From positions 1 to 64,000 of the forward strand of contig NZ_JAGDFX010000005.1 in the NCBI RefSeq assembly GCF_017498065.1: DNA of 64,000 nt. The letters run 5' to 3'. The stretch's first letter is position 1. Each line of letters opens with the position of its first letter. Below, in pieces: positions 1 through 64,000 of this stretch. The position numbers and the translations under genes were made by a program. Source of the stretch: Oceanisphaera pacifica (GTDB lineage: Bacteria; Pseudomonadota; Gammaproteobacteria; Enterobacterales; Aeromonadaceae). The notes under the pieces are model-generated. The model ran no database searches and had not been told where the DNA came from. It saw only the letters and a program-made list of their open reading frames with translations.

Positions 1-1
1 G

Positions 2-91
2 GGTAATACCCGAAACTGGGAAGTGACGGGAGCTGTCTCGCTCAATCCCTGTAAACTCGAGGAAATGGAGCGAAATAAAATGGCTGCTTAG
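2..91 (+). CDS. 3' end of an unidentified gene, cut by the window edge
   Basis: An open frame with no visible start runs from the left edge to a TAG at 89-91, giving 29 C-terminal residues that end LEEMERNKMAA. I do not recognise the family. It could be the tail of a transposase, since the DNA that follows is packed with dispersed repeats, but nothing seen proves this. With only 29 codons visible, coding status rests on the edge position and the absence of a competing feature. Confidence 0.3.
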   Translation, partial: GNTRNWEVTGAVSLNPCKLEEMERNKMAA

Positions 92-153
92 ACAGTCTTA
101 TTTGGACAACTGGGTTGAAAATCACCGCCCCTACGAAAAGCCAGAGCGACGTC

Positions 154-312
154 CTTTGGTCATTGCGAGGAGCGCAGCGACGCGGCAATCCATCTAACAG
201 ACAGTAATAAGCTTGAAGCTAGAAGCCGGAAGTAAAACCAAAAATAAAAATGCCTCAGTGTTTTTGTTTAGCTTACTGCTTCCAGCTCTGAGCTTCCGGC
301 TTTCTATACGCT
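154..312 (+). repeat. Dispersed 160-bp repeat, copy A
   Basis: Nearly identical over its length to the reverse complement of 18083-18242. It begins CTTTGGTCATTGCGAGGAGC, contains CATCTAACAGACAGTAATAA and ends near GGCTTTCTATACGCT. Inside it, GCTAGAAGCCGGAAG and CTTCCAGCTCTGAGCTTCCGG form an imperfect inverted repeat, and the first 40 bases (ATTGCGAGG...GGCAAT) can also fold back. It has no coding potential, so a non-autonomous or REP-like element is the likeliest nature. Confidence 0.75.
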
Positions 313-483
313 TTACGCTGAGCGCCTGACGAAAAAAACAAAATCGTAGTTTTTCTTTAACATAAAGTGGTCAGCGTTGGATGTAGCGCTTTCTTCCGAA
401 ATGGATTGCCGCGCTACGCTCGCAAAGACGAAATAAGGGCGCATAACAATGTAGTGCAAAACCTTGACGCCCAACAGAGTATC

Positions 484-545
484 TACGAAAAAAGCCCCGT
501 ACTAATTGGTTGGTATTTTCCTGGCTAGGCGCTTGGTGCTAGGCG
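484..545 (+). repeat. Imperfect direct repeat, unit 1
   Basis: Contains TACGAAAAAAGCCCCGTAC, TAATTGGTTGG and GGCGCTTGGTGCTAGGCGCT. A second unit follows at 576-636, and a related inverted copy lies at about 18003-18051, immediately after the DUF1289 gene. Confidence 0.55.
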
Positions 546-575
546 CTACCCTTTTTGTGCGAATAAATTCGCCCC

Positions 576-636
576 TACGAAAAAAGCCTCGTACTAATTG
601 GTTGTTTTTTTCTTAGCTAGGCGCTTGGTGCTGCCT
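576..636 (+). repeat. Imperfect direct repeat, unit 2
   Basis: Second copy of the 484-545 unit, with the same order of TACGAAAAAAGCC, GTACTAATTGGTTG and TAGGCGCTTGGTGCT. It ends just upstream of the tRNA terminator. Confidence 0.55.
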
Positions 637-664
637 TTTTTTAGTATTGTTAAATTTTAGGCAC

Positions 665-694
665 AAAAAAGCCACTCTTGCGAGTGGCTTTTTT
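665..694 (-). terminator. Terminator of the Cys-Leu tRNA transcript
   Basis: Perfect hairpin (GCCACTC/GAGTGGC, four-base loop) flanked by A6 and T6, lying 10 bases beyond the 3' end of tRNA-Leu. The same hairpin with a changed loop follows the second tRNA array at 26193-26222, so it was copied together with the tRNAs. Confidence 0.85.
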
Positions 695-704
695 GTTGTA
701 CTTA

Positions 705-791
705 TGGTGCCCGGAGCCGGAATTGAACCGGCACGCCCTTGCGAGCGAGGGATTTTAAATCCCTTGTGTCTACCGATTTCACCATCCGGGC
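705..791 (-). tRNA. tRNA-Leu (TAA)
   Basis: 87-nt class II tRNA read on the minus strand. The acceptor arm GCCCGGA pairs with TCCGGGC, the anticodon loop is TTTAAAA, a long variable arm is present and the 3' CCA is encoded. It is identical in sequence to the copy at 26233-26319. Confidence 0.95.
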
Positions 792-809
792 AGACTGTTA
801 GTGTAGGCT

Positions 810-883
810 TGGAGGCGCGTTCCGGAGTCGAACCGGACTAAACGGATTTGCAATCCGCTGCATAGCCGCTTTGCTAACGCGCC
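810..883 (-). tRNA. tRNA-Cys (GCA)
   Basis: 74-nt cloverleaf on the minus strand with acceptor GGCGCGT/ACGCGCC, anticodon loop TTGCAAA and encoded CCA. It is identical to the copy at 26336-26409. It lies downstream of pgsA as in E. coli, but the tRNA-Gly that normally precedes it is missing here. Confidence 0.95.
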
Positions 884-913
884 TTAATGAGCTGCCTCAC
901 TGACTTGCTAGGC

Positions 914-941
914 ATTTTAATGATTACCGCACAGACTGCAA
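914..941 (-). promoter_or_regulatory. Candidate promoter for the Cys-Leu tRNAs
   Basis: On the minus strand TTGCAG (936-941) is followed after 16 bases by TAAAAT (914-919), about 30 bases upstream of tRNA-Cys. This would let the two tRNAs be transcribed independently of pgsA. Motif match only. Confidence 0.4.
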
Positions 942-1064
942 CACTAATTTGTTCTTTCTGGTTCATTCGAACATTTTTTATTCACTAACGCTTATTTTTG
1001 ACTATTAAACCATCTTTCACTGCCTGAGACAGCAGTGGCTATCTTCTTTTATCAATGGGCAAGC

Positions 1065-1613
1065 TTAAGCTGTTCCCGTAAGATCGCCCCAGGCCGCTTT
1101 TAAATAATCATACGCAGAATAGAGGGTTAAGCCGGTTGCAATGTAAAGTAACCCGTACCCTGTCCAGATCATGTATAGGTTGTCTTGCCAAATTAATGCG
1201 ATTAACGCCACCATTTGAATGGTGGTTTTCCACTTGCCAATCCAACTTACCGCCACTTGAGCACGTTGGCCTATTTCAGCCATCCACTCACGCAAGGCAG
1301 AAATAACAATTTCTCGACTGATCATAATCATGGCTGGCAGGGTAACCAAGGGGTTACTGTACTCTTCAACAATAATAATCAGCGCAGCGGCCACCATCAC
1401 CTTATCAGCTACGGGGTCAAGAAAAGCCCCAAACGGCGTGCTCTGCTTTAAGGTGCGCGCTAAAAAACCATCCAACCAATCGGTAGCAGCCGCAAAGGTA
1501 AACACAACCGCCGCCCACATATAGGCCCCTTCTATTGGTATATAAAACAATACAATAAAAATGGGGACTAACAGTAACCGAAACAAAGTAAGAGAATTAG
1601 GTATATTTATCAT
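1065..1613 (-). CDS. pgsA: CDP-diacylglycerol--glycerol-3-phosphate 3-phosphatidyltransferase
   Basis: Integral-membrane enzyme that joins CDP-diacylglycerol and glycerol-3-phosphate to make phosphatidylglycerol phosphate, the committed step to phosphatidylglycerol and cardiolipin. The CDP-alcohol transferase signature DG-x2-AR-x8-G-x3-D-x3-D is complete (DWLDGFLARTL...GAFLDPVAD, about residues 43-67), and several hydrophobic helices surround it. I take the ATG at 1613 (MINIPNSLTLFRLLL), which matches the family N-terminus and gives 182 residues; an upstream in-frame start would add 13 atypical residues. It follows uvrC on the same strand with a 65-base gap, the usual uvrY-uvrC-pgsA order. 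Confidence 0.95.
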   Translation of the reverse strand: MINIPNSLTLFRLLLVPIFIVLFYIPIEGAYMWAAVVFTFAAATDWLDGFLARTLKQSTPFGAFLDPVADKVMVAAALIIIVEEYSNPLVTLPAMIMISREIVISALREWMAEIGQRAQVAVSWIGKWKTTIQMVALIALIWQDNLYMIWTGYGLLYIATGLTLYSAYDYLKAAWGDLTGTA

Positions 1614-1678
1614 TATTTTAAGACCATTAGTCAAAGCCACAGTAATGCACATAAAGATGCACAGCTGTATGGCGGCGT

Positions 1679-3508
1679 TTAGTGATGCAGTGCATCGTGA
1701 ATTTTTTCTGCCAGTGCTTGGCTGATACCCGGCACTTTAGCTAGCTCATCAACGCTGGCACGTTTTACTTCTTGAATGCCACCCAAGTATTTTAACAGAG
1801 CTTGGCGCCGTTTGCTGCCCACTCCGGCAATGCTTTCTAAGGTACTGGTGGTACGTGCTTTGCCTCTTTGGGCTCTGTGGCCAGTAATAGCAAAACGGTG
1901 CGACTCGTCACGTATATGCTGAATAAGGTGTAATGCCGGTAAATCGGCGGGCAAATGACGTTCTTCATGGCTGCCGCCCATAATTAAGGTTTCTAGCCCC
2001 GCTTTACGGGTCACCCCTTTAGCAATACCAATAAGCAGTGGTTGGCGTGGGCTATCGGCTAACTCACGGGCCACCACTTCTTCGGCTCTCGCCAATTGGC
2101 CAAGCCCACCATCAATAAATAAAATATCGGGCAGTTTATCCAGCTCCGCCTGATGAAAACGTCGGCTAAGGGCTTGCTCCATGGCGGCGTAATCATCGCC
2201 ACCAGTAATGCCGGTAATATTAAAACGCCGATATTCACTTTTTTGCGGGCCTTCTTGATTAAAGACCACACACGAGGCCACGGTTTTTTCTCCCATGGTA
2301 TGGGAGATATCAAAGCACTCCATACGAGAAATCGGCGGGCAAGCCAGTACCTCTTCTAGCTGAAGTAAGCGCTGACGCTGGGTACTTTTATGCGCCAAAT
2401 GACTGGCCAGTGCCGTTTCGGCATTAGTATGGGCCAACTTAATAAAACGCGCTCGTTCGGCACGCGTGCGGCTGCGCAACTTAATACGCCGATTAAAGTG
2501 CTCGCTTAATGCCTCACTTAAGGCGTCTTCGTCGGCCAAGGTATGATCTAATAAAATTTCTGACGGGGCTTCTCGCCCGCCAATGCCGGCTAAATAAAAC
2601 TGCAGCACAAAACTTTCTAATATCTCTTCGGCCTCGGTACCGGCGGGCATTTTCGGAAAGTAACTGCGACTTCCTAGCACATTACCTTGGCGAATAAACA
2701 GCACCTGCACACAAGCTTGATGGTTAGATTGCGCCAAACCAATCACATCTAGCTCATCAAGCACATTACCGCTTACAAACTGCTGCTCTTGTACCCGGCG
2801 TAGCGCATGAAGCTGATCACGATATTTAGCGGCATCTTCAAAGCGCAACTCCTGGCTGGCAAGCTCCATGCTATTGGCCACATCTTGCACCACCTGTTGG
2901 TTTTTACCTTGCAAAAACAAGCGCGCTAATTGTAATTGATGATTATACTCTTCATCACTGACTAAACCTGACACACAGGGGCCAGAGCAACGCTTAATTT
3001 GATAGAGCAAGCAAGGCCGAGAACGATTGGCATAGACACTGTCTTCACATTGGCGCACCGGAAACAGCTTTTGCATTAAATGCAGACTTTCGCGCACTGC
3101 TACCCCATTGGGGTAAGGGCCAAAGTATTCGCCCTTTTTTTTACGCGCACCTCTGTGTAGCCCAATACGCGGATGTTGATGCTCGGTAATAATAATATAG
3201 GGGTAGGATTTATCATCACGCAGCAAGACGTTATAGCGTGGCAGATGCTGCTTGATCAGATTGTGCTCAAGGATTAATGCTTCGGTTTCGGTGTGAGTCA
3301 CCGTTACTTGCACATCGCGAATATGACGCACTAACGCCCGCGTTTTCTCACTACTGACGTGAGTACGAAAATAAGAAGCGAGGCGCTTTTTTAAGTTTTT
3401 GGCTTTACCAACATAAATAATCGCCCCAGCGTCGTCATACATCAGGTAGACGCCAGGCTGCTCGGTGACCACCTTTAAAAAAGCGGCAGCATCAAAAGAG
3501 TCATTCAT
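1679..3508 (-). CDS. uvrC: Excinuclease ABC subunit C
   Basis: Nuclease of the UvrABC nucleotide-excision-repair system, which makes both incisions around a bulky lesion. It has an N-terminal GIY-YIG domain (PGVYLMY...[14 protein letters not shown], about residues 14-40), a CxxC-type cysteine cluster ([13 protein letters not shown]), a UVR domain for UvrB contact, an RNase H-like C-terminal nuclease ([20 protein letters not shown]) and a terminal helix-hairpin-helix pair ([25 protein letters not shown]). Its 609 residues are normal. The start is either ATG 3508 or TTG 3511; I prefer the ATG. It begins 8 bases after uvrY and is very probably co-transcribed with it. Confidence 0.96.
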
Positions 3509-3516
3509 CAATACGG

Positions 3517-4158
3517 CTATATTTTATCTGCATCCAAGATTCCATAACGGATGGCAAGGTGTGTGAGCTCAACATCCCCGTTAATATCCAGCTTGCTGAA
3601 TAAACGATAGCGGTAACTGTTCACGGTTTTAGGACTTAAACTTAACTGCTCAGAAATATCGGTAACCCGCTGACCTTTGGTGATCATTAGCATTATTTGT
3701 AGCTCTCGCTCTGATAAATGCTTAAAAGGGTTTTCGTCATTAGAGAACTGACTCAAAGCCATACGCTGGGCAATATCGGGTGAAATATAACGCTGGCCAC
3801 TGTGTACCAAACGAATTGCATTAATCATTTCTTCTGGCCCTGCTCCTTTGGTTAAGTAGCCACAAGCACCTGCTTGCATCACTTTAGTAGGAAAAGGGTT
3901 TTCAGTATTAATGGTCAATACAATTATTTTTATTTCGGGGTTAAAACGCAGTATTTTTCGAGTTGCCTCTAGCCCACCAATTCCGGGCATATTCATGTCC
4001 ATTAACACCACGTCTGGATGTTGTTCACGACACCATTGTACGGCTTCTTCACCGCTACTGGCCTCGCCCTGTACTTTCATTCCCTTGACGTCTTCTAGTA
4101 TGCGTCGGATCCCTGTGCGCACTAACTCATGGTCATCAACCAGGAATACGTTAATCAA
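3517..4158 (-). CDS. uvrY: Response regulator UvrY/GacA
   Basis: Partner of the BarA/GacS sensor kinase. In gammaproteobacteria it activates CsrB/CsrC-type RNAs and so switches carbon metabolism, motility and biofilm genes. The receiver domain occupies about residues 1-120, with phospho-acceptor Asp54 in [10 protein letters not shown], followed by a LuxR/FixJ helix-turn-helix ([16 protein letters not shown]...[17 protein letters not shown]). The start is TTG at 4158, with GGAG eight bases upstream and the family N-terminus [14 protein letters not shown]. It heads the uvrY-uvrC-pgsA gene string. The 290 bases upstream carry a piece of the dispersed repeat (4353-4378). Confidence 0.95.
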
Positions 4159-4352
4159 AAGATGCTCTCCGACTGTATTAATTAACTCGTTATATTACAA
4201 GACCTATGCTGGCATCATAGCGAAGATAACAGCGAAAAGGAAACACTGGGGACTGAAAGTCGTAAGCCCAGAGCTGTAAACGCTCAGTTACAAAAAAGAA
4301 GATGAACGGGCTGAGATAAACCAGTAACAAGCATGGGGCTCTCAACCTAAAA

Positions 4353-4378
4353 ACGTCGCTGCGCTCCTCGCAATAACG
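4353..4378. repeat. Partial copy of the dispersed repeat
   Basis: CGTCGCTGCGCTCCTCGCAAT matches the reverse complement of the start of the 154-312 repeat. Only this terminal module is present, between uvrY and the ppiD terminator. Confidence 0.5.
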
Positions 4379-4410
4379 GCTCGTCTCCTTTAGGTTTTAT
4401 ATGGTCATTA

Positions 4411-4433
4411 AAAAAGGCGCCGTAGCGCCTTTT
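4411..4433 (-). terminator. ppiD terminator
   Basis: On the minus strand AAGGCGC-TACG-GCGCCTT followed by a T-run, 16 bases past the ppiD stop. Confidence 0.8.
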
Positions 4434-4448
4434 ATTCGTTAATGATAA

Positions 4449-6347
4449 TTAAAAGTTATCATCTGTTGCCGTCAGCTGGCGATATTTAATACTCGCCGAG
4501 GCTTTAAGCGCTGCAAGCAGGCTTTCGTATTCACGTTGCCCTTGAATGCCAGTTTGGCCTTCTTGAATTTGAGCTAATGAATCGGAAGGCTCGGCCGGCG
4601 TTGTTACCGCATTCAGTTTTAGTACCGCTTGGCTGCCATCCGTTAGGCCTAAGGTACGCACACTAGGCGTTTGCTCTGTGGGTGCAGGCATGGCAAATAA
4701 TGCACTTAATACTGCGCCATCTTGTTCGCTTTCGCGCGTAACCTTATTGAGCTCGCTCACGGTTAGGTTGTGCTCAGCTAACCAAGCAGCTTGCTCACCG
4801 TTAATCCAAGCTTGTTGTAACTCAGTGGCCGCCGTTGTTGCTAATTGACGTGCTTTTTCTGCCAATGCCAGCTCACGCACCTGTTCACTCACCTCTGCAA
4901 AGTCACGTACTGCCGCGCTTCTGTGTTCAACTAAGTGAATAACCACGGCTTTATTATCACCTAACTCAATAATATCTGAGTTCATGGCTTGCTGACGAAA
5001 ATCTTCAGAAAAAGCTTGGGTGAGTACGCGCGTATCGTTAATTACCTCAGGTGCTGTTTGTGCCGAGAAAAACTCAGTACTGACAATGGGCAAACCTAGC
5101 TCATCTGAAACCATGTCTAGCGAGTCAGGAAACTCAAACGCCAGCTCAGCTAAACGCTGCTCTTGTTCATAAAACGCATTCGCAGCTTGTTCTTGTGCTA
5201 AATGGCTACGAATGGCATCACGTACTTCAGCCAGTGGTTTGGTTTTTGCGTCTCGCTTATCTAATAAAGTGATCAGGTGAAAGCCAAATTCACTTTCTAC
5301 TACCTCAGACACCTCATTAATATCCGTTAATGCAAAGGCGGCCTCATCAAAAGCGGGGTCTAACGTGCCCTGCTCCATCCACTCTAACTCACCGCCCTTT
5401 GATCCCGAGAACACATCGTCTGACTCGGCTTGCGCCAGCTCGCTAAATGATTCGCCGGCCATTAAACGCGCACGAATCGCTGCTAGCTTTTCTTGTGCGT
5501 CATCACTTTTGTTTAACATGATATGAGCTACTTGACGCTGCTCTGGCTGGGTATAGGCTGATAAGTTGGCTTGGTATTCTGCTGCTATATCTGCTTCATC
5601 CACAGCGATATCAGCCTGTGTACTTGCATCAAGCAATACGTAGTTAATTTTTACCTGCTCTGGGCGCTGAAACTGGCTGGCATTTTGCTCGTAATATGCT
5701 TTGGCCTGTGCATCAGTTAAAGTTAGGTCGTCACTAAAGTTTGTAAGCGGTAAACGTACCAGCTCTGCATCACGCTGCTGGCGGCTGAGTCTATCAAGCA
5801 GGCCGGCTTCGGCTTCTAAGGTAAAGCTTGAGCCAATAACAGCATTTAATAACATCTGACGGCTTAAGTCTTGGCGCACATTATCACGCAGCTGCTCAGC
5901 GCTAATGCCACTGCGCGCTAATAACTGTTGATAACGATCGTTATTAAATTGATTACCTTGCTGAAATTCAGGTAATGCGCGAATGGCATTACGCACTTGG
6001 TTGTCACTGGCATATAAATTAAGCTCTTGCACTTTTTGATCAATTAAGCGCTGCTCTATTAACTGCTCAAGTACCGAACGACGTAGCTGCTCTACATATA
6101 AAGGATCGCCCAATAATTCACTAAATTGTGGGCCCAGCTGTCCCTCTAACCGAGTGCGCTCATTACGATAGGCATTTTCAAGCATCTGGGCCGTAATATC
6201 TTCGCCATTAACTACGGCCGCCACTTCTTCTTTAGGCTGAGTGACATAACTGCCAACCCCAGCTAGGGCAAAAGATAAAATAATTAATACTAGGATGACT
6301 TTAGACACTGTGCCTTGAGCGCCCGCTCTTAATTTGTCAAAAAACAT
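4449..6347 (-). CDS. ppiD: Periplasmic folding factor PpiD
   Basis: Membrane-anchored SurA/PpiD-family chaperone near the Sec translocon that helps newly exported proteins fold. One N-terminal transmembrane helix (about residues 16-33, VILVLIILSFALAGVGSYV) is followed by a SurA_N-type helical domain and a parvulin (PPIC) domain at about residues 265-365 (RQVAHIMLN...GGELEWMEQG...FGFHLI). Its 632 residues are typical. As in E. coli it follows hupB and lon, each with its own terminator. PpiD parvulin domains often lack isomerase activity, so a chaperone role is the safer call. Confidence 0.93.
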   Translation of the reverse strand: MFFDKLRAGAQGTVSKVILVLIILSFALAGVGSYVTQPKEEVAAVVNGEDITAQMLENAYRNERTRLEGQLGPQFSELLGDPLYVEQLRRSVLEQLIEQRLIDQKVQELNLYASDNQVRNAIRALPEFQQGNQFNNDRYQQLLARSGISAEQLRDNVRQDLSRQMLLNAVIGSSFTLEAEAGLLDRLSRQQRDAELVRLPLTNFSDDLTLTDAQAKAYYEQNASQFQRPEQVKINYVLLDASTQADIAVDEADIAAEYQANLSAYTQPEQRQVAHIMLNKSDDAQEKLAAIRARLMAGESFSELAQAESDDVFSGSKGGELEWMEQGTLDPAFDEAAFALTDINEVSEVVESEFGFHLITLLDKRDAKTKPLAEVRDAIRSHLAQEQAANAFYEQEQRLAELAFEFPDSLDMVSDELGLPIVSTEFFSAQTAPEVINDTRVLTQAFSEDFRQQAMNSDIIELGDNKAVVIHLVEHRSAAVRDFAEVSEQVRELALAEKARQLATTAATELQQAWINGEQAAWLAEHNLTVSELNKVTRESEQDGAVLSALFAMPAPTEQTPSVRTLGLTDGSQAVLKLNAVTTPAEPSDSLAQIQEGQTGIQGQREYESLLAALKASASIKYRQLTATDDNF

Positions 6348-6390
6348 AATGTGTTTTTACTCCCGCAGATGGGATATGGGATGATAATCA

Positions 6391-6416
6391 AAAAAAGCGC
6401 ACCAATGTGATGCGCC
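6391..6416 (-). terminator. hupB terminator
   Basis: On the minus strand GCGCA and TGCGC arms are followed by T7. It lies 45 bases beyond hupB and just upstream of ppiD. Confidence 0.7.
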
Positions 6417-6460
6417 TTCTAACATGCTCGCTAGCGGACTCAAGGTCCTGCACACACGTT

Positions 6461-6739
6461 TTAGTTCACTGCGTCTTTTAAGCCTTTACCCGCTTTAAAG
6501 CCAGGTGTTTTAGCAGCGGCAATTTCAATAGCGGCACCGGTTTGTGGATTACGACCGGTACGCGCTGCACGTTCGCGCACAGAGAAGGTACCAAAGCCCA
6601 CTAAAGAAACGGTATCGCCTTCTTTTAGTGTCTCGGTAATAGAGTCAACAAAGGCATCCAAGGCTCGGCCAGCTGCTGCTTTACTAATGTCGGCGCCATC
6701 GGCAATCTTGTCGATCAGTTGAGATTTATTCAAAGTCAT
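6461..6739 (-). CDS. hupB: DNA-binding protein HU-beta
   Basis: Small nucleoid-associated protein that bends and constrains DNA as a dimer. At 92 residues it has the standard length, with the HU signature [21 protein letters not shown] (about residues 46-66) forming the DNA-gripping arm and the C-terminal [16 protein letters not shown] chose ATG 6739 ([13 protein letters not shown]), which matches HU N-termini and has AAGGGG directly upstream; an in-frame upstream extension of 36 residues has no family counterpart. Its position between lon and ppiD is conserved. Confidence 0.96.
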
Positions 6740-6949
6740 TCCCCTTGTCGTTGATACGTTACTGCCTAGCAGCAACCCGTCGATTTTGTTATTAATACAG
6801 TAAATGAATGGCTTGCTCCCAAACGGGGATCCATGCCGGTGACTCACGTAAATGACTACCCATTAAAGGCGTAACCAAATTATTGTGTTTAAGGCTACTG
6901 CGACTTGGGGCTGCTGACAAGTCAGAAACCCCAAGTATGGCGAAAAAGC

Positions 6950-9301
6950 TTACACTGATACGCCAGAAAAGCCCTCTGGTGGCTGTTCAAGTGCGAGTTC
7001 TAGCACTTCTTCTATCCAACGCACCGGATAAATGGTTAGATCTTGTTTTACGTTCTCTGGAATATCTTCAAGATCGCGCTCATTTTCTTTCGGGATCATA
7101 ACGCGTTTAATACCACCACGACGGGCAGCAAGCAACTTCTCTTTTAAGCCACCAATAGGGAGTACTTCGCCCCGTAAGGTAATTTCACCTGTCATGGCCA
7201 CATCGGCACAAACCGGGTTACCGGTTAAACTCGACACCAGTGCGGTACACATAGCCACCCCGGCACTTGGGCCATCTTTGGGCGTTGCTCCTTCTGGCAC
7301 ATGTACATGAATATCACGTTTTTCGTGAAAGTCACTATTAATGCGCCATTTGTCGGCGCGAGAGCGCACCACTGTCATGGCCGCTTGTACCGACTCTTTC
7401 ATCACATCGCCCAAGGAGCCTGTGTAAGCCAGCTTGCCCTTACCCATCACATTAGCCACTTCAATGGTCAGCAATTCGCCGCCCACTTCAGTCCATGCCA
7501 AGCCCGTTACCTGACCTACTTGGTTATGCTCTTCGGCTTTACCGTAGTCAAAGCGCTGCACACCCAAGTAGTCTTTAAGGTTGTCTTGGTTAATGGTCAC
7601 TTGCTTAATGTCTTTGTTCAGCAAGATTTCTTTAACCACCTTACGGCATAGTTTAGAAATCTCTCGCTCAAGGCTTCGCACCCCCGCTTCACGGGTGTAA
7701 TAACGAATAATGCCAATAATGGCGGAGTCTTCAATGGTCACTTCACTGGCTTTTAGGCCATTGCGATCCACTTGCTTAGCCAGCAAGTGATTTTTGGCAA
7801 TATTGAGCTTTTCATCTTCGGTGTAACCCGCAAGACGGATCACTTCCATACGGTCTAGCAAGGGGCCAGGAATATGCATGGTGTTAGAAGTAGCCACAAA
7901 CATCACATCTGATAAGTCGTAGTCAACTTCTAGGTAGTGATCGTTAAAGCTGTGGTTTTGCTCAGGGTCCAACACCTCTAGTAACGCAGACGCGGGATCA
8001 CCACGCATATCTGATGCCATTTTGTCGATTTCATCAAGCAAGAATAATGGGTTACGCACCCCTACTTTCGCCATTTTTTGAATCAACTTACCGGGCAAAG
8101 AGCCAATATAGGTACGACGATGACCACGAATTTCCGCTTCGTCGCGCACGCCACCCAGCGCCATACGCACATATTTACGGCCTGTGGCTTTAGCAATGGA
8201 TTGCCCAAGGGAGGTTTTACCCACCCCAGGCGGCCCAACTAAGCACAAGATAGGCCCTTTTAGCTTTTTGGTACGACTTTGCACCGCTAAGTACTCAATG
8301 ATGCGCTCTTTAACTTTCTCTAAGCCATAGTGATCTGCATCAAGCGTTTCTTCGGCTTTAGCGAGGTCTTTTTTCACCTTGGATTTTTTCTTCCAAGGTA
8401 CTGCTACCATCCAGTCGATATAACCGCGCACGACTGTGGCTTCTGCCGACATGGCGGACATCATTTTCAGCTTAGCCATTTCCGCATCAGTTTTGGTTCG
8501 AGCTTCTTCGCTCATCCCCGCATCTTCAATTTTTTGCTGTAGCGCTTCCAGCTCATCAGGCACATCGTCCATGTCACCCAATTCTTTTTGAATCGCTTTC
8601 ATTTGCTCATTGAGATAGTACTCACGCTGGCTTTTTTCCATCTGCTTTTTCACGCGGGCGCGAATACGGCGCTCCACTTGCAGTACATCCATTTCTGATT
8701 CCATCATGGCCATCAGATATTCTAGACGTTCCCCTACCTGCACCACCTCTAGCACTTTTTGCTTATCTTCCAGCTTTAAGGGCATGTGGGCAGCCATGGT
8801 ATCGGCTAAGCGAGCTGCATCTTCAATCGCCGACAACGAAGTCAGTACTTCGGGCGGGATCTTTTTATTGAGCTTAATGTAGTTTTCAAACTGCGTAATA
8901 GATGAGCGAATTAACACTTCTTGCTCTCGCTCATCTAGCGCTTCAGTTTCTAAGTATTGTGTTTGAGCCACAAAGTAACCGTCTTGCTCACGTAGCTCTT
9001 CCATACGCGCGCGCTGGCCACCCTCAACTAACACCTTAACGGTGCCGTCGGGGAGCTTCAGCAACTGCAATATATTGGCCACGGTTCCTATCTGATAAAG
9101 ATCATCAGTAAGGGGCTCATCCGTTGATGCTTCTTTCTGTGCCACCAGAAAGATTTTTTTATCTTGGTCCATGGCTGCTTCTAAACAGCGGATGGACTTC
9201 TCCCGTCCCACAAATAGGGGTATCACCATGTGAGGGTATACCACCACGTCACGGAGAGGCAGAACGGGGGTATCGATGCGTTCACAACGCTCTAGGGTCA
9301 T
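6950..9301 (-). CDS. lon: ATP-dependent Lon protease
   Basis: Cytosolic AAA+ protease that removes misfolded proteins and short-lived regulators. It has an N-terminal LON domain (about residues 5-200), an AAA+ module with Walker [10 protein letters not shown] and Walker [10 protein letters not shown], and a C-terminal Ser-Lys protease domain with the nucleophile in [10 protein letters not shown]. At 783 residues it is one shorter than the E. coli protein. ATG 9301 is preferred because GAGAGGAC sits 7-8 bases upstream and the product begins [19 protein letters not shown] sigma-32-type promoter lies 43 bases upstream, as expected of a heat-shock gene. Confidence 0.97.
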
Positions 9302-9344
9302 AGTGTCCTCTCGGCTTGAGTGCAATGTATAGCGATTGAGAAGT

Positions 9345-9372
9345 ATATGGGGGCAGGATTCAAAGATTCAAT
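9345..9372 (-). promoter_or_regulatory. Sigma-32 heat-shock promoter of lon
   Basis: On the minus strand ATTGAAT (9366-9372), a 13-base spacer and CCCCATAT (9345-9352) match the RpoH consensus (TTGAAA, N12-14, CCCCATNT). The position agrees with the heat-shock control of lon known in enterobacteria. Confidence 0.65.
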
Positions 9373-9391
9373 CATTGAGTCCATAAAAACG

Positions 9392-9417
9392 AAAAAAGGG
9401 GCATAAGGCCCCTTTTA
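9392..9417 (-). terminator. clpX terminator
   Basis: On the minus strand AAAAGGGGCC-TTAT-GCCCC followed by T6. It separates clpX from the lon promoter. Confidence 0.8.
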
Positions 9418-9500
9418 TTGCTCAAAAATAGCGCACTTTAGTGTGTGGGCTCACAAAAGCTATCAGTGATGCCTTCCCCAGTAATGCATTATTTTTGTTT

Positions 9501-10781
9501 TTAGTCACCCGACACTGCCTGAGTGTCCTCTTTCTGATAAATCAGTAAAGGAGCTGACTCGCCTTTGATCACGGTTTCATCAACCACAACCTTAGCCACA
9601 CCATTTTGGGCGGGTAAGTCATACATGGTATCGAGCAGTACCGCTTCTACAATAGAGCGCAAGCCACGCGCACCGGTTTTGCGCTCCATGGCTTTGTGTG
9701 CAATGGCACGCAGCGCATCTTCACGAAACTCAAGCTCTACATCTTCTAGCTCAAACAGCGCACCATATTGTTTAGTGAGCGCGTTCTTAGGTTCAGATAA
9801 GATCTGTACTAAGGCTGCTTCATCTAACTCAGTTAAGGTAGCTACCACGGGCAAACGACCGATAAACTCAGGAATTAACCCATATTTAACTAAGTCTTCT
9901 GGTTCTACCTGAGTAATAACTTCACTTAATGATGAGCTGTCATCTTTCGACTTCACATCGGCACCAAAACCAATGCCGGTGCCTTTGTCTAGACGCTGCT
10001 CAATCACGCCATTTAAGCCAGCAAAGGCGCCACCACAGATAAAGAGAATTTTAGAGGTGTCTACCTGTAAAAACTCTTGTTGTGGGTGCTTACGACCGCC
10101 TTGAGGCGGAATAGAAGCCACTGTGCCTTCAATAAGCTTCAATAAGGCTTGCTGCACCCCTTCACCCGACACATCACGGGTGATAGAAGGGTTATCAGAT
10201 TTACGAGAAATCTTATCGATTTCATCGATGTAAACAATGCCACGCTGGGCTTTTTCTACATCGTAATCACACTTTTGCAGCAGCTTTTGAATGATGTTTT
10301 CAACGTCTTCCCCAACATAACCGGCTTCGGTTAATGTGGTTGCGTCGGCCATGGTAAAAGGCACATCAAGTAAGCGCGCTAAGGTTTCTGCTAGCAAGGT
10401 TTTACCGCAACCGGTAGGACCAATCAGCAAAATATTAGACTTACCTAACTCAACACCCTCAGTGCTGCCGGCATTACGTAAGCGTTTGTAGTGGTTGTAC
10501 ACCGCCACGGCCAACACTTTTTTCGCATGCTCTTGACCAATGACGTAATCATCTAGGCTGGCACGAATTTTATGGGGCGTAGGCAGCTCGTTATTTTCGG
10601 GCTGGGGCGAAATGTCTTTAATTTCTTCTTGAATGATGTCTTCGCACAGCTCGACACATTCGTCACAAATATAGACGGAAGGGCCGGCAATGAGCTTGCG
10701 CACTTCGTGTTGGCTTTTACCACAAAAAGAACAGTACAGCAGCTTGCCGCCGTCCTCTTCGCCCTTGCGTTTATCTGTCAT
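9501..10781 (-). CDS. clpX: ClpX unfoldase subunit of the ClpXP protease
   Basis: Hexameric AAA+ unfoldase that recognises tagged proteins and threads them into ClpP. It has an N-terminal C4 zinc-binding domain (CSFC...CDEC, about residues 17-43), Walker A GPTGCGKT, Walker [11 protein letters not shown], the pore loop GYVG and the IGF loop region (GTGIGFGAD) that docks on ClpP. Its 426 residues are normal. It starts with ATG at 10781 after AGGTGACTG. Only 80 bases separate it from clpP, so the two are probably co-transcribed. Confidence 0.97.
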
Positions 10782-10861
10782 TCAGTCACCTCGTATGCGT
10801 ACGGCGCAGGATGTGCTTAGTGCACTCGATTAAGAGTGTACCGCACCCCATGCCGTTTTAC

Positions 10862-11485
10862 TCAATCGCGTTTGAATAATACTTCATCGACCAAGCCATA
10901 TTCTTTGGCTGTTTCTGCAGACATAAAATTGTCGCGGTCGGTATCGCGCTCAACAATCGCCAACTCTTGGCCAGTGTGTTCGGCTAATAGGCGGTTGAGC
11001 TTTTCTTTAATATAGAGAATTTCTTTGGCGTGTATTTGTATATCTGATGCCTGCCCCTGAAACCCACCTAATGGTTGGTGGATCATCACTCGGCTATTAG
11101 GCAGAGCAAAGCGCTTGCCCTTTTCGCCACCGGCTAATAAGAAAGCACCCATAGACGCGGCTTGACCCATGCACACTGTACTCACGTTGGGCTTAATAAA
11201 CTGCATGGTGTCATAAATTGACATACCTGCGGTTACTGAGCCACCGGGAGAGTTAATATACAAATAAATGTCTTTTTCTGGGTTTTCTGATTCTAAGTAC
11301 AATAATTGCGCACAAATCAGGTTAGCCATGTGATCTTCTACTTGGCCAGTCAGAAAAATCACTCGCTCTTTTAATAAGCGAGAGTAGATATCGTAAGAAC
11401 GTTCACCCTTGGCCGTTTGCTCCACTACCATGGGAATTAGCGCGGCTAGGGGCCCGTCCGTCATTGAATCATGTATATTTGACAT
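10862..11485 (-). CDS. clpP: ClpP proteolytic subunit
   Basis: Tetradecameric serine peptidase chamber that works with ClpX or ClpA. The catalytic Ser lies in [13 protein letters not shown] and the His in [10 protein letters not shown], and a C-terminal Asp completes the triad. The 207-residue product keeps the short N-terminal propeptide region typical of the family. The gene lies between tig and clpX in the conserved order. Its leader holds a strong sigma-70-like promoter overlapping the tig terminator. Confidence 0.97.
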
Positions 11486-11499
11486 AAAATAGTGTCCTT

Positions 11500-11538
11500 A
11501 AAACAAAATGGCCCGAGTGTACTTACACTGGGGCCATT
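11500..11538 (-). terminator. tig terminator overlapping the clpP promoter
   Basis: On the minus strand AATGGCCC-C-AGTGT, loop AAGT, ACACT-C-GGGCCATT, then TTGTTTT. This is a long, almost perfect intrinsic terminator between tig and clpP. Its 5' arm begins inside the -10 box of the candidate clpP promoter. Confidence 0.75.
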
Positions 11539-11566
11539 ATACGCAAGAGCTTAACGACTAAGTCAA
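11536..11566 (-). promoter_or_regulatory. Candidate clpP promoter
   Basis: On the minus strand TTGACT (11561-11566) and TATAAT (11536-11541) are separated by 19 bases, slightly long for sigma-70 but with a consensus -10. Initiation would fall near 11529, inside the 5' arm of the tig terminator hairpin. Confidence 0.5.
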
Positions 11567-11573
11567 CCGCTTA

Positions 11574-12884
11574 TTAAGCGTTAGCAGCAGACTTGTTCAT
11601 TAGTTCGTCAAAGCTAACTTGTTTATCAGTCACTTTGGCTTGGCTTAGTACCAGTTCAATCGCTTGATCTTCAATGGCCAGATTACGCACGTTTTCCAAC
11701 ATTTCTTGGTTTTCGTTGTAATAAGCCACCACTTCAGAGGGATCTTCGTAGGCAGAAGACATATCTGCAATAATGCTTTGTACTTTAGCATCATCGGCTT
11801 TAATGTCGTTCTTCTTGATCACTTCACCCAACAAAAGACCGACACGTACACGACGCTCAGCTTGCTCTTGGAACAATTCAGCTGGCAGTTGTGGCATGTT
11901 CGCTTGATCGGCACCACCAAAGCGCTGTAGTGCTTGCTTGCGCAATGTTTCAATCTCGTTATCAACTAAAGATTGTGGTACTTCAACCGGGTTTTGCTCT
12001 AGCAAGCCGTCAATCACTTGCTCTTTTACCGAGGCTTTTAGGGCTTGGGCGAGTTCGCGATCCATATTTTTACGCACTTCTGCTTTTAAGCCATCTAACG
12101 CGCCGTCAGCAATACCAAAGCGCTTAACAAACTCTTCGGTTAGTTCTGGCAACTCTTGTGCTTCAACTTTGGTTACCTTAACAGCAAACTGAGCTTGTTT
12201 ACCTTTTAAGTTTTCTGCTTGGTAATCGTCAGGGAAAGTGATGTCTAGTGTAAAGTCATCACCGGCTTTCTTACCCATTAAGCCTTCTTCAAAGCCTGGG
12301 ATCATACGGCCAGAACCTAATACCAGTGCGAAGTCTTCAGCGGCACCGCCTTCAAACTCTTCACCGTCGATGGAGCCCACAAAGTTCATGGTTACACGAT
12401 CATCTGTGCCCGCTTCGCGCTCAACGGCTACCCAATCAGCATGCTGCTTTTGCAAGGTTTCAATCATTTTATCCAGATCGGCGTCTTGCACTTCAGCCTG
12501 TGGCTTTTCAATAGTGACGTCTTCTAAGCCTTTAACTTCGACTTCAGGATAAACTTCAAAAGTTGCGGCAAAGGTAAAGTCTTCACCGGCTTTAATGGCT
12601 TCTGGTGCCATGGTAGGCATGCCTGCTGGGTTCAACTTTTCGCTGATCACAGCTTCAAAGAAGTTACGTTGCATCAAGTCGCCTGCTACGTCTTCTTCTA
12701 CTGAGGCACCAAACATCTTTTTAATAACAGACATAGGTGCTTTACCAGGACGAAAACCGTCGATGCGACGTGTTTTAGCCAGCTGACGAAGACGATTCGT
12801 CATTTCGCTATCAACCTGCTCGGCAGGTACTGTGATGGTCAGGCGGCGCTCCAGGCCTTGGGTCGTTTCAACTGAAACTTGCAT
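11574..12884 (-). CDS. tig: Trigger factor
   Basis: Ribosome-bound chaperone that shields nascent chains, with peptidyl-prolyl isomerase activity in its central domain. The N-terminal ribosome-binding domain carries the signature GFRPGKAP (about residues 44-51), the FKBP-type domain spans about residues 150-245 ([19 protein letters not shown]...[11 protein letters not shown]), and a long helical C-terminal chaperone domain follows. Its 436 residues are typical. It is the first gene of the tig-clpP-clpX-lon-hupB-ppiD block and terminates strongly before clpP. Confidence 0.96.
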
Positions 12885-13145
12885 TCTTTTACCTCAATGT
12901 TATTCAGCACTATGGTGCTGACCTTGTGGTTAATATAAAACAGCCTGGGCTGCTTTCTTGAATATTGATAGAGACAAACTTAATAGCAGCAAAGGGCTAA
13001 CCATCAAGTGCCCTATTGGCAAATTAGACGCCGCATTATAGCGAGGCATGTGGGCAGCGTCGAGCATCACTAAGGCTCAGGTTAAGCTATATGAGGCTAA
13101 ATTTGTGTTTTTCAACCAAAAAACCAATATAAAATGCATTTTAAT

Positions 13146-13174
13146 AAAAAGGGCATGCTCAGCATGCCCTTTTT
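13146..13174 (-). terminator. Malic enzyme gene terminator
   Basis: AAAAAGGGCATGC and GCATGCCCTTTTT arms form a perfect hairpin with A and T flanks, so it can also work in the other direction. It lies 16 bases past the malic enzyme stop. Confidence 0.85.
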
Positions 13175-13190
13175 ATCACTCGCCTAACGT

Positions 13191-14888
13191 TTAGAAAGAA
13201 ACGCGACGGTATTGGCGGTATTCAGGTTCCCAGAAGTTTGCCTCAATGGCAGCATCAAGAGCGGCATCTGAAATTTGCAGTGCTTGACCTTGTAGCTGCG
13301 CCGTTTTAGCAACGGCTTTCGCAATTTGGCGGCTTACATGCTGAATGTCTTCCAATGGCGGCAGTAATGCACCATCTGCATCATCCACCATAGGAGAGCA
13401 AGCTGCTAATGCACGGCTGGCCGACATCAACATGGCATCGGTCACACGCTTAGCGCCACAAGCTAATACACCCAACCCAATACCAGGGAAGATATAAGAG
13501 TTGTTGCACTGGACAATTTCAAAGCGCTTGCCTTTATAGTCCACCGGAGAAAACGGGCTACCAGTCGCAACCAGAGCTTGGCCATTGGTCCAGTTTAAAA
13601 TATCTTCTGGCGTGGCTTCTACACGTGAGGTTGGGTTCGACAACGGGAACACAATTGGGCGCTCACAGTGAGAATGCATGGTTTGGATCACTTCTTTGGT
13701 GAACAAACCAGGCTGGCCTGATACCCCAATCAGAATATCGGGCTTGCCATTTTGCATCACTTCTAACAGCGAAATATTATCGCCCGAGGTCTGCCAATCA
13801 GCTAAATCAGCCGGTGACTGGGCTAGAGGGCGCTGGAAATCAACCAAATTAGGCATGTTGTCGGTGATTAACCCAAAGCGATCCACCATAAACACGCGCT
13901 GGCGGGCTTTTTCATCGCTTAAGCCTTCGGCTTTCATTTGGGCAATAATTTGCTCAGCAATACCACAACCGGCAGAGCCTGAACCTAAGAACGCAACACG
14001 CTTCTCAGACAACTTGCTGCCACTGGCTTGGCAGGCCGCAATTAACGAGCCCAAGGTAACCGCTGCGGTCCCTTGAATGTCATCATTAAAGCAGCACAGT
14101 TCGTCTTTGTAACGGTTAAGGACTGGCATGGCATTTTTTTGTGCAAAATCTTCAAATTGCAACAGCACGTTTGGCCAGCGGCGCTTCACTGCCTGAATAA
14201 AGGCATCAACAAACTCTTCGTACTCTTCGCCAGTAATGCGAGGGTTACGCCAGCCCATATATACAGGATCGTTAAGCAACTGCTGATTGTTAGTACCAGC
14301 ATCCAGTACCACAGGCAAAGTATAAGCGGGGGAAATACCACCACAGGCAGTATACAAAGACAGCTTACCAATAGGGATCCCCATGCCACCAATCCCTTGA
14401 TCACCCAGGCCTAAGATACGCTCACCATCGGTAACCACTATCACTTTTACATTACGCTTAGTGGCGTTTTGTAAAATATCATCGATGCGATCACGATCGG
14501 GGTAAGAAATAAATAAACCACGAGCACGGCGGTAAATATTAGAGAACTCTTCACATGCCTTGCCCACGGTCGGAGTATAAATAATGGGCATCATTGTGCT
14601 TAAATTATCGTGCACCAAACGATAAAACAGCGTTTCGTTAGTATCTTGAATGTTGCGCAGATAAATATGCTTATCAAGATCGTTTTGAAAAGAGGTATAT
14701 TGCTGGTAAGCGCGGGCGGCTTGCTCATCAATGGTTTCAATACAGTGTGGTACTAAACCATCTAGGTTAAAAGCAATACGCTCGTCTTTAGAAAAAGCAC
14801 CGCCTTTGTTTAGCAGCGGCGTTTCAAGTAGGGCTGGGCCAGCATAAGGTACATAGAGGGCACGTTTATCATGATGCTCTTTGGGCAT
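13191..14888 (-). CDS. maeA: NAD-dependent malic enzyme
   Basis: Oxidatively decarboxylates malate to pyruvate with NAD, feeding gluconeogenesis and pyruvate supply. The 565-residue length and lack of a phosphotransacetylase extension point to the MaeA/SfcA type. Visible elements are the substrate region [15 protein letters not shown], the [21 protein letters not shown] segment, the metal ligands in [10 protein letters not shown]...[13 protein letters not shown], and a Rossmann loop [13 protein letters not shown]. It is monocistronic, with its own terminator. NAD rather than NADP preference is inferred from overall similarity to SfcA. Confidence 0.93.
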
Positions 14889-15014
14889 AAAACATCTCGC
14901 TTAAGTTATAGTCCCGCAGGGGAGCTGATTTCGAATATGTGGGGGCTCGACGCTAGTATAAGCCAAGCCACCTCATCAAACCACCGCCAGCTGAGCCCTT
15001 ATGCATTTGTTCTG

Positions 15015-16100
15015 CTATTCATAAGCAATAACGCAGTTACGACCACGGCTTTTTGCTTGATAAAGTGCTTCATCTGCCCGCTGTAACAGCTCACTAATGG
15101 TATGGGTGTTATCACCGGCAGCCACACCGGCACTTACTGTAACTGAGATTTCGCTTTCATCTAATGGGCTTTCTATGGGTTGTGACTCTACCGCTAGGCG
15201 TAGGGTTTCTGCTTGGCGAACGCCTTGCTCAAGCTCAGTGTTGGGGAGTAACACCACAAACTCTTCGCCGCCGTAACGCGCCACTGTGGCATCTTGTCCA
15301 AAAATATCGACCAAAGTCGTGCTCACATTCACCAGCACTTCGTCACCAATTAAGTGGCCGTGCTCATCATTAATGCGTTTAAACTTATCCAAATCAAACA
15401 AGATCACGCTGCACATTTCGCCCAGTTTGCTGTTATGGCGCACGGCTTTAAATTGCTCCATAAATAAGCGGCGATTCATTAACCGCGTTAGGGGGTCACG
15501 GGTCGACTCTCGGTATAAATCCAATAACATGCGCAACTGTCCTGTTTGCACCCATAACATGGCCAAACTAAAGCACAATAATAACCAAACTCGCTCAATC
15601 AACTTGCCATTGCTTAATGTGTGCGAGTCTAACCAATAATCGGTCGCTAACACGGCCGCAATAATGGTAACCGCGACTCTTACCCCCGAGCGAATCGGCA
15701 GTGGTAACACGGCAAGTAACGCCAGTAAAAAATAAGGAAACGCCATATAACCGGTAGGCATGGCAGCCACGTCTCTAAAGCTCCATAAGCTCACTGCATT
15801 AAATAACAGTAATATCACTAACAAGGCAAACAGCGAGAGCACCATCCAGCGGCGGTTTAATTTGCATAAATAACTGAGCGGCAACAGTGGGGTAAGCATC
15901 ACACCTGCCATTAGGCGCACTTTCCATAACAGGTGAAAATGCGCACTGTCTAATACCCACCAATCAACGGCAATCCAGCCGGCAATGCCGATTAATAACA
16001 AACTCACTAACCAACGAAAACGCACTGCCACAAAGCCGATACGAATTAGCTTAAAGTCCTGAGAATGAGATCGATCACTCCAGTATTCTTTTAACCCCAT
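15015..16100 (-). CDS. Membrane-bound diguanylate cyclase
   Basis: Makes cyclic di-GMP from two GTP. The N-terminal half holds about six hydrophobic segments (from about residue 30 to 190), and a GGDEF domain occupies about residues 200-361 with an intact GGEEF active loop (ARYGGEEFVVLLP). The residues five positions before that loop read FGQD rather than RxxD, so the usual inhibitory site is absent and the enzyme may escape product inhibition. The sensed signal is unknown because the membrane part matches no domain I can name. It is transcribed away from the yffB-like gene, sharing a 250-base intergenic region. Confidence 0.88.
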   Translation of the reverse strand: MGLKEYWSDRSHSQDFKLIRIGFVAVRFRWLVSLLLIGIAGWIAVDWWVLDSAHFHLLWKVRLMAGVMLTPLLPLSYLCKLNRRWMVLSLFALLVILLLFNAVSLWSFRDVAAMPTGYMAFPYFLLALLAVLPLPIRSGVRVAVTIIAAVLATDYWLDSHTLSNGKLIERVWLLLCFSLAMLWVQTGQLRMLLDLYRESTRDPLTRLMNRRLFMEQFKAVRHNSKLGEMCSVILFDLDKFKRINDEHGHLIGDEVLVNVSTTLVDIFGQDATVARYGGEEFVVLLPNTELEQGVRQAETLRLAVESQPIESPLDESEISVTVSAGVAAGDNTHTISELLQRADEALYQAKSRGRNCVIAYE

Positions 16101-16350
16101 CTCACTCCCCTTATTAGGTTATTCAATCGCTACCTTGGCTTGACTGCACGACAAAAGGCTAACAATAACTAAAGTCTATAATGGGCGCCAGTGTATAATG
16201 GCACTCATTAAAAATAATGCTGGATCAGGCTGTTATTTATGGCGGCTCGCTTATGTTGCAGGCGAGCAGCTTAAGTGACAGAATTTCTCACTGCAATGTG
16301 ATGTGCTTAAGCATCAATACCCGCTTCTCTTTTATTGATAGGAAAATACC

Positions 16351-16701
16351 TTGTCTATTACACTTTATGGCATTAAAAACTGCGATACGGTTAAAAAAGC
16401 GCGCAAATGGTTAGATCAACATCAGGTTAATTATGTGTTTGTGGACCACAGAGCCGATGGGCTAGACCCAGACTCTCTTCACCACTGGCTTGAGGAATTA
16501 GGTTGGGAGCAGCTGGTCAATAAACGCAGTACCACCTATAGAGCTTTATCAGAGTCAGAGAAAGCTAACTTAGGCCCAAACACCGCCTATGCTTTACTAA
16601 AAGCGAACCCCACCTTAATTAAGCGTCCCTTGCTAGATAACCAAGGCGAGCTGTCTGTGGGCTTTAAAGCCGAGCAATATGCGGCCTTATTCAAGCAGTA
16701 G
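16351..16701 (+). CDS. ArsC/Spx-family reductase, YffB-like
   Basis: Small thioredoxin-fold protein of the ArsC/Spx family. The N-terminus reads ITLYGIKNCDTVKKARKWL, with one cysteine at about position 11 in the family's CxxxKKA context, and RPLLDNQGELSVGF near the end is the typical C-terminal block. The start is TTG at 16351 behind AGGAAAATACC; no ATG in frame gives the correct N-terminus. Physiological substrates of YffB are not settled, so arsenate reduction should not be assumed. It leads a short plus-strand series of four genes. Confidence 0.85.
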   Translation: MSITLYGIKNCDTVKKARKWLDQHQVNYVFVDHRADGLDPDSLHHWLEELGWEQLVNKRSTTYRALSESEKANLGPNTAYALLKANPTLIKRPLLDNQGELSVGFKAEQYAALFKQ

Positions 16702-16785
16702 TACGCTGCTTCATTAAAACAAACCTAATACCTTCATTTGGCTGATGGGCATCAGGGTTCAATTATCGATAATAAGGAGTCAGCC

Positions 16786-17451
16786 ATGGATCCTTTGTGT
16801 TTAGTGGGCTTAAAAGATAATCATCTCGTGCCGTTAGCAGAGCCTGGGCACCGCCTGCAAGCCGAGGCTAAGCAGGCGTTTATGGCCATGCAAGCGGCAG
16901 CGGCACTTGATGGCTTTCAGCTGATGCCGGCGTCTAGTTTTCGCAGCTTTGAGCGCCAGCTGGCCATTTGGAATGGTAAGTTTGATGGCACCCGCCCATT
17001 ACTCGATGCCCATAGCCTGCCATTAAACAGCCAAGAGTTAAGTGAAGCTGAGCGCGTTAACGCTATTTTACGTTGGAGTGCACTGCCCGGTACCAGCCGT
17101 CATCATTGGGGCACAGATATTGATATTTATGACCCCAGCTTATTACCCCCAGGCGCCAACCTAAAACTGGAGCCTTGGGAATATGAAAAAGAAGGCTATT
17201 TTTATCCCCTCAGCCAATGGCTTGCAAACAATATGGCCCGGTTTGATTTTTATCTGCCTTTTGCACAGCCAAATGGCGGCGTTGCGGTTGAGCCATGGCA
17301 CCTGAGTTATCGGCCTTTGTCTGCGCCGTGCGCGGCTCAACTTAGCCCCCAATTAATAGCGCAAGTACTAAAAGAGCAGCAAATTGATGGAAAAACGCAT
17401 ATTCTTAATCAATTGGACCGTATTTTTGTCCACTATATTAAAGAGGATTAA
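16786..17451 (+). CDS. M15-family D-alanyl-D-alanine carboxypeptidase (VanY-like)
   Basis: Predicted zinc metallopeptidase of the VanY type, acting on D-Ala-D-Ala ends of cell-wall peptides. The motif SSFRSFERQLAIWNGKF starts the catalytic core, SRHHWGTDIDIYD carries the first His and Asp zinc ligands, and EPWHLSYRP carries the last His. ATG 16786 is chosen because TAAGGAG lies 6 bases upstream; the 221-residue product has no obvious signal peptide, which is a little unusual for a wall enzyme. Three bases separate it from the next small gene. Confidence 0.85.
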   Translation: MDPLCLVGLKDNHLVPLAEPGHRLQAEAKQAFMAMQAAAALDGFQLMPASSFRSFERQLAIWNGKFDGTRPLLDAHSLPLNSQELSEAERVNAILRWSALPGTSRHHWGTDIDIYDPSLLPPGANLKLEPWEYEKEGYFYPLSQWLANNMARFDFYLPFAQPNGGVAVEPWHLSYRPLSAPCAAQLSPQLIAQVLKEQQIDGKTHILNQLDRIFVHYIKED

Positions 17452-17454
17452 ATA

Positions 17455-17700
17455 ATGAGCACATTACTGTGGATTGCGCTTCCCCTACTGTTTATTGTGG
17501 GGTTATTTGTTAGCGCCCTTAAAGACACTAAGCGAGTCGAGCGCTCGGTTAAGCGAAATCGCGATAAAATGCAGCTAAAAGACTGGGATCAAGAAGAAAG
17601 AAAAAATAAAGAACGAGAAGATAATTGGGGGGTTCCGCCCGCCCCTCGCGGCAGCTACCATCCAGATAAAGAGAGTGATAAAGAGAGTAAAGATAAGTAA
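17455..17700 (+). CDS. Small single-pass membrane protein, unknown function
   Basis: 81 residues: one N-terminal transmembrane segment (about residues 4-22, LLWIALPLLFIVGLFVSAL) followed by a strongly charged tail rich in Lys, Arg and Glu. GAGGATTAAATA precedes the ATG, overlapping the end of the peptidase gene, so translation is probably coupled. I recognise no domain. The charged tail should face the cytoplasm by the positive-inside rule. Confidence 0.65.
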   Translation: MSTLLWIALPLLFIVGLFVSALKDTKRVERSVKRNRDKMQLKDWDQEERKNKEREDNWGVPPAPRGSYHPDKESDKESKDK

Positions 17701-17734
17701 CTGCTGATAATCAGGCACAGATGGAGGCAGCAGC

Positions 17735-18004
17735 ATGGAGCAACTCGAATTTTTTGATTTACTCAGCCCCTGTATTGGGGTCTGTCAGGTCAATAATAAA
17801 GGGTATTGCAAAGGCTGCTTTCGTCGACGTGACGAGCGTTTTAACTGGCTACAACTTAGCCCAGCGCAACAGCGTGAGGTTATTCGCTTGTGCCAAGACA
17901 GAAAACGCCGTGTACTGGCCGCGGCGCGCAAAAAGCAAAGAGAGCTGTTATTAGAACCCGCGCCAGAGCCACAAAACACCCTGAAGTTAGATTCAAAAGA
18001 ATAG
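17735..18004 (+). CDS. DUF1289-family protein
   Basis: 89-residue protein with the DUF1289 cysteine pattern: SPCIGVCQVNNKGYCKGCFR at about residues 11-30, four cysteines that could bind a metal, then RDERFNWLQLSPAQQREVI, typical of the family. The C-terminal third is basic. Function is unknown. The gene ends inside a copy of the GCGCTTGGTGCT-type intergenic repeat. Confidence 0.8.
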   Translation: MEQLEFFDLLSPCIGVCQVNNKGYCKGCFRRRDERFNWLQLSPAQQREVIRLCQDRKRRVLAAARKKQRELLLEPAPEPQNTLKLDSKE

Positions 18005-18051
18005 TGCCTAGCGCCCGGCACCAAGCTAAAGAAAAAGCCCCAACCAATTCG
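18003..18051 (-). repeat. Inverted copy of the 484/576 repeat unit
   Basis: Its reverse complement carries AATTGGTTGGGGCTTTTT, AGCTTGGTGC and GCGCTAGGCAC in the same order as the repeats at 484-545 and 576-636. It begins at the stop codon of the DUF1289 gene. Confidence 0.45.
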
Positions 18052-18082
18052 GTCGAGTGTTCTTTACCTAAATAAAGCGTAC

Positions 18083-18242
18083 AGCGTATAGAAAGCCTGA
18101 AGCTCAGAGCTAGAAGCGGTAAGCTAAACAAAAACACTGAGGCATTTTTATTTTTGGTTTTACTTCCGGCTTCTAGCTTCAAGCTTATTACTGTCTGTTA
18201 GATGGATTGCCGCGTCGTTGCACTCCTCGCAATGACCAAAGG
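18083..18242 (-). repeat. Dispersed 160-bp repeat, copy B (inverted)
   Basis: Reverse complement of 154-312 with only scattered mismatches. Together the copies form a large inverted pair bracketing the first 18 kb. It sits between the convergent DUF1289 and hydrolase genes. Confidence 0.75.
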
Positions 18243-18277
18243 GAGTGGCTTTTCGTCGGGGCCAACCTGCCACTGCG

Positions 18278-19153
18278 TTACTTTTTCTGTTGGGTATTTG
18301 CTTGTTGTAACCCGTGCCAAAACCAGTCCGCCACTTGCTGTGCTGGGGCTGGCTCAAGGTGAAAGTGATGACTGCCGACCAAAGTTTTAAACTCCAGATC
18401 AGGGATGAGTGGCAACATAGACTCAATTAAAGATAACTCCTCCCCGCGCTCTGCCATGACTAACTGCACTGGCATGGTTAAGCGGCGCACAAAAGCGGCA
18501 ATTTGTGACTCGCACAAACGCACAATAGAAGGCTGCGTCAGCGCCATATCGCTGCGCCATACCCAGCCTTGTGCCGTTTGTTTCATGCCACGTTCTAATA
18601 ACCAAGTGCCGGCTTCGCGGCTTACCGGCCAGCGACTGTTGATGCGGGTAGCCAAGGCTTGCTCGAAGCTTGCATAAGGTTTAAGTGAGCGACGCGCTAA
18701 CCTTGACCCTCGGCGCAAGGCTTTACCCATTAACTCAGGTAGCTGCTCGGCGGGATAGTCCAGCGGTATTAGGCCATCGAGTAACATCATACGGCTGACT
18801 TGCTCAGGAAAGGCGCCAGCAAACAAGGTGGCAACACCCGCCCCTAAAGAATGCCCCAATAAAGTCACTTTATTTAGGCCTAAGTGGGTGACCAATGCCT
18901 GTACATCGGCCACATTATCCCAAATATAATAAGGCTGACCAAAGGGACGATGATCCGATAAACCGTGGCCGGCCAAATCGAGGGCGATCAGGCGAACATG
19001 GGGCAGCAACTTGGCCAACAAGGTAAAACTGGCTGCATTATCTAACCAACCATGCAAAGCAATTACAGGTACTCCCTGCTCAGGCCCCCACTCCATTACC
19101 GCGAGCTTTCGATTATGATAAGTAAAATCCCACTGCTTACATACCACCGTCAT
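18278..19153 (-). CDS. Alpha/beta hydrolase
   Basis: 291-residue alpha/beta-hydrolase fold protein. HGWLDNAASF carries the oxyanion-hole region, GHSLGAG the nucleophilic Ser (about residue 101), and the SHHFHLEP segment near the end the catalytic His. The substrate is unknown. It starts three bases after moaE and lies at the end of the moaA-E string, so it is probably co-expressed with molybdopterin synthesis genes, but no step in that pathway requires it. Confidence 0.8.
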   Translation of the reverse strand: MTVVCKQWDFTYHNRKLAVMEWGPEQGVPVIALHGWLDNAASFTLLAKLLPHVRLIALDLAGHGLSDHRPFGQPYYIWDNVADVQALVTHLGLNKVTLLGHSLGAGVATLFAGAFPEQVSRMMLLDGLIPLDYPAEQLPELMGKALRRGSRLARRSLKPYASFEQALATRINSRWPVSREAGTWLLERGMKQTAQGWVWRSDMALTQPSIVRLCESQIAAFVRRLTMPVQLVMAERGEELSLIESMLPLIPDLEFKTLVGSHHFHLEPAPAQQVADWFWHGLQQANTQQKK

Positions 19154-19156
19154 GTG

Positions 19157-19603
19157 CTATGACTCCCACCGGTGAGCGGCTTGGGTATCGCTGTCTTTTG
19201 CATCGACCCAACGCGTGCCCGCTGGGGTTTGTTCTTTTTTCCAAAACGGGGCCTGAGTTTTTAAGTAGTCCATAATAAATTGGCAGGCACTAAATGCGGC
19301 TTCTCGGTGCTGACTGGCCACCCCCACCAATACAATTTGATCACTCAGCTCTAGCTGCCCCACTCTGTGAATCAGGGTGCAAGCAAGTAGCGGCCAGCGC
19401 GCATTGGCCTGCTCGACGATACGCTCAAGTGCTTTTTCAGTCATTTGCGGGTAGTGCTCAAGTGTCAAGCGCGTAACCGTATCCCCTTGGTTCATATCAC
19501 GCACTTTACCAACAAAAGTCACCACGGCACCGGTTTGATGAGATTCACTTAATTCTGCATATTCACTGGCAAGATCAAAGTCTTCTGTTTGTACTCGGAT
19601 CAT
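19157..19603 (-). CDS. moaE: Molybdopterin synthase catalytic subunit
   Basis: Large subunit of molybdopterin synthase, which inserts two sulfurs from MoaD thiocarboxylate into precursor Z. Family motifs visible are GAVVTFVGKVRD, LTLEHYPQMTEKALE, HRVGQLELSDQIVLVGVAS and HREAAFSACQFIMDYLKTQAPFWKKE, the last carrying the active-site lysines. Its 148 residues are normal. One base separates its start from the moaD stop. Confidence 0.95.
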   Translation of the reverse strand: MIRVQTEDFDLASEYAELSESHQTGAVVTFVGKVRDMNQGDTVTRLTLEHYPQMTEKALERIVEQANARWPLLACTLIHRVGQLELSDQIVLVGVASQHREAAFSACQFIMDYLKTQAPFWKKEQTPAGTRWVDAKDSDTQAAHRWES

Positions 19604-19604
19604 C

Positions 19605-19853
19605 TTAGCCTCCCGTTACCGGCGGAAAGAACGCCACTTCATCTTGGCTCGATACGGCCGTACTCAGTGGCACTATTTCGTGGTTAACGGCGGCTAACAG
19701 CGTCGGCTGGCCCAAGGCGCTGGCCCAAGGCTCCCCTTTGGCTACTAAATGCTGGCGCAAAGCACTAACGCTGGCAAACTCTCCGGTTAAGGTTAGGCTG
19801 TCTTGACCGACTTGCTCACGAATATTGGCAAAAAACATCACTGTAATTGTCAT
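19605..19853 (-). CDS. moaD: Molybdopterin synthase sulfur carrier subunit
   Basis: Ubiquitin-like sulfur carrier of 82 residues ending in VTGG, the C-terminal Gly-Gly that is adenylated and converted to a thiocarboxylate. The N-terminal strand [15 protein letters not shown] matches MoaD. It overlaps moaC by four bases (ATGA), which implies translational coupling. Confidence 0.94.
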
Positions 19854-20323
19854 ACTGTAAAGTCTCCCGATTTACCACCTCGCTTTTCTAACAAGCGAAG
19901 TCCTTCAATGCGCATGTCTTTTTGCACCGCCTTGCACATATCATAAATAGTTAATGCCGCCACCGAAGCTGCCGTTAGCGCTTCCATTTCTACGCCAGTT
20001 TGCCCCGAGAGTTTGCAATAACTTTGAATATGCACACCACCTTGCTCTGTGTTGGGCGTTAACTGAACTTCTACTTTAGAAAGGGCTAAAGGGTGGCATA
20101 GTGGGATCAAGTCGGCGGTTTTTTTCGCAGCCATAATGCCGGCAATACGCGCAGTGGCAAACACATCGCCTTTGTGATGTTGGCCATTTACAATTAGCGC
20201 TAACGTCGACTCAGCCATCAAGACCCACGCCTCAGCACGGGCTTCGCGCACTGTCATGGCCTTGCTGCTTACATCCACCATATTGGCTTCACCCGAGGCA
20301 TTAATATGGGTTAATTCGCTCAT
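19850..20323 (-). CDS. moaC: Cyclic pyranopterin monophosphate synthase
   Basis: Works after MoaA in the first step of molybdenum cofactor synthesis, forming cyclic pyranopterin monophosphate. Motifs seen are [48 protein letters not shown] and [20 protein letters not shown], all standard for MoaC. It has 157 residues and overlaps moaB by four bases. Confidence 0.95.
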
Positions 20324-20838
20324 TGACTCACCAAATGTTGCACAAAGTTACAAGGTTTATGACCTGCGTCCAGTTGCTCCGCCAAAATTCCCGTCCATCC
20401 GGTACGGCAAGCGCCCGTTGAACCGGGCAGACAAAAGATGGCGGTGTGATTGGCCAGTCCACCCAAGGCGCGACTTTGTACGGTAGAGGTGCCTAATTCT
20501 TGATAGGTGATATGGCGAAACAGCTCACCAAAGCCATCAATTTGCGTATCTAATAACGGCATAATGGCTTCAGGGGTGGTATCGCGACCCGTAAAGCCGG
20601 TACCGCCGGTGATCAGTACTACTTGTACCTCTGGGCTAGCTATCCAACGGGACACGAGCGCACGCATTTGATATTTATCATCTTTAAGAATGACTTTTTC
20701 TGCCAACTGATGACCAGCGTCCTTGATGGCATTAACCAGGTATTTACCCGAGCTATCGGTTTCTTCATTGCGGGTATCTGAGACGGTTAATACAGCAATA
20801 TTAAGGGGAATAAACGCAACGGCGGCATGACTCATCAT
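20320..20838 (-). CDS. moaB: Molybdenum cofactor biosynthesis protein B
   Basis: MoaB/Mog-fold protein of 172 residues, with the [12 protein letters not shown] segment and the molybdopterin-binding loop [15 protein letters not shown]. Its role in E. coli is not fully resolved; homologues adenylate molybdopterin. Two adjacent ATG codons are possible starts (20838 or 20835); the second has the better spacing from GAGGA. A 132-base gap to moaA holds a ten-base-arm hairpin (20870-20906). Confidence 0.93.
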
Positions 20839-20869
20839 ATCCTCACTTATTCGTTATCTTGATTATTAT

Positions 20870-20906
20870 TTGGCGCTGACTACACACGAGTGGCCATCAG
20901 CGCCAA
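20870..20906 (-). other. Hairpin between moaA and moaB
   Basis: TTGGCGCTGA and TCAGCGCCAA arms, ten perfect pairs around a 17-base loop, without a T-run on the minus strand. It may slow polymerase or mark an RNA-processing site that sets the moaA to moaBCDE ratio. Confidence 0.5.
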
Positions 20907-20972
20907 TAAGGGCTTACAAAGCAACCGGCTTTTACCCAAAAGTCAACATGAAGCAGTTAGCCTGGTATCATA

Positions 20973-21953
20973 TTAGCCACCAATGGATGCTAAATTTGGC
21001 GTCATACCTGCGTGACCTTGATGTAAAAAGTGGGTGGCTTTTTTATCAGCCAGCGCTTCTCTTAGGCGTCGCTGTAGTGCCGCTTGATCTTGATCGTCGC
21101 TGAGTAAGTCTCGTAAATCCACGCCATAATCGCCAAATAAACACAAATGTAGTTTGCCTAAGGACGACACGCGCAAGCGGTTACAACTGGCACAAAAGTC
21201 TTTGGAATAAGGCATGATCAAGCCAATTTCACCTTGATAATCAGGATGAAAAAACACTTCAGCAGGACCATCATTATGGGCTTTTACTTTTTGTGACCAA
21301 CCTTGTTGCAGCAAAATATCTTTAATTAATGCGCCGCGCACATGATGGCGTTCAAATAAGGTATCCATTTCGCCGGTTTGCATTAGCTCAATAAAGCGTA
21401 ATTGAATGGGGTTGTCTTTGATCCAAGCCAAGAAACGGTCTAAATCGCCATCATTTAAGCCACGCATTAATACCGCATTCACTTTTACCTGCTCAAAACC
21501 CGCCACAAACGCTGCATCAATTCCCGCCATCACTTCGTGAAACCGGTTTTGACCAGTAATTTGATGAAACATGCGAGGGTCTAGGCTGTCCACGCTCACA
21601 TTAATGGCGGTTAACCCGGCTTGTCGCCATTCATGGGCAAACTTTGCCATGCGATAGCCGTTGGTGGTCATGGCGACTTTTTCGATACCGGGCGTATCAG
21701 CCACAGTTTCAATAATTTGCGTAAAGTCTTTGCGTAAAGAGGGCTCGCCACCGGTAATACGCACCTTGCTGGTACCCATAGCGGCAAAGGCATGAGTGAT
21801 ACGACGAATTTCATCGAGAGTAAGAAATGTTTTTCGACCATCGGGCATATAGCCATCAGGCAGGCAGTATTGACATTTAAAGTTGCATACATCTGTGACT
21901 GACAGTCGCAGATATTGGAACTTACGCGCGAAAGCGTCTTGTAATTCAAACAT
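20973..21953 (-). CDS. moaA: GTP 3',8-cyclase (radical SAM)
   Basis: Radical SAM enzyme that converts GTP to 3',8-cyclo-GTP, the first step of molybdenum cofactor synthesis. The N-terminal SAM cluster motif is CNFKCQYC (about residues 23-30) and the second cluster motif is [11 protein letters not shown]...CLFG near residue 260. The product ends in Gly-Gly as required for activity. ATG 21953 is preferred behind GAAAGGTG; an upstream TTG would add five residues. 326 residues. Confidence 0.96.
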
Positions 21954-22075
21954 AAAACACCTTTCCAATGCGGGAGGCTACGACATTTCTCTCGCAACCC
22001 TTACAGCGCTAGGCTGAACGGTCTGACAACCTTATTGTTCTACTAACATAACAACTTAGGCTTACCCGACTCGGA
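21954..22075 (-). promoter_or_regulatory. Candidate Moco RNA element in the moaA leader
   Basis: The moaA leader on the minus strand contains GTAGCCTCCCGCATTGG followed by AAAGG just before the start, resembling the end of the molybdenum-cofactor RNA motif known upstream of moaA in gammaproteobacteria. I recall that motif only approximately and could not fold the full leader, so this is a candidate. Confidence 0.35.
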
Positions 22076-22240
22076 GTTTTTAACCAATGATATTGTTCTA
22101 TTCAGATTTAAGCTTAATAGCAATTTGCCTAAATAGATATAGTTTTAAGTAGAGAAACCTACTTAATGTGCACTGTACAGACCGAATGAAGACAACACAA
22201 TGCCTCATCCATATTGCAACAATAACCCTTAGCAAAAAGC

Positions 22241-22253
22241 GAGCAATTCGCAA
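22241..22253 (+). promoter_or_regulatory. Candidate LuxO-binding site
   Basis: GAGCAATTCGCAA matches the Vibrio LuxO consensus TTGCA-WWW-TGCAA at about ten of thirteen positions, and a half-site TTGCAA occurs 27 bases upstream. It lies about 65 bases before a sigma-54-like promoter. Consensus quoted from memory of vibrio work. Confidence 0.35.
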
Positions 22254-22315
22254 TATGACTGCACTTTTTATGACTGCTTTTTGAACGCCCTGCCGTCTAT
22301 ACTGGCTTTGCTAAG

Positions 22316-22332
22316 TTGGCACGATTATTTCA
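22316..22332 (+). promoter_or_regulatory. Candidate sigma-54 promoter
   Basis: TTGGCAC-GATTA-TTTCA: a perfect -24 element and correct spacing, but the -12 element reads TTTC instead of TTGC. It is directed at the putative small RNA 22343-22417. A weaker sigma-70 alternative (TATACT at 22298-22303 without a clear -35) is nearby. Confidence 0.4.
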
Positions 22333-22342
22333 TACAAAAAAG

Positions 22343-22417
22343 CAGTTGTTTTTATCCCGTGCTCTCTTCAGCTTTTTGCTGAAGTTCGGCCAACCCATTT
22401 GGGTTGGCCATTTTTTT
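22343..22417 (+). ncRNA. Putative small regulatory RNA beside luxU
   Basis: About 75 nt: a pyrimidine-rich unpaired 5' part containing CGTGCTCTCTTC, a hairpin TTCAGC-TTTTT-GCTGAA, and a strong intrinsic terminator GGCCAACCC-ATTT-GGGTTGGCC followed by T7. No protein gene on the plus strand could use this terminator, and the start is set by the sigma-54-like box. It lies between moaA and luxU, facing luxU. It does not contain the conserved core of vibrio Qrr RNAs as I remember it, so it is either a divergent functional analogue or a different RNA. Inferred from architecture only. Confidence 0.5.
22388..22417 (+). terminator. Intrinsic terminator of the putative sRNA
   Basis: GGCCAACCC and GGGTTGGCC, nine perfect GC-rich pairs with a four-base loop, then ATTTTTTT. 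Confidence 0.85.
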
Positions 22418-22514
22418 ACTTTTTTGAGTTTACTGGTACTAATAATGCCTGCTTGCCCCTCTTTGCTGACCAACAGGCAACCAAGTTGCTATAAAATCAC
22501 GATTAGATATTGGG

Positions 22515-22886
22515 CTACTTAGTAAGTCTTTCTTTAACTGCCTCTAACGTAGCAGCTAAGGCTGTTTGCCATACACTAATCTGCAAAGTTATCACTTCCT
22601 CATCTTGTAACTGGCAAGACTCTTCTAGTTTTTCACTCACATACTGACAGCGTAAGGCTCCATAACTGCCACACGCTGACTTTAAGCTATGGCAGTGTGC
22701 CGCCATACCCATAAAGTCACTCTGTTGATAAGCCTGTTGTAAACGATCATCCAACTGCTGACTGTCTTCAATAAACAAACGAAGCAACCGCTCTATCACT
22801 ACCGTTCCTAATGTTTGATCCATACGCTGTAACTGATACTCATCTAACACAGGTAACTGCGCTTGCAATACCTGCCAGTTAATCAT
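22515..22886 (-). CDS. luxU: Histidine phosphotransfer protein (LuxU-like)
   Basis: 123-residue all-helical Hpt protein with the phospho-accepting His66 in CHSLKSACGSYGA, the canonical H-x-LK-x6-G pattern. It would carry phosphate from quorum-sensing hybrid kinases to LuxO. The gene overlaps the 3' end of luxO by eight bases, reproducing the luxO-luxU arrangement of vibrios. No sensor kinase is encoded in this window. Confidence 0.8.
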   Translation of the reverse strand: MINWQVLQAQLPVLDEYQLQRMDQTLGTVVIERLLRLFIEDSQQLDDRLQQAYQQSDFMGMAAHCHSLKSACGSYGALRCQYVSEKLEESCQLQDEEVITLQISVWQTALAATLEAVKERLTK

Positions 22887-24258
22887 GAGAGAGTTCCCAG
22901 CTTTGTAATTTTCTATAAATAGTAGAAGGACTCACTTCCAGTAAAGCTGCCGCTCGCGAGACGTTACCTTGGCAATGCCCAATGGCCCTTTCTATCGCTT
23001 GGCGCTCTAATACAGCAAGTGGCACTATGGGCGTTGGCAAGGCATCAGCGACCACTTCATAAGATGCAGCTCCGCTTAATGGTTGATCCAGTGGTGCAGG
23101 TAACATATCGAGTTCAATCCACTCACCTTGATGCAATACTACGGCATTGCGGATCACGTTTTGCAGTTGTCGCACATTGCCCGGCCAGTGATAGGCTTGC
23201 AAACGATCTTTAGTGGCCTCAGATAAACCAACAAAAGATTTACCTTCTTCGCGCGATGCTTGGCGAACCAAGGCGGTGGCAATGCTAATGACATCTCCAC
23301 CACGCTCGCGTAATGGGGGGAGGTTAATAGGGATCACATGCAGGCGGTAATACAAGTCTTCACGAAACCGCCCTTGCTCTACTTCTAGTAAGGGATCGCG
23401 GTTAGTCGCACACACAATGCGCACATTGACTGTTACTTGTTGAGAGCTGCCCACAGGCTGTATTTGCCCACTTTGTAAAAAGCGCAGTAGCTTACTTTGC
23501 AGCTCAAGATCCATTTCGCAGATCTCATCCATAAAGAGCGTGCCGCCATTAGCGCGTGTCACGGCGCCTTCTCGATCTTGTAATGCACCGGTAAAAGCGC
23601 CTTTAATATGGCCGAACAGCTCACTTTCCATTAGCTCTTTTGGAATGGCTGCACAATTAAGAGCAATAAAAGGGCCATCATTCACCCCACTGAGCTGATG
23701 TATGGCTTCGGCGCACACTTCTTTACCGGTACCACTTTCGCCGGTAATCAATACTGTTGCACTACTTGGTGCCGCATTTTCAATCAGTCGATATACTTTT
23801 TGCATCGGCAAGCTGGTGCCAATAAAGCCTTGAAACGGTTCCTTTTCAATATCATGTCGATAACGATCAACCAGCTGATTTAGACGTCGAAATTTCATGG
23901 TATTGTGTAACGTAACTTTTAAGCGCTCAACTTCTATCGGCTTGTTAATAAAATCGTGTGCTCCCAAGCGCATTGCATCTACGGCTACATCTATAGAGCC
24001 ATGGGCGGTGATCACTATGGTGGTGATATTAGGATGCTCATCATGTAGCCACTGCAGAATGTCCATGCCTGGCATATCTGGTAGCATTAAGTCGAGTAGT
24101 AAAATATCTGGCGGTTGTTGTCGAATATGTTCAAGCGCTTCTTGGCCATTACTCACTACTGTTAATAACAATGGTTCATCTTGAAGATAAGCCTGGTAGA
24201 GGGCTGCCAAAGAAGCAGTATCTTCTACCAATAAGACATTTAGTCTCTCATCACTCAT
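22879..24258 (-). CDS. luxO: Sigma-54-dependent response regulator LuxO
   Basis: 459 residues in three domains: receiver (about 1-125, phospho-acceptor Asp56 in DILLLDLMLPDMPG), AAA+ activator (about 145-380; Walker A GESGTGKE, the sigma-54 contact GAFTGA, Walker B GGTLFMDEICEMD, and WPGNVRQLQNV), and a Fis-type HTH at the end (GNVSRAAALLEVSPSTIYRKL). In vibrios phospho-LuxO activates Qrr small RNAs with sigma-54. The adjoining Hpt gene supports LuxO over a generic NtrC-type regulator. A sigma-54-like promoter and sRNA candidate lie just past luxU. Confidence 0.87.
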   Translation of the reverse strand: MSDERLNVLLVEDTASLAALYQAYLQDEPLLLTVVSNGQEALEHIRQQPPDILLLDLMLPDMPGMDILQWLHDEHPNITTIVITAHGSIDVAVDAMRLGAHDFINKPIEVERLKVTLHNTMKFRRLNQLVDRYRHDIEKEPFQGFIGTSLPMQKVYRLIENAAPSSATVLITGESGTGKEVCAEAIHQLSGVNDGPFIALNCAAIPKELMESELFGHIKGAFTGALQDREGAVTRANGGTLFMDEICEMDLELQSKLLRFLQSGQIQPVGSSQQVTVNVRIVCATNRDPLLEVEQGRFREDLYYRLHVIPINLPPLRERGGDVISIATALVRQASREEGKSFVGLSEATKDRLQAYHWPGNVRQLQNVIRNAVVLHQGEWIELDMLPAPLDQPLSGAASYEVVADALPTPIVPLAVLERQAIERAIGHCQGNVSRAAALLEVSPSTIYRKLQSWELSHD

Positions 24259-24474
24259 GTATTTATCTCACCCTTAACCATTAGGTTGGTTTTCGCATAC
24301 AGCACTTTAACACGCTAGTGTAAAAAGCCTTTACAGTAAATTAACTTTATGTAAACATTCATTGAGCACTCAAAATGACCCATTTGTTGTTCACTGCGAT
24401 GTGCATTTACCTTTTTATATTGAGTCTTTTCGCTCTTGTTGCAACTTCCATTTTAGCCCTGTGGCTGCTGCGAA

Positions 24475-24506
24475 ACCAAGGTATTGATATACCTTGGTCT
24501 TTTTTA
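24475..24506 (+). terminator. Orphan plus-strand intrinsic terminator upstream of luxO
   Basis: ACCAAGGTAT-TGAT-ATACCTTGGT, ten perfect pairs, then CTTTTTT. On the minus strand only three T follow, so it works on the plus strand, divergent from luxO. No obvious gene feeds it. A 52-codon hydrophobic frame (24375-24533) runs through it. Confidence 0.7.
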
Positions 24507-24529
24507 TTTATTGCTGATATTCAGATGCA

Positions 24530-25288
24530 CTAGGCTGGGTTATCAACATCAATAAAGCACACTTGTAAGTCATGCTCTGTAGCTAACCACTCACCCAATG
24601 CTTTTACCCCATAGCGCTCGGTTGCATGATGGCCGGCGGCAAAAAAGTGGACACCACACTCTCGTGCTACATGGACTGTTTTTTCAGAAACCTCCCCCGT
24701 AATAAAGGCATCCATGCCTTGTTCGGCAGCTAAATCAATAAAACCTTGGCCACCACCGGTACAAAAACCCACTCGACGGATCTGCACGGGGGCATTATCG
24801 CCAACATGTAATATAGGTCGTCCAAGCACTGACTGTAGTCGTTCACTCAACTGCTCACCACTCACAGGCGTACTCAGCTCACCATATCGTGCTACCGATA
24901 AAGCATTACCTGGCTCTAATGGTCCCGTATTCACAATATTAAGCAAGGCGGCTAACTGCGCGTTATTGCCAAGTTCAGGAGCAATATCCAGCGGCAGATG
25001 ATAGGCATATAGATTAATATCATGAGCCAATAGCGCCTTTAAACGCTGGCGTTTCATACCGCGCACTTGCTCGTTTTCGCCTTTCCAGAAATAGCCATGG
25101 TGCACCAGTACAGCATCGGCATTTGCCAAAATCGCTTGGTCAATCAGGGCTTGGCTGGCTGTTACACCGGTAATGATTTTGTTAATCTCAGGCTTGCCTT
25201 CAACTTGCAGGCCATTGGGGCAGTAATCTTTAATGGCAGCCACATTAAGCTGCGCATTCAATCGCTGCTCAAGTTCTAAATTATTCAT
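24530..25288 (-). CDS. Nif3-like dinuclear metal centre protein (YbgI family)
   Basis: 252-residue member of the NIF3/YbgI family, which forms a toroidal hexamer with a dinuclear metal site. Metal ligands are visible in ADAVLVHHGYFWKG and AAGHHATERYGVKALGEWL. The biological reaction is unsettled; the database label GTP cyclohydrolase 1 type 2 rests on limited evidence. ATG 25288 is chosen because GGAGTTAGC precedes it. It is divergent from the DUF1853 gene with 72 bases between. Confidence 0.9.
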   Translation of the reverse strand: MNNLELEQRLNAQLNVAAIKDYCPNGLQVEGKPEINKIITGVTASQALIDQAILANADAVLVHHGYFWKGENEQVRGMKRQRLKALLAHDINLYAYHLPLDIAPELGNNAQLAALLNIVNTGPLEPGNALSVARYGELSTPVSGEQLSERLQSVLGRPILHVGDNAPVQIRRVGFCTGGGQGFIDLAAEQGMDAFITGEVSEKTVHVARECGVHFFAAGHHATERYGVKALGEWLATEHDLQVCFIDVDNPA

Positions 25289-25360
25289 GCTAACTCCATA
25301 TGTATTTGGCATAAGGCGATCTTTGTACATCGCATGCTGTCATTGATAAAGGTGACTTGA

Positions 25361-26167
25361 ATGAGTCAAACTCTTACTGCGCTATTATCGCAACTTACCG
25401 ATCCTATCGTACGCGATTTGGCATGGGCAATTGCGAGCCCAAACCTGTTGCGAGCGTCTTCTTTAGCACCAGAGAATACATGGTATGAACGGCTTGTCGG
25501 CGAATATCAAGATCGCTTGCTGGAACTTGACGATAATCCCACATTATTACATCACCACTGCCAGTCACAACGCCACCTTGGTTTCTATTTTGAATCGCTT
25601 TGGCACTTCTTTTTGCTCGATCACGCTCGTTTTCAAGTGCTGGCGCATAACTGGCAGCAAGTAATTGATGGTACCACGCTAGGCGCATTTGATTTTATTG
25701 TTTGGGATCAAAGACTAAAGCGCATAGAACATTGGGAGTTAGCCGCTAAGTTTTATCTGATTAGCCGACCAGAGCAGCCGTTTGATAGTGCCTTAGGCAT
25801 TAACACGCGCGACAAGTTACGTCGCAAGCATGAGCACATGCTCAATCACCAGCTAATGCTGAGTCAACAACCCAAGGTGCATTTAAAACTATTAGCGCAA
25901 GGCTTACTCCCTCAACACACACGCTTGATTTTAAAAGGGCGTTTATATTATCCCAATGGCTGCCAGTGCTTTTTGGATGCACAGGGAGAAAGAGGTACTT
26001 GGGGAGTTGAGTCCCCTTCGACTGCGTTTGTAGCACAACAAAAACTAGGCTGGCTAACAGGCGGACGCGATAGTAAAACCCGGGAGAAAAAACAAAGTTA
26101 TAGAGACGCATGCGGCAATTGGTATGTGCAAGTCGATCAAGACTGGTTAAACATGGCTAAAGGATAA
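25361..26167 (+). CDS. DUF1853-family protein
   Basis: 268 residues with the family's N-terminal DPIVRDLAWAIASPNLL, the GFYFESLWHFFL block and the region GAFDFIVWDQRLKRIEHWELAAKFYL. The Glu and Lys in this last block resemble the spacing of a PD-(D/E)xK nuclease core (D-x-IV...E-x-AAK), so a nuclease-like fold is possible but unproven. The start is ATG 25361 behind AAAGGTGACTTGA. The gene ends 25 bases before the second tRNA terminator. Confidence 0.8.
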   Translation: MSQTLTALLSQLTDPIVRDLAWAIASPNLLRASSLAPENTWYERLVGEYQDRLLELDDNPTLLHHHCQSQRHLGFYFESLWHFFLLDHARFQVLAHNWQQVIDGTTLGAFDFIVWDQRLKRIEHWELAAKFYLISRPEQPFDSALGINTRDKLRRKHEHMLNHQLMLSQQPKVHLKLLAQGLLPQHTRLILKGRLYYPNGCQCFLDAQGERGTWGVESPSTAFVAQQKLGWLTGGRDSKTREKKQSYRDACGNWYVQVDQDWLNMAKG

Positions 26168-26192
26168 GGAATGGGGAATGAAATTTAGATAC

Positions 26193-26222
26193 AAAAAAGC
26201 CACTCATAAGAGTGGCTTTTTT
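26193..26222 (-). terminator. Terminator of the Gly-Cys-Leu tRNA array
   Basis: GCCACTC/GAGTGGC hairpin with A6 and T6 flanks, ten bases past tRNA-Leu. Same arms as at 665-694, with the loop changed from TTGC to ATAA. Confidence 0.85.
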
Positions 26223-26232
26223 GTTTTACTTA

Positions 26233-26319
26233 TGGTGCCCGGAGCCGGAATTGAACCGGCACGCCCTTGCGAGCGAGGGATTTTAAATCCCTTGTGTCTA
26301 CCGATTTCACCATCCGGGC
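26233..26319 (-). tRNA. tRNA-Leu (TAA), second copy
   Basis: Identical 87-nt sequence to 705-791: acceptor GCCCGGA/TCCGGGC, anticodon TAA, CCA encoded. Confidence 0.95.
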
Positions 26320-26335
26320 AGACAACTTTTTACAC

Positions 26336-26409
26336 TGGAGGCGCGTTCCGGAGTCGAACCGGACTAAACGGATTTGCAATCCGCTGCATAGCCGCTTTGC
26401 TAACGCGCC
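26336..26409 (-). tRNA. tRNA-Cys (GCA), second copy
   Basis: Identical 74-nt sequence to 810-883. The spacer to tRNA-Leu differs in sequence from the first array, so identity is confined to the tRNAs and the terminator arms. Confidence 0.95.
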
Positions 26410-26429
26410 TAACAATATATTACTAAATT

Positions 26430-26505
26430 TGGAGCGGGAAACGAGATTCGAACTCGCGACCCCAACCTTGGCAAGGTTGTGCTCTACCAGCTGAGCTATT
26501 CCCGC
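26430..26505 (-). tRNA. tRNA-Gly (GCC)
   Basis: 76-nt cloverleaf with acceptor GCGGGAA/TTCCCGC, anticodon loop TTGCCAA and encoded CCA. First gene of the Gly-Cys-Leu array, the order seen after pgsA in E. coli. Confidence 0.95.
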
Positions 26506-26591
26506 ATAATAAATTATATCCGCTTTTAGGTCGCGGCGACCTTGTTCAATACTATTGAGCTCGGCGCTATCTCGCCTTTCAATGGTTGCGC

Positions 26592-26619
26592 ATTATAAAC
26601 ATAGCGTTGCGCAATACAA
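26592..26619 (-). promoter_or_regulatory. Promoter of the Gly-Cys-Leu array
   Basis: On the minus strand TTGTAT (26614-26619), a 16-base spacer and TATAAT (26592-26597), followed by a GC-rich discriminator GCGCAACC typical of stable-RNA promoters. The transcript would have an 80-base leader before tRNA-Gly. Confidence 0.55.
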
Positions 26620-26796
26620 GTACTTTAATAAACATTACTGCTAAGTGGCTTTATTTTAATCAACTTGTTGTTTTTTAATACATACTTACTACATTAAGCG
26701 AGTGTATTCATTGTTTTATGATAGATAAAAATAACAGTGTTGCCCTTAACAACAAGAGGCTAAACTCATTATTCGTTTTCATTTAGGAGCAAAGGC

Positions 26797-28533
26797 ATGC
26801 GCTTTCATTTATTGCTATTAACTTGGGCCCTATTCAGCTTTTCTACGCTTGCAGACTCTCGTTTACCTGCTCCTGAAGCCGCAACTGGCTGGAATGAGAA
26901 ACCACTGGTGGACGCACACCATGCTATGGTGGTCACGGCCAACCCTTATGCAAGCAAAGCCGCGCAACAAATGTTGCAACTTGGCGGCAGCGCGGTAGAT
27001 GCCATGATAGCCGCACAAGCCGTTCTCACCTTGGTAGAGCCTCAATCCTCAGGTTTAGGTGGCGGTGGTTTTATGGTGTATTGGCAACAAGAAAACGCCA
27101 TGTTAACCACCTTAGATGGGCGAGAAACCGCTCCTATGGCGGCACCCAGTGACTTGTTTTTAGATGATAACCAAGCGCCGCTCGCCTTTTATGATGCCGT
27201 GGTAGGTGGGCGCTCTGTGGGAACGCCCGGCACAGTTAGATTAATGTGGCACGCTCACCAACGCTTTGGTGAGCTTGACTGGTCTGTGCTTTTTACCCCT
27301 GCTATTCGCCTCGCCACGGAAGGTTTTACTGTCTCACCCCGCCTCGCTCGGCTTATTGCAAAAGATAAACATCATTTAGTAAAAGATCCCGACAGTAGAG
27401 ATTACTTTTTTGACTCACAAGGTAACCCTCTGGCCGCAGGCAGCCATAAAACAAACCCTCAACTGGCCAAGGTGTTGCGCCAAATTAGCCAACATGGGCC
27501 CGATGCTTTTTATCAAGGAGCCTTGGCAGAGAAGATAGTGAACAAGGTCGCTCAGGCGGAGCATCCAGGATATTTACGCTTATCAGATCTCAGTGAGTAT
27601 CAAGTAAAAGAGCGCCCAGCTTTGTGCGCACCCTATCGCCAATATCAGATTTGCGGTATGGGGCCACCCAGCTCGGGCACGCTCGCATTAGGGCAAATTT
27701 TAGGTATGTTGGCTCACTCTAACTTGGCCGCGCTTGGCCCTAATTCGCCTCAAAGCTGGCGTTTAATTGCGGATGCCTCTCGCCTCGCCTTTGCCGATCG
27801 TAATCGCTATGTGGCCGACAACGACTTTGTTCAGGTTCCCACTGAAGCATTATTAGCCCCCGCCTATCTTGCTAAGCGCGCAGCCTTACTAAATCAATCG
27901 AATCAAGCCTTGCTCAGTGTGAGCCCTGGTCAACCTTTAGCTAATCTCAACCGTCAAGGTTCTGATAGTTCACCAGAGTTTCCCTCCACCACCCACTTAA
28001 GCATTGTTGATAACAAGGGTAATGCCCTCTCTATGACCAGCACCATAGAAAACGGCTTTGGCTCACGACTCATGGTACAGGGTTTTTTACTCAATAATGA
28101 GCTAACGGATTTTGCATTTAGCCCCGTGATTGAAGGTGAGCCTGTGGCTAATCGGCTTGAGCCTGGCAAACGCCCACGTTCCTCTATGGCGCCCACTATT
28201 GTTATGCAAGACAATCAGCCATTATTAATTGTAGGCTCACCGGGTGGCAGTAGCATTATTGGCTATGTATTACATAGCATCATTAATATTCTTGACTGGG
28301 GAATGACGCCCGCACAAGCTCTTCATCAACCGCATATCATACACAGAGGTAAGGTATTAGAAATGGAAGCAAGTGGGAGAAATATTGCCTTACAATCCGC
28401 GATGTCGGCACTCGGATTTACTGTTAAATTTACCGAGCTTAATTCTGGGCTACACGCCATTATGCTAACCGATGAAGGCATTACTGGTGCGGCTGACCCT
28501 AGACGCGAAGGCGTAGCACTGGCGGCTGATTAA
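26797..28533 (+). CDS. ggt: Gamma-glutamyltransferase
   Basis: Periplasmic enzyme that hydrolyses or transfers the gamma-glutamyl group of glutathione. It has a signal peptide (about residues 1-19, LLLLTWALFSFSTLADS), the large-subunit block SSGLGGGGFMVYW and the autoprocessing site before Thr398 (PSTTHLSIVD), which becomes the nucleophile of the small subunit. MTSTIENGFGSRLMVQGFLLNNELTDF and PGKRPRSSMAPTIV are typical of the small subunit. 578 residues, monocistronic, with GGAGCAAAGGC before the ATG. Confidence 0.94.
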   Translation: MRFHLLLLTWALFSFSTLADSRLPAPEAATGWNEKPLVDAHHAMVVTANPYASKAAQQMLQLGGSAVDAMIAAQAVLTLVEPQSSGLGGGGFMVYWQQENAMLTTLDGRETAPMAAPSDLFLDDNQAPLAFYDAVVGGRSVGTPGTVRLMWHAHQRFGELDWSVLFTPAIRLATEGFTVSPRLARLIAKDKHHLVKDPDSRDYFFDSQGNPLAAGSHKTNPQLAKVLRQISQHGPDAFYQGALAEKIVNKVAQAEHPGYLRLSDLSEYQVKERPALCAPYRQYQICGMGPPSSGTLALGQILGMLAHSNLAALGPNSPQSWRLIADASRLAFADRNRYVADNDFVQVPTEALLAPAYLAKRAALLNQSNQALLSVSPGQPLANLNRQGSDSSPEFPSTTHLSIVDNKGNALSMTSTIENGFGSRLMVQGFLLNNELTDFAFSPVIEGEPVANRLEPGKRPRSSMAPTIVMQDNQPLLIVGSPGGSSIIGYVLHSIINILDWGMTPAQALHQPHIIHRGKVLEMEASGRNIALQSAMSALGFTVKFTELNSGLHAIMLTDEGITGAADPRREGVALAAD

Positions 28534-28630
28534 GATATTTAAAAAATAATGCGGTGCTGAGAAGTTTCTTGTTGTTAATACAGATATAATTACGACAATA
28601 ATTGTCTTTTAATGTCGGGCATCACAATCA

Positions 28631-30184
28631 ATGAATAGAAGAAACCAGCATATTATTGACGAGGAAGTCACCTACGGGCGCCATGAACAATTGGTTTCAA
28701 CCACAGATTTACGTGGCGTTATTACTTATACTAACGATATTTTTTGTCGGGTTGCAGGCTATGAGCCCGGGGAATTAGATGGAAAAAGTCATAATATCAT
28801 TCGCCATCCCGATATGCCCAAAGCGGCATTTAAAGATCTTTGGACACACGCCAAAGCCGGTCGCCCTTGGCGTGGTGCCGTTAAAAACCGCTGTAAAGAT
28901 GGCCGTTACTACTGGGTTGATGCCTATGTCACGCCTATTTATCAAGACAGTAAAATAATTGGCTACCAGTCGGTACGCACTAAGTTAGATGATAAAACAC
29001 GCGATATTGCCAGCAAAGCTTATCAACAACTGCTAAAACAAGAACAACAAAAGCGCCACCCAAACACTTGGCTCAAGCCAATGATTACCGCCCTCCCCCT
29101 AGCTGGGCTATTTGCGTTATTGGTTGCAGCCTTTTTCACTGGTGGCGCCAGCCAACTACTGTGGAGCTTGTTGCCTTTAGTTTGGTTAGCCCTGTGTTAT
29201 CAAAAGCCTTTATTAGGCACTCGGCGCTACTTGCGCGGCCTTGGTCAAGAATATGACAGTATTTCGCGACTGGTTTACTCGGGGGACGCCACACATGCTA
29301 TTGCCGACTATCACCTTAAAATGTGGCAAGCCCGTACCCGCACTATTTTAGGTCGTGTGGATGACGCCACCGACTCGCTTAAAGAGCTGTCTAAATCTAT
29401 GGGGCAAGCCATGACAGGGGCACGGGTCGAGCTAAGCCAACAAGACAGTGAAACCCATCAAATTGCCGCAGCCATTAATGAAATGTCGGCCACCGCCAAT
29501 GAGATAACGCGCAATACTCAGCAAGCCGCTACTAATGCCGAACAAGCACAGCAGCAATGTCATATTAGCCAACAACAACTTGAGCAAACCCGTATTAAAA
29601 TTGTCAGTCTTGCGGAGGATGCTCAACAAGCTGCTGCCGCTACACTGGCTCTTACTGAAGAGTCTGATCGTATTGGCACGCTTATGGGGGAGATCCAAGG
29701 AATTGCCGATCAAACCAACCTACTGGCATTAAACGCCGCTATTGAAGCGGCTCGGGCAGGTGAGCATGGTCGCGGTTTTGCTGTGGTAGCCGAGGAAGTT
29801 CGCGCATTATCGACTCGCACCCACGGGGCAACTGAGCATATTCAAGGCAGTATTAATAATATTCAGCAAACTTTGGCACAATGGCGCACCATGATGGATA
29901 CCAATATGGAGCACAGCCAAGACTGCGTACAGGCAACTCAAGCAGGCAGCGATAGCTTACAGCAGGTTGTGAGTGAAATTGATCATATTGCAGGGATTAC
30001 GGTACAAATATCGTCTGCTGCCGAACAGCAGCAATTAGTGGCCGAGGAAATTAGTCATAATGTGCATCATATTTCTGAAACCTCCTCTGCTAACTTAACT
30101 AAAATTGAGCAGGTAGAAAGCTCAAGTAAACAACTACTGGAGCAATCTCAGGGGCTAAACGACTTAACTCGGACTTTTTCTTAA
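28631..30184 (+). CDS. PAS-containing methyl-accepting chemotaxis protein (Aer-like)
   Basis: 517 residues: an N-terminal PAS domain (about 15-115; [51 protein letters not shown]) as in the redox sensor Aer, two close hydrophobic segments (about 150-195), then a cytoplasmic signalling domain whose hairpin tip is [20 protein letters not shown]. There is no periplasmic sensor domain. It probably senses redox or oxygen through a PAS cofactor and signals to CheA/CheW; FAD binding is inferred from Aer. Confidence 0.87.
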
Positions 30185-30197
30185 ATATTAGTCATTT

Positions 30198-30560
30198 ATG
30201 AAGCGCTTGCGAACTGATCACTCACACAAAATTTTGCACCTCGTTTCCTTGGTGCCTTACGGCTGCGTGGTCAGTTATGGTCAACTGGCTGATTTAGCAG
30301 GCCTACCGGGGCGCGCCCGATTAGTGGGGCGCACGTTGCGCGTGCATAATACCGAACAGCTGCCTTGGCACAGAGTTGTGGCGGCTAATGGTCGATTAAG
30401 CTTACCTAAAGGCAGCCCCGCCTTAAACGAACAACGACAGCGCTTAATCAGTGAAGGGGTAACCTTTAAAGGGAATGCCATTACTGGTGCCTGCGTTGCT
30501 ATGACTAAGCATCAATGGCAGCCAGATCTTGGCGCCATCTTGATGTTGTTTGATGGATAA
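30198..30560 (+). CDS. Alkyltransferase-like protein (ATL)
   Basis: 120-residue homologue of the C-terminal domain of O6-methylguanine-DNA methyltransferase in which the acceptor cysteine of PCHRV is tryptophan (PWHRVVAANGRL). Such proteins cannot dealkylate DNA; they bind O6-alkylguanine, flip it and recruit nucleotide-excision repair. The YGQLADLAG DNA-recognition helix and the Arg finger region (RLVGRTLR) are kept. The gene lies 13 bases after the chemoreceptor and may be co-transcribed. A uvrC gene is in the same window. Confidence 0.88.
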   Translation: MKRLRTDHSHKILHLVSLVPYGCVVSYGQLADLAGLPGRARLVGRTLRVHNTEQLPWHRVVAANGRLSLPKGSPALNEQRQRLISEGVTFKGNAITGACVAMTKHQWQPDLGAILMLFDG

Positions 30561-30871
30561 TACCCATCTAAATAAAAATGTGGCCTAGCTTAAAATTGGA
30601 CACGAGAGACAACAGAGTCAGTTTCTAGGCAGGCGATGTTGCAGTCTAGGAACGGATAAATGGAGCGACTTTTTACTCAGCTGTTATACAAATAAAAATC
30701 GCTTAGTGAGCTTTCTAGGTTGGTATAAGCTGAGCAGTTAAGGTTAAAGTGACAGAGGTTATCTTTGGGCAAGCAATTTTATGTTCTTTTATTATGTCGC
30801 TTGGGTAAATTCACTTATCAGCGCTTTACTACAAAAACCTAGCGTATAACCCCATTATCAAACTTAGAGCA
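30561..30871. other. Intergenic region without a recognised gene
   Basis: 311 bases between the convergent ATL and DUF2955 genes. Two CTAAATAAAAAT/CAAATAAAAAT segments, each followed by similar G/T-rich sequence, hint at a degenerate internal duplication. I see no ORF, tRNA or clear terminator. Confidence 0.5.
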
Positions 30872-31942
30872 TTAAGGTGCTCTCAGTGCAATCGACTCTG
30901 CGCTACTGGAGCTAGTACGACACCGCAACCACTCCAGCCCCCACAAAGCCAGCCAAGCATAGAGTGTAATAACAATGAATAACCCCATACGCACGGCAAA
31001 TGCTTGATAAACGTCTTTTCCGTTGGCGCTATCTTCAACCGCAGGCCCCAACAGTATCAGCATGGTGATCAGTACATTTTGCCAAAACGATGGCGAGTAC
31101 TGGCTTAAGATAACGGTATAAAATTTGCCGCTAATAAATAAAGCAGCCAAAAGCATCCACAAAAAATACATCCATAGATTAGGAGCAATACTCAAGCCAA
31201 ACCAAATTAATAGCGCAAATAATCCCGCCATTAATGTAGACCCTAACAACTCTCTACCGGCATGGCGCGCATTCATAATAGAAGTTTGCTGACCTAACAT
31301 AACAGCTTTCATTATTATGGGCATAAAAGCTGCGGGGTTAATTAACAGCACCAAATAACAGGGAAAGACAATAAGCGTTGCACGTAGAGCAAGCCAATTG
31401 GATTGCACGACGTCCGCCTTTTTTTCTGGCATACCCGAAGCTTGTTGCTCATCCTCAGGAAACAGCGGATACACTAACCACTGGCACACGACTCCCACGG
31501 CCACACCAACAAGAAGAGCATCAATAACGGCTCTTGCAGCTTCAAAGCTCACCGTTCCCGCTGCACTAATCATAGTAATACCAACCGTCAATAGTGTTGC
31601 AGCAGCAGCCTTACCCAAGTTAATACTAATAAAGTTGCTAACAAAAAGGCCAACAAATACTAACAGTAATCCCGTTATGGGGTAATGCATTAAAAATGGC
31701 AAGAGCAGCAGCCCAATACTCAGTATAAGGCTGAACACTAATAATAGGCCTAACAACCCTTTTAGCGCTATCGGCGGCTTGGGGGCTGCACCCAGTATAA
31801 ACACAAATAAGGGTGCCAAAAATGGCATATCTACCCCTAGTGCATAAGCCAGCATTAAAGACAGAGCAATGGTCAGAGCCAGTCGAAAAACTCGCCGCGC
31901 TTTTAATGGCATAATATTGCTGTGAACAGCCCTAATACGCAT
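30872..31942 (-). CDS. DUF2955 (FUSC-like) membrane transport protein
   Basis: 356-residue multi-pass membrane protein with two clusters of hydrophobic helices (about residues 15-160 and 195-335), the layout of the DUF2955/FUSC group that includes AaeB-type aromatic acid exporters. It starts 11 bases inside the preceding HlyD-family gene, so the two are translationally coupled; an alternative ATG at 31912 is possible. It is the last gene of a four-gene efflux operon, where it would be the inner-membrane pump. Substrate unknown. Confidence 0.8.
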   Translation of the reverse strand: MRIRAVHSNIMPLKARRVFRLALTIALSLMLAYALGVDMPFLAPLFVFILGAAPKPPIALKGLLGLLLVFSLILSIGLLLLPFLMHYPITGLLLVFVGLFVSNFISINLGKAAAATLLTVGITMISAAGTVSFEAARAVIDALLVGVAVGVVCQWLVYPLFPEDEQQASGMPEKKADVVQSNWLALRATLIVFPCYLVLLINPAAFMPIIMKAVMLGQQTSIMNARHAGRELLGSTLMAGLFALLIWFGLSIAPNLWMYFLWMLLAALFISGKFYTVILSQYSPSFWQNVLITMLILLGPAVEDSANGKDVYQAFAVRMGLFIVITLYAWLALWGLEWLRCRTSSSSAESIALRAP

Positions 31943-33071
31943 AGGATATTAGGCTCTTAAAGCGAATATATGCTTTACCTAACCAAGCTAACAAGCCACC
32001 TTGTTCATTGTAGGCGATAACGGCGGCTTGGCCGCCAATGCGTAAACTTTTCTGTAGCTCAGGATCTTGAGTTACATCAAAAGTCACATTAACAGGAAAA
32101 CGTTGCGATTGACGTAACCAATCACGACTATTATCAATAGTGGGTAACGTGCCTGGGCTGGACGCTTTTCCTGCGCTAACCCCTAAACCAATACTACTCA
32201 CTTTGCCCTGAAATATCTGTCCAGGCAATATGTCGAAAGCCAGCTCTACCGGCGTGCCTGCACGCATCAAACTTAAATTGTTCTCTGTATATTCTGCCCG
32301 CACCCATACATCTCGCACTGCCACCAGCGTCATCATGGGCGTTCCTGCTCCAGCGAACAAGCCAATATCGGTATGCAAATCGGTTATCACCCCCCGTGAT
32401 GAGGCTGTTACTGTGGTGCGTTCTAGATCGAGTTCTGCCTTTTCTACTGCTTTTTCAGCAATTTGTACTAAAGTATTCTGCGCTCCGTTATCGCCGCCTT
32501 TTTGTTCAATTGCACGTTGAATATCGGCTTTTGCAGCCGCCACTCCAGCCTTAGCTTGATCTAATGTTGCGCGAGAAATTTCTAATCGCCGCATTGAGAT
32601 TGTGCCAGGATCATTGGCTCGTAAACGTTCTAGTCTATGGGTGTCTTGTTCAGATTTTAATAAGTTGGCTTGAGCGGCACGCAGGTTGGCTCGAGCGGAA
32701 ATAACGGCGGCATCTCCAGCTTGTACTTGGCGCAAGGTGTTATCGAGATCAGAACGGGCCTTAGCAAGTGCTATTTCGTATTGGCTAGGGTCGATACGAA
32801 ACAATCGATCGCCTTTTTCTACGGTTTGGTTGTTCTCTACCCAAACTTCAAGCACCACCCCAGATACTTGGGGAGCGACCCCTATAACATAACCTTGAAC
32901 TCGAGCTTGGTCAGTATAAGGAGTGTAGCGATCTGCCAATATATACAAGGCTAAACTGAGCACAATTAGCCCTATGAGCAGTAGGCCGCTTTTTTTGACC
33001 ACTTTTAGTGCCGAGTGATTAGCCTGCTCTGTTGGAGCAGAATGGTTATGTTTTTTTTCGGTATGACTCAT
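31932..33071 (-). CDS. HlyD/EmrA-family membrane fusion protein
   Basis: Periplasmic adaptor of a tripartite efflux system, 379 residues. One N-terminal transmembrane helix (about 28-46, GLLLIGLIVLSLALYILA), a lipoyl half-motif (VAPQVSGVVLEVWVENNQTVEKGDRLFRIDP), a long alpha-hairpin and the closing beta-barrel with LVAVRDVWVRAEYTENNL. It lies between the outer-membrane factor and the DUF2955 pump, which gives the order adaptor-pump typical of AaeAB-like systems. Confidence 0.88.
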   Translation of the reverse strand: MSHTEKKHNHSAPTEQANHSALKVVKKSGLLLIGLIVLSLALYILADRYTPYTDQARVQGYVIGVAPQVSGVVLEVWVENNQTVEKGDRLFRIDPSQYEIALAKARSDLDNTLRQVQAGDAAVISARANLRAAQANLLKSEQDTHRLERLRANDPGTISMRRLEISRATLDQAKAGVAAAKADIQRAIEQKGGDNGAQNTLVQIAEKAVEKAELDLERTTVTASSRGVITDLHTDIGLFAGAGTPMMTLVAVRDVWVRAEYTENNLSLMRAGTPVELAFDILPGQIFQGKVSSIGLGVSAGKASSPGTLPTIDNSRDWLRQSQRFPVNVTFDVTQDPELQKSLRIGGQAAVIAYNEQGGLLAWLGKAYIRFKSLISYAY

Positions 33072-33088
33072 GACTTTCAGCCTCTTAT

Positions 33089-34615
33089 CTATTCTTGCAA
33101 CGTGGGTAATGGTTGCTCTAGCTGATCACCCCAGTCAGTCCGTTGCTCCATCTGCTGGCGCAGTTTCTTTGGTACGATTTGCTCAACCGACGTTGGCTGC
33201 CAACCTCCACCCAGCGCTTTGTACAGCGCAATCACTGCATTAATATGTTCACCTTGGTTTACCACTAACTTATTGGACTGAGTCGCCAACGATCGCTGCG
33301 CATCTAAAACCCGCTGAAAATCAGAGTAGCCTTCTTGATAGCGCGAAGTAGACAAGGTTAGAGAACGCTCAGCTGCCGCCAATGATTGCTGCAAAATAGC
33401 GTCTTGCTCTAATGTTTTAACGACCACAATGGCAGCATCATCAATCTCACGGGCTGCTTGTAATACCGTATTTTGGTAACTCTCAATTGCTTGCTGTAGT
33501 CGCACATCCTGTACACGGATGTTATTTTTGATACGTCCATAATTAAAAAGATTCCAAGTAAAGCTGGGGCCAACCGCAGTGCTTAAAGTATTTGTGTTGC
33601 CTCCCAATGAGCTTCCCGACCAGCCTATATTGCCAAGCAGTGATATAGAGGGATACAGCTGTGCTTCAGCAAGCCCTATTTGCGCAGACTGTGCTGCTAC
33701 TTGCCAAGCAGAGGTGCGAACATCCGGTCGGCGCATCAATAACCGTGCTGGTAGGTCTTGGATCATGGTTTTACTGAGTGCAGGTAAGGTGTTGGGTAAT
33801 GCTGACAGCTCCGGCATATTGCCCGGTGGCCGACCTAATAACACGCCCAAAGCATTACTTAATTGTTGTTGGCCTATTTCCAGTTTAGGAATGGTGGATA
33901 AGGTGACCAGATACTGGTTTTTGGCTTGTTGCACATCAAGCTCGCCAGATTGACCACTGGTATACAGTTTTTCAGTAATTTCAAGGCTGCGTTTTTGTAA
34001 GGCAGCATTCTGTTTGGCTATATATATCTGCCGCGCGGTAGTTCGATAAGAAAAGTAAGTTTGCGCGACTAAAGCATTTAACAAGACTTGGGCATTTTTT
34101 TCATTGCTGATGGATGAAAAAAATGCTGCATCAGCAGATTCAATACCACGTTGAAAGCGCCCCCAAAAGTCTAACTCCCAACCAAGATTAACGCCTACAT
34201 CGTAGCTTGTTAGATTAGAGTGACTGGCATTGCTGCCAGTACTCCAGCTGTCAGAGTGCATCACTGCGCCTGTTGCTCGTTGTGCTTGCGGATAACGATT
34301 ACCTTGAGCGATGCCGAGCACTGCACGACTTTCCAAAATACGTAAGCCGGCGATGCGCAAACTGGAATTTTCAGCGCGAGCGGTTTTTAGCAACTCATTT
34401 AATACCGGATCGGCAAAGGATAACCACCAAAACTCTAGCTCTTGATTACGTTCAGACATGCCAGAAACGGGGGGATGTATTTGCCCATATAAACTAGACT
34501 CCCAGTCCGCTAACCAGTCAACCTTAGGTTCACTATAGTCAGGCCCCAAAGTAGTGCATGCAGTCACCATGGTGACTGCAAACAATAGCATTATCCGATA
34601 GGTCACTGTTTTCAA
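33089..34615 (-). CDS. NodT-family outer membrane efflux channel
   Basis: 508-residue outer-membrane factor of the TolC/NodT type. The N-terminus is a lipoprotein signal with lipobox VTAC (Cys20), and two repeated coiled-coil/barrel halves follow, with family signatures GWELDFWGRFQRGIESADA, DLPARLLMRRPDVRTSAWQV and YGRIKNNIRVQDVRLQQA. It would form the exit duct for the adaptor and pump encoded downstream. It overlaps the AI-2E-family gene by four bases. Confidence 0.9.
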   Translation of the reverse strand: MKTVTYRIMLLFAVTMVTACTTLGPDYSEPKVDWLADWESSLYGQIHPPVSGMSERNQELEFWWLSFADPVLNELLKTARAENSSLRIAGLRILESRAVLGIAQGNRYPQAQRATGAVMHSDSWSTGSNASHSNLTSYDVGVNLGWELDFWGRFQRGIESADAAFFSSISNEKNAQVLLNALVAQTYFSYRTTARQIYIAKQNAALQKRSLEITEKLYTSGQSGELDVQQAKNQYLVTLSTIPKLEIGQQQLSNALGVLLGRPPGNMPELSALPNTLPALSKTMIQDLPARLLMRRPDVRTSAWQVAAQSAQIGLAEAQLYPSISLLGNIGWSGSSLGGNTNTLSTAVGPSFTWNLFNYGRIKNNIRVQDVRLQQAIESYQNTVLQAAREIDDAAIVVVKTLEQDAILQQSLAAAERSLTLSTSRYQEGYSDFQRVLDAQRSLATQSNKLVVNQGEHINAVIALYKALGGGWQPTSVEQIVPKKLRQQMEQRTDWGDQLEQPLPTLQE

Positions 34616-35739
34616 ACGTTAGAATCCGTTACATTTTCATTCACGGTGGTGACATTGGGCTCGGCATATTCATTTACCCACTTAATAAAGACTTGGTAGC
34701 CGACTGCAAGCAATACTGCACCTAAAAATAGCCCTATAATACCGGCAAAAATCATACCGCCCATGGCACCTAATAGTATGACCAGCATCGGCGTATTAAC
34801 AGCGCCACGCCCCAACAAAATAGGCTTAAGAACATTATCAGCAAGCCCACCTGCTAATAGATAGAGGGTCCAAATAACATTGCTGACTGTTGACGCATCT
34901 CCAACCCACCATAAGTAACCAATAGCAGGGAGAGAAACCAATAACGTTGGTAGCTGTAAAATCCCTAAAAATAAAACCAGCAACGCCAGTACACCTGCAG
35001 CAGGAAGGCCTGCAAACAAAAAGCCGACTCCAAGTATTACCGCTTGAATAAGAGCAACACCTAATACACCGACGGCCACCGAACGGGTTGTACGTATACT
35101 CAATGAATGTAATTCTGGCCCTGCTTCTGGCCCTGCGATGCGGCCTACAATTCGCGATATGCTTGCATGACCATCGGCACCATAAGCCATCATAACGCCA
35201 GCAATAACATAGGCCGCAAGAAAAAATAATACTGCAACTACCGTTTTACCTAAATAAGCCAACGTACTGCGTGCGAAGTGTTCAATAGACTCTTTATAAG
35301 TCGCCAAAAAAGCGTCCATATTATTAGCAGCATCAGCCCATAATGAATGGATCCGCTCACCAACAATGGGCCAGTTTGCAACCGCTGGATTAGGTGACGG
35401 CAACATAAGAGAGCCTGCCTGCCAAGAAGCATAGATATTGGTGATATGATCGACAAAAGATAACGAAAGAAAAAAGATAGGTACGCCCAGTAACAATAAA
35501 CCTACCACCACTATTATTGTTGAAGCTCGGCCCTGATTTCCACCTAAACGAGCTGCAATGGCTTGATGAAGCGGATATAAAGTTACCGCTAATACCAGAG
35601 CCCAAATTATCAAGCTGGCGAATGGATTAAAGATTTGAAAACATAGCCACACCAGTGTACCTATAAAGGCAAACCGAATTAATGTATCCATCAAGCTCTT
35701 AGTCACTAATCTTTCTACTAATTCTACGTTTTTATCCAT
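34612..35739 (-). CDS. AI-2E family transporter
   Basis: 375-residue membrane protein of the AI-2E/PerM family: about eight hydrophobic segments, among them LIIWALVLAVTLYPL, VGLLLLGVPIFFLSLSFV and the C-terminal helices in IFAGIIGLFLGAVLLAVGYQ. Family members export the AI-2 signal or act as Na+/H+ antiporters; which applies here cannot be told. It is the first gene of the efflux operon and is joined to the NodT gene by an ATGA overlap, an unusual partner for a tripartite pump. Confidence 0.85.
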   Translation of the reverse strand: MDKNVELVERLVTKSLMDTLIRFAFIGTLVWLCFQIFNPFASLIIWALVLAVTLYPLHQAIAARLGGNQGRASTIIVVVGLLLLGVPIFFLSLSFVDHITNIYASWQAGSLMLPSPNPAVANWPIVGERIHSLWADAANNMDAFLATYKESIEHFARSTLAYLGKTVVAVLFFLAAYVIAGVMMAYGADGHASISRIVGRIAGPEAGPELHSLSIRTTRSVAVGVLGVALIQAVILGVGFLFAGLPAAGVLALLVLFLGILQLPTLLVSLPAIGYLWWVGDASTVSNVIWTLYLLAGGLADNVLKPILLGRGAVNTPMLVILLGAMGGMIFAGIIGLFLGAVLLAVGYQVFIKWVNEYAEPNVTTVNENVTDSNV

Positions 35740-36258
35740 CTTGATTTCCCAATATCCTTATTGTTAGCACTACGCATTATATGCGTTAGTCTTGTTTTTA
35801 CACATTATGAGCCATAAGTACAATCAGTAATTACTATTATGTTGTGTAGCAGCATAATGGTATTTTTTACAGCGTGACTCAATAGGTTCACCATTCTATG
35901 CATGACACTGGTTAGCGGTATACGCAATCTCATCAAAAACGATGGTAGCGCTAACTCTAATCATGTAGTGCGTCTAATTGTAGCTCTAGATCTAGATAAG
36001 AGTAGTCTATTTCTGCTCTTCAAATATCAGTATACAAAGCTTGTAATCATTTCTTTTTGATAAAAAAGGTAAGTTGCGTGCCACCCACTCTTTTATACAG
36101 AGAACTAAGCTCGCATAAAGTACGATATAGAGGCACGTTAAACATATAGTAACTATTAATTCTTTATTCAGCTAATAAATCAGAGAGTTTGTCTGATCCG
36201 TATATATATACAGATTTAAACGAACATCATGGCAGAGCCTAATTTCTTCTTATAGGGT
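35740..36258. other. Intergenic region with an orphan LexA-like site
   Basis: 519 bases between the efflux operon start and the polB stop. No ORF with a ribosome-binding site was found. It presumably holds the efflux operon promoter; the only clear motif is the LexA-like box at 36198-36213. Confidence 0.5.
36198..36213 (-). promoter_or_regulatory. LexA-like box without an adjacent gene
   Basis: On the minus strand CTGTATATATATACGG, one mismatch from the enterobacterial/gammaproteobacterial consensus CTGT-N8-ACAG with an ideal AT core. It lies 45 bases beyond the polB stop and about 460 bases upstream of the AI-2E gene. Confidence 0.35.
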
Positions 36259-38622
36259 TTAGAATAGTCCCAGTTGTTGGCCACAAATGGCGTCAAAGCT
36301 GAGGCCGATAAAGGGTAATATGGCATCGGCTACCGGCTTAATTTGACGATCCACATAATGCTGATAGTCAATAATCGATTGCATATACTCCACCGGCTCT
36401 GGGCCATTAACGGTGATCACATAATCCACCGTACCTTGTTGCTGATAGCGCAACGCTAAGCCAAGCCGTGCATTATGCTCATCGGCTAGCCGAGCGGCTC
36501 GCACCTGAGGCGGCTGCGATTTAGTGTATTGCGCTAAAGGTCGGCGTAAGCGTTTGCGATAGACTAAGTCGGCATCGCGCTCGCCTGCTAAGGTTTGTGC
36601 TAAGGTATCGCGTATCAAGGCGCTGGGGTCGAGATCATCAAACACTAAACGATATAACTGCGTTTGAAACTGCTTGGCCAGAGGCGTCCAGTCGGAGCGC
36701 ACGGTTTCTAACCCCTTAAAGACTAATTGCTGCTCTCCTTTGGTTAAGCTTAAACCGGCATAACGTTTTTTAGAGCCTTGTTCTTGACCACGAATGGTGG
36801 GCATTAAAAAGCGGGCATAATAACACTCAAATTGCAGCTCTAGCTGACTGTCTAATTGCAGCGTTTGCCTTAAATGAAACTTCCATTGCTGCGTGACTAA
36901 TTGCGCGAGTCGCCGCCCTTCTGTACTGGCACTGTGTTCATTATGCTCGCCACTGAGCAATACAAATACAGAGTCAGTATCACCGTAAATCACCTCATGG
37001 TGTTGATCTGCTATCCAGCGCGCCGTTTGCTGCATGATATCGTGACCGCGCAGCGTAATGGATGAGGCCAGTCGCGTATCATAAAAACGACAGCCACCAG
37101 AGCCTAATACGCCATAAAAAGAATTCATTAATATTTTAATGGCTTGAGAGCGAGGCGCGTCTTGCTCGTGTTTGGCTTGATCTCGCGCCTGCCATAAATG
37201 GGCAATAATAGCGGGTAAAAAGTGCTGGTGGCGAGAAAAGCGTGCGCCGCGAAATCCCGCAATCGCATCTTCTTCTTTTAACCCCACCGCTAGCCCCAGT
37301 GGATCTATGTTAAAAGTGCGAATAATGGCGGGATACAAACTTTTAAAATCTAATACCAAAACATGGCGATATAAACCTGGGCGTGAGTCCATCACATAAC
37401 CACCTGGGCTTGCTAAGCCACCGTTTGCGGGCAAGTTAGGGGCCACAAAACCTGCGCGATGTAAGTGGGGTAAATACACTTGAGTAAAGGCGGCCACCGA
37501 GCCACCAATGCGCTCTAACTCTAGCCCCGTTAGTTGGCTGCGTAGTCGTAAAAAGTCCAGCAAACGGGTGTGCGTAAAAATATCCCACACCAAACGGCAG
37601 TCTGCTAAGTTATAGGTGGCAAGCTTGGGCTTGTTTTGATAAAAATCGCGGGTAATGGCCGCTAGTCGGTTGGCTACATCTTCGGTTTGCTTACCCCGAC
37701 CTAATAACTGCTGAGCTACTGACTCTAAGCTAAAGCTATCAAACTGATAACAAGCGGTTTTAAGGGCGGCAATACCGTCTATGACGACTCTGCCGGGCAA
37801 GGTGATAAATGCCTGTCCGGTATAGGCTGACTCCCGTAGATAAGCCGTTTCTCCTGCTCGACCTAAGCGCAGTTTAATGCCATATAAGGCTGCTCGCTTT
37901 AACAATAAGCGAAAGTCAAAACCCACCACATTCCAGCCAATAATAATATCGGGATCATAGTCGTTAAAAACATCTATTAATGCTTTTAATAATGCCGACT
38001 CATTGGCCTGCCACTGAATATCGATATCTGCAGGCTCTGGTTTACCTATCATTAATACTCGCGCCAGCCCATCACCATAAAGCCCGATGGAGTACAGCTC
38101 ACCTTGGCCCGAGCATTCAATATCAAGCGATAGCACCTTAAATTTAGGGCTGTAATCCGCAGCTTTTAATCGCGCTTGCGTAAATTGACGAAAGCGGGGG
38201 CTTTGCATACTCGATGAGCCTACCCCTTCCACCATAAAGGTCACACCTGCGCGAATAAAGCGGCTAAATAAAAACCGCTCATGCAGGCGAATATCATCTT
38301 CAAAGACTGAAATGCCCTCACGGCGCAAAATATCTGCCGCCATTTTATGCGCGGCTATGCTGGTAAAGTACCAAACCCCTACGCTTTGGTGCTCTAAGGT
38401 TTGTAGCCCTGGCATACTCCACTGCGCCGCTATATTGGCCTGTGACAGTAATGTTTGTGCTTTAAGATACTGAGCGTGAGGCACCATAAATAAAGGCCGC
38501 TCGCCATTTAGCACCAAGCGTACCGGCCCTTGCTCGGTTATCAGCCAGTAGACGATTTCACAACGACCCTGCCGGTCGCGACTATGACGGGTTAAAATAA
38601 ACCCCTGCTCGATATGTTTCAT
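36259..38622 (-). CDS. polB: DNA polymerase II
   Basis: Family B polymerase used in replication restart and translesion synthesis. The 3'-5' exonuclease motifs are LSLDIECSG, NVVGFDFRLL and YNLADCRLVWD. Polymerase motifs are LDFKSLYPAIIRTFNID (A), KILMNSFYGVLG (B) and YGDTDSVFV (C). 787 residues, matching E. coli Pol II. In E. coli it is LexA-controlled; I see no convincing LexA box immediately upstream of this start, only one past the stop codon. Confidence 0.96.
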   Translation of the reverse strand: MKHIEQGFILTRHSRDRQGRCEIVYWLITEQGPVRLVLNGERPLFMVPHAQYLKAQTLLSQANIAAQWSMPGLQTLEHQSVGVWYFTSIAAHKMAADILRREGISVFEDDIRLHERFLFSRFIRAGVTFMVEGVGSSSMQSPRFRQFTQARLKAADYSPKFKVLSLDIECSGQGELYSIGLYGDGLARVLMIGKPEPADIDIQWQANESALLKALIDVFNDYDPDIIIGWNVVGFDFRLLLKRAALYGIKLRLGRAGETAYLRESAYTGQAFITLPGRVVIDGIAALKTACYQFDSFSLESVAQQLLGRGKQTEDVANRLAAITRDFYQNKPKLATYNLADCRLVWDIFTHTRLLDFLRLRSQLTGLELERIGGSVAAFTQVYLPHLHRAGFVAPNLPANGGLASPGGYVMDSRPGLYRHVLVLDFKSLYPAIIRTFNIDPLGLAVGLKEEDAIAGFRGARFSRHQHFLPAIIAHLWQARDQAKHEQDAPRSQAIKILMNSFYGVLGSGGCRFYDTRLASSITLRGHDIMQQTARWIADQHHEVIYGDTDSVFVLLSGEHNEHSASTEGRRLAQLVTQQWKFHLRQTLQLDSQLELQFECYYARFLMPTIRGQEQGSKKRYAGLSLTKGEQQLVFKGLETVRSDWTPLAKQFQTQLYRLVFDDLDPSALIRDTLAQTLAGERDADLVYRKRLRRPLAQYTKSQPPQVRAARLADEHNARLGLALRYQQQGTVDYVITVNGPEPVEYMQSIIDYQHYVDRQIKPVADAILPFIGLSFDAICGQQLGLF

Positions 38623-38688
38623 GATGTCATTATATCAGCACCACGGTCTAACTAGGGTTTTGTTATCAGTGGTTGAAAAGCACACATA

Positions 38689-38714
38689 AAAAAGCTCCGA
38701 TAAACGGAGCTTTT
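38689..38714 (-). terminator. bamC terminator
   Basis: On the minus strand AAGCTCCG and CGGAGC arms followed by T6, 34 bases past bamC and upstream of polB. Confidence 0.8.
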
Positions 38715-38747
38715 ATCACCATGTCTAAACTTATAAACTGTTGTAGC

Positions 38748-39755
38748 TTAGCGCAATAAGTCGGGGCGTTGAAAAGCTTCAGCAAAAGTGGTGGCGACCT
38801 TGCTTAATAGCTCAGCAGAGACTGGCGTTTTATCTTTATCACTTAAGGTGATACTACTTTGCTCCCCTAAATCACCTAACTGAATACGGTACTTTTGCTC
38901 AGGAATATCCAGTTTGGTTATCGCCAAATCACGCCACTGACTATTGCTTAAGCCATCAAACTCTACATCCACATAACCCAAGGCTTGCTGACGGTTAGTA
39001 AGATCAAAGCCAAGCTTAGGTAATACCGTAATTAAACGCTTCCAGCTTCTGTCATAGCCTTGCGCCACTAATAAACGTCCTTGGGCTGAGTCTAGCGTTA
39101 ACTTGATGGGGCTGCTGTCTAGTAAGTTTTGCTGTTGAGTAAGTGTGCGCTGATAAGATAAGGAAAAAGCATTCAACATCGCCGCTTCTGCCCGCTGAGC
39201 ATTTTGTGCTAGGGTGGCATCGTCATTATTCATCATCACTTCTACCGATACAGCACGACGCACGCTGTTGGGGGCTAACTTCCAGCTAAACTCTTGCTCG
39301 GGGCTGCCAATCGCTTGGCCGTCGCTCTGCCAACCTTGTTCGGTTTGGCTATATTGCGCTTTTTGCTCACTAAAGAAGTCTGATAACGCTTGGTTTAGCT
39401 CCTGCTCTAATGGCTGCTCTAAGCGTTGCTGGTAAAACCATAAGCCACTGCCGTTATCTAACACTTCAGTACCGCGGATCAAGGGCAACACCTGAGTTGG
39501 TGGGCGTACATCTACCTCTTTTCCAACCACAGCGTTAGCGTTTGTACTGGTAGCGGGAGGGATCACAAATTCATTATTAAAACGCGGTGCTTCAAGACCT
39601 GCCGGGATCAACAAGGGCGTTGTTCTTAATGTCGCATCCTGATACTCAAAACCACGATTGGCTTGGGCACGGGTTTCAGGGTTACTACAGCCTGCAAGCA
39701 CACTTAATGCCAGCACACCCATGATCATTTTTTGTGTGTTCAACGATTTATCCAC
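38748..39755 (-). CDS. bamC: Outer membrane assembly lipoprotein BamC
   Basis: Lipoprotein of the BAM complex that inserts beta-barrel proteins into the outer membrane. GTG start behind GCGGAG; the signal peptide ends in lipobox LAGC (Cys23). An unstructured N-terminal segment contacting BamD is followed by two helix-grip domains. 335 residues. In many gammaproteobacteria bamC follows dapA; here no dapA is present and bcp, normally two genes away, is divergent across 333 bases. Confidence 0.88.
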   Translation of the reverse strand: MDKSLNTQKMIMGVLALSVLAGCSNPETRAQANRGFEYQDATLRTTPLLIPAGLEAPRFNNEFVIPPATSTNANAVVGKEVDVRPPTQVLPLIRGTEVLDNGSGLWFYQQRLEQPLEQELNQALSDFFSEQKAQYSQTEQGWQSDGQAIGSPEQEFSWKLAPNSVRRAVSVEVMMNNDDATLAQNAQRAEAAMLNAFSLSYQRTLTQQQNLLDSSPIKLTLDSAQGRLLVAQGYDRSWKRLITVLPKLGFDLTNRQQALGYVDVEFDGLSNSQWRDLAITKLDIPEQKYRIQLGDLGEQSSITLSDKDKTPVSAELLSKVATTFAEAFQRPDLLR

Positions 39756-40088
39756 GCCTTTAACTCCGCTTTAATAAATGCTTCCCCTACCTTGTCTATC
39801 TTGATAATTACAAACACAGGTAAACGCGGCCTTTAGATATATATACGTCTGAGTAGCTCAGAAGATTGAATGGTGTGTTGGAGGTCCATCATAAATATAA
39901 GTTCCATCCGCAACCGAGTGTTTTACATTATCTACGAAAAAGCCGCTCACACACAAGGTGGCGACTACTGAAAAACGACGGCTTATGGTAGTGGGGGCGG
40001 ATACTGAATACAAGAGAGCCACTGGAGGCCAATACAATTTGTGCTAACATCACAGTCTTCTTCCACTTTTTATTTGGACAGACTCACA
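39756..40088. other. bamC-bcp intergenic region
   Basis: No gene seen. At 39928-39944 CTACGAAAAAGCC recurs, the opening word of the repeats at 484 and 576. Promoters of the two divergent genes are presumably here but none stands out. Confidence 0.45.
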
Positions 40089-40571
40089 ATGACATATTTA
40101 CCTGCTGGTAGCCCTGCCCCGGCTTTTACGCTGCTTGACCAAAACGGTAACTCCGTTAGTTTGCATGATTTTAGTGGCAAAAAAGTCTTGGTATATTTTT
40201 ACCCCAAGGCCATGACGCCAGGCTGTAAAGTACAAGCCTGTAGTTTGCGTGACAGCCAAGCTGAGTTGGCCGCCCACAATGTGGTGGTGTTAGGCATTAG
40301 CCCAGACCCCGTTGCCCGCTTAAAGAAGTTTGAAGAAAAAGACGAACTTAACTTCACACTGCTATCTGATGAAGATCACGCCATTGCCGACGCATTTGGC
40401 GTATGGGGATTGAAGAAGTTTATGGGGAAAGAATACGATGGTATTCACCGCATCAGCTTTTTAATTGATGAAACAGGCACAGTCGCCCATGTGTTCGACA
40501 AGTTTAAAACCAAAGATCATCACCAAGTCGTCATCGATTATTTAACTGAAGCACAAACACCAAGCGCCTAG
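40089..40571 (+). CDS. bcp: Thioredoxin-dependent thiol peroxidase (Bcp)
   Basis: Atypical peroxiredoxin that reduces peroxides using thioredoxin. The active-site block is YFYPKAMTPGCKVQACSLRD, with the peroxidatic Cys (about 47) and resolving Cys five residues later, the PrxQ/Bcp arrangement. ATG 40089 (MTYLPAGSPAPAFTLLDQ) gives 160 residues; a longer in-frame upstream start lacks support. A large inverted repeat follows the stop codon. Confidence 0.93.
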   Translation: MTYLPAGSPAPAFTLLDQNGNSVSLHDFSGKKVLVYFYPKAMTPGCKVQACSLRDSQAELAAHNVVVLGISPDPVARLKKFEEKDELNFTLLSDEDHAIADAFGVWGLKKFMGKEYDGIHRISFLIDETGTVAHVFDKFKTKDHHQVVIDYLTEAQTPSA

Positions 40572-40604
40572 CACTCAGCTAAAAGTAAGATTACAGACCT
40601 ACTC

Positions 40605-40672
40605 GCCACGGAATACACAGAAAAGCACTGACGAATAACGTTTTTGATGCACTTTTCCGTGTGTTCCGTGGC
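40605..40672. repeat. Long inverted repeat between convergent genes
   Basis: GCCACGGAATACACAGAAAAG and CTTTTCCGTGTGTTCCGTGGC arms with few mismatches around a loop of about 20 bases. It lies between bcp and the YeeE-type gene and may act as a two-way terminator or be a REP-like element. Confidence 0.6.
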
Positions 40673-40698
40673 AAAAATAGGGTTAGCGCTTTATTAGC

Positions 40699-41112
40699 TT
40701 AGCGTTGTATTTTTCCTACCAACCAAAAACCGCCAAGCATGGCCAGCACAAAGGCACCCGCTTGCCACTGTAAACTACCTAACAACCCTAATGCCGGGCC
40801 GGGGCAGATCCCCACTAACCCCCAGCCGATGCCAAAAATAAGCGCTCCGAACACTAAGCGTTTATCAATCACAGGCGCCGGCACCTTAGGCAGAGCACTC
40901 CCCAACACAGATTGCGTGCGCCCTGCTCGACGCCATAACCAATAACCGGGCGTAAATACCAATAATGCCGCCCCCATCACTAGCGCTAAGCTGGGATCCC
41001 ACTCACCAAAAACATTCAAAAAACCTTGTACTTTTACTGGGTTAATCATGCCCGACACCGCAATGCCTAAGCCAAATAACGCCCCCGATAATAATGAAAT
41101 AATACCCAACAT
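40699..41112 (-). CDS. YeeE/YedE (DUF6691) half-transporter, second gene
   Basis: 137-residue membrane protein with four hydrophobic helices and the sulfur-transport motif in GIGWGLVGICPGPALGLLG, containing the conserved Cys that relays thiosulfate-type sulfur in YeeE. It is the C-terminal half-size partner of the gene just upstream (one base apart). The pair together corresponds to one full YeeE-like channel. Confidence 0.85.
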   Translation of the reverse strand: MLGIISLLSGALFGLGIAVSGMINPVKVQGFLNVFGEWDPSLALVMGAALLVFTPGYWLWRRAGRTQSVLGSALPKVPAPVIDKRLVFGALIFGIGWGLVGICPGPALGLLGSLQWQAGAFVLAMLGGFWLVGKIQR

Positions 41113-41113
41113 T

Positions 41114-41533
41114 TTATGCCCCCCATCCTAATGCACTCACAGTGGCAATGCCGGCTGCCATAAAGATCCCAGTGGCCACCAAAGAGCGCCAAGAAAAACG
41201 CCCAATGCCACAAATACCATGCCCGCTGGTACAGCCATTCCCTAAACGTGTGCCTATGCCCACCAATAAGCCGGCTAGCACTAACTTAACCACAGACTGT
41301 GATGCCAACTCCGGTACCGCCACCTGATCTGTGGCAAACAGCACAGCGGGCACCAAGACGAGCCCCACAACAAAGGCGAGGCGCCAGCTTTTATCGGCTT
41401 GAGTGGCAATGCCCGATACAATGCCGCTAATACCGGCTGTTTTGCCGGCGACTAGCATTAATAATAAGGCCCCAGCGCCAATGCATGCGCCCCCGATTAA
41501 GGCCGTCCACGGAGTAAAATTAATAATGGTCAT
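41114..41533 (-). CDS. YeeE/YedE half-transporter, first gene
   Basis: 139-residue membrane protein, four helices, with two YeeE-type glycine motifs: GGACIGAGALLLMLVAGKTAG and GIGTRLGNGCTSGHGICGIGRFSWRS, the latter holding conserved cysteines. Such pairs are thought to import thiosulfate or related sulfur compounds. Upstream, ATTAG-TATTAC-CTAAT (41550-41565) is a candidate operator. Confidence 0.87.
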   Translation of the reverse strand: MTIINFTPWTALIGGACIGAGALLLMLVAGKTAGISGIVSGIATQADKSWRLAFVVGLVLVPAVLFATDQVAVPELASQSVVKLVLAGLLVGIGTRLGNGCTSGHGICGIGRFSWRSLVATGIFMAAGIATVSALGWGA

Positions 41534-41549
41534 GATTATGCTCTCTTAT

Positions 41550-41565
41550 ATTAGTATTACCTAAT
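41550..41565 (-). promoter_or_regulatory. Candidate operator of the YeeE pair
   Basis: ATTAG and CTAAT arms around a six-base centre, 17 bases before the start of the first gene. Sulfide- or persulfide-responsive ArsR-type repressors often control such genes, but the site is not assigned. Confidence 0.3.
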
Positions 41566-41707
41566 GATACAAGCCAGCACTACATTAGCAAGCTCTTATT
41601 TTAAATGCGACTGACAGCTCACAATTGTATGGCCATTATTTACAATTTAGCGCTAAGCATTCACTATAGAGACTTAAGCGTTTGCTCAATAAAGGAATAG
41701 CATTAAT

Positions 41708-44671
41708 ATGCAGTTACCTGCATTACACCGTCCGCAACATCATTTATGCTTTTTTAGGCTAGATTCCCAGTTTCATCTTACGCTGTTAACCACGCTTCCC
41801 GCTGACAACATTTTACTGCCAGATGCACAACTGTCGTTATTAAGTCAATTAAATGAGACAGATCGGCAGCAACTAGCGCAACTTTGTGCCGAGCAGGCTC
41901 CCGCAAGTATTGCACTCTCTATTCAAGGGCGTCGCTGGCAATGCCACCTTGCGCCTGTTGAAAATAATCACTGGCTGGTGAGCGCTGATATCGCGCAGCA
42001 TCAAGTACAAGATACATTGGGGATCAGCGAGTGGCAGCTACAACAAGCATGGGCGCAAGCAAGCTCTCCTTCATTAGCCGCCTGCTTACCTGCCTTGATG
42101 GATCTGCTAATGACAGAGCAAAAGGCCAATCGGGTCGTATTGTGGCGCCATTATGGCGCCGAGGAAATATTACGTCCGCTATATAGCCAAGGCCTGACCT
42201 TTGATCTTGAGCCCGTAAAAGCACAGCGGCGCTATTTACGCACCCTGCAACAAAGAGGCGGCTTAAGTTATAGCCATTGTGCTCATCAACCACTGCTGAG
42301 TGCTTTTACTTATCTGGCCACAGACGGCATTGTGCACCGCCTAGATATTCCCTTATTGATTGAGCAACAACTAGAGGGCGTGATAAGCCTAGAGTATGTT
42401 CAAGCACGAACGCCCGTTACCCCCTCAGATATGCAATTTGTGGCCGCCATTGCAGAACGCTTAGCCGAGCTGATTACACAAACTAAACCAGATAATCCAC
42501 AACACAGCCTAGCGATAGATATTGCGCAGTTCACCCCTTTATTACTGCGCCACACCGGCCAAGACTTTTTTAATCAGCTATGCATGCAGCTGGCTACCTT
42601 GTGTCAGGCAGAAGGCGTCTTAGTGGGCTTGCTTTCGCGCCAGCAGCAAGAGGTACACGTAGTTGCTTGTGCAATGGAGGGCGAGTTACAACCCCCCTTT
42701 AGCTATCACCTAAGTGGTACTCCTTGTTATCGCTGTTTGCACCAAGCACAAAGCATTCTGATTTATCATCATAGCGTTGCTGAGTCATTTCCTTGTGATC
42801 GGATGCTGACAGAACATGGCATGCAAGGCTATATTGGCTTAACCATTACCGATCAAAATAAAGAGCCGATTGGTATTCTTGCCTTGCTGTTTAAGCAACC
42901 TTTACAAGATGCCAGTCAAATACAGCTGTTACTTGAACAACTCGAGCACAGAATGAGTGCCGAGTTATTACGCCGCCAAGATCAAGAAGCGTTAAAAGTG
43001 GCCGCCGTCGCCTTTGAAACCCAAGAAAGTTTATTTATCACTGATCATCAAATGCGCATTCAGCAGGCTAATCACGCCTTTATGCAAATGAGTGGCTACT
43101 TTTCTGATACCCTGCTCGGTCGCTCTGCCCTCAGTTTACGCATAGATAATCCCGAGCATGCCAGCAGAGAAGCCATTACCCATAGCTTGGCGCAGCACCA
43201 ACGTTGGCAAGGAGAGCAAACCTTATTACGTTATAACGGTGAGTCTTTGCCAGTAAACTTACGCATTTCGCAAGTCAAAGATAAGTTAGGTGTGATCCAT
43301 CATATTTGTGCCCTAGAAGATCTGTCAGCGCATAAAGCGGCGCATTTGCGCATTGAAACCATGGCCTATTTTGATGAATTAACCGGATTACATAACCGTC
43401 GGTATATGGTGGATCATATCAACCTAACGGTGGCGCAAGCTGAAAGTGACGCCACCCGAGGTGCCCTGCTATTACTGGATTTGGATGATTTTAAAAATAT
43501 TAATGACTCGCTTGGTTATGCCATTGGCGATCAATTGCTCATTCAGGTGGCCGAGCGGTTACGTCTTTTTATTGCCCATATTGAGGGGGCAAGCTTAGCG
43601 CGCATTGCCAGTGACGAGTTTGTGCTCATAGTATCAGAGTTAGGCCATGGCTATACCCATGCTAAAACCCGCGCCGAACAAATCGCCCATGGCTTGTTAG
43701 AGCAATTTTCATTGCCCTTTGAGCACGATAAATTACGCCTGCATTTAAGTGCCAGCATCGGCATTAGCTTATTTCCTAATGCTCAACTTGAGCATGATGA
43801 ATACCTACGCCAAGCCGATACCGCTAACCATATTGCCAAACAAGTGGCACCGGGTAGTCATGTATTTTTTAGTCAAGAAATGGCGGATGAAATACAAGAC
43901 AGACTGCGCATTTCTAATGACTTACAACAAGCGCTCACCAATCAAGAGTTCTCCCTGCATTTTCAGCCTCAACAAAGGGTCAGTGATAACCAAACTGTGG
44001 GAGTGGAAGCCCTACTGCGCTGGCAACCCGAAGGGAAAAGCCCTATTTCGCCGGGCATATTTATCCCGATAGCGGAGGAAACCTCATTAATTTGTGATAT
44101 TGGCGCTTGGGTGTTGCACACCGCATGTGCTCATTTTCAGCGTTGGCAAGAAGCATCGGTCGCGGTTGATTGCTTATCGGTCAATATTAGTGCACGACAG
44201 TTTCACAGCCCGCAGTTTCTTACTCAATTATCACAACTGTTGCACCAGTACCCAAGCTGCCGTCACCGTTTAATGCTCGAGGTCACAGAGGGAGTATTTC
44301 TTGAAAACCTGACCGATAGTCGCAGCCGCATGGCACAGATTAAAGCTTTAGGCGTCAAGATCTCGATTGATGACTTTGGCACCGGCTATTCCTCTTTTGC
44401 GTATTTGCGCGAACTACCTGCAGATGAGCTCAAGCTTGATCGCTCCTTTGTGCAATATATCGATAAACGACCACAAGACAAAGCCATTATTGCCTGCTTG
44501 CTCGATTTAGCGCGCACACTCAATATGGACGTGGTCGCCGAAGGCATTGAAACAGAACAACAACTGGCCACCCTTAACGAGCTCAAGTGCCCCTCTTATC
44601 AGGGATTCTTACGCGCTCGCCCTATGCCAGAACAAGAATTGCTGTTGTGGTTAACGCAGCGTGATAAATAA
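41708..44671 (+). CDS. GAF-PAS-GGDEF-EAL cyclic di-GMP signalling protein
   Basis: 987-residue cytosolic protein. Two GAF-like regions (about 110-240 and 265-410), a PAS domain (about 425-545, FETQESLFITDHQMRIQQAN), a GGDEF domain (about 545-710) and an EAL domain (about 725-980). The GGDEF signature is degenerate, ASDEF (ARIASDEFVLIVSE), so it likely does not make c-di-GMP. The EAL domain keeps VEALLRW, EVTEGVF and DDFGTGYSSFAYL, so phosphodiesterase activity is expected. A heptamer tandem repeat starts directly after its stop. Confidence 0.9.
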   Translation: MQLPALHRPQHHLCFFRLDSQFHLTLLTTLPADNILLPDAQLSLLSQLNETDRQQLAQLCAEQAPASIALSIQGRRWQCHLAPVENNHWLVSADIAQHQVQDTLGISEWQLQQAWAQASSPSLAACLPALMDLLMTEQKANRVVLWRHYGAEEILRPLYSQGLTFDLEPVKAQRRYLRTLQQRGGLSYSHCAHQPLLSAFTYLATDGIVHRLDIPLLIEQQLEGVISLEYVQARTPVTPSDMQFVAAIAERLAELITQTKPDNPQHSLAIDIAQFTPLLLRHTGQDFFNQLCMQLATLCQAEGVLVGLLSRQQQEVHVVACAMEGELQPPFSYHLSGTPCYRCLHQAQSILIYHHSVAESFPCDRMLTEHGMQGYIGLTITDQNKEPIGILALLFKQPLQDASQIQLLLEQLEHRMSAELLRRQDQEALKVAAVAFETQESLFITDHQMRIQQANHAFMQMSGYFSDTLLGRSALSLRIDNPEHASREAITHSLAQHQRWQGEQTLLRYNGESLPVNLRISQVKDKLGVIHHICALEDLSAHKAAHLRIETMAYFDELTGLHNRRYMVDHINLTVAQAESDATRGALLLLDLDDFKNINDSLGYAIGDQLLIQVAERLRLFIAHIEGASLARIASDEFVLIVSELGHGYTHAKTRAEQIAHGLLEQFSLPFEHDKLRLHLSASIGISLFPNAQLEHDEYLRQADTANHIAKQVAPGSHVFFSQEMADEIQDRLRISNDLQQALTNQEFSLHFQPQQRVSDNQTVGVEALLRWQPEGKSPISPGIFIPIAEETSLICDIGAWVLHTACAHFQRWQEASVAVDCLSVNISARQFHSPQFLTQLSQLLHQYPSCRHRLMLEVTEGVFLENLTDSRSRMAQIKALGVKISIDDFGTGYSSFAYLRELPADELKLDRSFVQYIDKRPQDKAIIACLLDLARTLNMDVVAEGIETEQQLATLNELKCPSYQGFLRARPMPEQELLLWLTQRDK

Positions 44672-44776
44672 ATTAGGGATTAGGGATTAGGGATTAGGGA
44701 TTAGGGATTAGGGATTAAGGATTAGGGATTAGGGATTAGGGATTAGGGATTAGGGATTAGGGATTAGGGATTAGGG
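44672..44776 (+). repeat. (ATTAGGG)15 tandem repeat
   Basis: Fifteen consecutive seven-base units, 105 bases; the seventh reads ATTAAGG and all others are exact, with a partial ATTA at the end. The first unit begins the base after the stop codon of the GGDEF/EAL gene and the array ends about 45 bases before dadA. The G-strand has fifteen runs with GGG in fourteen, so quadruplex formation is possible. Confidence 0.97.
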
Positions 44777-44821
44777 ATTAAGCATTCACCAAAAATCTAA
44801 TTGATTAAAGAGGAAACCGGC

Positions 44822-46075
44822 ATGCGCGTAGCCATTATTGGCGGGGGAGTGATTGGCCTAACCACTGCCTATGCCTTAATTAATAAAGGCCATCAGGTCG
44901 ATGTATATGAACAAAACGACGACGTCGGCATGGCCACCAGCTTTGCCAATGGCGGGCAGCTCAGTTATCGCTATGTTACCCCGCTGGCAGACGCTGGGGT
45001 ACCGTGGCAAGCACTTGGCTGGATGATGAAAAAAGACTCCCCCTTGCGTTTTCGCCCACGCATGAGCCTAGAACAATGGCACTGGTGTTGGCAGTTTTTA
45101 CAAGCCTGTCGTACTGCTGTCAATCAAGCCAATACCGCTCATTTATTGCGCCTTGCACTACACAGTCAATCGGTACTACACCACTGGCAAGCCCAAGGTG
45201 GGCTAAATGATTTTGGCTGGCGTGCTAATGGCAAAATGGTGATCTATCGCCAACAGCAAGCTTTTAAACACGCCGCCAGTAAGATAACGGCCTCATCCCC
45301 TCAGCAAGTGCTGAGTGCACAAGAATGTGTGGCTGCCGAACCCTCGCTGGCTCACTTAGCGCCACAGTTACAAGGGGGGATTTTCTCTCCGGGAGACGAA
45401 GTGGGTGATTGCTACTTATTTTGTCAGCAGTTATTACAACAACTGAATGCTCACCCTAATTTCACCCTCCATAGCTCACACACAGTGGATAAGCTAATGC
45501 TAGAGCAAGGAAAAGTTCGTGGGCTTAAGGTCACTCATACACAAGACTCACAGACGCATCAGGTTGACGTTGAGCACCTTGTAGTTGCGGCTGGTATGGG
45601 CAGTAAAGAGATACTCAATTCTGTAGGAATAAAGGTGCCTTTATATCCCCTTAAGGGCTACAGCTTAACTTTGCCCGTCACCGATAACAGCACAGTGCCC
45701 CACACCAATGTCACCGATTATGACCGCAAAATTGTTTATGCACGGTTAAAAGATCAATTACGGGTGGCGGCCATGGTGGACATTGGCCAGACCACCACAG
45801 CGCTAGATGCAGGGCGAATTGCCTCACTGCGCCAGCAAGCCAAGCTGAGCTTCCCCCATGCCGGCGATTATCAAGAGGCTACCGCTTGGGCCGGATTGCG
45901 CCCTGCTACCCCACAAGGCACTCCTTTGCTCGGTCGTAGTGGCGTCAACAACCTGTGGCTAAACTTAGGTCACGGCAGCTTAGGCTTTACCCTTGCCTGT
46001 GGCAGTGCCGATTGCTTAGCACAGCTGATTGATAATGAGCCCACCGCTATCGCCTTAACAGGGTTACAAAGGTAG
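44822..46075 (+). CDS. dadA: D-amino-acid dehydrogenase small subunit-like FAD oxidoreductase
   Basis: Flavoprotein of the DAO family: N-terminal FAD-binding GGGVIGLTTAYAL, SFANGGQLSYRYVTPLADAGVP typical of DadA, and the C-terminal GLRPATPQGTPLLGRSGVNNLWLNLGHG. It would oxidise D-amino acids to 2-oxo acids and pass electrons to the respiratory chain. ATG 44822 follows AGAGGAAACC; an upstream TTG would add seven residues. No alanine racemase gene follows, unlike the E. coli dadAX operon, so the true substrate may differ. 417 residues. Confidence 0.85.
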   Translation: MRVAIIGGGVIGLTTAYALINKGHQVDVYEQNDDVGMATSFANGGQLSYRYVTPLADAGVPWQALGWMMKKDSPLRFRPRMSLEQWHWCWQFLQACRTAVNQANTAHLLRLALHSQSVLHHWQAQGGLNDFGWRANGKMVIYRQQQAFKHAASKITASSPQQVLSAQECVAAEPSLAHLAPQLQGGIFSPGDEVGDCYLFCQQLLQQLNAHPNFTLHSSHTVDKLMLEQGKVRGLKVTHTQDSQTHQVDVEHLVVAAGMGSKEILNSVGIKVPLYPLKGYSLTLPVTDNSTVPHTNVTDYDRKIVYARLKDQLRVAAMVDIGQTTTALDAGRIASLRQQAKLSFPHAGDYQEATAWAGLRPATPQGTPLLGRSGVNNLWLNLGHGSLGFTLACGSADCLAQLIDNEPTAIALTGLQR

Positions 46076-46092
46076 CGCTTTAAAGCCAAGCT

Positions 46093-46110
46093 GGGGCATT
46101 TATCTGCCCC
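46093..46110 (+). terminator. Possible dadA terminator
   Basis: GGGGCA-TTTATC-TGCCCC hairpin 17 bases past the dadA stop; the T-run is weak. Confidence 0.4.
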
Positions 46111-46309
46111 TTATCATTAAAAAATCAATATTTTCTGATTATTTTTATGCGTATCTTCTCGCTTAACAACATTTTATTAGCAAATAGATAAAGATTACAT
46201 TAACGTAGCTAACTTACACGACAATACATAGACTAATGTATTGATCGTACAGGAAATGCAGATGTCATTGGGAACATCGTTTAAGACAACGAGAACGGAG
46301 AGTCACAAT

Positions 46310-47263
46310 ATGATGAAGATAGCTACAGGTACCATGACTGCCCTTTTGCTTAGCACGCAAGTCTATGCTGCACCTCAATATGTCACCATAGGCACAGGCG
46401 GACAAACCGGCGTGTATTATACCGCAGGGCAATCAGTATGCCGCTTTCTTAACCGTGGTGCAGATGAGCACGATATTAAGTGTAATGCGCCTTCATCGGC
46501 GGGCAGTGTGAGCAACATTGTTGCGTTGCAAAATAGCGATTATGACTTTGGCTTTATTCAGTCTGATCACCAGTACAAAGCGATTGAAGGCCAAGCTCCT
46601 TTTGACAAGAAGCCAGTTGATAACCTACGCGCTGTGTTCTCACTGCAAAGTGAAATTTTAACAGTAGTGGTACGTAACGATAGTAATATCAATAATCTAA
46701 GTGACTTAGAAGGCAAGCGCGTTAACATTGGTGTACCAGGCTCTGGTAGCCGCGATACCTTTGATGAGCTAATGCAGTCTAATGGCTGGGATAAAGATAC
46801 CTTCTCATTAGCCGCAGAGCTTAAGCCTGCCGAAATGGCCGCCGCATTAGGGGATAACAACCTAGACGCCATTACCTATGTTGTTGGCCACCCAAGTGGT
46901 GCTATTCAAGAAGCATTAACCACGGCGGATGCTAAGTTACTGCCAGTAACGGGGGAAGGAGTTGATAAACTATTGGATACCGCCAGCTACTTTACTCAAG
47001 CGGATATTCCTGCCGGTTTATACCCAGGCGTAGACGAGCCTATTCCCTCTATTGGTGGTAAAGCCATACTGGCCACCACAGCCGAAGCCGATGCTGATGT
47101 CGTGTATGAATTGGTTAAGTCCGTGTTTGATAACCTAGACCGTTTCAAGCGCTTACACCCCGCTTTTGCTGATTTAAAAGCAGAAGATATGATCAGTGCC
47201 GGTATTACCGCACCACTGCATGAAGGTGCCAAGCGTTACTACCAAGAAAAAGGCTGGCTATAA
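46310..47263 (+). CDS. TAXI-family TRAP transporter solute-binding protein
   Basis: Periplasmic binding protein of a TAXI-type TRAP importer. Signal peptide MMKIATGTMTALLLSTQVYA, then the family start PQYVTIGTGGQTGVYYTAGQ, LEGKRVNIGVPGSGSRDTF and the C-terminal HEGAKRYYQEKGW. ATG 46310 behind ACGGAGAG is preferred to longer frames because it yields a normal signal peptide; 317 residues. The ligand is unknown (TAXI proteins often bind glutamate or other dicarboxylates). A strong terminator-like hairpin separates it from the permease gene. Confidence 0.92.
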   Translation: MMKIATGTMTALLLSTQVYAAPQYVTIGTGGQTGVYYTAGQSVCRFLNRGADEHDIKCNAPSSAGSVSNIVALQNSDYDFGFIQSDHQYKAIEGQAPFDKKPVDNLRAVFSLQSEILTVVVRNDSNINNLSDLEGKRVNIGVPGSGSRDTFDELMQSNGWDKDTFSLAAELKPAEMAAALGDNNLDAITYVVGHPSGAIQEALTTADAKLLPVTGEGVDKLLDTASYFTQADIPAGLYPGVDEPIPSIGGKAILATTAEADADVVYELVKSVFDNLDRFKRLHPAFADLKAEDMISAGITAPLHEGAKRYYQEKGWL

Positions 47264-47340
47264 GTCTCTTATTAACAATAGAGACCATAAGATAATTTTT
47301 TCAGGCTTTATGCCTAACTGATGTATTCTTATCATAAACC

Positions 47341-47373
47341 AAACCTCTTCTGTGCTATCAGAAGAGGTTTGTT
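47341..47373 (+). terminator. Intercistronic hairpin between binding protein and permease
   Basis: AAACCTCTTCTG and CAGAAGAGGTTT, twelve perfect pairs around a six-base loop, followed by GTT. Likely a partial terminator or 3'-end stabiliser that keeps binding-protein mRNA in excess over permease mRNA. Confidence 0.65.
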
Positions 47374-47409
47374 ACTCTCTATTGCAACACCTTAATAGGT
47401 AACCACCCT

Positions 47410-49992
47410 ATGTCAGATAAAAAACTCTCCGTAGAGGAGCTGATAGCCCAAGATGTGGGCGCCCGTAATCCCGGTGGGATCATGGCTAAAGTAATTGCCA
47501 GCTTGGCATTGTTCTGGTCTTTATTTCAGCTCTGGATCGCCTCGCCACTGCCGTTCATGGTGGGTTTTGGCGTCTTTAACAGCACAGAAACACGCTCCAT
47601 TCACCTCGCTTTTGCGTTGTTACTGACCTTTTTAGTGTTTCCTGCGTTTAAATCTTCCCCGCGAAATCGCGTGCCTATTATTGATCTCGCCATTGGCTTG
47701 GTAGCTGCTGCCAGTGCCGCGTATTTATTTATTTTTTATCAGGATTTATCACAACGCCCCGGCAATTTAACCACACCAGATCTGGTTACCGCCTGTGTGG
47801 GCATCGTATTATTGCTAGAAGCGACGCGCCGCGCATTAGGGCCACCTTTGGCGATTATTGCACTGGTCTTTTTAGCTTATAGCTTAGCCGGCCCTTATAT
47901 GCCGAGCTTATTAGCCCACCGTGGTGTTAGCTTTCATGCCCTAGCCAACCACCAATGGATCACCACAGAGGGGGTATTTGGCATTGCGCTTGGGGTGTCC
48001 ACCAGTTTTGTATTTTTGTTTGTGCTCTTTGGTGCATTATTAGAGCGCGCAGGGGCAGGTAACTACTTTATCCAATTAGCCTTTAGTTTGTTAGGCCATT
48101 TGCGTGGCGGCCCAGCAAAAGCCGCCGTGGTAGCATCAGGCTTAACCGGCATGATCTCAGGCTCATCCATTGCTAACGTGGTAACCACGGGCACCTTTAC
48201 CATTCCCATGATGAAGCGCACTGGCTTTTCTGCTGAAAAAGCCGGGGCAGTTGAGGTGGCGTCTTCGGTGAATGGGCAAATAATGCCACCCGTAATGGGG
48301 GCTGCCGCGTTTTTGATGGTGGAATACATTGGCATGCCTTATGTTGAAATCATCAAGCATGCTTTTTTACCCGCGGCGATTTCTTATATTGCACTGCTCT
48401 ATATTGTGCATCTAGAGTCGTTAAAACTGGGGCTGCAACCCATTGAAGGCTATCAGCCTAAGCCTTGGTTACGCCGTTTAACGGGCTTTGCCTTTGGTGC
48501 TGCTTTAATCAGCGGATTATCGCTGGCGGTTTATTATGGCCTTGGCTGGTTAAAGCCGGTATTAGGTAACTATTTACTCGAAGGCGTGGGGGTATTACTG
48601 GCCATTGCCTACTTGGGCTTATTAAAAATTGCTGCCAGTGTCGCTCCGCTGGCCCCAGAAGATCCCAATGCGCCCCTAGACTCACTCCCACAAACCCGTG
48701 CTGTACTACTATCGGGCTTACACTTCTTACTGCCGGTGGTGGTATTAGTATGGTGCTTGATGGTGGAGCGGTTATCGCCAGGTTTATCGGCTTTTTGGGG
48801 CAGCATGATGTTGGTGTTTATTCTGCTGACCCAGCGCCCGCTGCTTAGCTGGATGCGCACCGATGGCCTGCACGATCATGGCAACTTTGTAGATGGCCTT
48901 ATTGATTTGCGCGAAGGCTTACTGGCCGGCGCCCGTAATATGATTGGCATTGGTATTGCCACTGCGGCTGCGGGCCTTATTGTTGGTGCAGTATCACAAA
49001 CAGGGGTGGGCTTAGTATTAGCAGATTTAGTTGAGCTGCTATCTATGGGTAACCTGCTGCTGATGCTGATGCTAATTGCGGTATTTAGCCTGATCTTAGG
49101 CATGGGCTTACCCACCACCGCCAACTATATTGTGGTTTCTAGCCTGCTGGCGCCTGTGGTCGTGACTTTAGGCCAGCAAAACGGCTTAATTGTGCCACTG
49201 GTGGCCGTGCATTTGTTTGTATTCTACTTTGGCATTATGGCGGATGTGACACCGCCAGTGGGCTTGGCATCTTTTGCTGCTGCTGCCGTGTCTAAAGGGG
49301 CTCCCATCAAAACTGGCCTAACGGCATTCTATTACAGCCTGCGTACCGCTGCCCTGCCCTTTTTATTCATCTTTAATACTGACCTACTATTAATTGATGT
49401 GAGCTTTTGGCACGGGGTATTGATCTTTATTATTTCAACCGCCGCCATGCTGATATTTGCCGCCGGTACCCAAGGCTTCTTTTTAGTACGCAGCCGCTGG
49501 TATGAAGGCGTGCTCTTACTACTGGTTGCCTTTACCTTGTTCCGCCCAGGCTTTTGGACCGATATGCTACACGACCCTTATCGTGATATTGCGCCCACTC
49601 AGCTTGAGCAGGTGATGGGCAGCGTAGATGCTGAAAGTCAGCTTCGCCTGCGCGTAGGCGGCTTAGATGCAGTGGGCGAGTACCAAGAGTTTAGTATGCT
49701 ACTCCCCGTGCCAGCAGGTGAAACCGGTGAAGAGCGCATGCAAAAGCTGGGCTTAATGCTGTATGAAGATGATGGCAAGGTATTGGTCGATAGCGTGGCC
49801 TTTAATAGCCCTGCTGCCGACTTAGGGTTAGACTTTGATCAAGAAATACTCTTGGTTAAGGCTCCTACAGAGCGCTGGCTAAAAGAACTAATGTGGATCC
49901 CAGGCTTCTTAGTACTCGCACTGGTGGTTTGGCTACAACGCCGACGCCGCCCCGCAGAAGACAAGCAAGCACCGCTAACAAAGCCTCAGTAA
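47410..49992 (+). CDS. TRAP transporter fused permease with DUF3394
   Basis: 860-residue membrane protein fusing the small (DctQ-like, about residues 25-160) and large (DctM-like, about 165-660) TRAP permease subunits, as is the rule in TAXI systems. Motifs include SGSSIANVVTTGTFTIPMM, NGQIMPPVMGAAAFLM and GMGLPTTANYIVVSSL. The C-terminal DUF3394 domain (about 690-840) ends with a last helix and a basic tail. It uses a Na+ or H+ gradient with the TAXI protein upstream. Confidence 0.93.
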   Translation: MSDKKLSVEELIAQDVGARNPGGIMAKVIASLALFWSLFQLWIASPLPFMVGFGVFNSTETRSIHLAFALLLTFLVFPAFKSSPRNRVPIIDLAIGLVAAASAAYLFIFYQDLSQRPGNLTTPDLVTACVGIVLLLEATRRALGPPLAIIALVFLAYSLAGPYMPSLLAHRGVSFHALANHQWITTEGVFGIALGVSTSFVFLFVLFGALLERAGAGNYFIQLAFSLLGHLRGGPAKAAVVASGLTGMISGSSIANVVTTGTFTIPMMKRTGFSAEKAGAVEVASSVNGQIMPPVMGAAAFLMVEYIGMPYVEIIKHAFLPAAISYIALLYIVHLESLKLGLQPIEGYQPKPWLRRLTGFAFGAALISGLSLAVYYGLGWLKPVLGNYLLEGVGVLLAIAYLGLLKIAASVAPLAPEDPNAPLDSLPQTRAVLLSGLHFLLPVVVLVWCLMVERLSPGLSAFWGSMMLVFILLTQRPLLSWMRTDGLHDHGNFVDGLIDLREGLLAGARNMIGIGIATAAAGLIVGAVSQTGVGLVLADLVELLSMGNLLLMLMLIAVFSLILGMGLPTTANYIVVSSLLAPVVVTLGQQNGLIVPLVAVHLFVFYFGIMADVTPPVGLASFAAAAVSKGAPIKTGLTAFYYSLRTAALPFLFIFNTDLLLIDVSFWHGVLIFIISTAAMLIFAAGTQGFFLVRSRWYEGVLLLLVAFTLFRPGFWTDMLHDPYRDIAPTQLEQVMGSVDAESQLRLRVGGLDAVGEYQEFSMLLPVPAGETGEERMQKLGLMLYEDDGKVLVDSVAFNSPAADLGLDFDQEILLVKAPTERWLKELMWIPGFLVLALVVWLQRRRRPAEDKQAPLTKPQ

Positions 49993-50022
49993 TATAAGGC
50001 GTATTAGTAGCGACATAAATAC

Positions 50023-50053
50023 AAAGCCTCAGCCCATGTGCTGGGGCTTTTTA
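50023..50053 (+). terminator. TRAP operon terminator
   Basis: AAAGCCTCAGC and GCTGGGGCTTT arms followed by TTTATT, about 30 bases past the permease stop. Confidence 0.75.
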
Positions 50054-50102
50054 TTGCACATTATGCACGGTAGTACTTTAGGTAGTACTAATACCAAACA
50101 CA

Positions 50103-50243
50103 CTAAATAATTGATCTATTTAAAATCAGTATAAAAGCGGCAACCACCATAGTCACCGCAAGCCAATTCGTCGTAACAATAGACTCAGGATTCATTGTTG
50201 TAGACGAGGCATGTTCAGCTTTTATGGTTTCAACATTACTCAT
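50103..50243 (-). CDS. 46-residue single-pass membrane protein
   Basis: Short frame on the minus strand starting ATG 50243 with TTTGGAG seven bases upstream, a good ribosome-binding site. The product has a hydrophilic N-terminus (MSNVETIKAEHASS) and one transmembrane helix in the last 20 residues (LAVTMVVAAFILILN). It is divergent from the TetR gene with 176 bases between. No family recognised; the helix and the binding site are the case for reality. Confidence 0.5.
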   Translation of the reverse strand: MSNVETIKAEHASSTTMNPESIVTTNWLAVTMVVAAFILILNRSII

Positions 50244-50291
50244 TGTGCATCTCCAAATTAATTGCCTTTCTACAAAATAAGGGCCTATTAA

Positions 50292-50305
50292 TCACTGACA
50301 AGTGA
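50292..50305. promoter_or_regulatory. Candidate TetR operator
   Basis: TCACT-GACA-AGTGA inverted repeat in the shared upstream region of the 46-codon gene and the TetR gene, where an autoregulatory site is expected. Confidence 0.35.
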
Positions 50306-50419
50306 ATACTCTCGAGCTGCAAAAAAGTGATTGTAAGGAAGTTAGCATTGACAGAGAGTAAACTATCCCACACCATAATAATAGACCAGTTGATATAATT
50401 CTGATGCGAGGGATTAATA

Positions 50420-50992
50420 GTGAGCGAAAAAACAAAGCCAAAAGACGTGCTAATTGCCACGGCATCACGCCTTTTTAAAGCTCGAGGATACTGTGCGGTG
50501 GGCTTGAATGACATCATTGAGGCAAGTGGGATCCCTAAAGGCTCCTTGTATCATTACTTTCCAAAAGGTAAAGAGCAGCTCGCAACTGCAGCGATTAATA
50601 ATACAAAAGAACTTGTCATGGAGGACATTAAGGGCGTTTTTGCTAGCACCGCCAATCCAATGGATGCTTTTCAAGCTTATGTATATGAATTATCTAGAGT
50701 ATTCGGGGAAGGTGGCGATCCCATAGGCTCTCCTATTGGAACCATTGCTGGAGAAAAGCACTCTACGAGCGAACCAATACGACTGGCATGTGAAGCGACG
50801 TTTAAGGACTGGCAATCCATTTATGTAGATAAGTTCATTGAGGCAGGCTACAGCGAGCAGCAATCTGCAAGCTTAGCCGTCGTTTTTCATGCGCTTACCG
50901 AAGGCGGGATTCTTTTAGCTTTAACGACGAAAAGCGGTAAGCCACTTGAAGTAATAGCCGAACAGATCCCATTTTTACTTATAAAAAAGTAA
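50420..50992 (+). CDS. TetR/AcrR-family regulator (LmrA/YxaF type)
   Basis: 190-residue repressor: N-terminal HTH (ATASRLFKARGYCAVGLNDIIEASGIPKGSLYHYFPKG, about residues 10-45) and a ligand-binding C-terminus of the LmrA/YxaF type. GTG start behind GAGGG. It lies 54 bases upstream of an MFS exporter on the same strand, repeating the LmrA-LmrB pairing, and probably represses it until a drug-like ligand binds. The DNA appears AT-richer than the chromosomal core. Confidence 0.88.
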   Translation: MSEKTKPKDVLIATASRLFKARGYCAVGLNDIIEASGIPKGSLYHYFPKGKEQLATAAINNTKELVMEDIKGVFASTANPMDAFQAYVYELSRVFGEGGDPIGSPIGTIAGEKHSTSEPIRLACEATFKDWQSIYVDKFIEAGYSEQQSASLAVVFHALTEGGILLALTTKSGKPLEVIAEQIPFLLIKK

Positions 50993-51046
50993 GTAGAAGG
51001 TTATCTAGATACAAAACAATTCAGTTTACTAACAAAGAGATTTTTA

Positions 51047-52471
51047 ATGTCTACAGCTATAAGTGAGCATGATCAAAGTGCTATAAAACCGTACCCAATA
51101 TTAATCTCCTTTTTAATAGCAGGGTTTATCGGACTATTTAGTGAAACAGCCTTAAACATGGCCCTTGGTCGTTTAATGATTGAATTAGACGTCACATCTT
51201 CAACAGTACAATGGATAACCACCGGTTATTTACTGACGATGGGGATACTCATCCCTGTTTCCGCACTGTTAATACAATGGTTTAGTACTCGGCAATTATT
51301 TGTCGCCTCGTTACTCTTTTCCATTGCTGGCGCGATAGTTTCAGGTGTGGCACCTTCCTTTGGTGTGCTGCTTTTAGGTCGTGTCATTCAGGCCGTGGGA
51401 ACCGGTTTATTAATACCATTGATGTTTAACACTGCACTAATCATTTTCCCTATCTATAGACGAGGTACTGTAATGGGACTGATTGGCCTTGTTATGATGT
51501 CAGCACCCGCTGTTGGCCCAGCCACATCAGGGCTTATCATTGAAATGTTGAGCTGGAACTGGATTCTTTGGCTGATCGTTCCGTTTCTCGTTTTCTCATT
51601 AATCTACGGCTTAGTTTTTATGCAGAATGTTTCGGTACTGACTAAGCCTAAAATAGACTTTCTTTCCATTTTTCTATCAACTTTAGGTTTTGGTGGGCTA
51701 GTGTACGGTTTTAGTATTGCAGGTGATAAAGGCTGGGGAAATATCTTTGTTATTAGTGCCATTTTAATTTCTTTAAGCTCTCTCGTTATATTTTCATTCA
51801 GACAGCTAAAGCTTGATAGCCCAATGTTAGACTTACGTGTCTTTAAATACCCCATGTTTACCTTAGGTATACTTTGTGTGGTCGCCACGTTTATGATTAT
51901 TCTATCAACCATGATTCTTTTGCCTTTATACTTACAAATTGGGATCGGAATATCTGCTCTTGCTGCGGGCTTGGTACTCATGCCTGGGGGCGCATTAAAT
52001 GGCGCTTTATCTCTCTTCGTAGGACGTGCCTTTGATGCATATGGTCCCAAATGGCTTATTACGCCTGGATTTATCATGATGTTGGTTATGTTGTGGAACT
52101 TATCGAATGTCACAACTGAAACATCTAGCCTGATGGTGATCTTTTTGCATTCAGGCCTCATGATTGGTGTGTCTTTGGTCATGATGCCGGCACAGACTAA
52201 TGGGTTAAACCAGTTACCCAGAAGTCTTTACCCAGATGGAACAGCCTTGATCAATACTTTAATGCAAGTATCAGGCTCTGTAGGAACAGCCTTGGCGATC
52301 ACAATAATGTCTGCGTCTCAAGCTACCTACTTGGAGAATATTACAGATCCATCAGCCCCCTCTATCGCAAGTACTTCATTAACTGCAGGCGTACAAACGG
52401 CTTTTATTCTGGGGATTGGACTGGCAGCTAGCGGGTTAGTCCTTTCGTTTTTTATAAAGCCAGCAAGATAA
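51047..52471 (+). CDS. MFS multidrug exporter (DHA2, 14-helix type)
   Basis: 474 residues with about fourteen hydrophobic helices. The family block WITTGYLLTMGILIPVSALL (helix 2) and the GRVIQAVGTGLLIPL motif of DHA2 proton/drug antiporters (helix 4-5) are visible. It is probably controlled by the adjacent TetR protein and similar to LmrB/EmrB pumps, but no adaptor gene accompanies it, so it may act alone in the inner membrane. A hairpin without T-run (52509-52531) follows the stop. Confidence 0.9.
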   Translation: MSTAISEHDQSAIKPYPILISFLIAGFIGLFSETALNMALGRLMIELDVTSSTVQWITTGYLLTMGILIPVSALLIQWFSTRQLFVASLLFSIAGAIVSGVAPSFGVLLLGRVIQAVGTGLLIPLMFNTALIIFPIYRRGTVMGLIGLVMMSAPAVGPATSGLIIEMLSWNWILWLIVPFLVFSLIYGLVFMQNVSVLTKPKIDFLSIFLSTLGFGGLVYGFSIAGDKGWGNIFVISAILISLSSLVIFSFRQLKLDSPMLDLRVFKYPMFTLGILCVVATFMIILSTMILLPLYLQIGIGISALAAGLVLMPGGALNGALSLFVGRAFDAYGPKWLITPGFIMMLVMLWNLSNVTTETSSLMVIFLHSGLMIGVSLVMMPAQTNGLNQLPRSLYPDGTALINTLMQVSGSVGTALAITIMSASQATYLENITDPSAPSIASTSLTAGVQTAFILGIGLAASGLVLSFFIKPAR

Positions 52472-52756
52472 GCTTACTTGACCACTTATGATGTTCAGCT
52501 TGACTTAAGCCACTACATTAAAAGTAGTGGCTACTAAGTAAGCACGACTGTGATGAAAAGTTTAAAAAGGTGTCAGCTTGGCTCAGTTTTTAATAGGTTA
52601 CGGCAGCGAGACGCCGTGTCGATGAGTCTTTTTGTAGAGCTGCTCCCAAAAGAAGGCCTTTACCTTGACAACGATGCCGATGAAGTAATTAAATTTGGCT
52701 GAAAGCTTGGGCAATCAAGTAACCTCACATAACACACTATTAAATTTGAGTCTGAC
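52472..52756. other. Intergenic region with a possible gene remnant
   Basis: Contains the GCCACTAC/GTAGTGGC hairpin (52509-52531) and a 49-codon frame (52553-52702, starting MKSLKRCQLGSVFNRL) with no ribosome-binding site. The frame may be a relic of a larger gene; I recognise no family. Confidence 0.3.
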
Positions 52757-53113
52757 ATGAAAACAGTTGCACCTTTGATTATTTCTTCTATCTTTTTTCT
52801 TTCTGCCTGTGAAAGCGTTTCGTCAAATAACCTAGCTGAGCAGACAAATACATCCTCACTTACACATAACTATCAGTGCGTAAGCGGCGAGCAAATCATT
52901 GTAAACTACCCCGCTAGCGACGTTGCTATGATTCAATATCAGAATAACGCCTACAAAATGCAAATTGCGGTTTCTGGCAGTGGCTCGCGTTATGTTGGAG
53001 AGGCTTTAGAGTGGCGGACAAAAGGTACCAACACTGGCTCCGAGGCTTTACTTTCGCGTCACCTAAAGGATGGTACTTCCGGCGAAAACATCGAGCTTTG
53101 CACAAAGTACTGA
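52757..53113 (+). CDS. MliC-family lysozyme inhibitor lipoprotein
   Basis: 118-residue lipoprotein: lipobox FLSAC (Cys18), then an MliC/PliC-type domain with paired cysteines (YQCVSGEQIIVNY ... ENIELCTKY) and the signature AVSGSGSRYVGEALEWRTKG. Family members in the outer membrane or periplasm bind and block c-type (host) lysozyme. It is monocistronic between the MFS gene and the decayed LysR gene. Confidence 0.82.
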   Translation: MKTVAPLIISSIFFLSACESVSSNNLAEQTNTSSLTHNYQCVSGEQIIVNYPASDVAMIQYQNNAYKMQIAVSGSGSRYVGEALEWRTKGTNTGSEALLSRHLKDGTSGENIELCTKY

Positions 53114-53161
53114 TAATAAAAGGCTTGTTAAGATAAGTGTATAAAGTTGAAAGCTGCACTA

Positions 53162-53554
53162 TCATTTTTCACTAAGGCGTATTTCAGTCTTGGGCTGAAT
53201 TTTCTGAAACTCTTCTATTAAGTCATAAATTGCATCGCAGCTAAGTATGCTCTCAATACAAATACGCAGCTGTACTTCCCACCCATCTGCGGCTTGGCGA
53301 GCCTGGGTGGTCAGCTCTTCTGCCGCCGTTAGGATTTTCCGACCTTGCTCTAGAACTAAATGACCAATAGCGGTGAGTTCAGCTTTATGACGGCTGCGCT
53401 CAAACAGCTCTACACCTAAATCCTCTTCGAGTTTGTTAATAGTGTAAGAAATGGCTGAGGGAACGCGGTGCAACTCTTAGGCGGCAAAACTCTGACGACG
53501 CTCGATGGCGTCCAACGTCTGGAGCGATGCTAACGTAATAAGTAAGCCTATAGT
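53162..53554 (-). pseudogene. Decayed LysR-family regulator
   Basis: The minus-strand frame reads ITLASLQTLDAIERRQSFAA, then a stop (TAA) and ELHRVPSAISYTINKLEEDL, an unmistakable LysR helix-turn-helix interrupted by a stop codon. There is no usable start upstream (TGA in frame at 53555-53557), and the effector domain is cut after about 25 residues (IRLSEK, stop). It is divergent from the doxX gene, where a functional regulator of the detoxification cluster would sit. A putative operator between them (53609-53635) remains. Confidence 0.85.
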
Positions 53555-53608
53555 TCAAATAAACTGACCATTAACATCAAATCTTTCCGTTTTTTATAAG
53601 TTAGCTCC

Positions 53609-53635
53609 ATTGTTACTGTATCTATATAGAACAAT
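53609..53635. promoter_or_regulatory. Candidate LysR operator upstream of doxX
   Basis: ATTGTT, 15 bases, AACAAT: an inverted repeat with a LysR-type T-N11-A-like geometry, 28 bases upstream of the doxX start. Confidence 0.4.
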
Positions 53636-53662
53636 AAAATTGATATTACTAGGGGAGTGATG

Positions 53663-54109
53663 ATGAACAAAGCAGTTATTCAGCGCATGCTGGCCACAAA
53701 CAATAGTATAAGCAGCCTAGTGTTACGTATTGCGGGTGGCATTATTTTTATCGCCCATGGAGCACAAAAGCTCTTTGGTAGCTTCGGAGGGGGTGGCTTA
53801 GCAGGGACAGGGCAGTGGATGGCATCCATTGGACTTGAGCCTGGCTATCTAATGGCACTAGCTGCAGGCAGTGCAGAGTTTTTTGGCGGCATCGCCTTAC
53901 TACTCGGTTTGCTTACCCGCCCTGCGGCCTTGGCGTTAACAGTGGCCATGCTGGTTGCCATTATCACAGTGCATTTACCTAATGGACTATTTATAAGCAA
54001 TAACGGCTACGAGTTTGGCCTTGCGTTACTCGCAATTTCTATCGCCTTACTCTTTAGTGGAGGTGGTAAATTTTCACTGGATCGTCAGCTGAGTCACCTT
54101 ATACGTTAA
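53663..54109 (+). CDS. DoxX-family membrane protein
   Basis: 148-residue four-helix membrane protein: LRIAGGIIFIAHGAQKLFGSFGGGGL and AEFFGGIALLLGLLTRPAAL are DoxX signatures. DoxX proteins are linked to redox and thiol stress, often with quinone-handling partners as here. Three consecutive start codons (GTG 53657, ATG 53660, ATG 53663) are possible; the last has the best distance from AGGGGAG. It is the first gene of a five-gene cluster. Confidence 0.87.
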   Translation: MNKAVIQRMLATNNSISSLVLRIAGGIIFIAHGAQKLFGSFGGGGLAGTGQWMASIGLEPGYLMALAAGSAEFFGGIALLLGLLTRPAALALTVAMLVAIITVHLPNGLFISNNGYEFGLALLAISIALLFSGGGKFSLDRQLSHLIR

Positions 54110-54219
54110 GAATACTCTGTTTCTTTATAAATTAAGTGGATAACGACAACACACATAGAAAAGTCATTGAGAAAATCTAGTTTCCTCAATGTATCAAGAA
54201 AACAAATGGAGGCTCCATT

Positions 54220-55191
54220 ATGGGCTTATTAGTAGACGGTCAATGGCATGACCAATGGTACGACACTGACTCCACTGGCGGTAAATTCGAGCGCAGTGAG
54301 TCACAGTTTCGCAACTGGGTGACGGCTGACGGTAGTGTTGGCCCGAGCGGCGAAGCAGGCTTTAAAGCTGAGGCGGGGCGTTATCATTTATACGTGTCTT
54401 TAGCCTGCCCGTGGGCACATCGCACGCTGATCTTCCGTAAACTCAAAGGACTGGAGTCGATGATTTCAGTGTCAGTGGTCAACCCCTATATGCGTGAACA
54501 TGACTGGACCTTTATCGAAGATACAGGCGTCGTCGCTGATCCGCTGTTTCAAGCCAAGTATATGCACCAGATTTATACCCAGGCAGATCCTAAATACAGC
54601 GGTCGGGTGACCATCCCTGTCCTGTGGGATAAACAGCAAAATGTCATGGTGAGCAACGAGTCATCTGAGATTATTCGCATGTTTAACTCGGCTTTTGACG
54701 AGGTTGGGGCCAAGCCTAGTGATTACTATCCAGAAGCGCTGCGCGCAGATATTGATAGCCTGAATGAACAAATCTACAACAGGGTGAACAACGGTGTCTA
54801 TAAAGCGGGATTTGCCACCACGCAACACGCCTATGAAGAGGCGGTGGCCCCTTTGTTCGCTACTTTAGATGAGTTAGAGCAGCGACTATCAACACATCGC
54901 TATTTACTAGGCGACACCATTACCGAAGCAGATTGGCGCTTATTCACCACGCTGGTGCGTTTTGATGCTGTGTACCACTGTCACTTTAAGTGCAATATCA
55001 AGCAAATTGCCGACTACCCGCATTTAAGCAGTTATTTACGCGAGCTCTATCAATGGCCTGGTGTGGCCGACACGGTCAATATGAAACATATCAAAGCACA
55101 TTATTACCGCAGCCATAACACCATTAACCCCACAGGCGTGGTACCTATTGGCCCTGAGCTAAATCTCGATGCACCCCACGGGCGCGGATAA
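54220..55191 (+). CDS. Glutathionyl-hydroquinone reductase (YqjG/Xi-class GST)
   Basis: 323 residues. Thioredoxin-fold N-domain with active-site Cys63 in SLACPWAHRTLIFRKLKGLE, then NPYMREHDWTFIED and the helical C-domain with TEADWRLFTTLVRFDAVYHCHFKCN, all diagnostic of Xi-class GSTs. It removes glutathione from glutathionyl-hydroquinones, recycling quinone adducts. Ribosome-binding site GGAGG. Located between doxX and a quinone oxidoreductase, consistent with quinone detoxification. Confidence 0.92.
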   Translation: MGLLVDGQWHDQWYDTDSTGGKFERSESQFRNWVTADGSVGPSGEAGFKAEAGRYHLYVSLACPWAHRTLIFRKLKGLESMISVSVVNPYMREHDWTFIEDTGVVADPLFQAKYMHQIYTQADPKYSGRVTIPVLWDKQQNVMVSNESSEIIRMFNSAFDEVGAKPSDYYPEALRADIDSLNEQIYNRVNNGVYKAGFATTQHAYEEAVAPLFATLDELEQRLSTHRYLLGDTITEADWRLFTTLVRFDAVYHCHFKCNIKQIADYPHLSSYLRELYQWPGVADTVNMKHIKAHYYRSHNTINPTGVVPIGPELNLDAPHGRG

Positions 55192-55278
55192 ACACTGCGC
55201 CATTAACAGCTAAGCGAGCTGAGCGATGTCTTAGTTTATTGCTCAGCTTCAGTTCCCATTCAGTGATTGAGGTACATG

Positions 55279-56238
55279 ATGCAAGCATTACAGTTTTCAA
55301 CAACCGGTACGGTAGACGCATTACAGTTGCGTGAGTTGCCCACTCCCCAACCTAAAGACGGTGAAGTATTGGTCGAGATACGGGCAACGGGCATCAACCC
55401 AAGCGACATCAAAAACCTACTGGGACTGTTTCCTTACACTAGCACGCCACGTATTCCCGGCCGAGATTTTGCCGGTGTGGTGATCAGTGGGCCTGCAGAG
55501 CTAAAAGGCAAGGCGGTGTGGGGTGGAACTGGCAAAGGCTTTGGCTTTTATCGGGATGGCTGTCATGCGCAATATGTTGTGTTGCCAGCCGATGCCGTCG
55601 CCCCTTTACCCGCCTCTCTAAGCTTTGCTCAAGCGGCCAGCTGTGGCGTGCCATTAATCACTGCTTGGGATGCTCTTGAGCGTAGCCAAGTTCAGGAAAA
55701 AACACGTTTGCTGATTATTGGAGCAGGTGCGGTGGCACGCGCAGCACAACACCTCGCCCGAGCCAGAGGCGCCGAGGTAGTAATGGCTGCACGTCGTAGT
55801 GATGTGGTGCACACCCTACAAGCTCAAAATATCAAGGCGTTTAAGTTAACGGAAGCAGCACAGCTAGCCGACCAAGCAAGGGAGCACTTTCACCAGCAAG
55901 CACCACAAGTGATCGTTGACACCACAGGCTACTGGCTAACAGCAGCCGTAACTAGCCTAGACGTATTTGGCCGCATTGCAGTTATTGCCGCCCCAACAGA
56001 TGACCAGATCATGTTATCCCCTTTAAATTTATACCGCCGTGGAGGCTCTATTATTGGCATTAACTCTCTGCTTTATAGCCTAGAAGATTGCGCGGCCATG
56101 CTTACAAAAATAGGCGCTGCTTTTCCCGATGGCGTCCCTCTGATTAACGATTTTATCGAACGTCCACTGTCTGAGGCGGTGGATGCCTATCAGCAAATCA
56201 GCCAAGGCAGTTCACAGAAGATAGTACTGATCCCATAA
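55279..56238 (+). CDS. Zinc-free MDR alcohol dehydrogenase/quinone oxidoreductase-like protein
   Basis: 319-residue medium-chain dehydrogenase/reductase: catalytic domain start with GINPSDIKNLLGLFPY and PRIPGRDFAGVV, NAD(P) fold with LLIIGAGAVARAAQHLARARGAEVVMAARR. Zinc ligands are missing, as in quinone oxidoreductases. ATG 55279 has the best distance from TTGAGG; ATG 55276 is also possible. It probably reduces quinones or enones with NAD(P)H. Confidence 0.85.
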   Translation: MQALQFSTTGTVDALQLRELPTPQPKDGEVLVEIRATGINPSDIKNLLGLFPYTSTPRIPGRDFAGVVISGPAELKGKAVWGGTGKGFGFYRDGCHAQYVVLPADAVAPLPASLSFAQAASCGVPLITAWDALERSQVQEKTRLLIIGAGAVARAAQHLARARGAEVVMAARRSDVVHTLQAQNIKAFKLTEAAQLADQAREHFHQQAPQVIVDTTGYWLTAAVTSLDVFGRIAVIAAPTDDQIMLSPLNLYRRGGSIIGINSLLYSLEDCAAMLTKIGAAFPDGVPLINDFIERPLSEAVDAYQQISQGSSQKIVLIP

Positions 56239-56279
56239 CTCACTGACCGCCACCACCAACATATAGCAGGAGGTTTTGC

Positions 56280-56978
56280 ATGATTGAATTAAGACCCTAT
56301 CGCGAATTGGGCGGCGCGCAGCATGGCTGGCTAGATACTCGCCACCATTTTTCATTTGCCGATTATTACCACCCCCAGCGTATGGGTTGGGGGCAGCTAA
56401 GAGTGTGGAACGATGACACTATTGCTGCACATTCAGGTTTTCCGCCGCACCCTCATCGCGATATGGAAATTATCACTTACGTGCGCAAGGGGGCTATCAC
56501 GCATCAAGACAACTTGGGCAATAGCGGCCGCACTGCCGCTGGTAATGTGCAGGTGATGAGTGCTGGCACCGGCATTGCTCATAGTGAGATGAATACCGAA
56601 AATGAGACCTCGCAGATCTTTCAAATATGGATTATGCCCAACGAAAAAGGCTTGCCACCCAAATGGGGCACCAAGCCTTTTCCCAAAGGGGAGCTAAGTG
56701 GTGACTTTGTTACCCTTGCCAGTGGTTTCGCTATTGATACCGAGGCGCTACCCATTCGTGCCGACGCCCGCTTGGTAGCAGCAACCCTAAAAACGGGACA
56801 AAGTACTCGCTACTCGCTTGCTAAAGGGCGCAAAGCATATCTTGTTCCGGCCAGTGGTCAGATTGAAATTAACGGCGTACTCGTCACTGCCGGCGATGGC
56901 GTTGCCATTCATGACGAGCCGTTATTGCACGTTATTGCACAACAAGACAGCGAAATTGTACTGGTAGAGGTGGCATAA
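56280..56978 (+). CDS. Pirin-family protein (YhhW-like)
   Basis: 232-residue bicupin. Metal ligands [13 protein letters not shown] (two His) and GIAHSEMN (His and Glu) are intact in the N-terminal cupin. YhhW and human pirin oxidise quercetin, so a flavonoid or quinol dioxygenase activity is plausible. AGGAGG lies upstream of the ATG. It belongs to the quinone-detoxification cluster, 41 bases after the oxidoreductase gene. Confidence 0.92.
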
Positions 56979-57043
56979 ACCACGCGACTTACAGTAGGAT
57001 AAATGAATCCAACCAGCAAAACCTATCTAAGAAGGATACAAAC

Positions 57044-57643
57044 ATGGCAAACGTATTAGTGCTATATCACTCAATGTACGGGCATATCGAAACCATGGCC
57101 AATGCCGTTGCCGAGGGGGCAGGTAGCGTTGCTGGAGTAGAAGTGACCGTTAAGCGAGTTCCTGAAACCATGGATACGGACGTATTCAAAAATGCCGGCG
57201 GTAAAACTGAACAAGCCGCCCCTGTGGCCACCCCGGCAGAGTTAGCGGAATACGATGCCATTATCGTGGGCACGCCAACACGCTTTGGTAATATGTCGGC
57301 TCAGATGCGTAACTTTTTCGACCAAACCGGTGGCCTATGGGCCAAAGGTGCACTGGCTGGAAAAGTGGCTAGCGTATTCACTTCAACCGGCACTGGCGGT
57401 GGCCAAGAAATGACCATTACTTCCACTTGGACCACGCTGGCCCATCACGGCATGGTCATAGTGCCAATTGGTTATACCACACCAGAGCTGTTTGATATTT
57501 CTCAAGTGAGTGGTGGCACCCCTTATGGCGCATCAACCATTGCCGGCGGTGATGGCTCTCGCCAACCCGATGCTCGAGAGTTGACTATTGCTCGTCACCA
57601 AGGTGCTCATGTGGCGCAAATTGCCGCTAAGCTAAACAAGTAG
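57044..57643 (+). CDS. wrbA: NAD(P)H:quinone oxidoreductase, WrbA family
   Basis: 199-residue flavodoxin-like enzyme that reduces quinones by two electrons and so avoids semiquinone radicals. FMN-binding loop [20 protein letters not shown] at the N-terminus, [24 protein letters not shown] and STGTGGGQE follow the family. It is the last gene of the cluster and is followed by a strong terminator. Confidence 0.94.
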
Positions 57644-57667
57644 CAGTTTCAATTCCCTCGAAGCCCA

Positions 57668-57711
57668 GACACCATCAAGGATATTAATAACACCCTTGAT
57701 GGTGTCTTTTA
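57668..57711 (+). terminator. Terminator of the doxX-wrbA cluster
   Basis: GACACCATCAAGG and CCTTGATGGTGTC, thirteen perfect pairs, then TTTTAT. Confidence 0.85.
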
Positions 57712-57877
57712 TAGAAAGCATCAATACCGCTAGAGTTCCTTTTTTGTGTTATCGAGCTCAGCTCAGAACTACCTAAAGCTCAAGGCTAGGGCAACTGTTT
57801 AGCTACCCTTTTCCTATTAAGAGCTGAGATTAGGAGCCATGTCACCTTTGCGAAGGGCTCCTATTATGCGGCTAGCG

Positions 57878-59392
57878 TTACTCTGCCAACTCAGGTTTGG
57901 AAGACAGCGTACCTAGAGACTTAACCGACATGCCCAGCGCCTTGGCAACTCCGGCGCCATAGTCAGGATCGCAGCGGGTACAGTTATCAATATGGCGTTG
58001 TTTAATGAAGTCTGGAGCATCGCCCATATTTCGTGCCGTATTTTCAAACAATACCTGTTGCTGCTCAGAAGTCATTAGTTGAAACAGCTTGCGCGGCTGG
58101 CTGTAATAATCGTCATCATCCTCACGGAAATCGAACATGGCCGCATCCCCGTCAATCTTAAATGGTGGCTCGGCATATTCCGGCTGATCTTTCCATTGGC
58201 CGAAGCTATTTGGCTGATAATGCGGCAAGCTGCCATAATTATCATCAGCCCTGCTAGAGCCATCCCGATGATTGCTCATAACCGGACATTTAGCTGCATT
58301 AACCGGTACCTGCTGATAGTTTACGCCCAAGCGGTATCTTTGCGAATCGGGATAATTGATGAGCCGCGTCTGAAGCATCTTGTCTGGGGAGACGCTGATG
58401 CCAGGGACAAGATTCGAGGGCGAAAAGGCCGCCTGCTCTACATCCATATGGTAGTTTTCTGGATTTCGGTTCAACTCAAATTCACCAACCTCAATGAGCG
58501 GGTAGTCCCCTTTTGGCCAAACCTTGGTCAGATCAAATGGATGCACATGGTAGGTTTCAGCGTCGGTTTCAGGCATCACTTGTATATACATTTTCCAACG
58601 TGGGAACTCGTCACGCTCAATCGCTTCATACAGGTCCCGCTGATTGCTTTCACGATCATCAGCAACAACTGCTGCAGCCTCGGCATCAGTCAAATTCTCA
58701 ATTCCCTGCTGGGTTCTAAAGTGGAATTTCACCCAATAACGCTCACCTGCCTCGTTCCAGAAACTGTAGGTATGACTACCAAAACCATGCATGTGTCGGT
58801 AGCTCTTGGGAATGCCACGGTCCGACATCACCACAGTCACTTGGTGCAGAGCTTCTGGCAAAAGCGTCCAAAAATCCCAGTTGTTCGTCGGCGAGCGCAT
58901 ATTAGTTTTCGGATCACGCTTTACCGCTTTATTCAGATCTGGAAACTTCTTAGCATCCCGCATAAAGAACACAGGCGTGTTGTTACCCACCATGTCCCAG
59001 TTGCCTTGTTCAGTGTAGAACTTGAGTGCGAAGCCGCGAATATCACGTTCAGCATCGGCTGCGCCACGCTCCCCCGCCACAGTGCTAAAACGGGCAAACA
59101 TTTCGGTCTTTTTACCTACTTCACTAAAAATACTAGCTCGCGTATAGCGTGTGATATCATGAGTTACGGTAAACGTGCCGAACGCACCAGAGCCTTTGGC
59201 GTGCATGCGGCGCTCAGGGATAACCTCACGCACAAAGTTTGCAAGTTTTTCGTTGAGCCAGACATCCTGAACTAATACAGGCCCACGCTTCCCAGCGGTC
59301 ATCGAGTTCTGGTTGTCAACAACCGGAGCACCAAAAGCGGTTGTCAGATGTGTTACTGGACATTTGCCTTTGTTCAATATTTCATCGGACAT
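57878..59392 (-). CDS. Monofunctional haem catalase
   Basis: 504 residues, small-subunit (clade 3) type. Distal His in [14 protein letters not shown], distal Asn in [14 protein letters not shown], and proximal haem-ligand Tyr in [15 protein letters not shown]. It breaks down hydrogen peroxide. It is convergent with the quinone-handling cluster, whose enzymes can generate peroxide. No OxyR site was recognised upstream. AAAGGAAAC precedes the ATG. Confidence 0.95.
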
Positions 59393-59924
59393 GATGGTTT
59401 CCTTTAGTAAACTTAATGCTGCTAATAAAGTCTAAAACTACAGAATACATAGCAACTTCAAGTCATTAACAGAGTGTAAGACTTACTACCGTTGAGTTTA
59501 GCTGCACCCATGTCATGGAAGTTAAGTCGTAATAGAAAGGACGACTGGTGGCCATCGGCCGCATAACTCCAGTGACCAGTTAAGTAATAAGCTATGATGG
59601 TGCTTTCCAGCACCCAAATCAAGCCCAAGCAAATCCCAATAACTTAGTCATGTGGCCTAAGCTTTCGCCTCTAATCGTAACTATACTTGCCGGCGGTGTA
59701 GCCGTAGCAAAGCCACTAGAAAAGATCGTAACGCGACTATATAGATGGTCAATGCATATTACTCAGCAAATAAGATGGCACTAGAGCAGGTAGACAGTAA
59801 AAGCAACGAAATCACTATCATTCCAACGCTACTGAAAGTGCTCGACTTACGGGGTGCTCTGGTGTCTATGATATAATTTATGAGTTTAAGTGATTAAAAG
59901 CTAAGTTATAAAGCGAAATGGTAA
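59393..59924. other. Intergenic region without a convincing gene
   Basis: 532 bases between the catalase start and the pirin pseudogene. The only notable frame is 59650-59784 (44 residues, MWPKLSPLIVTILAGGVAV...), which lacks a ribosome-binding site. The catalase promoter must be here. Confidence 0.5.
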
Positions 59925-60865
59925 TCAACCTTTAAAGCCTTGAGGTAAATCAGGCGCTAGTAAACGTTGCGTATTAGAGTCCACATCACCAAAACGCTCA
60001 TGGCCGTTATTCCAATCGGTAATTGACTGTTCGAGCTCTTCCTTATTATCAGCAGCGAAGTTCCACCAGAGTAAGACTTGGTTATTTAATGGTTCACCGC
60101 CAATAAACATCACCCGTGTGCCTTTTTTAGCAAATAATTTGATGCTTTCGTTATTAGCAACATCGCTATCGTGGAAACGAAACAGTTGATCCTGCTTACA
60201 TACCTTTCCTTCAGATTCTATCTCACCCTCTGAAACTAAGACGCCGTATTCAAAGCCTGGCTCTAAAGTCAGTGTCGCCTCGCCATCTTGGGTAAAGTAC
60301 ACGTCGATGCCGACCAACCTAGAGTATTGGATAGTAGGCGCTTGAAAGTGCTGACCTGATGCATTGGTATAGCTACCGGTGGTCAGGATCATCTCAACAC
60401 CCTCTTCCGTCCACGTTGGTAGCTCTGGATAATGATGGAAGCTACGCTCAATTTTTTGATCTGTTGGTAGCGCAATCCAGAGCTGTACCATACTGATAGC
60501 ACGCGCCGCATCGGATGAGCCACCAGTTTCTGGAAAGACACTTTGCTCAGTATGGCTGATACCTTGGCCCAGCCCCGTACCTGCGGTCATGACATTGACT
60601 TGATTCTTAGTAAAGATAGCTCATTACCTAAGCTATCTTTATGCAGCACTTCACCATTTAACATCCAGCTAAAGGTTTGCAGGTTGGTATGGGGATGACG
60701 ACCAACTTGCATGCCTAAATCATCTTCATCAAAGTCAGCGGGGCCAGCGTGGTCTAAAAAGCACCATGCACCGATAGGCTGTTTCCCCCTATTGGGTAAT
60801 AAACGGGCAATCGGAATACCGCCGACATCGGCCAGCCTTGGCTCTAGGGTTTGAATACTCATCAT
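59925..60865 (-). pseudogene. Pirin-family gene broken by a single-base frameshift
   Basis: Two frames on the minus strand make up one pirin. 60587-60865 encodes the first half of the N-terminal cupin (GRHPHTNLQTFSWMLNGEVLHKDSLGNELSLL), then leaves the family sequence and stops. 59925-60590 carries on with MTAGTGLGQGISHTEQSVFPETGG through the C-terminal cupin. One missing base in the TTTACTAAGAATC stretch (about 60605-60618) joins them. The four-base ATGA overlap mimics coupled genes but neither half is a complete cupin. All metal ligands are kept, so the change is recent or a sequencing error. Confidence 0.85.
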
Positions 60866-60960
60866 CCACCTCTTATTTAGACACTAAATTCATATATAAG
60901 CTTTATAACCGACATTCCACACCTGATTTAAGAATAAATAGTTAGGTAGTAACGGCGCTA

Positions 60961-61212
60961 CTATTTAAGCCTAACTGAGTAACATGATGCTTCGGTAAGG
61001 CAGCATCCACCCACAATCCGTGCTAGGCCGAGTTCACAGCACATGCCCGCCACTAGGCTTAGATGGTCGTGATCCTTGAGGCGATAAAAAGGAGTAGTCA
61101 TGATACGGCCGCCAAATAGAAGTAATAAATCAAACTGGCGGAGCCGTATCAAGAAAAACAAATCAAAAACTAGGTGCCGGAATGTCAAGTATAGGGGCTT
61201 TTTATCGCGTGA
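60961..61212 (-). mobile_element. Stump of an IS1634-family insertion sequence
   Basis: The minus-strand frame beginning ATG 61101 reads MTTPFYRLKDHDHLSLVAGM then CCELGLARIVGG, which matches the N-terminus of DUF4277/IS1634 transposases as I know it, and breaks off after about 32 residues. Upstream, 61081-61091 and 61198-61208 (GCGATAAAAAG/CTTTTTATCGC) and an inner GATACGG...CCGTATC pair form nested inverted repeats, perhaps the IS end and leader hairpin. Only the left end of the element remains. Confidence 0.6.
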
Positions 61213-61232
61213 CATTAAGCAACAACGAGTGC

Positions 61233-62678
61233 TTAACCAAACACGTTAAAGCTGTCGGCGTTTAGCCATAGGTGGGCCAAAATACTGACCGCATACCCTA
61301 AAAAGATAGCGGGTGCCCACTTTAAATGGCCAAAAAAGGTATACATGCCCCGAGCCTGCCCCATTAAGGCAACCCCTGCAGCCGATCCAACAGACAGTAA
61401 ACTACCGCCCACACCTGCCGTTAACGTCACCAACAACCAGTTACCATGAGACATCTCAGGCTCCATGGTTAATACCGCAAACATTACCGGAATATTATCA
61501 ATTACCGCCGATATAACCCCTAGCGCAATATTGGCATAAGTGGCATTCCAACCGCCATAAAGTGCTTCTGACATTAGTGCTAAATAGCCCATAAAACCAA
61601 GGCCACCCACACACATCACCACCCCATAGAAAAACAGCAAAGTATCCCATTCTGCGCGCGCCACACGACTAAACACATCAAAGGGCACCACACTTCCTAA
61701 ACGTTTTAGAGCTGCCTCATCACCCCGTTTTGCCGCCATTACTTTTTGACGCGCCACAGATTGCGGCAATGTCTTGCGCAAAAAGTAACCAAAGAACTGC
61801 AAGTAACCTAAACCGGTCATCATACCTAGCACCGGGGGGAGCCCCAATAAACTATGGCAGGCAACCGCGGTAGCCACCGTGAGTAAAAACAAAAAGACAA
61901 TTCTAAAAGCGCCACGCTTGAGCACCGCTTGCTCATACACAGCCACTGGGCAGCGGTTTTCAATCACAAAACTCATTAACACAGCCGGTACAAGGTAATT
62001 AAGCACAGAAGGGATAAAGAGTACAAAAAACTCATTAAACTCCACAAGGCCTGACTGCCATACCATTAGGGTGGTTATATCGCCAAAAGGACTAAACACT
62101 CCTCCAGCATTAGCCGCAATCACAATATTAATACAGCATAAGTTGATAAACTTTTTATCGCCCTCTGCCACTTTTATCACCACAGCACACATTAAGAGGG
62201 CCGTGGTTAAGTTATCGGCAACCGGAGAAATAAAGAAAGCCATAATACCGGTCAGCCAAAACAAAGATTTATAGCTAAATCCGCGACGGATCATCCAGCT
62301 ACGTAAGGCATCAAACAAGCCTCTGTCTTCCATAGCATTAATATAGGTCATGGCAACCAATAAAAAGAGCAGTAATTCGGCATACTCTAGCAAGTTATGG
62401 CGAAACGCTTCTTGAGGTAAGTCGCCAAAGTCATGGTTAACATAAGTCCAACCAATGGCCACCCAGATAATACCCGCAGCCACCAATACGGGTTTAGATT
62501 TACGCAGGCCTAAATACTCTTCACCCATCACCAATAAGTAGGCCACTATAAAGGTGATGACCGCAAAAACACCGACCCAAGTCGTGGTTAAATCTAGCGG
62601 TGCATCAGCTGCCAGTACTGACGAGCTGAACAATACAGACAGCCCTCCGAGTGTGGATAAGCACAGTTTGCTTCGCAT
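61233..62678 (-). CDS. nhaD: Na+/H+ antiporter NhaD
   Basis: 481-residue ion-transporter-superfamily antiporter with about 12 helices, expelling Na+ (and Li+) at alkaline pH; common in marine and halophilic bacteria. A cleavable leader (LSTLGGLSVLFSSSVLAADAP) precedes the membrane domain. ISPVADNLTTALLMCAV and ANAGGVFSPFGDITTLMVWQ are typical NhaD motifs. ATG 62678 with GAAGAGAGAC upstream is preferred over a 20-residue extension. It follows the IS stump on the same strand. Confidence 0.92.
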   Translation of the reverse strand: MRSKLCLSTLGGLSVLFSSSVLAADAPLDLTTTWVGVFAVITFIVAYLLVMGEEYLGLRKSKPVLVAAGIIWVAIGWTYVNHDFGDLPQEAFRHNLLEYAELLLFLLVAMTYINAMEDRGLFDALRSWMIRRGFSYKSLFWLTGIMAFFISPVADNLTTALLMCAVVIKVAEGDKKFINLCCINIVIAANAGGVFSPFGDITTLMVWQSGLVEFNEFFVLFIPSVLNYLVPAVLMSFVIENRCPVAVYEQAVLKRGAFRIVFLFLLTVATAVACHSLLGLPPVLGMMTGLGYLQFFGYFLRKTLPQSVARQKVMAAKRGDEAALKRLGSVVPFDVFSRVARAEWDTLLFFYGVVMCVGGLGFMGYLALMSEALYGGWNATYANIALGVISAVIDNIPVMFAVLTMEPEMSHGNWLLVTLTAGVGGSLLSVGSAAGVALMGQARGMYTFFGHLKWAPAIFLGYAVSILAHLWLNADSFNVFG

Positions 62679-62892
62679 TATATTTGTCTCTCTTCTTGTT
62701 ATTTTAGCTATAGTTATGTTGGGGGTTATTCTATGCATCCCCTCGTAAGCAGGTTACCATAAAGCTTGAGGCGAGGCAGATGACATTACTCGGAGCCGCT
62801 CGCACTTTTAACGTTAAATTACGCTATATTCCCTAATCATTACTTGCGCTTAGTCATCTTCTCTATATTTAAAAATAACAAGTAAAGTCACC

Positions 62893-62937
62893 GTGAAAAA
62901 TTCACATATTTAGTCTTGTTTTTTGCATTAATTTTCA
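62893..62937 (+). promoter_or_regulatory. Candidate ARG boxes upstream of argA
   Basis: TGCATTAATTTTCA (62924-62937) matches the ArgR half-site pattern TGAAT-N4-ATTCA at eight of ten defined positions, and GTGAA-AAA-TTCAC (62893-62905) is a perfect but shorter palindrome. Their position 40-90 bases before argA fits ArgR repression. Confidence 0.35.
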
Positions 62938-62979
62938 CGATTATGCTTCTTTGATATCAGTTATTTAAAAGGATTTTCC

Positions 62980-64000
62980 GTGCGTGATACCGATGCAGCC
63001 TTGGTCAAAGCATTTCGTCAGTCTAGCCCTTATGTCAACCTTCACCGAGGCTCAACGTTTGTGGTAATGATAGGCGGCGAAGCCATCGAACAAGACAACT
63101 TTCCTAATATTGTTAGCGATATCGCGCTGCTCACCAGCCTAGGTATTCGGCTAGTGATTGTGTTTGGTGCTCGTCCACAAATTGATAAAAGCTTAGCTGA
63201 GGCTCACCTTGAGAGTGTGTTTCACAAACACACTCGAGTCACAGACGAACATAGCTTTCGCATTATTAAAGATGTATGCGGTGGCTTACAAATGGATATT
63301 ATGGCGCGACTATCAATGGGGCTGATTAACACCCCCATGCAAAATGCCCGTATTAATGTGGTAACTGGTAACTTTGTGACCGCCCAACCGCTAGGCATTG
63401 ATGATGGCGTAGACTATCAGCACTCGGGCCGTGTACGCCGTATTCATACCGATACCATTAATCATCAACTTGCCAATGACGCAACCGTATTGATCTCACC
63501 CATTGGCTTTTCAGTAACCGGTGAAAGCTTCAACCTCTCATCAGAAGAGCTGGCTCGCAGGTTAGCTATTGAGCTCAAAGCCACCAAGCTCATCGGCTTT
63601 TGCTCTCAGCACGGCGTAACCGATGAAGACGGCCAAGCCATTCCTGAGCTTTTCCCTGCCGAAGCAGAACAGCACTTACAGCGCTTAATAGCCGAAGGAG
63701 ATACCTTATCGGGCACAGCTCGTTATTTGCGTGCGGCAATAGCCAGTTGTCGCGGTGGCGTATCACGCAGCCACTTGGTGAGCTACAAAGAAGACGGCGC
63801 ACTTATTCAAGAGTTGTTCACCCGTGACGGTTTAGGCACACAGCTGGTTAACCAAAGTGCCGAGCAAGCACGCGTGGCACGCATTGATGATATTGGCGGC
63901 ATTTTAGACTTAATACGGCCATTAGAAGAAGACGGCATATTAGTACGTCGTTCTCGCGAGCAACTTGAAATGGAGGTGGATCAATTTACGATTATTGAAA
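62980..64000 (+). CDS. argA: N-acetylglutamate synthase, cut by the window edge
   Basis: First enzyme of arginine biosynthesis. GTG start at 62980 with AAAGGA upstream; 340 residues are visible and the frame is open at the edge (the E. coli protein is about 440). The N-terminal amino-acid-kinase-like domain ([49 protein letters not shown]) is complete, and the GNAT domain has just begun ([25 protein letters not shown]). Feedback by arginine is expected of this form. Confidence 0.95.

Follow-up and report, generated by a model that had tools for sequence, protein, structure and literature searches.

A conserved small RNA gene next to luxU-luxO in Oceanisphaera pacifica, probably controlled by LuxO and sigma-54

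The locus between moaA and luxU

The window analysed here, the whole stretch of DNA under study, is 64 kb of Oceanisphaera pacifica contig NZ_JAGDFX010000005.1 (positions 1-64,000), and all coordinates are positions within it. Its minus strand carries a luxO-like gene for a sigma-54 activator (22879..24258), the product of which has a receiver domain, an AAA+ domain with the GAFTGA motif and a Fis helix-turn-helix, and a luxU-like gene (22515..22886) for an HPt phosphotransfer protein with the motif HSLKS (Pfam Hpt, 7e-11). On the same strand a Moco riboswitch (21942-22088; RF01055, 78 bits) stands ahead of moaA; the moa and yvcK genes mentioned here and below were named by reading. Against the NCBIfam LuxO model NF041946, which is named for Vibrio, the LuxO-like protein scores 652 bits, short of the cut-off of 800, with the next model at 399. 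Its domains (receiver, sigma-54 AAA+ and Fis), the adjoining luxU and the nearby moa genes are all those expected of LuxO. The luxU-like protein has no match to the NCBIfam LuxU model, and the homologues at two related loci, L148 and L206, match it at only 40.9 and 55.9 bits, the cut-off being 140.

Between the riboswitch and luxU, both on the minus strand, a plus-strand unit is found. A sigma-54-type promoter, TTGGCAC-N5-TTTC (-24/-12), at 22316-22331 is followed by a predicted sRNA of 75 nt at 22343..22417, the start being placed from sigma-54 spacing and the RNA being supported by its fold and by its retention in relatives. Towards its 5' end the RNA has an invariant unpaired segment, UUUAUCCCGUGC (UCUCUUC), the presumed pairing seed being TTTATCCCGTGC at 22351..22362; one hairpin of 7 bp (hairpin 1, 22366-22384) comes next and then an intrinsic terminator (22388..22417), in which 22388-22396 pair with 22401-22409 in a 9-bp stem and the T7 run lies at 22411-22417. 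The T-run is present on the plus strand only. Compared with 200 shuffles, the folding energy of the 75 nt, -29.3 kcal/mol, has a z of -6.5. The sRNA is single copy in the genome. Upstream on the plus strand are two LuxO-box-like sites, a distal one, ATCCATATTGCAA, at 22207..22219 (about -103 from the -24 element; 8/10 of TTGCAN3TGCAA) and a degenerate proximal one, TCGCAATATGACT, at 22248..22260 (about -62; 6/10).

An earlier note on this DNA had read 22241..22417 as a sigma-54-driven RNA of about 75 nt with a hairpin, a nine-pair terminator and a T7 run, in a gap free of plus-strand genes. On rereading the sequence its coordinates were all correct and every element of the RNA was found as described, and the window's list of open reading frames holds no plus-strand frame of at least 70 aa there. 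Elsewhere in the window, two tRNA clusters (708-883 and 26236-26505) seemingly contain the same two tRNAs (scores 58.8 and 55.5 in both), a possible duplication.

Conservation and covariation of the RNA

A DNA search of 61 relatives, 37 of them Aeromonadaceae, gave strong matches (E <=1e-8) to the sRNA in 34 of the 37: 22/23 genomes of the window's genus (g1), 4/5 of genus g3, all five of g4, all three of g5 and 0/1 of g2. A near-identical A. caviae sequence suggests that genus g4 is Aeromonas. In the 21 other matches of the window's genus the conserved block starts at 22293-22313, just before the -24 element, and stops at the terminator. The three Aeromonadaceae genomes without a clear match differ from one another. 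One (G011) keeps moaA-luxU-luxO, but the luxU-moaA gap, which houses the Moco riboswitch in the window, is shortened to ~206 bp and the sRNA is lost; another (G035) is an 87% complete genome that has LuxO; the third (G023) has neither a clear sRNA match nor a close LuxO.

An alignment (A1) was built from 31 of the 34 family loci, L006, L009 and L019 being left out. The seed TTTATCCCGTGC is invariant in all 31 sequences and in all 19 of a second alignment (A2). The two helices are paired in 99.4% of the cells of A1, hairpin 1 in 100%. Double-sided changes occur at 4 pairs and in 25 cells, against shuffle means of 2.0 and 7.2; these shuffles ignore kinship, and 7 of 500 reached the first figure and none of 500 the second. 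One of the changed pairs lies in hairpin 1 and three are compensatory changes in the terminator stem. Further pair types are about as numerous as in the shuffles, 9 to 8.4. The earlier note had put forward, as a test of its reading, hairpins conserved with co-varying bases beside luxU: both stems have compensatory changes, and 22 loci of the window's genus adjoin luxOU.

A covariance model (R1) run over 394 order genomes (cut-off E <=0.01) matched 53, comprising 34 Aeromonadaceae (f1), eight genomes of a Succinivibrionaceae-type family (f3), which carry the sRNA, and 11 others; no Aeromonadaceae genome is among the non-matching genomes listed. The weak matches in six of those 11 genomes (L198-L201, L203 and L208) proved to be terminator look-alikes with no seed and no promoter, and those in the other five (G187, G235, G253, G283 and G285) were left unread. 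At the eight f3 loci (L191-L197 and L202) the terminator sequence has been replaced with hairpin and T-run kept, yet TTTATCCCGTG is retained. Hairpin 1 is altered in L194 and L202 and replaced in L195-L197, and despite this the last three keep the first 11 bases of TTTATCCCGTGC. Retention of the seed amid a replaced hairpin and terminator is the pattern to be expected of a pairing seed under selection. The same three loci, from one f3 genus, have the seed TTTTATCCCGTG together with a canonical -12 TTGC, and would be useful for parting seed from structure.

Mobile spread was also considered. The exact 21-mer is absent from viral contigs, there was no phage match, and the plasmid records yielded a single entry, NZ_AP026896.1, which is evidently a chromosome. 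This 4.94-Mb A. caviae record, labelled 'plasmid pKAM479_3' (L326-L332), carries a LuxO homologue, LitR and the sRNA. Judged by sequence, the feature is real, a conserved sRNA gene.

Promoter, LuxO boxes and genomic company

The sigma-54 element of the earlier note, with its perfect -24 and a TTTC -12, is there, but the window alone gives such a promoter no significance above chance. An exact TTGGCACN5TTTC occurs once in the 64 kb, and with up to two mismatches there are 27 against 24.1 expected; TGGCACN5TTGC within one mismatch has 10 sites against 7.7 expected. The significance of the promoter, as of the LuxO box, comes from conservation in relatives and not from the window by itself. From 63 loci supplied, 58 distinct upstream regions were kept after dropping duplicates and regions that lacked TGGCA or were too short. 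Among these the -24 reads TGGCAC in 51 and TGGCAT in seven, and the -12 reads TTTC in 51 (the window included), TTGC in four, TTCC in two and ATGC in one. An exact sigma-54 consensus, TGGCACN5TTGC, also lies at 56564-56578 on the plus strand, possibly by chance.

All 5-mer palindromes with spacers of 0-8 were counted in the 58 regions with no motif given beforehand. The top palindrome was TTGCA-N3-TGCAA, which we take to be the LuxO binding site consensus, in 25 of the 58; the next reached 7, 7, 6 and 6, one of the two with 7 being the related TCGCA-N3-TGCGA. The best palindrome of any kind in 60 shuffles, in which kinship was uncontrolled, reached at most 4. Perfect boxes are found in 7/8 regions of f3 and 4/4 of g3, where luxO is elsewhere in the genome, and in 3/3 of g5, 11/21 of g4 and 0/22 of the window's own genus. 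A scan with this consensus gave a summed best score of 297 over 34 loci, against 240.6 +/- 4.1 in 200 shuffles (maximum 249).

In the window's genus the boxes are imperfect. Their scores sum to 168 at -62 (shuffles 98.1, maximum 114) and to 160 at -103 (shuffles 97.6, maximum 112), the positions having been picked after seeing the data and the shuffles ignoring relatedness. For the window and its nearest matches (L001-L006) the sum at each of the same post hoc positions is 40, where shuffles give 26.4 at -62 (maximum 34) and 27.0 at -103 (maximum 35), and their best score anywhere, 44, falls within the shuffles (41.7, maximum 47). The distal place scores 9/10 in, for example, L009, L015 and L016, and the proximal place reads TTGCACTTTGCAT in L009, TTGCATTATGCAT in L016 and TTGCATTACGCAA in L008. 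In the window itself the best LuxO-like 13-mer, 8/10, is equalled by 29% of shuffles, and the palindrome about 65 bases upstream to which the earlier note pointed is, at 6/10, at chance level when taken alone. LuxO sites upstream, a mark of Qrr-type RNAs, are found in the family; those of the window's genus are imperfect, and the window's own copy has them in degenerate form. As only imperfect boxes occur in this genus, LuxO control is less sure in the window's strain than in its kin. Two genus members (G003 and G006; L277 and L278) have a further LuxO-like activator that branches more deeply, and near it a 9/10 LuxO-box-like site lies upstream of a sigma-54-like element.

Of the 394 order genomes, 123 have a LuxO homologue (E <=1e-115). 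Among the 42 with a credible sRNA, 41 have one and the forty-second (G025) has a partial match. Two f3 genomes (G120 and G377) have LuxO and no R1 match. In a tree of 43 LuxO-like proteins, which has a weak backbone and some long branches, the window's protein groups with the sRNA-linked LuxO of g5 and with that of f3 (support 90/90); the second LuxO of g3, g4 and g5 (96/95) and the Vibrio proteins lie outside this group.

The sRNA is convergent with an adjoining luxU-luxO at all 22 sRNA loci of the window's genus (L001-L021 and L023). The pair adjoins it at two of the three g5 loci and at none of the g3, g4 and f3 loci read. At those two g5 loci, L148 and L149, the sRNA has a hybrid kinase and a NosP-like FIST protein for neighbours as well as luxO and a luxU-like gene, with yvcK inserted in L149; at the third, L147, the HPt alone is retained. 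At the five g4 loci read (L122 and L204-L207) the neighbours are a kinase, a FIST protein, yvcK and an HPt, and LuxO is elsewhere. The NosP and NahK NCBIfam models were matched below cut-off, the best NCBIfam model for the kinase being TorS, and no FIST domain was found in the window's genome. In two g3 loci (L124 and L126) the sRNA is flanked by folE on one side and an exonuclease-type gene on the other, and uvrB is two genes off. The order at Vibrio-type loci (L259 and L261) is uvrB-qrr1-luxO-luxU-yvcK-moaA, and with uvrB near the sRNA in the two g3 loci the neighbourhoods look related.

Relation to Qrr and possible role

In Vibrionaceae LuxO acts through the Qrr RNAs (PMC8043402). Like these, the sRNA has LuxO boxes, a sigma-54 -24 in the context AAAGTTGGCACG, hairpins with an intrinsic terminator and, in the case of qrr1, a place beside luxO. 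The -24/-12 promoter of Qrr (RF00378) has its counterpart here, with a -24 like that of Vibrio-type qrr and a -12 that in the sRNA family is usually TTTC; five of six Vibrio-type qrr genes read have the promoter context AAAGTTGGCACG. At Vibrio-type qrr1 the box TTGCATTATGCAA lies at -70 in two of the three loci scanned, and the third (L261) has no match to the promoter pattern, yet TTGCATTTTGCAA occurs upstream of its qrr1.

The RNA body differs. The sRNA is ~75 nt against 108 model positions, is single copy in the window's genome, and has an unrelated invariant seed, no Qrr core and no Rfam match over cut-off; within the window nothing in the sRNA reached a gathering score, the best being a weak match to RF02278 (24 of 50 bits). 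The Qrr core GCCAACTGACGTTG, present in the six Qrr sequences read, is absent from the sRNA alignments, and the sRNA seed is absent from those Qrr sequences. The earlier note had called for a search with the Qrr covariance model. Run on 30 Aeromonadaceae genomes, the model stayed below its cut-off of 50 bits in every one, with a best score of 24, and the matches listed include none at the sRNA locus. In a positive control on 197 order genomes it passed the cut-off in 11, every one of them in genus g26, and scored weakly (35 and 34 of 50 bits) in two others; g26, the only one of 79 genera sampled with Qrr over cut-off, is evidently Vibrio. Other sRNAs, of the CrcZ and GlmY type, likewise have a sigma-54 promoter with upstream activator sites. 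Their activators, lengths and modes of action are other than those of a LuxO-linked sRNA, and no Rfam match over cut-off ties the sRNA to them.

The structure and conservation of the RNA, the promoter, the LuxO boxes in the family and the co-occurrence with LuxO were computed directly, and they suggest that the sRNA is probably a trans-acting, base-pairing output of the LuxU-LuxO phosphorelay, made through phospho-LuxO and sigma-54. The central proposal of the earlier note, an RNA output of LuxOU unlike Qrr, has the support of the conserved block, the compensatory changes, the family's boxes, the canonical -12 TTGC in four of the 58 regions, the presence of LuxO and the lack of Qrr matches over cut-off in the 30 genomes. 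On the comparisons made, the RNA would work like Qrr but outside the Qrr family, probably under LuxO and sigma-54.

An unlikely alternative is that the sRNA is a true Qrr orthologue, identical as to gene, promoter and locus, whose RNA has diverged past recognition. The AAAGTTGGCACG context common to most Vibrio-type qrr genes, the shared box and the related neighbourhood around uvrB would fit this, but the Qrr model falls well short of its cut-off throughout the 30 genomes, its listed matches avoid the sRNA locus, and in the sequences read core and seed are not shared in either direction. It is somewhat harder to believe that a real sigma-54 sRNA answers mainly to another enhancer-binding protein (NorR, NtrC or GlrR, for example) and is next to luxO incidentally. 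Several sigma-54 activators do occur in the 15 relatives searched, the sRNA is away from luxO at the g3, g4 and f3 loci read, and the window's genus has no perfect box; against this, TTGCA-N3-TGCAA leads all palindromes by 25 to 7, it persists where luxO is elsewhere, and two Vibrio-type qrr1 genes have the same box.

It seems very improbable that there is no sRNA here and that the feature is instead a small-peptide leader or, at the 3' end of luxOU, an attenuator or bidirectional terminator. The sRNA does lie downstream of luxU and convergent with it, a 68-aa frame crosses it in L215, and in 26 of 35 sequences one frame runs through the RNA without a stop. The T-run on one strand only, the conservation of promoter and boxes along with the RNA, and the persistence of the sRNA without an adjoining luxU all speak against it, as do the lengths from seed to T-run, which vary from 56 to 62 nt in all three phases, and the lack of an ATG in 31 of the 35.

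Control by LuxO could then proceed as follows. Sensor kinases would pass phosphate through LuxU to LuxO, as at low cell density in vibrios, and the absence of nitric oxide may be a further input where a NosP-like protein occurs together with its kinase. Phospho-LuxO would bind one to three TTGCA-N3-TGCAA boxes some 60-190 bp upstream and drive sigma-54 polymerase at the -24/-12 element. The resulting RNA of ~75 nt would end at the strong terminator, its U-tail would load Hfq, and the unpaired UUUAUCCCGUGC would pair with mRNAs, most likely over ribosome-binding sites. We infer transcription, dependence on LuxO, the part of Hfq, the mode of pairing and any target from the sequence features set out above.

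Several candidate targets were tried. The earlier note had suggested nhaD from an eight-base match over its ribosome-binding site; the pairing energy, -15.5 kcal/mol, is unexceptional and does not place nhaD among the 15 best of the window's ORFs, which leaves it unsupported as a target. Pairing with luxO (mean z -0.28 over 14 loci) and with A. caviae litR (z -0.35, one genome) is at chance, so that on duplex energies the sRNA does not display the pairing of Qrr with luxR/hapR/litR or luxO mRNA. None of nine TetR-type proteins in the window's genome matches NCBIfam HapR at 1e-10; A. caviae LitR, as control, does so at 8e-42 and would be caught by the TetR_N model used. The sRNA therefore probably acts without a HapR-type regulator in this genome. 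With one mismatch allowed, GAGCACGGGATAA has 63 matches in 15 genomes, 15 of them the sRNA itself, against 25 for the reversed control (50 of the 63 were read). CACGGGATAA-N0-12-ATG gave 39 matches in 30 genomes, one being the sRNA itself, against 7 for the reversed control; as a uniform-base estimate is ~40 and the control differs in composition, no enrichment is claimed. Among the 29 of these 39 that were read, seed matches before starts recur only in pairs, before a galE-like gene in 2/9 g4 genomes (G028 and G323) and an AsmA-like gene in 2/11 g1 genomes (G000 and G005), both named by reading and too few to claim as targets.

If the proposed LuxO output is correct, one regulator and its promoter keep their role while the RNA that they drive is a different one. 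A wider proposal, about as likely as not, is that in Aeromonadales (Aeromonadaceae and Succinivibrionaceae) the LuxU-LuxO relay has as its ancestral RNA output a conserved family of LuxO-driven sRNAs distinct from Qrr. With a seed and a regulon unlike those of Qrr, this family would bring quorum and nitric-oxide signals to bear on post-transcriptional control, and HapR/LitR would be dispensable. NosP-VpsS-LuxU-LuxO is the nitric-oxide branch of Vibrio quorum sensing (PMC6769237). The likeness lies in the hybrid kinase, NosP-like FIST protein, LuxU-like HPt and LuxO of L148 and L149 and in the kinase, FIST protein and HPt of the five g4 loci, and the difference in the non-Qrr RNA of these loci and the lone HPt of L147.

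The connection among the luxQ/luxU/luxO/litR genes of Aeromonas has 'so far only genetic' proof (PMC5247445, PMC7512022). Among the matches listed in open-licence PMC (titles and abstract starts) none describes a LuxO-controlled RNA in Aeromonas; a prior description is possible in subscription literature. The conserved RNA beside the luxU cluster of Aeromonas, with its apparent control by LuxO, is a concrete candidate for the missing step of the pathway. In A. hydrophila HX-3 the tags of luxQ and luxU are 14630 and 14645 (PMC7512022), a spacing equal to that in the sRNA loci, and HX-3 'LuxQ' is probably the FIST-associated kinase. More generally, the Aeromonas 'LuxQ' is probably the FIST/NosP-associated hybrid kinase found beside the sRNA in L122 and L204-L207, which hints at nitric-oxide input rather than AI-2.
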